From the NCBI GenBank assembly GCA_031270395.1, contig JAISXU010000014.1, positions 1 through 32,028 on the forward strand: DNA of 32,028 bases. Direction: 5' to 3'. The translations under genes and the position numbers were made by a program. The notes under the pieces are model-generated. The model was not told the DNA's origin, did not search any database, and worked only from the letters and a program-made list of their open reading frames with translations. The stretch comes from Oscillospiraceae bacterium (GTDB taxonomy: Bacteria > Bacillota > Clostridia > Oscillospirales > Oscillospiraceae). Of the stretch, positions 1 through 32,028 are shown in pieces; the first letter of the stretch is position 1; every line of letters starts with the position of its first letter.

Positions 1-288
1 AAAGAGAACGGCATATCCGACGGGACAAATCTGGACGGGGAAGTGACGCGCGAGCAACTCGCGACGCTGCTGTGGCGCTTTGCGGGCAAACCAACCGCAG
101 GCGACGCCACCCCCGGCGCTCAGTCGTTCACGGACGCGGACGAGATATCCGATTGGGCGAGAGAGGCCGTGGCGTGGGCCGTATCAGTCGGTATAATCAA
201 CGGATATCCCGACGGCGGTGTCAATCCCTCAGCCTCCGCCACGCGCGCGGAGGTCGCGGCGATGATAAAGAGATACATAGAGAATTGA
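1..288 (+). CDS. C-terminal part of an SLH-domain surface protein
   Basis: The frame is open from base 1, so the gene begins outside the window; only the last 95 residues are seen. They hold one partial and one nearly full S-layer homology (SLH) domain: the typical end of one repeat (TREQLATLLWRFAG, residues 16-29) and then a repeat starting at FTDADEISDWA with GIINGYPDGG and the ending TRAEVAAMIKRYIE. SLH domains anchor exported proteins non-covalently to pyruvylated secondary cell-wall polymers in Bacillota. The protein ends 3 residues after the last repeat, so the SLH block is the C-terminal anchor and the functional part lies upstream, unseen. No downstream gene follows in the same direction for over 20 kb. 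The family call is secure; the function of the whole protein is unknown. Confidence 0.88.
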   Translation, partial: KENGISDGTNLDGEVTREQLATLLWRFAGKPTAGDATPGAQSFTDADEISDWAREAVAWAVSVGIINGYPDGGVNPSASATRAEVAAMIKRYIEN

Positions 289-316
289 CATCGGGCAAAT
301 AACAATAGACATCAGG

Positions 317-350
317 GCCCCACAGTGACCGTTCCCGGTCGCTGCGGGGC
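317..350 (+). terminator. GC-rich hairpin after the SLH gene, possible terminator
   Basis: Arms at 317-331 and 336-350 (15 nt each, one A-C mismatch and one G-T wobble) close a TTCC tetraloop, 28 bases after the stop codon at 288. The following bases are CT-rich (TCCTCCTCTCC) rather than a clean T run, so factor-independent termination is uncertain. The right arm runs directly into the repeat element at 353, so the hairpin may belong to that element instead. Confidence 0.4.
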
Positions 351-352
351 TC

Positions 353-394
353 CTCCTCTCCAAAACGCAAGTATTTCATTGGGTTGCGATTCGG
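353..394. repeat. Palindromic repeat element, degenerate copy A
   Basis: This matches the hairpin family seen at 829-863, 28798-28832, 28888-28922 and 31256-31290. It has the TCCTCTCC lead-in, a left arm CCAAAACGCAA (360-370), the loop ATTTCATT and a right arm GTTGCGATTCGG (383-394). The right arm has decayed relative to the perfect copy at 28888-28922. Read on the minus strand it still gives the family peptide NPMKYLRFGEEEPRS. Confidence 0.75.
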
Positions 395-412
395 TGGTGC
401 GTCTCTGCGTCC

Positions 413-611
413 AATTCCCCTCCTGTGGAGGGGTGCCGCGAAGCGGCGGGGTGGTCCCTACCCCGTCCGCGCATACCCCAGTGCCTACGCTGTAGCCCTT
501 CGTCCTAGCCCCCTACTCTCCGAGGGGGTTAGGACGAGATACGGAGTGTAACTGCCCGGATAGCGTGCAAATACAATGGGGATACGGTGTCGGGCGGCGC
601 GGAGCCGCCCG
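413..611. repeat. Cluster of small palindromes in a gene-free gap
   Basis: Five separate hairpins can be read here: CCCCTCC/GGAGGGG (417-423, 427-433), GCCGC/GCGGC (435-439, 443-447), GGGGT/ACCCC (448-452, 460-464), a 14-bp stem CGTCCTAGCCCCCT pairing with 523-536 (501-514, one wobble), and CGGGCGGC/GCCGCCCG (591-598, 604-611). None has a T tract. From memory, CCCCTCCTNTGGAGGGG-type palindromes are common intergenic repeats in Clostridia. I see no gene between 289 and 911. Confidence 0.65.
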
Positions 612-668
612 CTGCAACAATCGACGGTCGCACTATATGGTTACCTCCGTATTGAGGGGTGGGGATTC

Positions 669-702
669 TAAAGGGGCGGGGAGGGGAAGCCCCGCCCCTT
701 TA
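669..702. repeat. Perfect 13-bp palindrome with T/A-flanked GC core
   Basis: Arms TAAAGGGGCGGGG (669-681) and CCCCGCCCCTTTA (690-702) are perfectly complementary around the 8-nt loop AGGGGAAG. It lies about 210 bases beyond the stop codon of the large minus-strand gene at 912. On the minus strand the descending arm ends in CTTTA, so it could work as a weak terminator in either direction, but there is no real T run and it sits in a repeat cluster. Confidence 0.6.
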
Positions 703-713
703 GCCGCCTTTTG

Positions 714-741
714 GATACTTTTCGGCGGGACGAAAAGTATC
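714..741. repeat. Perfect 11-bp palindrome
   Basis: GATACTTTTCG (714-724) and CGAAAAGTATC (731-741) pair perfectly around GCGGGA. It lies 11 bases from the palindrome at 669-702 and 10 bases from the mosaic element at 752, so three different palindromic modules are packed end to end. Confidence 0.6.
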
Positions 742-751
742 GCCGCCGGCA

Positions 752-876
752 GGCTCGTCCTCACGCGCTGCGCTAAGACTCGCGTCCGCGTAAACGCGAA
801 CGCTCGCTCGCTTCGCGGTTCGTCCTCTCCGAAACGAACCCACTCCGTTGGGCTTCGTTTCGGTTTTGGACGGGGG
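752..876. repeat. Mosaic palindromic element, copy B
   Basis: The modules run in order: CTCGTCCTCACG...GCTAAGACTCGC, a small hairpin CGCG-TAAA-CGCG (787-798), GCTCGCTCGCTTCGCGG, the lead-in TCCTCTCC and a long hairpin at 829-863 (arms CCGAAACGAA and TTCGTTTCGG), then TTTTGGACGGGG. The same order, with paired stem changes, recurs inverted at 31250-31388 and partly at 28727-28922. It ends 35 bases before the stop codon of the minus-strand gene at 912. Confidence 0.8.
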
Positions 877-911
877 AGTGGAACGCAGTCCGTGCGGACG
901 ACGGCCCCCAC

Positions 912-3900
912 CTATTTTATCACAATCACACCGTCGGCGGCTGTGGCATAGAGCTGTGACGCCGTCAGGTTCTGCACCAGCGTGCCCTCAGCGCGAAACT
1001 CCCCGGGACTGATGACGCGCGCGTAGTAGTAGTACAGCCTGCCCCTGTCAAATCTTCCGTTGTAGTCATAGAACGACACTTCGACGCCGCCGGAGCGCGC
1101 GTAGACGCGGTGCCGGTATCCGATTTGGCCGTCGCCGCCTGTTTTGGCGGACGCGTCCACATACGCGAGACCCGCCGGCAGATAGTCCGTGACGCAGTAC
1201 GCGCCGTTCGCAGCCTTCTTTGTGTAATCGACCCAGAGATTCACGCGCACAAGGGCGCCCTGCTCAAATGCCGTCGCCGCGGCGCCGGAGCCGCCCACCT
1301 CGTAGTAGGCCCTCTTGACTATGATGTCCTCGTCGCGCCGCCCCGCCTCCGTGAGCGGTACGCTTATGAGTGACACGGCGCCGACCTGTCCGTCAACGCG
1401 CGTCAGCTTGAATTCGCCGAGCCGCGCCGCCGGGATGCGCAGGGTGTACTGGCCGCCCGTCTTTGACAGCTCGCGCGTGTACTCCTGACCGAATAGGGTG
1501 TATGTTATGATGCCGCCCTCACCGGTCTTGCCGCCGATTTCCTGTGAAATAAACGCGAGCTTTTCGAGACTTATGAGCTCGTCGCGCGTATAGTTGTCGA
1601 GGCAGTATCTGTAAAGCCCGTCTTTTTCGGGCTTATTGAGCTTGGATGCGAGGATGGACGCCGAGGCCGTGGCCTGCAGGACGTCGTCCTTGTCTTGGCC
1701 GGCGTCAAGCCGGTAATATGGCGCTATACTCTCGAGAGCGGGCGCCACATGCGCGCCGTACAGCGCCTCCGCCGCGCCGCGTTCGCCCAGCGTCTCATAT
1801 CCGAGCGCGAGATAAACGGCGTCATGCGGCGACAGCCCGTCTAGTCCGGAGTACGCGTCCAGCTCCAAAAGCACGGGCTCGCCGAGCTGCGCGAGTCCGT
1901 AGAGCGCGGCGGCCCAGTCGCCGGTGCCGTCTCTCGCCGCGCTGCGCAGATAGCTCAGAAGCGGCGTCTGACTCAACTCGCCGCCGATATACGGCAGGAG
2001 CATAGCCGTCAGCCACGCGTCGCTTGATGCGTAAGGCAATATCGCGACTCCGCCGTCGGGCTGCTGATAGCTCGCGGGCTCGAAGGCGGAGACGGCAGAA
2101 GCGGCAATTTCAGGGAAATACTCGGTTATCAGCCGCTCTGCCTCGCGCGCGGCCACGCGCTTTTCTATCCTGTCGCCGTACACATAGCACAGATTCAGCA
2201 GCTCGTACAGATACTGTCCGCGCCCGCGGTCGGTGAAGGTGATCGACGTCAGGCCCTCGCCGTCCGACTTGAACACGGTGTCTTTCGTGACGTCGTAGTA
2301 TTCGGCGGCGTCGATCCTCCTGTGCGAGGCGCGGACTCTGAATTTGTGACGCACCGAATCGGACGCGCCGCCGGAGGTTTTCACGTTTATTATAAGCGAG
2401 AACTCCCCCTCCTCGGCGAGCTCCCAAAGCGGGATGTCCACGCGCTCAAACGGCGCGCCCTCCGCGCGAGCCGTCCTGTCCGGGGCGCCGTCCTGCGTGA
2501 CCTCAAAGCTCACCGTCTCGCCGGGAGTGACGCCCGCGCCATAAACGCTCACGCCGATCGAGGGCGTGTCGCCCGTCAGAAATACGTCGCCGAGCGCGTA
2601 ATTCACAAACATCGGCTGCGTCGCCTTTATGCTGTCCGCGCCGCTGCCGGCAAACAGGTCGTCGCTCACTCCCGCGACGCTCAGCCGCCACGATGTCACA
2701 TTGTCGGGCAGCTTGAACGTGAATACCGCCTTGCCGTCCGCGTCCGTCCGCGCGGAGTTGAAATACGCCGTGTCCTCGAACAGCTCGCGCAGGTACGCTG
2801 AATCGCCGTCGGCGCTTTGGCTGTCCTGCGCAACGGGCCGCGGCGCCTCGGACGGCATCGCCGCGGCTTCGTCGGCCGCGGCGTCGTAGCCTCCCGTCGC
2901 CATCCCCATCTCGGCCGTGAACATATAGTTCATCGCGTTCGAGTCGTGCGTCGCGCGTTCCAGGAGCAATCCGTCGCCCAGCGCGCGGTAGATTTCGCCC
3001 GCCGTATCGTGCGAGTAGTCGCGCAGCGCGAACAGCGCCTCGTCCACGACGCTGATATTGATATTCGCCTCTTTTGGTATCCCGCCGCCCGCGGCGGACG
3101 TCACCGTCACGGTACACGAGTCGCCCGGCCTGTATGAGTCCTTGTCGGTCTCTATGGAGAGCTCGAGGTTGTTTATTCCGTAATCGAATATTATATCCTT
3201 GCGCATCATGTAGCCGGATTCATAGTTGTACCCGTTAAAATAAAACGCCCGCACAGTCACGTTTGGTATGTGCTCCGCCCCAAAGGTGAAGCTGTATTTG
3301 CCGCCGCCGCCCGCTTCCCAGTCCAAAATGCCGCGCTGCATGGCGACAAACAGGAAGCCGCCGGACGTTATCTTGTCCCCGCCGCGCATCAGCGTCAGGG
3401 TCGCCTCGTCGCCCACGTTCACGGGTTCGTCCGCGCCGTCGAGGTAATACCGGTTTGAATTGTACATGTTATAGCGCTCGCTGTAATCCTCACCTATATA
3501 GATACTATGCGTTACGCTGCGTCCGTCGCCGTCTTTGCACGTGATTCTGGCCGTATAGCACTCGTCCTCACGGTCGGGTACGCTAAACGATTTTGAAGCC
3601 TTGCCGTCAGCGCCGGTAGTCATTGTGAAATCGTCGATCTTTTCCTCGTGGTTGACATAGCGGTAGCGGGGCACGGACTTCTTCTCGATATAGTCGTAAT
3701 ACCGCTCGCCGGTGTCCTCACGCGTCCAGTATATCCTGTAGATTTCGGCGGAGACCGTCTTGCCGGACACCGGCTCTCCGAGGTAATCGTAATAATTCTC
3801 CGCCGTCCCGCTGTTTATCCTGTCGAGCGTCACGGCGCGTATATCGACGTCAAGCGACGCCTTATCCTCCTTGCGCGAGGCGTGGGACGATACGTCTATA

Positions 3901-5990
3901 TCGTTGATGAACACGTCGGCGCCGGCCGATACGTATGTCATGCCCGTCTCCGGCAGCGTCGCCTCCGCCTGGAGCCACATGTTCGTAATTCCCTGCGCGC
4001 CGGCGACGGGCGCTGCCTTTTGACTGATGGATATGAGGCCGTTTTCGTCGGTTTTTGCGCTCCCGTTCCTGCTTGGCTGTAAATTATAGCCGCTCAGGTA
4101 GTACGAGACGTCGAGCTCCGCGACCGGCGTGCCCTCAAAGAAGCCCGCCTTTATATTGAATGTGACCGTCTCGTCCGCAAAATACGCCTTCTTGTCCGCC
4201 GAGACTTCGAGGACGTATGACGGCTTTACATAATCCTCCACGGAGAAGTATACCGCGCCGACGACCTCCTCGCCGTGCATAACCGCAATGCGGTACGAGC
4301 CGGGCTCCAGCGCCGGAAGCACCATCTCGCCCGAGTACGCGCCGCCCGTCACCGGCACGGACGTCTTTTGCAGCACGTCGCGCCCCCGGCCGGACGCGGA
4401 GTCCTCCGCGTAGAAGCTGTAATACCCCTCCGTAAGCACGGCGGTGACGGCGCTTACGGCGTCGCCGCCGTCCCGCCTCCGCGCGAAGCCCCAGAAAGAG
4501 ATCGTATCGCCGCGCTTATACAGCGTCCTGTCTAGCCGCAGCGCGCTCCAATACGCCTCGCTGCTGTTTCTGAAATAAGGCGGCATTATGCGGTTGTAGT
4601 CGAAATACGGGCTGTATCCGGGCGTAAAATAGAACCACACGCACCGCTTTTCGCCATATACGACGTCGAACCTCTCCGTCGGCTGCGAGTCGGCGGAGAC
4701 GGCGCGGTCGATCACGGCTACGCCGTCCGCGTCCGCCGTGTAGCTCCTGCCCGTCGCGGCGTCCTTAACGACCGCGCCCGACGCCGCCTTGCCGGTTTCC
4801 ATGTCGTTTACCCAGACGAGCGTCCGCGTGTCGTCGGCGAGCACCTGTACGGGCAGATCGCTTATCTGTATGATCATCTGCGCGCCTTCGCTGTTCTCCG
4901 CCTCGGTCTCCGCCACGTAGAAGCCCTGACTTAAGCTGTCAGGGAACGTGAGCACGCCGTTATCGCCGTCATACGCCCCCTCGGAGCTAAACGACGTCAC
5001 GCGTTGCAGTCTCGACGTGTCGACAGCGCCCGCCGCCGCGCTGTGTACAGACCAGTAAGGCGCGTTTTGCAGCCTTCCGATCGCCTCCGCCGCAGCGTCG
5101 GCGCCGGAGAATTTATAGATTGAGACGTCGAAGCCGGGCAGAACGGTTCCTCTGCCGTTAGTGTAAATATAGAAGCCGACTGACGGAGCGCGCGAGCTCG
5201 GAAGCTCCGCATACTGCCCGCTGAAATACATCATCACAGATTTTGCCGGTTTACCGCCGGATTTCGGGTCCTGCTCCGTCTCGAATGAGAATGTCAAATC
5301 CTCGTCCAGCGCCTCCGAGCCGTCCGTACGCTTGAGGCCCGCCTTCAGCGTGACGGTGTAGGCCGTGGCGTAGGCCAGTTTTTTCGGCACGAAAACAGCC
5401 GTCTCGTCGTGGTATTCAAACCGCCCGGAGACATTCGGGGAGATGCTGAAATACCTGTCGATCAGCTTGTAGTCGCTCGCGCTGAAGGTTATCTCGATCC
5501 CCGTATCCGCGGGCACGTTTATCGATTGGTGCGACGGGAGAGTCGATACGACCGCAAAGCGCGCCGCCGTCTGGAAAACCCACGTTATCTCGCCGCCGCC
5601 GGGTTTTTGCAGTCTGAAGGTATACAAATAGTTATCAAGGAGACGCGCGGACGGCTTGACGGTAAATTCGCGCCCCTCGCCCTCGGCTATGTCGGGCGCC
5701 GGTTCGCCGTCGATCGTCAGCGCCGACCGCACCCATTCGACGCCCGTGTCCCCGGGCGTCGTCAGGATGAACTCGCTGCCCGGTTCGACTCCCGACGCGG
5801 AATAGCTCTTTGGATACAGCGTGTACCCGTCCTTGACCGCAGTCTCGCGCGCGGCGCGCGCCCCCCCGTCTCCCGGCGCGGGCGCGAGCGTGAGCAGCGC
5901 CGCGACGACTACGGCGGCGGCGCAAAGCCTGACCGCCAGGCCAACCAGGCTGTCCGGCAGCGCGCGGGAGCGCTTAGAAGTCTTATTCAT
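912..5990 (-). CDS. Alpha-2-macroglobulin family protein, thioester-less
   Basis: This 1692-residue exported protein has the build of bacterial alpha-2-macroglobulins, which trap or restrain proteases near the cell envelope. A basic N-terminus and a hydrophobic stretch (about residues 17-36) form a signal or anchor segment without a lipobox. Many Ig-like MG domains follow. A low-complexity acidic/Ala/Pro bait-like stretch lies at about residues 1030-1070, before the family signature LPDNVTSWRLSVAGVS (about 1090-1105). The helical thioester domain follows at about 1260-1500. Where active members carry YGCxEQ, this one reads YVYGDRIEKR (about 1268-1277), so both the thioester Cys and Gln appear to be missing, as in the E. 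coli YfaS type. I chose the ATG at 5990 because AAAGG lies 11 bases upstream; a GTG at 5999 sits only 2 bases from that site. The gene stands alone between two repeat clusters. The biological target is unknown. Confidence 0.85.
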   Translation of the reverse strand: MNKTSKRSRALPDSLVGLAVRLCAAAVVVAALLTLAPAPGDGGARAARETAVKDGYTLYPKSYSASGVEPGSEFILTTPGDTGVEWVRSALTIDGEPAPDIAEGEGREFTVKPSARLLDNYLYTFRLQKPGGGEITWVFQTAARFAVVSTLPSHQSINVPADTGIEITFSASDYKLIDRYFSISPNVSGRFEYHDETAVFVPKKLAYATAYTVTLKAGLKRTDGSEALDEDLTFSFETEQDPKSGGKPAKSVMMYFSGQYAELPSSRAPSVGFYIYTNGRGTVLPGFDVSIYKFSGADAAAEAIGRLQNAPYWSVHSAAAGAVDTSRLQRVTSFSSEGAYDGDNGVLTFPDSLSQGFYVAETEAENSEGAQMIIQISDLPVQVLADDTRTLVWVNDMETGKAASGAVVKDAATGRSYTADADGVAVIDRAVSADSQPTERFDVVYGEKRCVWFYFTPGYSPYFDYNRIMPPYFRNSSEAYWSALRLDRTLYKRGDTISFWGFARRRDGGDAVSAVTAVLTEGYYSFYAEDSASGRGRDVLQKTSVPVTGGAYSGEMVLPALEPGSYRIAVMHGEEVVGAVYFSVEDYVKPSYVLEVSADKKAYFADETVTFNIKAGFFEGTPVAELDVSYYLSGYNLQPSRNGSAKTDENGLISISQKAAPVAGAQGITNMWLQAEATLPETGMTYVSAGADVFINDIDVSSHASRKEDKASLDVDIRAVTLDRINSGTAENYYDYLGEPVSGKTVSAEIYRIYWTREDTGERYYDYIEKKSVPRYRYVNHEEKIDDFTMTTGADGKASKSFSVPDREDECYTARITCKDGDGRSVTHSIYIGEDYSERYNMYNSNRYYLDGADEPVNVGDEATLTLMRGGDKITSGGFLFVAMQRGILDWEAGGGGKYSFTFGAEHIPNVTVRAFYFNGYNYESGYMMRKDIIFDYGINNLELSIETDKDSYRPGDSCTVTVTSAAGGGIPKEANINISVVDEALFALRDYSHDTAGEIYRALGDGLLLERATHDSNAMNYMFTAEMGMATGGYDAAADEAAAMPSEAPRPVAQDSQSADGDSAYLRELFEDTAYFNSARTDADGKAVFTFKLPDNVTSWRLSVAGVSDDLFAGSGADSIKATQPMFVNYALGDVFLTGDTPSIGVSVYGAGVTPGETVSFEVTQDGAPDRTARAEGAPFERVDIPLWELAEEGEFSLIINVKTSGGASDSVRHKFRVRASHRRIDAAEYYDVTKDTVFKSDGEGLTSITFTDRGRGQYLYELLNLCYVYGDRIEKRVAAREAERLITEYFPEIAASAVSAFEPASYQQPDGGVAILPYASSDAWLTAMLLPYIGGELSQTPLLSYLRSAARDGTGDWAAALYGLAQLGEPVLLELDAYSGLDGLSPHDAVYLALGYETLGERGAAEALYGAHVAPALESIAPYYRLDAGQDKDDVLQATASASILASKLNKPEKDGLYRYCLDNYTRDELISLEKLAFISQEIGGKTGEGGIITYTLFGQEYTRELSKTGGQYTLRIPAARLGEFKLTRVDGQVGAVSLISVPLTEAGRRDEDIIVKRAYYEVGGSGAAATAFEQGALVRVNLWVDYTKKAANGAYCVTDYLPAGLAYVDASAKTGGDGQIGYRHRVYARSGGVEVSFYDYNGRFDRGRLYYYYARVISPGEFRAEGTLVQNLTASQLYATAADGVIVIK

Positions 5991-6045
5991 GCGTGACACG
6001 ACCTTTCAATATATGGATGGCGTGAAATATTTGTGACCGCTGTTA

Positions 6046-6143
6046 TATTAATTCGCACGATATGTCGTGCCGAATTAATAGCGCGCATATGAGCGAGAAA
6101 AGTCCCGAGCGGCTTTGCCGTAAGGATTAGCCTTTTCGAGCGG
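6046..6143. repeat. Palindrome plus hairpin module, compact copy
   Basis: Part one is a palindrome, TATTAATTCGCACG (6046-6059) against CGTGCCGAATTAATA (6066-6080). Part two (6081-6143) is GCGCGCATATGAGCGAG, then AAAAGTC, GAGCGGCTTTGCCGTAAGGAT and CTTTTCGAGCGG. Part one recurs at 28945-28979 and part two at 26181-26237 and 28648-28702, both in reverse orientation. Here the two parts are contiguous; at 28647-28980 they are separated by other repeats. The remaining gap 6144-6349 holds no gene or clear signal that I can see. Confidence 0.8.
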
Positions 6144-6349
6144 TGTAGTATTTAGACGACCGTACCGGAGAAAAGTTCCAAAACCAATGAAACCGCGGAC
6201 GAGCCGTGCCCGCCGGCGCCGGTTGTCCCCGGCGGAGCCTGCCGCGCCGCCGCGTCACACAAAGCAAAACCGGTCGCTCGCGTACATGACAATACGCGGG
6301 AAACCGGCAAATCGTTCGTCGCTACTCGCGGTAACCGTCGCGGGACGGG

Positions 6350-7144
6350 CTATTTCCTGACACTCTCGTCACAGGCGATCATCGCCTCGATTAAGGCGGA
6401 GCGGAAGCCGCGGTTTTCGAGGACGCGCACGGCCTCTATCGTGCTGCCGCCGGGAGAACAGACGCCGTCCTTGAGCGCCGCCGGGTGCGCGCCCGTCTCT
6501 AGCGCCATCTTAGCGGAGCCCGACACGGCCTGCGCGGCCAACCGGTACGCCATATCGCGCGGGAGACCGTTGCGCACGGCGGCGTCGGCCATCGCCTCCA
6601 GCATGATAAACACATAGGCGGGCGAGCTACCGGTAAGCGCGGTCACGCGTTCGAGGTATCGCTCGTCCATCACCTCGACCGCGCCGCAGGAGGACAGCAG
6701 CTCCGTCACGCTCTCCCGCTCGTCACGCTCAAAGCCGCGGCCGAACGCGAGACATATCATCCCGGCGCCGACCAGCGCCGGGGTATTCGGCATACATCGG
6801 ATAACGCGGCAGCGCCCGCCCGTCATCCCGTCCATTGAGCTGATGTCGAGTCCGAGCACAACCGACAGGAGCGTCTTCGCGTCCGTCAGCGCGGGGCGCA
6901 GACTCTCCAATACGCCGGGCGCCTTATCCGGCTTCACCGCGAGAACGACCAGCTCGGCGCCGTGGACCAGCGCCTCCGCGCTCGGGGCGGCGGTCACGCC
7001 GAGCTCACGCGCGAGCCGGGCGTTTTTATCCGCGTCGGCGTCGAACGTCAGCGCGTCGCCGGGAAGCAGAGTTCCCTCCGCCAGCATCCCGCGCAGCAAG
7101 GCCGAACCCATATTCCCAACGCCTATGAAGCCGACCCTTCGCAT
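6350..7144 (-). CDS. proC: Pyrroline-5-carboxylate reductase
   Basis: A 264-residue cytosolic enzyme for the last step of proline synthesis, reducing 1-pyrroline-5-carboxylate with NAD(P)H. The N-terminus MRRVGFIGVGNMGSALL holds the GxGxxG dinucleotide-binding loop (G8, G10, G13). The signature LTGSSPAYVFIMLEAMADA in the C-terminal dimerisation domain is classic ProC, as is the late CSPGGSTIEAV segment. Length is usual for the family. The ATG at 7144 is chosen because it gives this canonical N-terminus and overlaps the yajC stop codon by one base (TAATG), implying translational coupling. An upstream extension of 16 residues in the same frame has no family support. Coupling to yajC rather than to other proline genes is unusual, as no proA or proB lies in the window. 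Confidence 0.95.
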   Translation of the reverse strand: MRRVGFIGVGNMGSALLRGMLAEGTLLPGDALTFDADADKNARLARELGVTAAPSAEALVHGAELVVLAVKPDKAPGVLESLRPALTDAKTLLSVVLGLDISSMDGMTGGRCRVIRCMPNTPALVGAGMICLAFGRGFERDERESVTELLSSCGAVEVMDERYLERVTALTGSSPAYVFIMLEAMADAAVRNGLPRDMAYRLAAQAVSGSAKMALETGAHPAALKDGVCSPGGSTIEAVRVLENRGFRSALIEAMIACDESVRK

Positions 7145-7425
7145 TATTTGGGCGGTTCCTGCGTCGCCTTGCCCACGGTGGAGACGGCCCATTTGGCCAC
7201 CTGCACGCGGACTCTGTCCTCGCCCGTCTCGAACGTGACCGCCTCGTCATTTATGGAGACGATCTTCCCTATCACGCCGCCTATTGTAGTGATAGTGTCG
7301 CCCGCCGACAGCGAGGATCGCATCTCCGTCAGCTTCTTTTTCTTCTTCTGTTCCGGCCTGATCATGAGAAAATAGAAGATTGCGATCATGGCCACTATCA
7401 TGATTATGGAACTGTATTCAGGCAT
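7144..7425 (-). CDS. yajC: Preprotein translocase accessory subunit YajC
   Basis: A 93-residue inner-membrane protein associated with the Sec translocon (SecDF-YajC). It has one transmembrane helix at about residues 5-22, followed by the hallmark MIRPEQKKKKK positive patch (21-31) and the soluble domain with AGDTITTIGGVIGKIVSI. The ATG at 7425 has a strong GGAGG 8 bases upstream; an in-frame start 14 codons earlier lacks this. secD and secF are not adjacent. Instead yajC is coupled to proC. The transcript probably begins at the promoter at 7599-7628 and carries a long leader with hairpins. Confidence 0.93.
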   Translation of the reverse strand: MPEYSSIIMIVAMIAIFYFLMIRPEQKKKKKLTEMRSSLSAGDTITTIGGVIGKIVSINDEAVTFETGEDRVRVQVAKWAVSTVGKATQEPPK

Positions 7426-7483
7426 TTGATGTACCTCCGGCTGTGCGCCAGTAAAATAGATGGGCACTTAGAGCGCCGATATT

Positions 7484-7607
7484 GCGGATATTCTACCATA
7501 TGGCGCGAAGCGGCTATGGTAGAATGTGTCGTCCCTCGGCGGTTGCCGCGCAGCGGCGAGCCGAGGGGGACATAATGTATAATATCCGCCACGCGGATAT
7601 TCTATCA
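7484..7607. repeat. Hairpin-rich leader bounded by 15-bp direct repeats
   Basis: GCGGATATTCTAYCA occurs at 7484-7498 and 7593-7607 with one mismatch. Between them are a perfect 11-bp inverted repeat, ATTCTACCATA (7490-7500) and TATGGTAGAAT (7515-7525), a long GC-rich hairpin (7531-7571, starting GTCCCTCGGC and ending GCCGAGGGGGAC) and a 9-bp palindrome AATATCCGC/GCGGATATT (7581-7589, 7593-7601). The direct-repeat frame looks like a small insertion with target duplication, or a duplicated promoter element. It would lie in the yajC 5' leader. Confidence 0.7.
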
Positions 7608-7628
7608 CGGGATACCGCCGGCTGTCAA
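7599..7628 (-). promoter_or_regulatory. Sigma-A-like promoter for yajC-proC
   Basis: On the minus strand TTGACA (7623-7628) is followed after 18 bp by TAGAAT (7599-7604). The -10 box overlaps the palindrome AATATCCGC-CAC-GCGGATATT, a plausible operator. The start codon of yajC is about 165 bases downstream, leaving a long structured leader. Confidence 0.7.
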
Positions 7629-7636
7629 TTACGAAG

Positions 7637-9556
7637 TTATTCCATCAGGCTGCAGATGATATCGGAGAAGTCGGCGGGGTCGTCGAGAGGCAGGCCGGCG
7701 AAAATCAGCGCCTGTCCGTGCAGCAGACGCGCAAAGCGGGCCAATGCGTCGCGGTCATCGGAAAAGCGTTTTTTCAGCGTCTCAAAGATGGGATGCCCGG
7801 CGTTTATCTCCAGCACGCGTTCCGCGCGCACGCCCCCCTCCGGGCCCTCTCCCTGGAGCGACGCGAAGTAGCGCTCCATCTCAAGGCTCACGCCGCCCTG
7901 CGTGGTGAGGCACACGGGATGGCTCTGCAGCTTATGCGACAGCTTGACGGCGGACACCTTGCCATCAAGCGAGTCCTTGATAAAGTCGAGAAGCTCGCGG
8001 TTTTCCGTCTCGCGCCGCTCCGCTTCCTTCTTCTCGTCCTCGGATTCCAGCCCGAGCTCGTCGTCGTTCACGGAGCGGAATTCCTTCTCCTCGAATTTGC
8101 CGATGGTCTTTACCACAAACTCGTCCATGCTGTCCGTCATGTATAGTATCGCGTATTCCTTCCGGAGCACGCGTTCCGCCTGCGGCAGCTTGTCGAGCAT
8201 CTGTATACTGTCGCCGCACGCGTAGTAGATGTATTTTTGTTCCTCCGGCATGTCCTTTACATATTGCGTCAGAGACACGAGCTTTTGGGCCTTCGACGAA
8301 TAGAACATGATGAGCTCCGAGAGCAGGTCTTTGTTGATCCCGTATCCGTTCATTATGCCGTACTTGAGCTGCGCGCCGAAGCTCTTGAAGAAGGTCTCAT
8401 ACTTCTCCGGGTCGTTCTCCATGAGCTTGAGAAGCTCGGCCTTTACCTTTTTCTCGATGTTGGCGCGCATCACCCTGAGCTGCCTGTCGTGCTGCAGCAG
8501 CTCGCGCGATATATTGAGCGACACGTCCGGCGAGTCCACGACGCCCCGGACAAAGCGGAAGTGCTCCGGCAGAAGATCGGAGCAGTATTCCATTATCATC
8601 ACGCCCGACGTGTAGAGCTGCAAGCCCGCCTTGTACTCGCGCGTGTAGTAGTCGTAGGGCGCCTTCGAAGGTATAAAGAGCATCGCGTTGTAGCTGACAG
8701 TCCCCTCCGCCGAGACGCGTATGACGGCGGCCGGGTCCTCCATGTCAAAGAATTTTTCCTTGTAGAACTCCGCGCAGTCCGCGTCGGACACCTCGCCCTT
8801 CGCGCGCTGCCATATCGGTACGCGGCTGTTTATAACGGCTTTTTCGGTGTAGTCCTCCCACGTCTTCTTCTTTTTCCCGTCGGAACCGGCCTCGTCCGTC
8901 TCCACCTGACGGCTCTTTGTCACGTCCGCTATGATGGGCCATCTGATATAGTCGGAATACTTTTTTATAATACTGTGCAGTGTGTATTCCTCAAGATACT
9001 CGCTGTATTTTTCGTCCTCCGTGTCCGGCTTGAGCTCCATGATGATGACCGTGCCGGGCGCGTCCTTATCGCAGCGCGTGACAGTGTACCCGTCGGAGCC
9101 GGAGGACTCCCATTTGTGCGCGTCGCCGTGCCCGTACGCGCGCGAGAGCACAGTCACCCTTGACGACACCATGAACGCCGAGTAGAAGCCGACGCCGAAC
9201 TGCCCGATTATATCGACGTCCTCCGGCTTGTCCGACTCCATCTCCTTTTTGAATTGCAGCGAGCCGCTGCGCGCTATGACGCCGAGATTGGATTCGAGCT
9301 CCTCCGCCGTCATGCCTATACCGTTGTCAGTCACGGTGATCGTGCGCGCTTCACTGTCCGTCTCGACGGTTATCTTGAAGTCGTCGCGGCTCATGCCCAC
9401 CTTGTCGTCCGTCAGAGATATATAGCACAGCTTATCTATGGCGTCCGACGCGTTTGAGATTATTTCGCGCAGAAATATCTCCTTGTGCGTGTATATCGAG
9501 TTGACCATGAGCTCCAGAAGCCGCTTTGATTCCGATTGGAACTGTTTTTTCCCCAT
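7637..9556 (-). CDS. htpG: Molecular chaperone HtpG (Hsp90)
   Basis: A 639-residue ATP-dependent Hsp90 chaperone of the cytosol, close to the usual 620-640. The N-terminal GHKL ATPase holds E31, N35 and D39 (in LREIISNASDAIDKL), DNGIGM (77-82) and the lid motif GQFGVGFYSAF (118-128). The middle domain contains the conserved NISRELLQ segment; the C-terminal dimerisation domain ends in DDPADFSDIICSLME. The ATG at 9556 gives the canonical MGKKQFQSESKRLLELM start and has AAGGA and GGGAGG upstream; a 22-residue longer reading is not supported. It is transcribed from its own promoter at 9671-9699. No CIRCE inverted repeat was found upstream. Confidence 0.96.
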   Translation of the reverse strand: MGKKQFQSESKRLLELMVNSIYTHKEIFLREIISNASDAIDKLCYISLTDDKVGMSRDDFKITVETDSEARTITVTDNGIGMTAEELESNLGVIARSGSLQFKKEMESDKPEDVDIIGQFGVGFYSAFMVSSRVTVLSRAYGHGDAHKWESSGSDGYTVTRCDKDAPGTVIIMELKPDTEDEKYSEYLEEYTLHSIIKKYSDYIRWPIIADVTKSRQVETDEAGSDGKKKKTWEDYTEKAVINSRVPIWQRAKGEVSDADCAEFYKEKFFDMEDPAAVIRVSAEGTVSYNAMLFIPSKAPYDYYTREYKAGLQLYTSGVMIMEYCSDLLPEHFRFVRGVVDSPDVSLNISRELLQHDRQLRVMRANIEKKVKAELLKLMENDPEKYETFFKSFGAQLKYGIMNGYGINKDLLSELIMFYSSKAQKLVSLTQYVKDMPEEQKYIYYACGDSIQMLDKLPQAERVLRKEYAILYMTDSMDEFVVKTIGKFEEKEFRSVNDDELGLESEDEKKEAERRETENRELLDFIKDSLDGKVSAVKLSHKLQSHPVCLTTQGGVSLEMERYFASLQGEGPEGGVRAERVLEINAGHPIFETLKKRFSDDRDALARFARLLHGQALIFAGLPLDDPADFSDIICSLME

Positions 9557-9670
9557 CCGTTTCCTTATCCTCCCACAAAATATTCCGGTATACTCCCCAC
9601 GCGGCGCAAGGCCGCGGCGCAATACGTGAGCGCTCGGGACGCACGCCGCAATTCATTCGCGGCAAGCGCT

Positions 9671-9699
9671 ATTATACATCACCGGCCCGGCGATTTCAA
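9671..9699 (-). promoter_or_regulatory. Sigma-A-like promoter for htpG
   Basis: Minus-strand TTGAAA (9694-9699) and TATAAT (9671-9676) are separated by 17 bp. The -35 box overlaps the stop codon of the upstream invertase gene. The leader to the ATG at 9556 is about 110 bases. Confidence 0.75.
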
Positions 9700-10289
9700 C
9701 ATGACATCTTGATAAACGCGTCGAGCGTCGCCCTGTGTACGCCGAATACGCGCGCTATCTCGCTCTTTGTGATCCCGCACTCGAGCATACCCATGATTTC
9801 GTCCTCCCTGCCGGACAGCTTGAGCTTGTTTGAACGGCTGCCCTTAGGTCTGCCGAGCACCGCGCCCTCCGAGCGCTTGCGCTCCAGCGCCTCCTTTGTC
9901 CGCAGGCTGATCAGATCGCGCTCAATCTCCGCCGACAGGCCGAACGCAAAAGCCAAAACCTTGCTCTGGATGTCGTCGCCGAGCCGGTAATTATCTTTTA
10001 TTGTCCATAATTTACAGCCCTTTTCCATGCACAGGCTCAAAATTTCCATGATCATGAATAGATTGCGCCCGAGACGCGACATCTCCGCGCACACTATCAT
10101 ATCGTCCGCCTGCACCTTTTCGAGAAGACGCCCCAGCTCGCGTATGTTGTAGCTTTTGGCGCCGCTTATGGTCTCCTCTATCCATCCGTCTATTGACATG
10201 CCGTGCGACTGCGCGAATTTTGTAATCTCAAACCGCTGATTCTCCACTGTCTGCTTGTCACTACTGACGCGAATGTACCCATAAGTCAT
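9696..10289 (-). CDS. Mpi-type serine DNA invertase
   Basis: A 197-residue small serine recombinase that would invert DNA between short inverted repeats. Its N-terminus MTYGYIRVSSDKQTVENQ places the nucleophile at Ser9 within YIRVS. It continues with EETISGAKSYNIRELGRLL, MSRLGRNLFMIMEIL and WTIKDNYRLGDDIQSKVLAFA, which strongly resemble Mpi, the global invertase of Bacteroides fragilis. The long E-helix and the GRPKGS hinge lead to a C-terminal helix-turn-helix (CGITKSEIARVFGVHRATLDAFI). The ATG at 10289 is chosen for homology and for AAGGAG 9 bases upstream. Catalytic residues appear intact. No matching crossover sites could be recognised around the gene, so it may act at distant loci. The 123 bases upstream contain no clear promoter. 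Confidence 0.9.
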   Translation of the reverse strand: MTYGYIRVSSDKQTVENQRFEITKFAQSHGMSIDGWIEETISGAKSYNIRELGRLLEKVQADDMIVCAEMSRLGRNLFMIMEILSLCMEKGCKLWTIKDNYRLGDDIQSKVLAFAFGLSAEIERDLISLRTKEALERKRSEGAVLGRPKGSRSNKLKLSGREDEIMGMLECGITKSEIARVFGVHRATLDAFIKMSC

Positions 10290-10412
10290 GTGCGGTCTCC
10301 TTTTATGTCTTTCTCCAACGACGGCGCCGCACAACGCGCCGCTTTGACGGATACCCCCGGTCTGTCGGATGGGTGCTTGCAGACTCACAAATTGTCGTCC
10401 GCCGTTTCCTTG

Positions 10413-12122
10413 CTAGCCCGCCAGCAACCGCGTTATGCGCAGCGACGTTATTATGGCGGCTTCGCGGGTGTACCCGTCGAGCGGAGAGAAGCCGCCTCCT
10501 CCGGTTCCCCCCATTATACCGTGACCGGATACATAACCCACAAAACCCGACGCCCAGCCGCTGCACCTTGCGCTGTCCGCAAAGACCGGGATATACCCCG
10601 GCTCGCCGAGTCCCAAAAGCCTCGCGAGACCGGCAAGCAGCTTTGCCGCTTGCTCCCGCGTGATTTCGCGGCCGGGGGCAAACCTCCCGCCGCCGACGCC
10701 GTCCACGACGCCGAGCGCGGCCAGTGCGGCGACGTCCTTGCTGGTCGTATCAGTGAACGGAATACCGGGCGTGATATTCTTTTCCGCCAGATACGCGTCC
10801 ATTCCGCGGCCGAGTACGGTCTCGACGAGACGCACCGCGAGCCCGGCAAACTCTGCGCGCGTTATATTCTCGCCATACCGCCCCTGCAGGGACTCCGGAA
10901 CGAGACCCGCCGCAATCGCCGACTCAATATCCGCGCGAGCCCAGTCGGAGGGTACGCCGAGGGCAGATCCGGGTACGGCCACGGAGTCTATTACCGCGCG
11001 CGGTTCGAAATAATACTTTCCGCGCGAGCCGAGCCCGAGCTGCCCGGACGCGTCGCTGCCGTAACCGAGCAGCGTTCCGTTTGGCCGGAGAATGAGCGCG
11101 GAGCTGTGCCTCGCCGCCGCGGACGCGACGTCGTCCGCGAGCTTCCACGGCTTGAACTGACGGTTACTCGTCCCCGCCACCGTCACGCCGGAGCCGCTAT
11201 CTCCCCACAGAGCGGAACGGATGTCCTCCGCCCACGTCCACATCGTATTGTCGGCGCGAATGGCGTAATTTCCGCCCGGTACGGAACTCACGCCGTCCAT
11301 GAGACTCGTCTTCGTCATCCGGCCGCCGACCTGCGCGGGTCTTTCCGGCACGGTGTCGTATCCGTACCCCCAGGCCAGAAGCTCGCCGTCCGTCGTCACG
11401 GCATACGACGCCAGCCCGTCCGCGACGGCCGACTTGACGCCATCCATCACCTTCACCGCATAGAGACTGTACGGTTCATCCGTAACCACGCCGAGCTGAT
11501 TATAGGCGTTGTAGCCCCATGCCCACAGACTGCCGTCCTTTTTCACGGCGAGCGAGTGCGACTGTCCGGCGGACACGCAGATCGCGTCCTCGAATATCTG
11601 AACCGGCTCGAGCACATCCCACGTGCGCCCTCCTCCAACCTGGCCGTCCGTCGCGTTGCTGCCCCAACCCCAGACCGTACCGTCGGCTTTCAGCGCGAGG
11701 ATATGGTTATTGCCGACCGATACGGATACGACGCCCTCCAGCGGTATCCGGACGGGCTTGAAGTATGCCGCCCAGTCAGTGCCGTCGCCGGCATAACCGC
11801 TGCCAAAAAGCCAAAGCGAGCCGTCTGCTTTCGTAATCACGGCGCCCCAGTCGCCGGCTGTGACGGACACCACGCCGTCCGTCAGCTTTCCGGGCACGCT
11901 GCGCTCCGGGGATTGATCGCCCGTCCACATATTCTCGCTGTTGCTTCCCCAGTACCAGAGCGTCCCGTCCCGCGTTATCGCGTAACCCGCCGCCCGCGAC
12001 AGCGCGACGGTTTGACCAAATTCGACCTCCCGCGCCGCGAGCGCGCTTGCCGGCGCGCTCACGGTGAACAGCAGCGCCGCCAGCAGAGTGAGCGGTAGAA
12101 ATACTGATAAAGTCCTTTTCAC
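10413..12122 (-). CDS. RCC1-repeat protein with SLH cell-wall anchor
   Basis: A 569-residue exported protein. Residues 1-29 form a signal peptide (MKRTLSVFLPLTLLAALL, cleavage likely near ASALA). Residues about 40-375 contain six or seven RCC1-type blades, each around a DGTLWYWGSN-like strand (GTVWGWGSNATDGQVG, GSLWAWGYNAYNQLG, GTLLGYGSDASGQLGLG), implying a beta-propeller. Residues about 390-569 hold three SLH domains with FTDTTSKDVAALAALGVVDG and REITREQAAKLLAGLARLLG. The GTG at 12122 is chosen because GGAGG lies 8 bases upstream; a TTG five codons earlier overlaps that site. It starts 18 bases after the stop codon of the GXGXG gene, so it may share its transcript, although a surface protein makes little sense there. 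The propeller ligand is unknown. Confidence 0.88.
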   Translation of the reverse strand: MKRTLSVFLPLTLLAALLFTVSAPASALAAREVEFGQTVALSRAAGYAITRDGTLWYWGSNSENMWTGDQSPERSVPGKLTDGVVSVTAGDWGAVITKADGSLWLFGSGYAGDGTDWAAYFKPVRIPLEGVVSVSVGNNHILALKADGTVWGWGSNATDGQVGGGRTWDVLEPVQIFEDAICVSAGQSHSLAVKKDGSLWAWGYNAYNQLGVVTDEPYSLYAVKVMDGVKSAVADGLASYAVTTDGELLAWGYGYDTVPERPAQVGGRMTKTSLMDGVSSVPGGNYAIRADNTMWTWAEDIRSALWGDSGSGVTVAGTSNRQFKPWKLADDVASAAARHSSALILRPNGTLLGYGSDASGQLGLGSRGKYYFEPRAVIDSVAVPGSALGVPSDWARADIESAIAAGLVPESLQGRYGENITRAEFAGLAVRLVETVLGRGMDAYLAEKNITPGIPFTDTTSKDVAALAALGVVDGVGGGRFAPGREITREQAAKLLAGLARLLGLGEPGYIPVFADSARCSGWASGFVGYVSGHGIMGGTGGGGFSPLDGYTREAAIITSLRITRLLAG

Positions 12123-12140
12123 AATGCCGACCTCCAATAT

Positions 12141-12866
12141 TTAGTTTGCCGTGTAGAGCTGCTTGTACGGATTGCTCGCGTTGGGCGTGAGCATATAGTA
12201 TCCGTCTCTGAGCAGCCCGTCGGCGTCGAAGCCGAATATCGCCGAAAATTCGCGTACATACCGCTCTATCCGGAGCATATCCCCGGGCGCCGCTTTGGTG
12301 CAGACGACCTGCTCCGGCAAATCGTCCGGCTTCTCCGAACAGCGCAGGAAAACCTCGCCCCCGTGCATACCCGTCCCCGTGAATCTGCCCACGGGCGCGG
12401 AACCGTCCCCGCCTATGCCGAGCGCTATGATGAGGCCGCCCGCGATGTATTCGCCGAGAAAGCTGCCGGACGAACCGCCCACCACAATGACCGGGCGCTT
12501 GTCCATGTACTGCTTCATATGGATGCCCGTCCTGTAGCCGGAGTTATCCCGCACGTATATGACGCCGCCGCGCATAGCGTAGCCGAGCGCGTCGCCCGCG
12601 GAGCCGTGAACGATTATCCGCCCGTCGTTCATCGTGTCGCCGACGGCGTCCTGCGCGTTTCCGTTGACGATAATGTCAGCCCCGTCGAGGTACGCGCCGA
12701 GCGCGTTGCCGGGCGTGCCGTTTATGATTATTGTCTTGCGCGTGGCGGACGCGCCTATATACCGCTCGCCGTAGCACTCCTCTATGTATATCTCCCCGGT
12801 CATCCCGCGCACGGCTTCGTTGAGCGCCACAAAACCCAACTCGCGGGCGCAAAGCTTATTCGGCAT
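12141..12866 (-). CDS. Glutamate synthase GXGXG domain protein (split GltB, domain 3)
   Basis: A 241-residue protein equal to the C-terminal right-handed beta-helix of large glutamate synthases, made as a separate subunit. The helix is seen as regular turns of G-x2-G-x3-G: GTPGNALGAYLDGADIIVNG (50-69), then NAQDAVGDTMNDGRIIVHG and SAGDALGYAMRGGVIYVR, followed by GGSSGSFLGEYIAGGLIIALG. In complete enzymes this domain is structural and ties the amidase to the FMN site. The ATG at 12866 overlaps the stop codon of the FAD oxidoreductase gene by one base (TAATG), so the two are coupled. Partners are at 14804, 19311 and 20820. Confidence 0.9.
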   Translation of the reverse strand: MPNKLCARELGFVALNEAVRGMTGEIYIEECYGERYIGASATRKTIIINGTPGNALGAYLDGADIIVNGNAQDAVGDTMNDGRIIVHGSAGDALGYAMRGGVIYVRDNSGYRTGIHMKQYMDKRPVIVVGGSSGSFLGEYIAGGLIIALGIGGDGSAPVGRFTGTGMHGGEVFLRCSEKPDDLPEQVVCTKAAPGDMLRIERYVREFSAIFGFDADGLLRDGYYMLTPNASNPYKQLYTAN

Positions 12867-14146
12867 TACTGCTCCCCTCCCAGCTTTTGCTCGCGCGTCT
12901 TCTTGGAAAAAGCCATCAGGCCCGGCGTTTTGCATATGAGCCCGAAATCTATCGTGTCGAGCGGCGTGCGCTCGCGTATCAGGCTGGTGTAGACGCCCGC
13001 CTTCTCGTAGGCCGGCTTCTTGCCGGACGCGCCGCCCGCGGCGGAACCGTGTCCCGGCTTCGGGCCTATAAGTATGAAGCCGCGCAGGGTGTTGTCGCGA
13101 TAGAACAGCTTTTTGTAATTTTCGCCGTCCGTCTCAAAATACGTATCTCCCGTATAACTGCCCGCCGTTATCATGTGTATGCCGAAAAAGCCGATGGCGT
13201 TGCACGGTATGGCCTTGTCGAACGGGTAGCGTATGCCGGACATATTAAAGCCCGCGCACTCGCCCTGCATATATGCGTTCGGCAGCAGCGCCATCACCTT
13301 TGTATCTCCGGTGGAAATGTCCACGCTCTCCGTGCAGTCGCCGGCGGCGTATATGTCCGGTATAGACGTCTCCATATACTCGTTTATCACGATGCCCCGG
13401 CCGACGGCGCCGCCGATATCGCCCACCAGCGCGGTGTTGGGACGCACGCCGACCGCCAGCACGAGGACGTCGAATTCGACGCGCGCGCCGCTTTGTAGGT
13501 TTGCCGTGTTCCCGTCAAACAATTTTACGCTGTCGCCCAGATAGAACGTCAGTCCGTTTTGCTCGAGATGCTCGCGCGCGCGCGCGGCCGATTCGTCGTC
13601 AAGTATGCTGGAGAGCACCTTTGGCGCCAGATCTACAACATTTACCTCGCCCACCCTCGCCGCTATGCCCTCCGCGCACTTGAGCCCGATGAGGCCAGCG
13701 CCGATGATGAGTACGCGCGCATCGGGGCGCAGCGCGTCACCGAGCGCCAGCGCGTCGTCGAGCGAGGAGAATGTATACTTATTCTTCACCTGCTCCAGTC
13801 CCTCCATCGGCGGAACGAGGGGCGACGAACCCGCCGCCACGAGCAGCTTGTCGTAGGGCACGCCGCTGCCGTCCGCGCACCTGACGGCCTTGTCGCCGAG
13901 GTCGATGGACGTCACCCGCTTCGAGCGCAGCAGCTCGCAGCCGTACTCCGTGTAAAAGCCGTCGTCGCGGTATTTCATGCGCTCCCGCGTCGTCTTTCCG
14001 AGCAGCAGATACGAGATGAGCGGTCTTGAATATGTATGGTGCGGCTCGTCCGTTATTATCGTTATCTGCCCGGTCACGTCGTTTTTCCGTATGGCCTCGA
14101 CCGCGCCCACGCCCGCCGCCGAATTACCTATGATGACATATTTCAA
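12866..14146 (-). CDS. FAD/NAD(P)-dependent oxidoreductase, glutamate synthase electron-input subunit
   Basis: A 426-residue flavoprotein of the rubredoxin/nitrite-reductase-like pyridine nucleotide disulfide oxidoreductase family. The FAD fold has GNSAAGVGAVEAI at 7-19; the NAD(P)H fold has VLIIGAGLIGLKCAEGI at about 145-161; the second FAD motif is IPDIYAAGDCTE. No redox-active CxxxC is evident. It probably oxidises NAD(P)H and passes electrons through the polyferredoxin (14804-15232) to the FMN domain. The start is uncertain: TTG at 14146 has AAAGGA about 11 bases upstream and gives a clean MKYVIIGNSAAG; TTG at 14173 would overlap the toxin stop codon. The expected upstream neighbour is the ferredoxin gene, but a toxin-antitoxin pair lies between. 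Confidence 0.87.
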   Translation of the reverse strand: MKYVIIGNSAAGVGAVEAIRKNDVTGQITIITDEPHHTYSRPLISYLLLGKTTRERMKYRDDGFYTEYGCELLRSKRVTSIDLGDKAVRCADGSGVPYDKLLVAAGSSPLVPPMEGLEQVKNKYTFSSLDDALALGDALRPDARVLIIGAGLIGLKCAEGIAARVGEVNVVDLAPKVLSSILDDESAARAREHLEQNGLTFYLGDSVKLFDGNTANLQSGARVEFDVLVLAVGVRPNTALVGDIGGAVGRGIVINEYMETSIPDIYAAGDCTESVDISTGDTKVMALLPNAYMQGECAGFNMSGIRYPFDKAIPCNAIGFFGIHMITAGSYTGDTYFETDGENYKKLFYRDNTLRGFILIGPKPGHGSAAGGASGKKPAYEKAGVYTSLIRERTPLDTIDFGLICKTPGLMAFSKKTREQKLGGEQ

Positions 14147-14169
14147 CGCGCTGTCATTCCTTTCGTTTT

Positions 14170-14445
14170 TCAAAACAGATCGCTATACGTCCCGGTCCGA
14201 AACAAATACAACACCAGAACATCTTCCACGTACCTATAAATCAACAGCCAATCCGCTGTGATGTGGCACTCCCTATGACCCTTATAGTCTCCGATTAGCC
14301 CGTGGTCGTGATATTTTAGCGGCAACTCTTTTCCCGCCGCAAGTATGTCAACCACCGCTTTTAGTTTTTCCGCGTCCCACCCGCGTTTTAATGCCGTTTT
14401 AAGCTCGCGCCGGAACCGTGCGGACTCTTCAATCTTGTATTTCAT
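14170..14445 (-). CDS. yafQ: YafQ/RelE-family mRNA interferase toxin
   Basis: A 91-residue type II toxin of the YafQ branch of RelE-like ribosome-dependent RNases. Its core LKYHDHGLIGDYKGHRECHI and ADWLLIYRY follow YafQ closely, with H48, H61 and D65 matching the known active-site residues H50, H63 and D67 of E. coli YafQ. The C-terminal RTGTYSDLF has Tyr87 where E. coli YafQ has the catalytic His87; RelE itself uses a Tyr near this position, so activity may be retained. The ATG at 14445 lies inside the last codons of the antitoxin (17-bp overlap), the usual coupled arrangement. It is more AT-rich than the adjacent metabolic genes, suggesting acquisition. Confidence 0.9.
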   Translation of the reverse strand: MKYKIEESARFRRELKTALKRGWDAEKLKAVVDILAAGKELPLKYHDHGLIGDYKGHRECHITADWLLIYRYVEDVLVLYLFRTGTYSDLF

Positions 14446-14737
14446 CGCTTTCTTCCGCCTCTATTTCCGCACGTACTTCGGCTAGTATCTCGTCAAAGTT
14501 GTTATAACGCTTCGGGCGGATCTCCTGCTCCTCAAGCAACGTCGCCAGCGTCTCCGCGTTATACTGCGGTTTTGCAACCTCAAAGGGCAATCCCTCTCTA
14601 CTTATAGCTTGGTTGAGAAATATGCGTATAGCGGTCGGAGTATCAAGCCCCAATTCCGCGAACAATGCATCCGCCTTGGTTTTAATATCTTCGTCAAGTT
14701 TCACCTGTATTAATGCGCTGCGCGCTTGAGCCGCCAT
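14429..14737 (-). CDS. dinJ: DinJ/RelB-family antitoxin
   Basis: A 102-residue antitoxin and probable autorepressor. The N-terminal ribbon-helix-helix segment is ALIQVKLDEDIKTKADALF, followed by ELGLDTPTAIRIFLNQAI, the hallmark of RelB/DinJ. The acidic C-terminal tail (FDEILAEVRAEIEAEESDE) would wrap around the toxin. The ATG at 14737 has GAGG 8 bases upstream; a GTG three codons earlier overlaps this site and is less likely. The gene overlaps the toxin start, forming a two-gene operon placed between the ferredoxin and oxidoreductase genes. No clear promoter or operator palindrome was found in the 66 bases upstream. Confidence 0.9.
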   Translation of the reverse strand: MAAQARSALIQVKLDEDIKTKADALFAELGLDTPTAIRIFLNQAISREGLPFEVAKPQYNAETLATLLEEQEIRPKRYNNFDEILAEVRAEIEAEESDEIQD

Positions 14738-14803
14738 CGTTTTCACCTCATATGATCAAATTTGCCCACCGTTGTGAGTACGCGCTTGCCCTCGCAAATG
14801 AAA

Positions 14804-15232
14804 TTACCTCTCCTCATAGACGATTGCGCCATTGGGACACCCCTCGACGCACTGCGGAACGCCCCCGAGTGATTTGATGCACAACTCGCACTTCGACACG
14901 GCGCCGTCCGGCGACGGGGCTACGGCGCCGAACGGACATGAGAGCACACAGGTATAGCAGCTTATACATTTGTCCTTATCGATGGTTATCACGCCGTCGT
15001 TCTGTGTGAGCGCGCCCGTTATGCACCCCTTGACGCACAGCGGCTGCGTACAGTGGCGACAAGACACGGCAAAGCTGACATTGCCGTACTCCTCGATACG
15101 GATATTGGGATTTATCGTTATCCCCTTGAGCGCGCGCGCCATATCCTTCTCATTCGTACCCGCGAACGCGCAATAATATTCGCACAGATGACACCCAAGA
15201 CACCACTGCTCGTTTACGTAAACTCTTTTCAT
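14804..15232 (-). CDS. Four-cluster 4Fe-4S polyferredoxin
   Basis: A 142-residue electron carrier of the HycB/CooF/DmsB-like type. Sixteen cysteines fall in four groups: C11-C14-C17-C21, C58-C61-C66-C70, C89-C92-C95-C99 and C115-C118-C128-C132, enough for four 4Fe-4S clusters. The motif CISCYTCVLSCPFGA (89-103) is the typical bacterial ferredoxin group. It has no signal peptide. A strong AAGGAG lies 5 bases before the ATG at 15232. In clostridial split glutamate synthase loci such a gene sits between the FMN-domain and FAD-oxidoreductase genes, so it probably wires NAD(P)H oxidation to the FMN site. Here it has been separated from both partners by inserted genes. Confidence 0.88.
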   Translation of the reverse strand: MKRVYVNEQWCLGCHLCEYYCAFAGTNEKDMARALKGITINPNIRIEEYGNVSFAVSCRHCTQPLCVKGCITGALTQNDGVITIDKDKCISCYTCVLSCPFGAVAPSPDGAVSKCELCIKSLGGVPQCVEGCPNGAIVYEER

Positions 15233-15256
15233 AATATCTCCTTAGCGCCGACTGGA

Positions 15257-15868
15257 TTATGGTTCAACACCGATAAGTACAAGGGGAACCGCCGGAACAC
15301 CTCTGCCTTGCCTCACAAGATTGTACAACTCCCCTTCGTAATACGAGGGGCCGGAACTCATTTGTGCCTGCAGAGCTTTCATCGGTAATATCTCAATTCC
15401 CGTATCAATATGGTCGCTGATATAAAACGCCAAGTGTTTGACAAAAAGATCATATGCTACAAAAGCATATTTCCCAAACTGAACTTCAACGGCGACTCGG
15501 TTTTTTACAAAATCGGTCTGATTATAGCTTCTTATTGCAATTTCACCTTGAGCCTCAATTTCCCGCCTCTGCATATCCGGAGGCATACCCAGTGTTCTTC
15601 TTATAAGTTTTTCGTCCTTTGTTACCCAGTAACTTACACGGCTTTCTTCCCAATTGTGTTTTGCTAATTCTCTTTTGAACGATGTGTTCATTTCAACAGG
15701 ACTGTAGAGTAATGCCCCTCTCCTTGTTTTCTCTTTTGAGATTTTAGTTTTGCATTTCTCAGCGTCAACTGTATTTATGACATTCTCAATGCCATTCCAT
15801 AATTCCGGTTTATGTACCAATAGGTATTCAAGCCCATTAAGGTGTGAATATTTCTCAACTATTTTCAT
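15257..15868 (-). CDS. BglII/BstYI-family type II restriction endonuclease
   Basis: A 203-residue protein that resembles BglII, a PD-(D/E)XK-like nuclease. TDF-x6-VEVQFGKYAF gives D119, E128 and Q130 with the same spacing as the BglII catalytic residues D84, E93 and Q95. The C-terminal half also follows BglII (SSLYYE-like SGPSYYEGELYNL and VPAVPLVLIG). The start is set at the ATG at 15868 because MKIVEKYSHLNGLEYL lines up with the BglII N-terminus; upstream ATG 15880 is an alternative and no strong ribosome binding site is visible for either. It overlaps the end of the methyltransferase gene by 14 bp, so production would follow methylation. The region is clearly AT-rich against its neighbours. 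The recognition site may be AGATCT or RGATCY, but this is inference. Confidence 0.82.
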   Translation of the reverse strand: MKIVEKYSHLNGLEYLLVHKPELWNGIENVINTVDAEKCKTKISKEKTRRGALLYSPVEMNTSFKRELAKHNWEESRVSYWVTKDEKLIRRTLGMPPDMQRREIEAQGEIAIRSYNQTDFVKNRVAVEVQFGKYAFVAYDLFVKHLAFYISDHIDTGIEILPMKALQAQMSSGPSYYEGELYNLVRQGRGVPAVPLVLIGVEP

Positions 15869-16796
15869 TTTGATACCCATATTCCGGGGCACTGTCAAAC
15901 AACGCCAATTGTCCCGCCGTATTAACTGATTTGTATCCGGAGTTGATTTTAGGATTTTGGGGATCGTATATCGGTCTATTCATTGGGCGGGTTTTTAAGT
16001 CGCCATCCATTGCCCGTATCGTCCGGTCTATAGCAATTGAATAATATTCTTCCACTATCTCACAGCCCATTCCTCTGCGGTTATTTTTTAGGGCGGCTGC
16101 CGTCGTTGAGCCAACTCCCAGAAATGGATCAAAGACAAGATCGTCTTCATTGGTTAGTGACAAAACCAGCCTCTCTACCAACTCAATCGGGAATTGACAA
16201 GGGTGTATCGTCTTTTCCACGTGGTTGTACTTTACGTTAGGTATATCCCATATGTCGCTCGGATTTTTCCCCAGTGGATTGCAGGAATACTCGCCGACCC
16301 TCGGCCCCTTGAAATAACGTTTATTCGGATATTTTTGCGGGACTCTTATGGGGTCTAAATTAAAAACGTAATTGTCGGTTTTTGTAAACCATAAAATCGT
16401 CTCGTATCGTCCGGAAAACCTCTTGGATGCGTGTAACCCGTGGCCAAACTGCCAAATAATCCTATTTCGGAGTTTTAGTCTATGCTTTTGGAAAATGGGA
16501 TACAACAATATATCCAGCGGAATAATCTCTGAATTTTCAACAAAATTGCCTATTTGCCAGCATACGCTCCCGTCGTCGGCAAGTATGCGTACACATTCGT
16601 CGATTATTTGCTCCTGCATATTATAATACTCTTTCAAGCTTGATTTTTTCTCATAACTTTTACCGATATTATACGGGGGCGAGGTGACGACCAATCTGAC
16701 GGATTTATCCGGTACGGTTTCTACGAAATCGTAACAGGATCCGTTATTGATGATGGCATTTGCTTTATCTGTATACGTATTTGCAATATTACCCAT
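15855..16796 (-). CDS. DNA methyltransferase, beta-class, likely N4-cytosine
   Basis: A 313-residue SAM-dependent DNA methyltransferase. The catalytic motif IV TSPPYNIGKSYE is N-terminal (T38-Y42) and the SAM-binding motif DPFLGVGSTTAAAL is C-terminal (223-236), preceded by HPCQFPIELVERLV, the beta-class order. The TSPPY form is commonest in N4-cytosine enzymes but also occurs in N6-adenine ones. M.BglII is an N4-cytosine enzyme, which fits the adjacent BglII-like nuclease. The ATG at 16796 has AGGAG 11 bases upstream. The gene lies 33 bases after purA and overlaps the nuclease gene. Its low GC content marks it as acquired together with the nuclease. Confidence 0.9.
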   Translation of the reverse strand: MGNIANTYTDKANAIINNGSCYDFVETVPDKSVRLVVTSPPYNIGKSYEKKSSLKEYYNMQEQIIDECVRILADDGSVCWQIGNFVENSEIIPLDILLYPIFQKHRLKLRNRIIWQFGHGLHASKRFSGRYETILWFTKTDNYVFNLDPIRVPQKYPNKRYFKGPRVGEYSCNPLGKNPSDIWDIPNVKYNHVEKTIHPCQFPIELVERLVLSLTNEDDLVFDPFLGVGSTTAAALKNNRRGMGCEIVEEYYSIAIDRTIRAMDGDLKTRPMNRPIYDPQNPKINSGYKSVNTAGQLALFDSAPEYGYQNENS

Positions 16797-16829
16797 AGCT
16801 TGTCATACTCCTGTTCACATAGACCCTTT

Positions 16830-18107
16830 TCACACTTCACACTTGATAAAATAATCGTCCCGGCCGGGGCCCACCGACACATACTGTATCCGCGCTCCGA
16901 CGGCGTTCTCAATGAACCCGATGTAATCCCGCGCCGCCGAGGGCAGCTCCGCCGCGCTCCGGCAGCCCGATATGTCCGTCCCAAAGCCGGGCAGATACTC
17001 ATACACCGGTTTTGCCGCCTCCAGTTCGTCGCCGGTCGGAAAATCCGTGACGCGCGCGCCGCCGATATCGTAGGCGACGCAGACGGGGATGCGTTCCATG
17101 TAGGACAGCACGTCGAATTTGGTGAGCGCAAGAGTGTCCGCGCCCTGCATTTTCACCCCGAATCGGGACGCGACGCAGTCGAACGCGCCGACGCGTCTCG
17201 GCCTGCCCGTCGCCGTGCCATACTCCCCGCCCGCCTCGCGGAGCGCGTCGGCCTCCGCGCCGCTCATCTCAACCGTGAACGGCCCGCCGCCCACACTCGA
17301 GGAATACGCCTTCATAACGCCCACCACCCTGTCGAGACGTCTGCCGGGTATGCCCGCGCCGATAGGGCCGTAAGCCGCCAGCGTCGTTGACGACGTGGTG
17401 TATGGATAGATGCCGAAGTCTATATCCCTGAGCGTTCCGAGCTGCGCCTCCAGCATGATATTCTTACCGTCCGAGGCGGCGCTTTCAAGGTAGCTCTCGG
17501 TATTCGTGACAAAGGGCGCGAGCCTGCCGACAAACTCGCCGAGCCACGCGAGAGTATCGCCGACCGACACGGAGCCGGCGCCGTATCCCGACATGAGCAC
17601 ACTCTTAAATCCGGCAACTGTCTCGACCTTGCCGCGCAGCGTATCGGCGCGAAGCGCGTCGCCGACGCGCAGCGCCTTGCGGTGATATTTGTCGGAATAC
17701 ACGGGGGCGATGCCGCGCCGCGTGGAGCCCTGCGCGTTCGCGCCGAGCCTGTCTTCCTCCAGAACGTCAAGCGTGCGGTGATACGGCATACAGATTATCG
17801 CCTTCTCGCTGACTTTGAGGTTATCCGGCGTGATCTCCGCGCCGCGCGCGCGAAGCGTCTCAATCTCGTTCCACAGGTGTTCCGGATCTATGACCATGCC
17901 CGTCCCGAGCACGTTTACGATGCCCGCGCGGAATATACCGCACGGGATGAGGTTCAAGGCAAATTTCCCCATATCGTTCACCACGGTATGCCCCGCGTTG
18001 TTGCCGCCCTGATACCGCGCCACTATATCGTAACCGGCGCAGAGCAGATCGACCATGCGTCCCTTCCCCTCGTCGCCCCAGTTTATACCAACCACCGCTG
18101 TAATCAT
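16830..18107 (-). CDS. purA: Adenylosuccinate synthetase
   Basis: A 425-residue cytosolic enzyme that joins IMP and aspartate using GTP, the first committed step to AMP. The N-terminal GINWGDEGKGRMVDLL (7-22) is the P-loop-like signature with catalytic Asp12, followed by GGNNAGHTVV around residue 35-45 and the late GTATGRPRRVGAFDCVA loop. The ATG at 18107 has GGAGG 5 bases upstream and gives the canonical N-terminus; the frame stays open further upstream, but that extension is not family-like. GC content is high, like the host core genes, whereas the genes on both sides are AT-rich. It may be read through into the methyltransferase gene 33 bases downstream. Confidence 0.96.
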   Translation of the reverse strand: MITAVVGINWGDEGKGRMVDLLCAGYDIVARYQGGNNAGHTVVNDMGKFALNLIPCGIFRAGIVNVLGTGMVIDPEHLWNEIETLRARGAEITPDNLKVSEKAIICMPYHRTLDVLEEDRLGANAQGSTRRGIAPVYSDKYHRKALRVGDALRADTLRGKVETVAGFKSVLMSGYGAGSVSVGDTLAWLGEFVGRLAPFVTNTESYLESAASDGKNIMLEAQLGTLRDIDFGIYPYTTSSTTLAAYGPIGAGIPGRRLDRVVGVMKAYSSSVGGGPFTVEMSGAEADALREAGGEYGTATGRPRRVGAFDCVASRFGVKMQGADTLALTKFDVLSYMERIPVCVAYDIGGARVTDFPTGDELEAAKPVYEYLPGFGTDISGCRSAAELPSAARDYIGFIENAVGARIQYVSVGPGRDDYFIKCEV

Positions 18108-18183
18108 TTTAGCCTCCGATGTTAATCCGCTTGTATTAAGGTAATTGTAAAAACTATGCAAAAAGTCGTTGATATTCTTTTCA

Positions 18184-18441
18184 TTATCTTGCCTCTTTTT
18201 TCCCAAATATCTTATCCCAGAATTCATCAAGGGAATTTTTTGTCTCTTCCATTCTTTCGTCATAGTCGTTATAGCTGTCGTACATACGGGAGATAGCATT
18301 ACGCATTAAATCTGCTATATTTATGTCATTGCTCCCGGCAGTTGTCTTGTAACCAGTTATATCGCGCCCCAGCATTCTGCATAACAGTCCTCTCTTGATC
18401 AATTGGTGTCCGCGATGTATTAGACGGATTTTGCAGAACAT
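18184..18441 (-). CDS. Small hypothetical protein, AT-rich
   Basis: I do not recognise this 85-residue reading frame. The first half is basic; the second half (about residues 38-85) is hydrophilic and likely helical: DINIADLMRNAISRMYDSYN, then a charged stretch ending FWDKIFGKKEAR. There is no convincing ribosome binding site for the first ATG; an internal ATG at 18375 (MLGRDITGYK) with AGAGGA about 13 bases upstream is an alternative. It lies 51 bases after the 208-residue gene and 76 bases before purA, in an AT-rich stretch within the divided glutamate synthase locus. It could be a fragment of a larger inserted gene. Confidence 0.5.
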   Translation of the reverse strand: MFCKIRLIHRGHQLIKRGLLCRMLGRDITGYKTTAGSNDINIADLMRNAISRMYDSYNDYDERMEETKNSLDEFWDKIFGKKEAR

Positions 18442-18492
18442 AAAGTAAATATCGTCATTTGTTCGTCATTCGGGATATATGTTGTTCGCGTG

Positions 18493-19119
18493 TCACGAAA
18501 GTTCCCTCAGTTTTGTCAGAAAGTTCTGTATTACAGCCTTCTCTTGCGTGTTTGGCGTCCAAACATATGTCAACTGTGTGTCTGTCGATAGCAATCGCTT
18601 CATGAACATATCCCTCAGGTCGACATGCTGCAGACCCTCTTCCAACCAATCTAAGGACATAACGTCAATACACATGCTAAGCGGCAGATTTGTTTCCCCG
18701 GTGTTCTTGAAGTGTATAGCTCCCCTTACAGCGTTTTCGGTGCTGCCCATTACGCTAATATAGGTTGAAATCGTTAAATATTCGCTATTTGATATTAACC
18801 CGCTATTTCTAAGCTCTGCCGATAACCTATGGTAGTTCTCCATGGTTGCTGGGAATTTATATTTTGATATAATCTCCTTCCACTCCATGTCTGTATCGCT
18901 TAATTCATTGTCCGCCGCGCTTTCCACGCTTTTCGTTGGTATTTTGTAAGTCTCGAACGGTGAATATCGCGACCCAAGCACCACCTCGTCAGCATGAAAA
19001 AATGAGAACTTACTTGACCTTGAACCAAGTTTTACGTTGTTGTTGCTAATATCTGCGTTTGTTGGTATTCCAGAGATAATCTCCCAAGTGGGATAGCCGT
19101 TTATTGAACCAACCGCCAT
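18493..19119 (-). CDS. Hypothetical protein, AT-rich, unrecognised
   Basis: A 208-residue protein that I cannot assign to a family. It has no signal peptide or transmembrane segment, so it is probably cytosolic. The N-terminal third is rich in Ser/Asn/Gly and beta-like (VKLGSRSSKFSFFHADEVVL); the middle has a helical stretch (MENYHRLSAELRNSGLISN) and the C-terminal part reads LPLSMCIDVMSLDWLEEGL and ends in a helix. The ATG at 19119 has GGTGA 8 bases upstream. Codon use is far more AT-rich than in the glutamate synthase genes, suggesting transfer. It lies between the FMN-domain gene and purA, where a ferredoxin gene would be expected. A link to restriction or toxin functions nearby is only positional. 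Confidence 0.65.
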   Translation of the reverse strand: MAVGSINGYPTWEIISGIPTNADISNNNVKLGSRSSKFSFFHADEVVLGSRYSPFETYKIPTKSVESAADNELSDTDMEWKEIISKYKFPATMENYHRLSAELRNSGLISNSEYLTISTYISVMGSTENAVRGAIHFKNTGETNLPLSMCIDVMSLDWLEEGLQHVDLRDMFMKRLLSTDTQLTYVWTPNTQEKAVIQNFLTKLRELS

Positions 19120-19216
19120 TTTATGTCACCGCCCTGTTATTTTTCATTCAGCAGCAAAACGCCGCCTAGTATCCCGTGTTCAACACAATAGCACAACTTG
19201 GAATCAAATGCAAGCA

Positions 19217-19246
19217 GCCCGCCGCTCTGCTTGCCCGCCGCTCTGC
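19217..19246. repeat. Short tandem repeat in gap downstream of the FMN-domain gene
   Basis: GCCCGCCGCTCTGC occurs at 19217-19230 and 19233-19246, followed by a partial third unit GCCCGCC. It lies at the edge where GC-rich host sequence meets the AT-rich inserted genes. The rest of the 191-base gap (19120-19310) shows no gene and no clear promoter. Confidence 0.55.
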
Positions 19247-19310
19247 CCGCCTCTCGTCACTTTCGTGCGTAAATATCTGCTATTTTTACCCGCACCCGCC
19301 GTTCCGGAAT

Positions 19311-20816
19311 TTATTCCCCCGCGTGCCTGATTCCCAGTATCTCCAATTCTTTTTCGTTCAATCCGACGCCGCGGAGCATGAGGCGGTTGCCGCGCAGACT
19401 CTCTATTGAGTTTATGCCCATGCCGCCCATCATCTCCTCGATCTCGTGGCGCCACGCCGTCATCAGGTTCACAAGCCGCTTATAGCCTCCGTTCGGATTC
19501 AGGCGGCGCACGAGCTCCGGCGCCTGCGTGGCGATGCCCCAGTTGCATTTGCCGACGTTGCACGTCCTGCACAGATGGCACCCGAGCGCCAGCAGCACCG
19601 CCGTGCCGATGTACACGGCGTCGGCGCCTAAGGCTATCGCCTTTACGACGTCGGCGCTGTTGCGTATGCTCCCGGCGGCGAGCACGGATACGTTGTCGCG
19701 GATGCCCTCGTCACGCAGCCGCTTGTCCACGCTCGCGAGCGCCAGCTCTATCGGTATGCCCACGTGGTCGCGTATGCGCGTCGGGGCGGCGCCGGTCCCC
19801 CCGCGGAAGCCGTCTATCGAGATGACGTCGGCGCCGCTGCGCGCTATGCCGGAGGCTATCGCCGCGACGTTGTGTACGGCCGCTATCTTCACTATAACGG
19901 GCTTACGGTACGCCGTGGCCTCCTTCAGCGAGTAGACGAGCTGGCGCAGATCCTCTATCGAGTATATGTCGTGGTGCGGCGCGGGCGATATGGCGTCGCT
20001 GCCCTCCGGGATCATGCGTGTGCGCGATATGTCGCCCACCGTCTTGGTGCCCGGCAGATGTCCGCCGATTCCGGGCTTGGCGCCCTGCCCCATCTTGATC
20101 TCGATAGCCGCCGCCGCGTCTAAGTACCCCTTATGCACGCCGAAACGCCCGGAGGCGACCTGCACAATCGTGTTTTTTCCGTATCTGTAAAAATCCTCGT
20201 GCAGCCCGCCCTCGCCGGTGTTGTAGAATATGCCGAGCTGCTCCGCGGCGCGCGCTATCGACTCGTGCGCGTTATAGCTTATGGAGCCGTAGCTCATCGC
20301 GGAGAACATGACGGGCAGCCCGAGCCTCAGATGCGGCGGGGCGTCGCATATGATCTCACCGCTGTCTCCGCGCCTTATCTCCTGCGGCTTGCTCCCGAGA
20401 AAAACGCGCGTCTCCATCGGCTCGCGCAGCGGGTCGATAGACGGGTTTGTCACCTGTGAGGCGTTTATCAGTATCTTGTCAAAGTACACGGGATAATCGT
20501 CGGGATTGCCCATCGACGAGAGAAGTACGCCGCCGGACTCGGCCTGCTTGTAGACCTCTTTTATCTGGCGCGCGCTCCAGTTCTTGTTCTCCTTGAATCT
20601 GTGTCCGCTCTCAACTATTTTGAGCGCGCGCGTGGGACACAGCGACACGCATCTGTGACAGTTCACACACTTGTCGTCGTCGCTGACCATCTTGTCCATA
20701 TTCGGGACGTACTCGTGTACATCGTTGGCGCACTGGCGCTCGCAGACGCGGCACACTATACACCTATCGTAGTTGCGCGCGACCTCGTAGTCGGGATAGA
20801 TATATTTAACGGCCAT
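19311..20816 (-). CDS. Glutamate synthase FMN-binding domain with N-terminal ferredoxin module (split GltB, domain 2)
   Basis: A 501-residue protein carrying the synthase site that makes glutamate from 2-oxoglutarate and ammonia. Residues 15-62 are a two-cluster ferredoxin module (C19, C22, C25, C29 and C50, C53, C56, C60). Residues about 120-460 form the FMN beta/alpha barrel, with FSAMSYGSISYNAHESIARA, MGQGAKPGIGGHLPG and ISIDGFRGGTGAAPTRIRD. The late CHLCRTCNVGKCNWGIATQ would hold the 3Fe-4S cluster between FMN and the electron donors. The layout is that of archaeal/clostridial-type glutamate synthase. The ATG at 20816 lies 3 bases after the amidotransferase gene, with GGTGAG just upstream. 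It is the second gene of an operon from the promoter at 22005-22033. Confidence 0.94.
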   Translation of the reverse strand: MAVKYIYPDYEVARNYDRCIVCRVCERQCANDVHEYVPNMDKMVSDDDKCVNCHRCVSLCPTRALKIVESGHRFKENKNWSARQIKEVYKQAESGGVLLSSMGNPDDYPVYFDKILINASQVTNPSIDPLREPMETRVFLGSKPQEIRRGDSGEIICDAPPHLRLGLPVMFSAMSYGSISYNAHESIARAAEQLGIFYNTGEGGLHEDFYRYGKNTIVQVASGRFGVHKGYLDAAAAIEIKMGQGAKPGIGGHLPGTKTVGDISRTRMIPEGSDAISPAPHHDIYSIEDLRQLVYSLKEATAYRKPVIVKIAAVHNVAAIASGIARSGADVISIDGFRGGTGAAPTRIRDHVGIPIELALASVDKRLRDEGIRDNVSVLAAGSIRNSADVVKAIALGADAVYIGTAVLLALGCHLCRTCNVGKCNWGIATQAPELVRRLNPNGGYKRLVNLMTAWRHEIEEMMGGMGINSIESLRGNRLMLRGVGLNEKELEILGIRHAGE

Positions 20817-20819
20817 ATC

Positions 20820-21908
20820 TCACCGCACCCCCTTGTCGAGCGTCACAATAACTCCCTCGCCGCCGGCCGGCGCCCACACCCTGTCGAGATCGGGCTGTAT
20901 GACGCGTATCGCCGCTTCCTCGCTCGCCACGTACACCGTGTCCCCGCGCTCGGCCGCCACCATCGAACGCAGCTTCAGCCTGTCGTTGAGCGCCATCATG
21001 CCGCCGTCAAAGCCGACGAGGATGGAAAAGGGGCCGGTTATGAGGTACGACGAGAATATATTGCGCAGATATTCGTAGCGGCGGCGGTCGCTCTCCGGCA
21101 TACGCTCTATCGTCTGCCAGAATGGCGCCGCTATGACCGTGGCTATCTCGCCGAATGTCAGTCCCTTTCGCCTGTTCAGGTAGTCTATTATGTACGCTAT
21201 GACCTCCGTGTCCGTCTGGAGCGTACAGGGATAGCCGTACATCTCTATAGTGCGGCGGTTGGCGTCGTATGACGATATCTCGCCGTTGTGGACTACCGAG
21301 TATTCGAGCAATGAGAACGGGTGCGCGCCGCCCCACCAGCCGGGCGTATTCGTCGGATAGCGCCCGTGCGCCGTGAAGCAGTACCCTTCGTATTCCTCGA
21401 GCATATAGAAGCGTCCCACGTCCTCCGGGAATCCAACCGCCTTGAAAACGCCCATATCCCTGCCGCTCGAAAACACATAGGCGCCGTCTATGTCGCGGTT
21501 GACCTTCAAAACGGCACGCGCGACGTACTCGCGCTCATCAACGGCGTCAAATTCCAGCTTTTCCGCTATCGGCTTTACAAAATACCGCCATATTATGGGC
21601 TCGTCCGTGATCTCCGGTATGCGCCGCGTCGGAATCGCCGAGCTGTCGGCCACGTCGAAGCGCGACTGGATGAACCGCTCACATTCGCTCTTTGCGGTCT
21701 CGTCGTCGAAAAAGATGTGGAACGCGTAGTGCTTCCTGTATTTCGGGTATATCCCATAAGCCGCAAAGCCGCCGCCCAGCCCATTCGATCTGTCGTGCAT
21801 CACCGAGATCGATTTTATGACCTCGCCGCCGCCCAGCGGTCTGCCGCTCCTTGAAAATATGCCCGAAATGGCGCACCCCGACGGTATCCTCTGTTGCCCC
21901 TCTATCAT
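20820..21908 (-). CDS. Glutamate synthase class II glutamine amidotransferase (split GltB, domain 1)
   Basis: A 362-residue Ntn-type glutaminase supplying ammonia to the FMN subunit. The start MIEGQQRIPSGCAISGIFSR suggests an 11-residue propeptide removed to expose Cys12 as the N-terminal nucleophile. Further marks of class II amidotransferases are GRYPTNTPGWWGGAHPFSLL and VVHNGEISSYDANRR, and DTEVIAYIIDYL. The ATG at 21908 has GGAG 5 bases upstream, with another GGAGG before it; a longer reading starting 11 codons earlier would include that site and is unlikely. The gene is followed after 3 bases by the FMN-domain gene. It starts about 90 bases after a strong promoter. Confidence 0.92.
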   Translation of the reverse strand: MIEGQQRIPSGCAISGIFSRSGRPLGGGEVIKSISVMHDRSNGLGGGFAAYGIYPKYRKHYAFHIFFDDETAKSECERFIQSRFDVADSSAIPTRRIPEITDEPIIWRYFVKPIAEKLEFDAVDEREYVARAVLKVNRDIDGAYVFSSGRDMGVFKAVGFPEDVGRFYMLEEYEGYCFTAHGRYPTNTPGWWGGAHPFSLLEYSVVHNGEISSYDANRRTIEMYGYPCTLQTDTEVIAYIIDYLNRRKGLTFGEIATVIAAPFWQTIERMPESDRRRYEYLRNIFSSYLITGPFSILVGFDGGMMALNDRLKLRSMVAAERGDTVYVASEEAAIRVIQPDLDRVWAPAGGEGVIVTLDKGVR

Positions 21909-22004
21909 TATTTCTCCAAACCTCCCGCATTCCGGGCGCAAAAACGCCCGCCACCGCGTCGGCGCTCGTCTATCGCCCCCGCCGGCAGGATGAACATTTA
22001 CGTA

Positions 22005-22033
22005 ATTATATATCCAAATTGCCGCTAAGTCAA
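22005..22033 (-). promoter_or_regulatory. Sigma-A-like promoter for the glutamate synthase operon
   Basis: Minus-strand TTGACT (22028-22033) and TATAAT (22005-22010) are 17 bp apart. The -35 box overlaps the ireB stop codon. The leader of about 90 bases contains a small hairpin, GGGCG/CGCCC (21934-21938, 21945-21949). No riboswitch was recognised. Confidence 0.8.
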
Positions 22034-22278
22034 TTAGCGTCGAGGTAGTGTTTTACAAGCTCGCCGAGCAGTTCATCCCTGTCGAGACGGCAGATGAGAC
22101 TGCGCGCATTGTCATAGTTTGTGATGTACGTGGGGTCTTCCGACAGGATGTAACCTACAATCTGGTTGACAGGGTTGTAGCCCTTTACCCGCAAAGCGTC
22201 ATAGACGCGTGAGAGTACCTCCCGCGTCTGCGCCTTGCCGCCGAATACCGTAAACTTCCTTGTTGAATCGTCCATCAT
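22030..22278 (-). CDS. ireB: IreB family regulatory phosphoprotein
   Basis: An 82-residue small protein of the IreB (UPF0297) family, a substrate of the PASTA-domain Ser/Thr kinase that tunes cell-wall stress and cephalosporin resistance in Enterococcus. The core [20 protein letters not shown] and [20 protein letters not shown] are diagnostic. In other Bacillota it often adjoins ruvX (yqgF) and a UPF0473 gene; here neither is seen. The start is uncertain: ATG at 22278 or 22275 has GGGGGG 7 bases upstream; ATG at 22293 has GGAG but would leave almost no leader from the predicted promoter. It is a single-gene unit ending in the promoter of the glutamate synthase operon. Confidence 0.92.
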
Positions 22279-22305
22279 AGCAACGCCCCCCATCCTTATG
22301 CTCCT

Positions 22306-22333
22306 ATTATAGCAAAAATACGGATATAGTAAA
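22306..22333 (-). promoter_or_regulatory. Probable ireB promoter
   Basis: Minus-strand TATAAT (22306-22311) is preceded after 16 bp by TTTACT (22328-22333), a 4/6 match to the -35 consensus. Transcription would begin near 22299, giving a very short leader and favouring a start codon at 22278 or 22275. Confidence 0.5.
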
Positions 22334-22343
22334 GAGCGCGAGG

Positions 22344-22372
22344 TGGAAATATCGCGCCGGACATGCTATACT
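22344..22372 (+). promoter_or_regulatory. Extended -10 promoter for the helicase gene
   Basis: TATACT (22367-22372) is preceded by TGC, an extended -10 form, and after a 17-bp spacer by TGGAAA (22344-22349). It is divergent from the ireB promoter, with only 10 bp between the two -35 boxes. Confidence 0.6.
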
Positions 22373-22407
22373 CATGCTCAAAGATTAAAGGGAGGACGGC
22401 GTGACGT

Positions 22408-24567
22408 ATGGATATTTTCAACAGACTGGCGCCATTTATTCAGGACTTCATATATAACAACAACTGGACGGAGCTGCGCGGCGTTCAGGTGGCATCGTGC
22501 GAGGCGATCTTCGACACGGACGACAACCTGCTGCTGTCCTCCGGCACCGCCTCCGGCAAGACTGAGGCGGCGTTCCTGCCAGTGCTCACAAAGCTGTACG
22601 ACGAGCCGTCGCGCTCGGTGGGCGTCCTGTATATAAGCCCGCTTAAAGCGCTTATCAACGACCAGTTCAAGCGTCTCGAACAGCTCATCATAGACTCCAA
22701 TATACCGGTGTGCAAGTGGCACGGCGACGCATCGCCGTCGAAGAAGAACGCGCTCATAAGAAAACCGGCCGGGATTTTACAGATAACGCCGGAGTCGCTG
22801 GAGAGCCTTCTCACGAACAGGCGCGGGGCGTGCCTCAAGCTGTTTTCAGACCTCCGGTTCGTCATAATAGACGAGGTTCACCACTTCATGCGCGACCAGC
22901 GCGGTATTCAGGTGCTCTGTCTGCTGGAGCGTATGCAGAACCTGACCGGCGTCGTCCCGAGGCGCATAGGGCTCTCCGCCACTCTCGGAGACGTCGCCGC
23001 CGCGGAAACGTGGCTGAACACCGGAACGGGCAGACAGTGCCGGTCTCCGGTAACGGACGAGGGGAAAAAGAGCGTGCGTCTGCACGTACACAGGTTCGTA
23101 AAAGCGGGCGACGGCGACGACACGAGCACGGATTCCGGCGACAGGGAGCATTTTGAGTATCTGTTTCGAATGACGCTCGACAGGAAGACGATCATATTTA
23201 CAAACTCCCGCGAGGAAACCGAGTTTGTTATGGCAAACCTTCGCGTGATCGCGCAGAAGAACAAGGCGCCCGACGTGTACAGGGTACACCACGGAAATGT
23301 GTCCGCGCTGCTGCGCGAGCAGACGGAGGACGAGATGAAATCCTCCGAGGACAAGATAGTCACCGGCGCGACGGTGACGCTGGAGCTTGGGATAGACATA
23401 GGCTCGCTCGATCAGGCCGTGCAGATCGGCGCGCCTATCAACGTCTCCAGCTTCGCGCAGCGTCTCGGGCGGTGCGGCAGACGCGGGCAGACGCCGCAGT
23501 TACTGTTCACGTTCGTCGAGGAGATACAGGCGACGGCCGCCGATTCGCTCGGCCCCGTCAACTGGGCGTTTATCAGATTGATCGCCATAATAGAGCTTTA
23601 CACAAAGGAGAGGTGGATAGAGCCCATTCCGCCGCAGCGCCACCCGTATTCGCTACTGTATCACCAGACTATGAGCCATCTGCGGAGCAGCGGGGAGCTC
23701 ACTCCCGCCAGACTCGCGCAGGATATACTGTCACTGCGCAGCTTCCGGTGTATCACGCAGGAGGACTACAGGGAGCTGCTCGGACATCTAATCGAGATTG
23801 AGCACATACAGAGGACGGAGAACGGCGGCCTGATCATAGGGCGCTCCGGCGAGCCCATTGTAAATCACTTCCACTTTTACACCGTCTTTGTAGTGAAGGA
23901 CTACTATCTTGTCAAGGATGAGAACAGGGCGATAGGCACGGTGGACAAGATATATCCCGAGGGCATACGCTTCTCGCTGGCGGGCATCACATGGGAGACT
24001 GTGGAGGTGAACGAGAAGGCGAAGGTCATTTTCGTCAAACGCGTGCCGGGCGTCTCCGTCGTCGATTGGGACGTGGATTTTGAGTACGAGCTGCACACCG
24101 TTCTTGTGCGCAAGCTGCGGAGCGTACTGCTCGGGGACGAGGGATACCCCTACCTGAGCGACAGCTGCGCGGAGCGTCTCGCGGAAATACGGTTTCTGAC
24201 GCGCAACAGCGGCATACTCGATAACATGGTAACGCCGCTGTCCGAGCGGAAATACGCCGTCTTCCCGTGGGTGGGGACGCGGCAGCTCTACACTCTGCAT
24301 TACGCCCTTTTGGGCAGGGGAATCAAGAGCAGCGTCCCGTGGAGGGCGTGCGTGTATCTGGAGGTATATTTCGGCGGCGCGCCGGAGGAGCTTGAAGACA
24401 TCATTTACGACATTCTGCGCTCCGATTTGGACCTGCTCAGTCTCCCCCTGCCCGACGATATACAGATCGCCGGAAAATATAACGGCTTTATCCCGCGCTC
24501 GCTGCTGCGCAAGCAGTTCGCGGAGGATTTTCTGGATTTCGAGGGACTCAAAAAAGCGCTGCTGTGA
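22408..24567 (+). CDS. Superfamily 2 DEVH-box helicase, Lhr-like
   Basis: A 719-residue ATP-dependent nucleic-acid helicase. RecA domain 1 has the Walker A SGTASGKT (45-52), YISPLKAL (75-82), the Walker B DEVH (155-158) and SAT (190-192). RecA domain 2 has TIIFTNSREE (261-270), TLELGIDIG (324-332) and motif VI QRLGRCGRRG (351-360). The motif set resembles Lhr-type helicases. The C-terminal half (about 400-719) has no motif I recognise and is shorter than that of full-length Lhr. The ATG at 22408 lies 13 bases after GGGAGG. It is the only complete plus-strand gene inside the window, flanked by divergent and convergent genes, so it stands alone. Its role (DNA repair, RNA processing or defence) cannot be told from the sequence. 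Confidence 0.88.
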   Translation: MDIFNRLAPFIQDFIYNNNWTELRGVQVASCEAIFDTDDNLLLSSGTASGKTEAAFLPVLTKLYDEPSRSVGVLYISPLKALINDQFKRLEQLIIDSNIPVCKWHGDASPSKKNALIRKPAGILQITPESLESLLTNRRGACLKLFSDLRFVIIDEVHHFMRDQRGIQVLCLLERMQNLTGVVPRRIGLSATLGDVAAAETWLNTGTGRQCRSPVTDEGKKSVRLHVHRFVKAGDGDDTSTDSGDREHFEYLFRMTLDRKTIIFTNSREETEFVMANLRVIAQKNKAPDVYRVHHGNVSALLREQTEDEMKSSEDKIVTGATVTLELGIDIGSLDQAVQIGAPINVSSFAQRLGRCGRRGQTPQLLFTFVEEIQATAADSLGPVNWAFIRLIAIIELYTKERWIEPIPPQRHPYSLLYHQTMSHLRSSGELTPARLAQDILSLRSFRCITQEDYRELLGHLIEIEHIQRTENGGLIIGRSGEPIVNHFHFYTVFVVKDYYLVKDENRAIGTVDKIYPEGIRFSLAGITWETVEVNEKAKVIFVKRVPGVSVVDWDVDFEYELHTVLVRKLRSVLLGDEGYPYLSDSCAERLAEIRFLTRNSGILDNMVTPLSERKYAVFPWVGTRQLYTLHYALLGRGIKSSVPWRACVYLEVYFGGAPEELEDIIYDILRSDLDLLSLPLPDDIQIAGKYNGFIPRSLLRKQFAEDFLDFEGLKKALL

Positions 24568-24700
24568 GGCGCCGCCGGCTGGCCGCGCCTCTCGCCGCCG
24601 CGAAGACGGCGGCTCCGCAGACGACCAGCGCCGCAATCAGCGCCGCCGGCCTCCGGTGGACGGCTCCAAGCCTCTCCGTCCGTTTATTGTTTGCGTTCAT
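24548..24700 (-). CDS. Possible 50-residue single-span membrane peptide
   Basis: A short frame starting 18 bases after the aminopeptidase gene, with AAAAGGGGG about 11 bases before the ATG at 24700. It reads MNANNKRTERLGAVHRRP, then a hydrophobic span (ALIAALVVCGAAVFAAA), then a basic tail RGAASRRRLTAALF. The layout (basic, hydrophobic, basic) could be a small membrane protein or simply GC-rich noise. Its last 20 bases overlap the end of the helicase gene on the other strand. The rest of the 24568-24718 gap holds one GC hairpin (GCCGCC/GGCGGC near 24595-24614) without a T tract. Confidence 0.3.
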   Translation of the reverse strand: MNANNKRTERLGAVHRRPAALIAALVVCGAAVFAAARGAASRRRLTAALF

Positions 24701-24718
24701 ATTTTTTACGGCCCCCTT

Positions 24719-26149
24719 TTAATGAGTTCCCCCGTCTTTTTCCCCACGCCCGCCGGACGCGCCGTCCGGCGTCTCCGATTCGTAGAGTGCGCGGATACCC
24801 TTGTACACCATGTAGCAGTCGAGTTTCGACACGATCTCGAAGGGCGCGTGCATGGAGAGCACCGGCACGCCCGCGTCAATCGTCTCGATATTTCTGTTCG
24901 CCATGTACATGGCGACCGTCCCGCCGCCGCCCTGATCGACCTTGCCTAGCTCCGTCGTCTGCCACGCAACCGCGTTTGCGTCGAACAGGCGCCGCAAAAA
25001 GCCGACCGTCTCGGCGGACGCGTCGTTTGAGCCGGACTTGCCGCGCGCGCCGGTATATTTCATAACCGCCATGCCGCGGTTGATAAACGCGCTGTTATTC
25101 TTTTCCGAGACATCCGGGAAGCACGGGTCAAAAGCGTTGCACACGTCCGCTGAGATGCAAAACGACCGCGCGAACGTCCTGCCGACGCCGCCCATCCCGC
25201 CGCAAATGTACGACATAAAATCCTCGAACGCCGCCGACTGCATACCCGTCATGCCCTCGGAGCCTATCTCCTCCTTGTCTGTGAGCACGCATACGGCCGT
25301 GCGCTCCGGCTCGCGGGCGTCGAGGATCGCCCTGAGCGCGGCAAACGCGCAGGAGCGGTCGTCGTGCCCGTACGCGGCGATCATCGAATCGTCAAACCCG
25401 AGGTCGCGCGCGCGTCCCGCGGGAACCGCCTCGAGCTCCGCGGACAGGAAATCCTCCTCGATGAGACCGTATCTCTCGTTCAATATGCGCAGCGCGGAGA
25501 GCTTAACGCGGTCGGTCTCCTTTTCCTCACCATCCGGGCGGCTGCCGAGCAGGATGTTCAGATTTTCGCCCGTAAACGCCTCGCCCAGCGTCTTTTTCTC
25601 CTGTTCCTTGCCGAGATGCGGCAGGAGATCGGTTATCATAAATACCGGGTCGCGCTCGTCCTCGCCTATTACGACGTCTATCCGCGAGCCGTCCTTCCTG
25701 ACGACGACTCCGTGCAGCGCGAGCGGCAGCGTCACCCACTGGTACTTTTTTATGCCGCCGTAGTAGTGCGTCTTGAAAAACGCCAGGCCCTCCTCCTCGT
25801 ACAGGGGGGACTGCTTCAAGTCGAGGCGCGGCGAATCGACGTGCGCGGCGGCAATATTCACCCCCTCGGATATGGGCCTTTTGCCGATCACCGCCAGAAA
25901 GACGGTCTTTCCGGCGACCGTCGCATATATTTTTGTCCCGGGGGCGAGCTCCATATCCGGCTCATACCGCATAAACCCCATGCCCTCCGCCAGACTGACC
26001 GCCTCGCGCACCGCCTCGCGCTCCGTCTTTGAGCGGTCGAGGAAGCGTTTGTACTCGCCGGCGTATGCGGACGCCCTCGCGCGGTCGTCCTCGCTTATCG
26101 TGTCGTACGCGTTTTTCTTTTTGAAAAACAATTCCTCTCTGTCCGCCAT
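24719..26149 (-). CDS. M18 family aminopeptidase
   Basis: A 476-residue zinc metallopeptidase that removes N-terminal residues (often acidic) from peptides in the cytosol. The metal-site motifs are AAAHVDSPRLDLK (H103), GHDDRSCAFAAL (D263 or D264), TDKEEIGSEG (E293, E294) and the late SMHAPFE histidine. The first 40 residues are the usual helical lead-in FFKKKNAYDTISEDDRARA, and the length matches the family (430-480). The C-terminus has a Gly/Asp-rich tail (DGASGGRGEKDGGTH) that varies between relatives. The ATG at 26149 is preceded by AAAGGAA at about 12 bases. It is separated from coaE by a repeat element, so co-transcription is possible but not certain. Confidence 0.93.
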   Translation of the reverse strand: MADREELFFKKKNAYDTISEDDRARASAYAGEYKRFLDRSKTEREAVREAVSLAEGMGFMRYEPDMELAPGTKIYATVAGKTVFLAVIGKRPISEGVNIAAAHVDSPRLDLKQSPLYEEEGLAFFKTHYYGGIKKYQWVTLPLALHGVVVRKDGSRIDVVIGEDERDPVFMITDLLPHLGKEQEKKTLGEAFTGENLNILLGSRPDGEEKETDRVKLSALRILNERYGLIEEDFLSAELEAVPAGRARDLGFDDSMIAAYGHDDRSCAFAALRAILDAREPERTAVCVLTDKEEIGSEGMTGMQSAAFEDFMSYICGGMGGVGRTFARSFCISADVCNAFDPCFPDVSEKNNSAFINRGMAVMKYTGARGKSGSNDASAETVGFLRRLFDANAVAWQTTELGKVDQGGGGTVAMYMANRNIETIDAGVPVLSMHAPFEIVSKLDCYMVYKGIRALYESETPDGASGGRGEKDGGTH

Positions 26150-26179
26150 TTTTATGACCGTTCCTTTCCTCTCTTAACA

Positions 26180-26284
26180 ATCCGCTCGAAAAGTCTTATC
26201 CTTACGGCAAAGCCGCTCGGGACTTTTCTCGCTCATGAGCGCATGTTTCTCGCCGCCTATGGCGGCAACCGAAACATATGCGCG
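26180..26284. repeat. Hairpin module plus nested palindrome, intermediate copy
   Basis: The segment 26181-26237 is nearly identical to 28648-28702 (TCCGCTCGAAAAGTCTTATC ... GACTTTTCTCGCTCA). It is followed by a second palindrome, arms GCGCATGTTTC (26239-26249) and GAAACATATGCGC (26271-26283), with an inner GCCGCC-TAT-GGCGGC stem. In the compact copy at 6046-6143 this second palindrome is absent; at 28647-28980 it has been opened by more inserts. The repeat ends exactly at the coaE stop codon. Confidence 0.8.
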
Positions 26285-26926
26285 TCAGCGTGATAAGTCC
26301 GCTATCACGCCCTCGAAAAACTTGGCGCATTTTTTTTCAAACTCTGCCGGGTCGCCGCCGTCGTTTATGAGTATGTGGTCGCAGTTGCGCCGGAAAAACG
26401 TGTCCGAGCGCTGCGCCGCGATGCGCGTCCGAGCGACTGGAGCGCTTATGCCGTCCCTCGCCGTTATGCGAGCCTCCCGCAGCCGCGCGGGGGCGAGCAC
26501 CCCCACGACGACGTCGCATATCTCATGAAGTCCGCTCTCAATCAGCGCGATGGCGTCTATTGCCGCGAGTCTCCCCCCGTCCGCGCTCCAGCGCTCCAGA
26601 CGCCGCCGCACCTCCGCGTCGACGTACTTGTGGGTTATGCCGTTGAGATCCTCCAGCGCCCCGGCGTCGCCGAATACTATGCGTCCGAGCGCCCGCCTGT
26701 CTATTCCGTCCGGCGCCGCCGCCCCGGGGAAGCGTTCCGCGATCTCTCGCCGCAGAGCGGCGTCTCCCGCCAGCAGCTCATGGTAGACCTCGTCGCAGTC
26801 GATCGTCAGCGCTCCCAGTCCGCCGAGCGCCCGCAGAGCCGACGTCTTGCCCGCTCCCGTGCCGCCCGTTATGCCGAAGATCAAAGTCGCGCCCGTGCCC
26901 GCGCCGCCCGCGCGCCGCGCCGTCAT
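26285..26926 (-). CDS. coaE: Dephospho-CoA kinase
   Basis: A 213-residue P-loop kinase that phosphorylates dephospho-CoA in the last step of coenzyme A synthesis. The Walker A is GITGGTGAGKT (18-28), followed by TIDCDEVYHELL (substrate-binding DxD/E region) and by IALIESGLHEICDVVVGVLA. C-terminal DHILINDGG matches the conserved end of the family. The first 12 residues (MTARRAGGAGTG) extend beyond the usual start. The ATG at 26926 overlaps the tsaC stop codon by 4 bases (ATGA), showing translational coupling; a reading 48 codons longer inside tsaC is not credible. Arg/Ala richness reflects high GC. Confidence 0.93.
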   Translation of the reverse strand: MTARRAGGAGTGATLIFGITGGTGAGKTSALRALGGLGALTIDCDEVYHELLAGDAALRREIAERFPGAAAPDGIDRRALGRIVFGDAGALEDLNGITHKYVDAEVRRRLERWSADGGRLAAIDAIALIESGLHEICDVVVGVLAPARLREARITARDGISAPVARTRIAAQRSDTFFRRNCDHILINDGGDPAEFEKKCAKFFEGVIADLSR

Positions 26927-27558
26927 TGCACATGCGCCGCGACGCCCGCCGCGGCCGCGACGTCGCGGAACGCTATCGCGCCGGCCCGCAGCAGCCTGAC
27001 GCCGCCGCTCTCCACGGCCACAACCGTCGATCCCACGCCGACGGCGCAACGGCCCCCGTCCAGCACGCAATCAATCTTGTCCCCGAAATAATCCAAAACG
27101 GCCGCTGCGTCCCTCGGGCTGTCCATGCCCGACGGATTGGCCGACGGCGCCGCCAGCGGCGTCGCCGTCATGCGCAGGAGGCGCAGCGCCACGTCGTGGC
27201 GGGGACATCGCACGCCCACGGCGGCGCCTCCTGCCGTCACGACGTCCGGCACGCAGGCGGCACGGGGAAGCGTCATAGTGAGCGGCCCCGGCCAGAAAGC
27301 CTCCGCGAGCCTTAACGCGGCGCTGGGAACATCGGAGCACACGGCGCGCGCGGCGTCTATATCCGGCACGAGCAGACTCACCGGCTTGTCCGGCGGCCTG
27401 CCCTTCACCTCGAACAGGCGCCTGACCGCCTCCGCGTTGCGCCCGTCGCAGCACAGTCCGTATACCGTCTCCGTAGGTACGGCCACGAGGCCGCCGCGCT
27501 CTATTATCCGGGCGGCGGGCGATATGTCGCCGCCGCGCCCGATCACCGTGACTCCCAT
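26923..27558 (-). CDS. tsaC: Threonylcarbamoyl-AMP synthase
   Basis: A 211-residue YrdC/Sua5-type enzyme that makes threonylcarbamoyl-AMP from threonine, bicarbonate and ATP for the t6A37 modification of ANN-decoding tRNAs. Motifs are VPTETVYGL (27-35), KGRPPDKPVSLLV (52-64), FWPGPLTMTL, and APSANPSGMDSP. It is the short (TsaC/YwlC) form without the Sua5 C-terminal domain. The ATG at 27558 follows the prfA stop codon by a single base, and its own stop overlaps coaE, so it is the middle gene of a tight prfA-tsaC-coaE operon. No clear independent ribosome binding site is visible. Confidence 0.94.
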   Translation of the reverse strand: MGVTVIGRGGDISPAARIIERGGLVAVPTETVYGLCCDGRNAEAVRRLFEVKGRPPDKPVSLLVPDIDAARAVCSDVPSAALRLAEAFWPGPLTMTLPRAACVPDVVTAGGAAVGVRCPRHDVALRLLRMTATPLAAPSANPSGMDSPRDAAAVLDYFGDKIDCVLDGGRCAVGVGSTVVAVESGGVRLLRAGAIAFRDVAAAAGVAAHVQ

Positions 27559-27559
27559 G

Positions 27560-28624
27560 TCAGCCGACCTGTGATAATTTGAGCTTTTCCGCCTGATCCG
27601 CCATGATGAGCGCGTCGATCATCTCGTCGAGATCTCCGTTTAGCATCTGTTCGAGCTTGTACAGCGTCAGGCCGATCCGGTGGTCGGTCACGCGCCCCTG
27701 AGGATAGTTGTACGTGCGTATGCGCTCGGAGCGGTCTCCCGTGCCTACTTGACTCCTGCGCTCGGCGGCGAGGGCCGCGTTTTGTTTTCTCTGCTCGGCC
27801 TCGTAGAGACGGGAGAGCAGTATCTTCATCGCCCTGTCGCGGTTTTTGTACTGGCTGCGCTCGTCCTGACACTCCACTACGGTACCCGTCGGCAGATGCG
27901 TTATGCGTATCGCGGACTCCGTCTTGTTGACGTGCTGGCCGCCCGCCCCGCTGCTGCGAAACGTGTCTATCTGGAGCTCGGAGGGATTGACCTCAAAGTC
28001 AACCTCGTCCACCTCCGGCAGTACCGCTACGGTAACGGTGCTCGTGTGTATCCGTCCCGACGACTCCGTATCCGGAACGCGCTGTACGCGGTGTACGCCG
28101 CTTTCAAATTTCAATCTTGAATACGCCCCGTCGCCCTCGACGACAAAGCTGATCTCCTTGACGCCGCCAAGCTCCGTCGCGTTCACATATGCCGTCTCGG
28201 CGCTCCAGCGCCTCGCTTCAGCGTACATGGAGTACATTCTGAAAAGGCTGTGCGCGAAAAGCGCCGCCTCCTCGCCGCCCGCGCCGCCGCGTATCTCGAT
28301 GATGACGTTCTTTGAGTCGTTCGGATCGCGCGGCAACAGCAGAAGTCTGAGCTCCCCCTCCGCGCGCTCCATAGCGGAGCGCGCCGCGTCGTATTCCTCC
28401 TGCGCGAGCTCCTTGAGATCCGGGTCGGATAACAGCTCCCTCGCGCTCTCGGCGTCCTTTTGCAGCTTTTTCAGTCTGCGGTACGCCTCCGTGACGGGCG
28501 CTATTTCCTTTTGTTCGCGGGCCAGACGCGCGTACAGGGCAGGGTCGCCGTACGATTCCGGCTCCTGCATACGCCTCTCCAGCTCCGAGTATTTCGCGTC
28601 TATCTCCGCAAGCCTTTCGAGCAT
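27560..28624 (-). CDS. prfA: Peptide chain release factor 1
   Basis: A 354-residue class I release factor recognising UAA and UAG. The GGQ catalytic loop is at 228-230 ([14 protein letters not shown]). The stop-codon reading motif is PDT at 184-186 ([14 protein letters not shown]), fitting the RF1 PxT rule rather than the SPF of RF2, although Ala or Val is usual at the middle position. Domain 1 has the expected coiled helices and [15 protein letters not shown]. The ATG at 28624 has AAAGG 9 bases upstream. prmC, the methylase of the GGQ glutamine that often follows prfA in Bacillota, is missing here; tsaC follows directly. Confidence 0.96.
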
Positions 28625-28646
28625 TGGGTACTACCTTTCAATACTA

Positions 28647-28980
28647 ATCCGCTCGAAAAGTCTTATCCTTACGGCAAAGCCGCTCGGGACTTTTCTCGCT
28701 CAAATGCGCATGTTTCTCGCCGCGTCGTCCTCACGGACTACGCTAAGCTCGGAGCGTCGTATACTCCGCTCCTCGCCCGCTCCGTCGTGCGTCCTCTCCG
28801 AAACGAACCCACTTCGTTGGGCTTCGTTTCGGCTTTGGACGGGGGCGCGTAAACGCGAAAGCTCGCTCGCTACGCGGTTCGTCCTCTCCAAAACGCAACC
28901 ATTTCATTGGGTTGCGTTTTGGCTAACGCCGAACATTTGCGCGCTATTAATTCGGCACGACATACCGTGCGAATTAATAT
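28647..28980. repeat. Large nested mosaic of palindromic elements
   Basis: Left to right: the AAAAGTC/GACTTTT hairpin module (28648-28702); GCGCATGTTTCTCGCCGC; a stretch with GTCCTCACGGACTACGCTAAGCTC; hairpin C (28798-28832, CCGAAACGAA...TTCGTTTCGG); TTTGGACGGGG; the small hairpin CGCG-TAAA-CGCG (28846-28857); GCTCGCTCGCTACGCGG; hairpin D (28888-28922, perfect 13-bp stem CCAAAACGCAACC with loop ATTTCATTG); and the palindrome TATTAATTCGGCACG (28945-28979). The outer modules match the compact copy at 6046-6143, so the inner part looks inserted. No gene is visible in the 364-base gap 28625-28988. Confidence 0.85.
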
Positions 28981-28988
28981 TTTGACCA

Positions 28989-30788
28989 TCAGTCGTCCAG
29001 CGTGATCTCTCCCGCGTTCGTGTCGGTCGAGTAGCGCGAGAGGGCTTTCAGCACGTCCTCACTCGCCTGTAATTGGATCAGGCACAGCCGTTCGTACAGA
29101 CCGCCCGACGACACCAGCTCGTCGTGCGTGCCGCGCTCCACGATTTCTCCGTTTTCGATGACGAATATGCAGTCCGCCCTCTTGACGGTCGAGAGCCTAT
29201 GCGCTATGACGAATACAGTCGAGTTGCCCACGAGCGTGGATATTGCCTTTTGTATCTCGGCCTCCGTCTCGACGTCTACGGACGCCGTGGCCTCGTCCAT
29301 GATGAGTATCGGCGCGTCGCGCAGCACGGCGCGCGCTATGGCGACGCGCTGCTTTTGCCCCCCGGAGAGCCGCACGCCGCGTTCGCCTATGACGGTATTA
29401 TAACCGTCCGGGAGCTCGCTTATGAAACCGTCCGCGCACGCTATCCGCGCCGCCGCCCTCACGTCCTCCTCCGACGCGTCGTCCGCGCCGTAGGCGATAT
29501 TCTCGGCGACCGTTCCATTGAACAGAAAAACGTCCTGTAAAATGATAGAGATGTGTCCGCGCAGCGATTTGAGCGTCACGTCCCGTATGTCGTGGCCCCC
29601 GACGAGTACGCGGCCCTCCACCGGGTCGTAAAACCGCTCGATCAGGGATATGAGCGTCGTCTTGCCTACGCCCGTGGGCCCGACGAGCGCTATCATCTTG
29701 CCCGGTTCCGCCCTGAAGCTGATGCTCTTTAATATCGGCTGCTCGGGCTGGTAGTGGAAGCTGACGCTGTCGAATTCAACGCTCCCGTCGCACTCCGACA
29801 TCTCGACCGCGCCGGGTTTATCGACTATCTCCTCATACGCGTCAAGTATCTCGACGACGCGCTTCGCGCCCGCCCGCGCGGTCTGTATATCCTCCGTGAG
29901 CCGCGCCAGCGTGGCTATCGGCTGGTAGTATAAGCTGAGATAGAGCACAAAGCCCATTATCTCCGCGCCCGTCATCTCGCCGCGCAGCGCCAGATATCCG
30001 CCTCCCGCTATGACGAATATCGTGCCGAGAGACGTCAGCAGCTCGATAAAAGGCGTGAACAGACTCGTGTTCAGGCTCCACTTGATATTCCCCTCGGAAT
30101 ATTTCTTGTCGATTTCGCTTATTTTGCGGAGCTCGCGCTCCTCCTGACAGAACGCCTGTATTTCCTTGATGCCGGACAGATTATCCTGCAGCGAGCCGTT
30201 GAGGTCGCCGAGCAGCTTCATGTTGGCGCCTATTATCGGGCCAACGCGCTTCATGAATATCTTGCTGGATATGACGATCAGCGGTATCGGCACGACGGTG
30301 AGCGCGGCTATGCGGGGATTGATCGTAAACAGCACGCCCGTTACAAGTATGACTATGACTATGCTCGACATCAGATCAGGCAGCGAGTGCGCGAACAGCA
30401 CTTCCATCTGGCGGGCGTCGTTCACCGCCCGGCTCATGAGCTCTCCCGTCTGGCGGTCGTGATAGAATCTCATCGACAGCCGCTGCAGCTTTGCGTAGAT
30501 GAGGTCCGTCAGCCACGGGACGAAACGCCACGCGCATATGTGCGATATATAGAAGCTGAGAAATTTGCACACCGCCCGCGCAACGAACGTCGCGCTCAGC
30601 GTGACGGAAAATGTCACGACGGCGGTCATGTCGAATCCGTCGCCGGAGCCGATAAGCGCCATCAGGCGGGATATGAGGAGCGGCGTGGCGAGCGTGAGTA
30701 TGGCGGCAATCAGCACGAGAATGAATGAGAAAACAATGGCGCCCCAGTATTTGCGCGCCAGCTTTATCATGTACAGTATTGAATCCAT
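28989..30788 (-). CDS. ABC exporter, fused permease and ATPase (MsbA/LmrA-like half transporter)
   Basis: A 599-residue half transporter that would work as a dimer in the cytoplasmic membrane. Residues 1-310 hold six predicted transmembrane helices (first spans IVFSFILVLIAAILTLATP) with the RLSMRFYHDRQTGELMSRAVND coupling region around 95-115. The ATPase follows: Walker A GPTGVGKTTLI (about 372-382), signature LSGGQKQR (about 476-483), Walker B ILIMDEATASVD and the switch AHRLSTVK. The substrate is unknown; multidrug or lipid export is typical. The ATG at 30788 has GGAG 6 bases upstream and starts 3 bases after the HPr gene, so the two are cotranscribed. No second half transporter is adjacent, suggesting a homodimer. 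Confidence 0.93.
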   Translation of the reverse strand: MDSILYMIKLARKYWGAIVFSFILVLIAAILTLATPLLISRLMALIGSGDGFDMTAVVTFSVTLSATFVARAVCKFLSFYISHICAWRFVPWLTDLIYAKLQRLSMRFYHDRQTGELMSRAVNDARQMEVLFAHSLPDLMSSIVIVILVTGVLFTINPRIAALTVVPIPLIVISSKIFMKRVGPIIGANMKLLGDLNGSLQDNLSGIKEIQAFCQEERELRKISEIDKKYSEGNIKWSLNTSLFTPFIELLTSLGTIFVIAGGGYLALRGEMTGAEIMGFVLYLSLYYQPIATLARLTEDIQTARAGAKRVVEILDAYEEIVDKPGAVEMSECDGSVEFDSVSFHYQPEQPILKSISFRAEPGKMIALVGPTGVGKTTLISLIERFYDPVEGRVLVGGHDIRDVTLKSLRGHISIILQDVFLFNGTVAENIAYGADDASEEDVRAAARIACADGFISELPDGYNTVIGERGVRLSGGQKQRVAIARAVLRDAPILIMDEATASVDVETEAEIQKAISTLVGNSTVFVIAHRLSTVKRADCIFVIENGEIVERGTHDELVSSGGLYERLCLIQLQASEDVLKALSRYSTDTNAGEITLDD

Positions 30789-30791
30789 GAG

Positions 30792-31061
30792 CTACTCCGC
30801 TTCCGCGAAGTCCGAGTCGATAAGTCGGCAAAGCGTGTCCACGGCGTCAACCTCGTCGAGCCCCTCGCCTATAATGCGTATCGTCGAGCCCTTGGCCACT
30901 CCCAGTGAGAGCACTCCCAACAGACTTTTTGCGTTAACTCTCCGCTCGTCCTTCTCTATCCACAGGCTGCACTTGAATTCATTCGCTTTTTGAATAAGGA
31001 ACGTCGCCGGCCGTGCGTGAAGCCCCACTTGCTTCATAATAGTAGCGGTCTTGACATACAT
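30792..31061 (-). CDS. ptsH: HPr phosphocarrier protein
   Basis: An 89-residue HPr-fold protein. VGLHARPATFL places the PEP-dependent phosphorylation site at His15, and NAKSLLGVLSLGVAKGS places the HPr-kinase site at Ser46, so both regulatory sites of Bacillota HPr are kept; a Crh paralogue would lack His15. It would take phosphate from Enzyme I for sugar uptake and, as HPr(Ser-P), co-repress with CcpA. The ATG at 31061 has GGGAGG 9 bases upstream; a longer frame of 26 more codons is not HPr-like. It is followed by an ABC exporter rather than by ptsI, which is unusual. Transcription probably starts at the promoter at 31144-31172. Confidence 0.93.
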   Translation of the reverse strand: MYVKTATIMKQVGLHARPATFLIQKANEFKCSLWIEKDERRVNAKSLLGVLSLGVAKGSTIRIIGEGLDEVDAVDTLCRLIDSDFAEAE

Positions 31062-31143
31062 GAGACCATACCTCCCATAAACGTGCCGATTTCTGCACCC
31101 TCCGTGCGGACAGTACAGAATATGCCCTTCCGTCAACACCTAT

Positions 31144-31172
31144 ACTTTACCAAATACCGGCGCGTCAGTCAA
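31144..31172 (-). promoter_or_regulatory. Sigma-A-like promoter for the HPr-ABC operon
   Basis: Minus-strand TTGACT (31167-31172), a 17-bp spacer and TAAAGT (31144-31149). The leader to the ATG at 31061 is about 75 bases. No cre-like operator was recognised. Confidence 0.65.
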
Positions 31173-31186
31173 GCTAAATATTTTGC

Positions 31187-31215
31187 GGCCGAGGGCGGGC
31201 GCGCCCCTCTCGGCC
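31187..31215. repeat. GC-rich palindrome upstream of the HPr promoter
   Basis: GGCCGAG (31187-31193) pairs with CTCGGCC (31209-31215), with an inner GGGCGCGCCC palindrome. It starts 15 bases upstream of the -35 box of the HPr promoter. It could be an operator, or another member of the repeat cluster that follows. Confidence 0.45.
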
Positions 31216-31249
31216 CATCATTCGTCCCCGTCCCCGCCGCACCCACGTC

Positions 31250-31389
31250 CCAAAACCGAAACGCAACCCAATGAAATGGTTGCGTTTTGGAGAGGAGGAG
31301 CCCCGTAGCGAGCGAGCTTTCGGCTTTAGCCGGAAGCGAGTCTTAGCGGAAGGGTGCTCCGACGAAGCGCAGTCCGTGTGGACGAGCCG
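31250..31389. repeat. Mosaic palindromic element, inverted copy E
   Basis: Reverse orientation of copy B (752-876). The long hairpin at 31256-31290 has arms CCGAAACGCAACC and GGTTGCGTTTTGG. It is followed by AGAGGAGGAGCCCCGTAGCGAG, a small hairpin CGGCT-TT-AGCCG (31321-31332) in the place of CGCG-TAAA-CGCG, then GCGAGTCTTAGCGG and a GTCCGTGTGGACGAG end. On the plus strand the peptide PKRNPMKWLRFGEEEPRSE is read through the hairpin. Confidence 0.8.
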
Positions 31390-31999
31390 ACAAACACAGT
31401 CAATAGGTAAATATTACCATGAACTCGGCAGACATGATCAACAGAAGATTTTACAGCACAAAGCGGTGCTTCTTGAAACTTTTTTGCCTCATTTAGTTAT
31501 AAACCACACATATTATGTATAATTACAGTAGAAACCGTTACAAGAACGGTTTCTTAACGAATGTAAAAAATATTATAGGTTTTTCCCCAGCCCCGCCGAC
31601 CACCAAAATTTACCCTGACGGAAAACTCCGGCCGCTGCGCGCGACGCAGCAAAACGCGGCTGCGCCGTGGTTTTGGCTTGTGATAGAACATTGTTACATG
31701 CTTTTCCTTATTTGTCAAGTGTTTTGGATAATAATGTATAGAATTTTCCCCGCTTGTTTTGTCGGCGCCGGAGACGGTGCGGCGGACGGCGCGAGACGCG
31801 GAAAAGCGGGGTGGCGTTTCGGATGTTATATCTTGCTAATTTGCTCTCTGGCATGAAATCCGCGTCCGGCTCGCGGCGGGAGACCGCGAGCTGGGAGGGC
31901 GGGTCGAGGCATTTTATCCCATCGGATATGCGTTTTTACGGAAACGCGCCGATTCATAAAATATACCCAATAATAGGTAATAAAAATGGAGGCGTCACG
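31390..31999. other. Gene-free AT-rich gap with several hairpins
   Basis: No convincing gene lies in these 610 bases. Visible structure: TTGAAA (31473-31478) with TATAAA 19 bp later (31498-31503), a weak plus-strand promoter; a perfect 10-bp stem AGAAACCGTT/AACGGTTTCT (31530-31539, 31545-31554); a 6-bp stem GCTGCG/CGCAGC (31634-31650); and a perfect 8-bp stem GCTCGCGG/CCGCGAGC (31869-31876, 31884-31891). TTTACG (31935-31940) and TAAAAT (31957-31962), 16 bp apart, may drive the gene at 32000. Confidence 0.45.
31651..31674. terminator. Possible bidirectional terminator
   Basis: AAAACGCGGC-TGC-GCCGTGGTTTT forms an A/T-flanked GC hairpin with one bulge and ends in TTTT on both strands (GGTTTTGG on plus, GCGTTTTGC on minus). 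No annotated gene ends here, so it may close an unrecognised short transcript or be chance. Confidence 0.35.
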
Positions 32000-32028
32000 A
32001 TGAAAAGAACAGTAAAAGTACGAGCGAG
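32000..32028 (+). CDS. Start of a gene running off the window
   Basis: Only nine codons are visible (MKRTVKVRA). The ATG has GGAGG 7 bases upstream, an optimal ribosome binding site, and lies after a gene-free gap with a possible promoter. The basic start could begin a signal peptide, as in the RCC1/SLH protein that also starts MKRT, but nothing more can be said. Confidence 0.5.

Follow-up and report, generated by a model that had tools for sequence, protein, structure and literature searches.

The question raised by this locus is what kind of element is represented by five short, related hairpins that recur within a single stretch of DNA from an Oscillospiraceae bacterium (the window: 32,028 nt of contig JAISXU010000014.1, assembly GCA_031270395.1), and whether these hairpins are best understood through their fold, a peptide that they could encode, or their own mobility. 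A preliminary description had placed them at positions 353-394, 829-863, 28798-28832, 28888-28922, and 31256-31290 (here copies A to E), and had proposed that they are constrained both in structure and in reading frame and recall the palindromic elements of Rickettsia. All five hairpins are present at these positions. The exchanges within the stems were found as described, with CCGAAACGAA/TTCGTTTCGG in copies B and C and CCAAAACGCAACC/GGTTGCGTTTTGG in copy D, as was the paired exchange in the small inner hairpin (CGCG-TAAA-CGCG in copies B and D, CGGC-TAAA-GCCG in copy E), and the starts of copies C and D lie 90 bases apart. The 35-base hairpin that had been taken as the repeat unit is real but covers only the 3' half of the repeat: the five hairpins belong to a longer element of ~107-116 nt, which is named R1 here, and make up its 3' portion.

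The organization of R1 was determined by aligning the surroundings of the window hairpins and consists, in this order, of a CGTC tag, a stem-loop (H1), the linker TCCTCTCC, and a 13-bp hairpin (H2). The basal stem of H1 is made up of eight pairs and one bulged base and is followed by an internal loop (GCTAAG / GCTCGCTCGCT in the host genus), an inner stem, and a tetraloop. In the host genus H2 is followed by the tail TTTGGACG, so that the ends of the element there read CGTCC...GGACG. Nearly all full copies in the alignments (A1, A2, and A5) and in the own genome start with CGTC, with the caveat that this tag helped to set the start points in A1. The R1 copies of the window fold as single strands far better than their shuffled counterparts (z -2.9 to -5.5).

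Copy B (756-863, plus strand; 117.8 bits and E 1.1e-23 with the covariance model described below) is full length, its sequence comprising CGTC, H1, linker, and H2 with a TTTTGGACG tail that extends to ~872. Also full length is copy C (28726-28832, plus strand; 111.7 bits, E 2.8e-22), which has an H1 of the GGAGCGTCG type, its H2 at 28798-28832 (plus strand), and the tail CTTTGGACG to 28841. Copy D (28846-28922, plus strand; 53.5 bits), with its H2 at 28888-28922 (plus strand), is truncated at the 5' end and starts within the inner hairpin of H1, a breakpoint that was found elsewhere too. Copies C and D thus form a 1.5-mer, and at least six further examples of this form occur in the genome; recurrent 1.5-mers are broken at that inner hairpin. 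Copy E (31256-31364, minus strand; 108.6 bits) is full length. Directly before it, at ~31365-31384, an extra R1 head of ~20 nt was observed (CGTCCACACGGACTGCGCT; CGTCCTCACGCGCTACGCT), and such extra ~20-nt heads before a complete R1 were also seen at the own-genome loci C34, C67, C77, and C91; they join the complete element at GCGCT of the internal loop. Copy A (310-394, plus strand; 39.3 bits, E 8e-6) is decayed or partial, and in its fold H2 (360-394) and the linker are preceded by an unrelated upstream stem.

The covariance model was built from 38 diverse R1 copies. In the host MAG (2.17 Mb in 95 contigs, 88.7% complete) it gave 94 R1 matches at an E-value of 0.01 or better. Among 120 Oscillospiraceae genomes, 85 genomes from 75 of 106 genera had R1 according to the model, and 35 genomes had no match to it; some genomes of the family carry at least 32 copies, copy counts in genomes other than the host being lower bounds. 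Across the class Clostridia, R1 was detected in 36 of 196 sampled genomes (E-value cut-off: 1e-5). The R1 core pattern was also found in four virus-labelled contigs, two of which were confirmed by the covariance model. The basis of this survey is MAG data. Rfam 15 gave no match at the gathering threshold in the window, and a search of seven loci at a relaxed threshold returned four matches, all of them below gathering and off R1. In the open-access literature we found no description of R1 from Firmicutes or Clostridia; a survey of RNAs in the human microbiome (PMC8040213; 3161 motifs) may include it.

For the main covariation analysis, copies gathered by BLAST similarity were aligned using MAFFT. 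In this alignment 87% of the cells pair and double changes occur in 25 of the 31 pairs, and the number of double-change cells (225) compares with 84 ± 8 after shuffling and 24-57 when the partner strand was slid. RNAalifold gave double changes in 19 of 21 pairs. The structural constraint put forward in the preliminary description is confirmed by this strong covariation, and was strongly upheld by the covariance model, by the search of the genome and its relatives, and by the covariation check alike. Whole stems have been replaced while the R1 fold persists: downstream of the HPr gene, a congener (G002) has an R1 in the same place and orientation as copy E of the window, with an H2 sequence that is unrelated to that of copy E and still forms the hairpin.

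The level at which the fold acts was addressed by counting G.T and A.C mismatches at well-paired positions, which numbered 19 and 18 in alignment A1, 19 and 37 in A2, and 18 and 26 in A5 (56 vs. 81 in total), A2 and A5 having been gathered with the covariance model. An RNA transcribed from the modelled strand should favor G.U, and since G.T is not in excess the pairing looks like a property of the DNA. The counts are suggestive of an R1 pairing that is selected, or corrected, at the DNA level, and the A.C excess in one alignment would fit an RNA from the opposite strand.

The second proposed constraint, on reading frame, was contradicted by the copies in the host genome. Stops interrupt the proposed frame in 30 of the 56 full own-genome copies (25-41 of 56 in the other five frames), the lengths of full copies (107, 108, 109, and 110 nt) vary by single bases, and the three codon positions differ little in their variability within H2 (0.79, 0.69, and 0.87 bits). 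With genes called by a custom codon-usage script trained on long open reading frames, none of 90 own-genome copies lay inside a called gene and overlap was restricted to 37 nt or less at a gene end, whereas overlap as low as this would be expected for only ~24% of copies placed at random. A coding or frame constraint was rejected because of the stops and the flat codon-position variability; the frame shared by the five window copies is a result of homology, and the peptide reading of R1 is incidental in the host genome. Five own-genome genes (at L212, L230, L251, L209, and L254) were observed to end a few codons inside R1, where they stop at the TAA of the conserved GCTAAG and acquire tails such as RPHGLR. 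A single in-frame intragenic R1 was found, in a genome of another Clostridia family (G288; 108 nt, L273:1501-1608, minus strand), where it adds ~36-40 residues to an SNF2/N6-methylase-type gene of a mobile element. The R1 segment is missing from homologues of this gene on plasmids and viral contigs, and because of this copy the comparison with Rickettsia is not empty. Further long open reading frames spanning R1 were considered and rejected, either because the recognizable protein begins beyond R1 (L170 and L162) or because they are without Pfam support (L275 and L268).

With respect to neighboring genes, both orientations of R1 and both gene ends are used, and no gene recurs beside it (84 Pfam families, none of which occurs in more than two of 83 neighbor proteins), on which ground cis-regulation of a gene class was rejected. 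R1 was observed just upstream of, or inserted within, the start of lepA at L101:6640-7460, L103:2200-2480, L352, and L354, and as several genomes thus have an R1 in the leader of this gene a function may be what preserves some copies.

Comparison of occupied and empty sites provided information on the mobility of R1. Copies C and D lie inside another dispersed repeat, named R2 (28640-28985, plus strand), the inverted ends of which are TATTAATYCGC-like. There are many near-identical copies of R2 in the MAG, some of which hold R1 in the central hairpin and have been multiplied together with it; within the window R2 also occurs without R1, as a short form at 6045-6152 (minus strand; inverted repeats I3, I4, and I6) and as a copy with its own hairpin at 26179-26300 (plus strand; D4), the right end of which is approximate. 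In the congener G002 the orthologous prfA-ABC spacer lacks the composite of R2 with copies C and D and measures 29 nt vs. 368 nt.

Duplicated left flanks, in which a stretch that stops 0-2 nt short of CGTC recurs on the far side of R1, downstream, were found in 16 of 150 copies, vs. 0.13% of mismatched flank pairs at a score of 14 or more, and in a second set in 10 of 52 copies, vs. 0.3% in the control. These duplications are 14-76 nt long, with identities of, for example, 66/66, 74/76, and 25/25, and are interpreted here as putative target-site duplications. The CGTC side is precise, with a T before CGTC in 137 of 179 flanks, and the H2 side is ragged, with 0-81 nt of unshared sequence. In the lepA cases at L101 and L103 the duplicated flank includes the ribosome-binding site and the start codon, and at L101 an intact lepA follows as a result.

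Several further arrangements were observed around R1 insertions. Four 177-bp tandem units lie between the convergent genes glmS and pyrG at L152:1690-2330 (G013:C1), each unit consisting of R1 and ~69 nt of the glmS 3' end. Five copies from four genomes (L178, L356 with two copies, L364, and L370) lie within 0-2 nt of the parS-like palindrome GTTTCACGTGAAAC, of which only six sites were present in all DNA fetched, and at L178 and L356 a parS-like site stands on both sides of the R1 insertion. Targeting of insertion to hairpin ends was unsupported (9% and 7% vs. 5% in the controls).

In our reading R1 is probably a mobile DNA element of the REP/MITE kind, non-autonomous and defined by structure rather than sequence; its movement itself is something we infer. 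A trans-acting enzyme would recognize the folded single strand or a cruciform, joining would be precise at the CGTC end and imprecise on the H2 side, and long target duplications would be left at insertion. Purifying selection would then remove gene-breaking insertions and leave mainly intergenic copies, and insertions near gene starts or ends may persist because the gene is made whole again by the duplication.

Among known repeats, the nearest kind to R1 is the CGTC-tagged REPs described by Di Nocera et al. (2013; PMC3733652), although R1 belongs to none of their four families (CGTC-1 to CGTC-4). R1 shares with these repeats the terminal, unpaired CGTC tag, a palindromic stem with compensatory variation, a mainly intergenic dispersal with occasional in-frame copies inside genes, tandem reiteration together with flanking DNA, the insertion of some copies in other palindromes, and the lack of a dedicated transposase (PMC3733652). 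CGTC-1 to CGTC-4 are, however, single hairpins of 20-40 bp, with 8-9-bp stems that open with A-T pairs, loops of 4-5 nt, and a CCA tail, and the phyla for which CGTC repeats were named are Proteobacteria, Chlorobi, Bacteroidetes, Spirochaetes, and Thermotogae, with Firmicutes or clostridia unmentioned (PMC3733652), whereas R1 occurs in Clostridia, departs from the single-short-stem form with two hairpins in ~107 nt, a bulged two-part H1, and the fixed linker, has G-C or C-G as the first pairs after CGTC, and has no CCA tail. The likeness to Rickettsia palindromic elements noted in the preliminary description stands in part: RPE-4 and RPE-6 carry a CGTC end as well (as reported in PMC3733652), and R1, like the Rickettsia elements including RPE-1, can lie in frame inside genes. 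Such copies are rare, however, and in place of the frequent in-frame insertion and open frame of the Rickettsia elements R1 is overwhelmingly intergenic, with G288 as the one exception, and shows no frame conservation. With the GTAG REPs and REPINs that are associated with RAYT (PMC3116915, PMC2817692) R1 has in common that they are short tagged palindromes that form dimers, are intergenic, and are conserved in structure more than in sequence, but R1 has no GTAG tag and neither adjoined nor flanked a PF01797 gene at 40 loci.

A Y1/RAYT mobilizer had looked associated with R1 in a small early subset and was rejected on the larger dataset: in 120 genomes the occurrence of Y1 transposases showed no association with that of R1 (Fisher p 0.41-0.83), no Y1 gene adjoined R1 or was flanked by R1 repeats at 40 loci, and Y1_Tnp (PF01797) was absent from the own MAG (88.7% complete). 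To our knowledge, long variable duplications would also not be expected from single-strand transposases of the IS200/IS605 type. A MITE derived from a DDE insertion sequence has terminal inverted repeats of 15-30 bp that match those of the transposase gene, and its target duplication is short and of fixed length; the inverted ends of R1 are only CGTCC/GGACG (5 bp), occur in its own genus and not in relatives, and its duplications vary from 14 to 76 nt. BOX, RUP, ERIC, and other MITE-like repeats of bacteria are modular, 50-150 bp long, folded, and nested in or near other repeats. R1 is similarly modular, folded, and nested, and differs in spanning a bacterial class and in having its own tag and linker; we know of no sequence relation between them.

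Of the explanations that do not take R1 for a mobile DNA element, an amplified functional structured RNA, or an mRNA leader or trailer element serving as a regulator, processing, or stability site, is unlikely, even though it would account for the strong conservation of structure together with the conserved internal-loop and linker sequences, for the recurrence of R1 in the lepA leaders, and for the position downstream of HPr that is common to two congeners. The neighbor genes are random, R1 is found in both orientations and at both gene ends, the modelled strand shows no G.U excess, Rfam has no match, and in more than a quarter of the family genomes (35/120) R1 itself was not matched. More doubtful still is a SINE-like retroelement, the opposite-strand RNA of which would be reverse-transcribed at a nick. 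Such an element predicts that the CGTC end (the 3' end of the RNA) is precise and the H2 end ragged and padded with filler, that some copies are truncated, and that the target duplications are long and variable. The precise T/CGTC junction, the 0-81 nt of filler on the H2 side, the 14-76-nt duplications, and the retention of the CGTC end in head-only fragments are in line with it, as is the prevalence of A.C over G.T in A2 (37 vs. 19) that opposite-strand G.U would give; this prevalence is, however, not seen in A1 and weak in A5, the 1.5-mers are without the CGTC end, and among the R1-adjacent genes no reverse transcriptase stood out.

The remaining two explanations are highly improbable. A Rickettsia-type palindromic element that is inserted in frame, under coding constraint, and kept for its peptide could appeal to the 108-nt copy in the SNF2/methylase gene, which is absent from the homologues, and to the five own-genome genes that run into R1 and stop at GCTAAG, yet it is at odds with the stops in more than half of the full copies, lengths that are not multiples of three, and the absence of intragenic copies among the 90 in the host genome. 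We give slightly less credence again to passive recent segmental or replication-slippage duplications without element-specific mobility, which the tandem arrays with flanking DNA (the four 177-bp units in G013), the 1.5-mers, and the extra heads would fit. Unrelated sites have only R1 in common, with a precise end, the orthologous locus differs by presence and absence, and the cross-genus divergence with compensatory changes goes far beyond recent duplication, so that the objection that the copies might stem from a few recent duplications was not borne out.

For R1 as a mobile DNA element, a more specific proposal can be made only tentatively, and we think it more apt to be wrong than right: R1 might serve as the non-autonomous partner in a transposition mechanism that is undescribed and widespread in Clostridia. 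The folded CGTC end would be joined precisely and 14-76 nt of target duplicated, either by a recombinase acting on single-strand DNA or, in what would be a bacterial SINE, by target-primed reverse transcription, with genes being spared by the regenerated ends.

R1, which is dispersed between genes in many gut Clostridia, is probably copied by a trans-acting enzyme; a conserved insert that codes for protein it is not. Since 2013 the CGTC-tagged palindromes have stood as orphan repeats for which no mobilizer is known, and a two-hairpin CGTC family present in ~70% of the sampled Oscillospiraceae genomes, with young insertions that have clean left junctions and long target duplications, is a tractable place to seek one. 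The R1 covariance model fills a place where Rfam has none, and R1 explains spurious gene ends and peptides as well as broken assemblies in the genomes of gut Clostridia.

Follow-up and report, generated by a model that had tools for sequence, protein, structure and literature searches.

REP sequences and BIMEs, with their RAYT proteins, are dispersed extragenic hairpins. BOX and other small modular repeats were recognised decades ago and, to our knowledge, their mover has not been identified. In the streptococci, BOX elements are described as boxA-boxB-boxC composites, with the boxA/C and boxE/F ends of S. suis set around the same boxB, and as having terminal inverted repeats and making target duplications (PMC3049150). 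MITEs, for example ERIC and Correia, are characterized as small, mostly intergenic, folded elements that act on neighbouring genes (PMC10969869). Template switching during replication has been put forward as a process that forms hairpin stems and lengthens them (PMC8794818), and in phage T4 genes 38 and 25 intervening structure is reported to make the spacing of ribosome-binding site and start codon workable (PMC3014915).

Here we describe a family of folded repeats from an Oscillospiraceae genome, starting from a 32,028-nt stretch (the window; contig JAISXU010000014.1 of assembly GCA_031270395.1, positions 1 to 32,028; 58% GC). We consider it probable that one set of these repeats, F1, is a small non-autonomous mobile element made up of three hairpins, A-E-B, that it has recently multiplied, that hairpin E is the part recognised, that the outer hairpins can be rebuilt, and that its targets are A/T-rich. 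The interesting part of the finding is the wider family built around E, a subfamily placed before start codons (F3), and hairpin arms that mirror the flanking DNA. In the literature that we consulted, mainly outside subscription journals (titles and abstract starts), no element of this kind is described, which leaves its absence from print unproven.

The F1 unit and its copies

Three module arrangements had been reported in the initial annotation, at 6046, 26180 and 28647, and re-reading of the exact positions confirmed that all three are real and lie at those places. The filled copy (28647–28980, plus strand) is intergenic; its neighbours, both assigned by Pfam, are a release-factor-1 gene (prfA type, start 28624, minus strand) and an ABC transporter gene (ending at 28989, minus strand). 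The copy begins with the A hairpin core GAAAAGTC..ACGGCAAAGCCG..GACTTTTC (28654–28695) and continues through the left half of hairpin E (28705–28723), a repeat block of about 200 bp on the loop side of E that corresponds to the previously named hairpins C and D (28724 to about 28924), the right half of E (28925–28944) and the B hairpin TATTAATTCGGCACG..CGTGCGAATTAATA (28945–28979). A second copy (26180–26284, plus strand), next to an M18 aminopeptidase gene (24719–26149, minus strand; Pfam), consists of A (core 26187–26228) and the palindrome E (26239–26283) and has no B. The third (6046–6152, minus strand) is compact and without E, with B (6046–6080) joined to A (6097–6138) through a remnant, GCGCGCATATGAGCGAG (6081–6097). 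The F1 copies of the window are, respectively, a filled form, a B-less form and a deletion form. A terminator scan of 26000–29200 gave four terminator-like sites against 3.1 expected, none of them within either F1 copy of that region, and a weak promoter-like site (26174–26202; 9 of 12) overlaps the copy at 26180.

The standard unit is A-E-B, about 150 bp long, with left end (TATTA)ATCCGCTCG, hairpin E in the form GCGCATGTTTCTCGCCGCC-TAT-GGCGGCAACCGAAACATATGCGC, and hairpin B terminating in CGAATTAATA; this right end and the left end, TATTAATCCG, are partly inverted. A representative copy folds better than its dinucleotide shuffles by 6.1 SD as RNA and 6.8 SD as DNA. A 42-nt A pattern, allowed up to three mismatches, was found at 53 places in the genome that contains the window and its reversed counterpart at none, a result that rules out chance. 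Among these places 31 matched perfectly, 19 with one mismatch, three with two and none with three, a sharp distribution that points to recent multiplication or strong homogenisation. Full-length searches of the same genome returned at least 64 matches for positions 28640–28990, many of them partial, and at least 78 for the compact query; each scored its best 40 candidates, and copy numbers are therefore taken from the pattern searches.

We examined all 53 copies together with their flanks. They lie mostly in spacers, and many are at contig ends, as expected of repeats, which break assemblies. E is intact in 42, carries the C/D block in nine and is missing from two. The 42 intact copies continue into B in 26 cases, run to a contig end in 10, lack a standard B in four (a class that includes L085, whose B is a variant) and are followed by another A in two. 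No target duplication of constant length was found in the F1 copies; L085 has a possible direct repeat of about 10 bp. This copy (contig C66, minus strand) has an altered B hairpin; the outer bases of that hairpin, AATTATTAC, agree with the left flank of the copy, as if B had been rebuilt from the target. At L076 (contig C45, minus strand), B is a hybrid of the left end TACTAATCCGCTCG and the right arm of B, as would be expected from a deletion inside a tandem pair.

A conserved core hairpin

An exact 25-nt piece of A occurs in six stretches of the species genome collection, five in WRGW01 (Oscillospiraceae MAG Nt197P1bin1) and one in JAISFB01 (Gx485_bin225). These copies are also A-E-B, with stems that differ and still pair. 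RNAalifold, given 17 sequences (10 from the genome of the window), predicted three hairpins with both-side changes in 20 of 45 pairs. Run over 300 genomes of the family, a covariance model matched 19, the source genome included, distributed over 18 of 106 genera; copy counts from this model are lower bounds, the best 10 candidates being considered per genome. In 32 model-found copies the left and right hairpins vary freely, whereas in E CTC lies across from AACCG in 29; the remaining copies, L071, L122 and L159, each have a single changed base in CTC.

The architecture of E comprises an outer stem, a 2-nt bulge (usually AT), a middle stem, a TC/AACC internal loop and an inner stem. We aligned 39 E hairpins from 46 rows, dropping L163:1243-1294 and L178:1612-1657, which are not E hairpins, and five near-duplicates. 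Paired cells make up 96.4% of this alignment, both partners have changed in 14 of 15 pairs, and covariation scores 0.651, compared with 0.169 for shuffles and about 0.1 with slid partners. These values are to be read with the row selection in mind, since the search pattern dictated the letters of CTC and AACCG, and the rows came from a selection for pairing (the inner four pairs plus at least four of the five pairs beside the internal loop). The columns free of this filter, 5–9 and 21, covary too, the five outermost, unfiltered pairs having both sides changed in 11, 15, 2, 18 and 3 cells. The pairing of E has thus been shown to be kept by compensatory change across genera, and E is common to at least three subfamilies here.

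The E pattern CTCGCC-N3..13-GGCAACCG, searched in 400 genomes of the family, matched the source genome 90 times against once for the control. High counts relative to control were also found in G289 (37 against 1), G074 (32 against 1), G031 (29 against 2), G353 (18 against 0) and G279 (18 against 0); at least one match was present in 195 of the 400 genomes, much of this by chance, and most other genomes were near the control level. In a further genome, G383, eight copies of another E element (L287–L294) have nearly identical right parts, and in L289, L290 and L291, at least, the left part is absent or different; this set is a second young expansion within the family. The sole IMG/VR match to the A pattern agrees with WRGW01000054 in length and carries both of its copies. 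Carriage by phages or plasmids was considered and rejected: the type II E pattern occurs in none of the viral contigs, and a type II copy compared with plasmid and phage records gave no match in either.

Two further subfamilies in the same genome

The 90 E cores of the source genome comprise F1 and at least two more sets, F2 and F3, with different outer hairpins. The F2 elements have outer hairpins based on TGGTATAAT/ATTATACCA and have formed arrays, three of which (L251, L262 and L279) contain two E cores. One F2 element lies in the window, between HSP90 (htpG-type) and YajC genes identified by Pfam (7490–7608, minus strand; L 7577–7608, E 7528–7571, R 7490–7525), with an E core as in F1. A TTGACA stands upstream of it at 7623–7628 (minus strand), 18 nt before its TAGAAT. 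Across the set, a −35 box (five or six of six bases) is rightly spaced upstream in five of 22 F2 units compared with 1.9% of control positions; 22 of 23 units were scored, three of them second units of arrays. A lone F2-type left hairpin, TATAATATCCGCAGAGCGGATATTATAC, was observed behind TTGACA and without E at L249 (contig C11, 1–600), and may possibly represent the n = 0 state of arrays of the form L(E-R-L)n.

The F3 elements have the form AAGGTTGAAACAAGTTCAACCTT .. GGCATGGTCATAA. The set numbers 17 copies, from which L249, whose left end is off the contig, and L284, whose left hairpin is altered, were set aside, and L254 and L255 are without a right end. In 11 of 13 copies a start codon (10 ATG, one TTG) follows the right end at a distance of exactly 2 nt, the other two having none at this position. 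In 10 of the 11 cases no stop codon interrupts the following frame before the fetched piece ends; the remaining frame closes after 76 codons. We compared 10 of the 11 downstream proteins with Pfam, leaving out L285, and obtained matches for eight, one of which (flavodoxin) was under the curated cut-off; the proteins are diverse and include a cytidylate kinase, a UvrD-type helicase and PTAC. In seven of 11 copies the 16 nt to the left of the element contain a strict ribosome-binding motif, as against 16.6% of control windows (p 6e-4); the other four copies lack it at this position. One F3 element, L276 (C74:44839, minus strand), stands directly before a gene of the CfrBI restriction endonuclease family (PF09516, E 3.8e-18). 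Orienting F2, F3 and the elements of G289 and G383 by the longest open frame was also tried and discarded, as the signs were mixed and disagreed with the F3 start codons; the measure was left unused because in a GC-rich genome the antisense strand frequently contains open frames.

Empty sites in a congener

The suggestion that the elements may be mobile was borne out by comparison with a congener, G001, which shares 80–88% identity with the source genome (G000) over the longer matches and has kept the gene order. At the 28647 locus G001 has 29 bp where the window has 368 bp, and at a second F1 locus, C46:49768, it has 20 bp against 150. F1 is therefore an insertion, at least at these two clean sites. 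At C74:51862, where the F3 copy of the source genome lies upstream of the ribosome-binding site, G001 has 55 bp against 189 bp. The comparisons at 26180, where G001 has 63 bp of different sequence, and at the F3 locus C46:55999, where it has 139 bp of other sequence against 157 and the start codon is unchanged, are weaker, since G001 carries other sequence in the element's place.

The comparisons cover three F1 and two F3 loci and one congener. Four further loci were unreadable in G001, namely F1 copies at C46:53857 and C46:58390 (flanks on different contigs) and at C74:60486 (contig end), and the F3 copy at C74:44839 (unspanned). A search of G001 gave no F1 match, and F3-type matches are present elsewhere in that genome. 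G002 (63% complete) gave a single weak 27-bp match (E 3.3e-4) which, on reading, is not F1.

Mirrored flanks and a possible mechanism

In F3 the sequence behind the left hairpin tends to repeat, in inverse orientation, that element's own flank, the summed matching run being 57 compared with 40.4 expected and equalled in none of 20,000 permutations (n = 15). A similar feature appears in G289, where seven of eight copies have a copy-specific left hairpin of 14–20 pairs. In five of these eight copies an upstream frame of 110 codons or more has its stop codon in the outer arm or loop, and the inner arm is the mirror copy; here the outer arm was recognised as native flank by reading frames rather than by an empty site. 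Among 17 G001 loci read, which included one F3 core, the F3 copy has seven mirrored bases. Most F1 copies are without mirrored arms, and any rebuilding at insertion is thus not general.

These features can be accommodated by a mechanism in which E, as a folded single strand, would be the part recognised by a putative moving machinery, while the outer hairpins would be replaceable end structures that the element could form anew at its target, through fold-back copying (template switching) of the flank. The notion of rebuilding comes from F3 and several G289 copies, in which the arm on the E side is the inverse of the outer arm, that is, of the flank. Insertion would be directed to short A/T-rich spots in spacers, with a weak preference for TATTA in F1 and for AA two bases before start codons in F3. 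In mRNA the element may fold itself out, such that an insertion between the ribosome-binding site and the start codon would be tolerable. Taken to its full extent, the E hairpin would define a new class of mobile element, probably of the Oscillospiraceae, that moves as a folded strand, copies its flanks inversely into its outer hairpins and clamps itself out of mRNA, so that F3 could seek out the interval separating the ribosome-binding site from the start codon and yet leave the gene expressed; we put this forward tentatively, as a rather unlikely proposition in its entirety.

The mirrored arms might instead arise after insertion, through ordinary template-switch mutation of imperfect palindromes, a process that has been proposed to make hairpin stems (PMC8794818). 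We give this only slightly less than an even chance. It has to account for copy-specific hairpins in seven of eight G289 copies and frame ends in five of eight, as well as for the seven mirrored bases of the F3 copy in G001, and this extent of mirroring is a lot for a secondary process.

The repeat block within hairpin E

The initial annotation had read the C/D block as an insertion into the palindrome, and here the paralogues agree, since 42 of the 53 are unfilled and nine are filled. The C/D repeats are a separate repeat family, tandem and dispersed, found also at 334–414, 771–883 and 31250–31348 of the window. Repeats of this type are numerous in G001 and present in G002, for which reason C/D is probably older than F1 in the genus. 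Among the nine filled copies, the right junction of the block, TTTTGGCTAACGCCGAA, is identical in all six in which it can be read, at different loci; in the ninth, L081, it has been lost. The left junction has two forms, one of which keeps the tip of E (L073, L088 and L096) and looks ancestral to the tip-less form. The common right junction of the readable copies indicates one insertion followed by spread.

How the filled form spread is a separate question. Gene conversion among F1 copies, as opposed to the multiplication of one composite element, would fit both the uniformity of the right junction (six of six) and the abundance of C/D repeats. We regard it as possible though improbable, because the flanks differ between filled copies and because G001 has no F1 of any form at the 28647 locus, so that the element and its filling may both be recent there.

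Alternative explanations of the family

One candidate for the mover of F1 and its relatives is a Y1 (RAYT/TnpA) transposase of the host, which would make them REP/BIME-type or IS200/IS605-derived elements. Hairpin ends, the lack of a constant target duplication and a short A/T-rich target beside one end would all be in keeping with this, a target of that kind being reminiscent of single-stranded DNA transposition. Nevertheless, PF01797 (Y1/RAYT), the sole profile searched, gave no match in the source genome, which is 88.7% complete; across genomes a Y1 match occurs in six of 19 that carry the element compared with 124 of 300 overall, and 5 of the 14 control genomes also gave a signal. The search for a RAYT proposed alongside the first description of these repeats was therefore negative, the presence of Y1 does not track the element, and we reject Y1/RAYT as the mover, the chance that it is involved being very small.

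Similarly improbable is a regulatory leader RNA without mobility, whether riboswitch-like or protein-binding, retained ahead of a regulon. The strong covariation of E, the placement of F3 in ribosome-binding regions and the occurrence of some F2 copies at promoters (five of the 22 scored units) would all be expected of such an RNA. Against it, the downstream genes are unrelated, near-identical copies lie at unrelated loci, and G001 has empty sites. In addition, F1 copies mostly run against the reading direction of their A-side neighbour (30 compared with 12; two-sided p 0.008), a count based on crude codon-usage gene calls from which seven of the 53 copies were set aside as overlapping a call and in which four of the remaining 46 have no A-side neighbour. 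Nor does an Rfam family correspond to these elements: Rfam 15 gave no match above a family's gathering cut-off, either for the window or for 16 loci with diverged copies, and one hit that was obtained (E 4.6) lay below threshold.

Also very improbable is the order of events first proposed, in which a compact A-B gave rise to A-E-B by insertion of E and then received C/D within E: compact copies do exist (two of 53), and CATATGCGC stands on both sides of E in some copies and could be read as a target duplication, but A-E-B is the majority form of the source genome and is present in WRGW01, JAISFB01 and G037, the last of another genus, and E is the part common to the wider family. The majority and its occurrence in other genomes make the compact copy at 6046 a deletion product; this reversal concerns the E step only and corrects an insertion order that had been suggested by sequence alone. 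A deletion origin of the compact copy is an outcome that the initial annotation had itself named as speaking against its proposal. In both compact copies (6046 and L095) E is missing between 9-bp direct repeats, CATATGCGC, and its loss between these repeats would explain them. Since the two differ at other bases, they are likely to be separate losses.

Comparison with known systems

The cross-genus core, the young copies, the empty sites in G001 and the presence of several subfamilies in one genome turn the question of the mover into a testable one. It can now be asked what recognises the E hairpin, be it protein or RNA, and how the target yields the outer arms. Because F3 ends two bases before start codons, it also constitutes a natural experiment on the structure that translation initiation tolerates.

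The hairpins made by template switching, as presented in PMC8794818, resemble the mirrored arms in having one arm that repeats the other inversely, and differ in that here the feature is tied to a mobile element and to the flanks of its target. For the proposed folding-out of F3, T4 genes 38 and 25 provide a precedent, with the distinction that their reported spacings are 22 and 27 nt (PMC3014915) whereas F3 has three hairpins and inserts well over 100 nt. Like MITEs such as ERIC and Correia, as characterized in PMC10969869, the F1 family is small, mostly intergenic and folded; in contrast to them, no terminal inverted repeat tied to a known transposase and no constant target duplication were found here. 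With REP sequences and BIMEs it shares the dispersed extragenic hairpins, while its three-hairpin unit is much longer and no Y1 transposase is found in the genome or tracks the family.

The F1 family is built like BOX, a likeness of architecture, and we do not identify it as BOX. Both, going by the description in PMC3049150, are modular, small, folded and present in many copies, with repeat families nested in one another. In both the core can be absent, single or in tandem, as seen here in A-E-B, A-B (two of 53), A-E followed by A (two of 53) and the F2 arrays with two E cores, and in both one core occurs between different ends in a single genome, as E does in F1, F2 and F3. Compared with BOX as outlined in that source, the ends of F1 are partly inverted and no target duplication of constant length was found with them. 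The E core differs in being one hairpin with a conserved internal loop, some of the outer hairpins mirror the flank of their target, and F3 stands directly before start codons.
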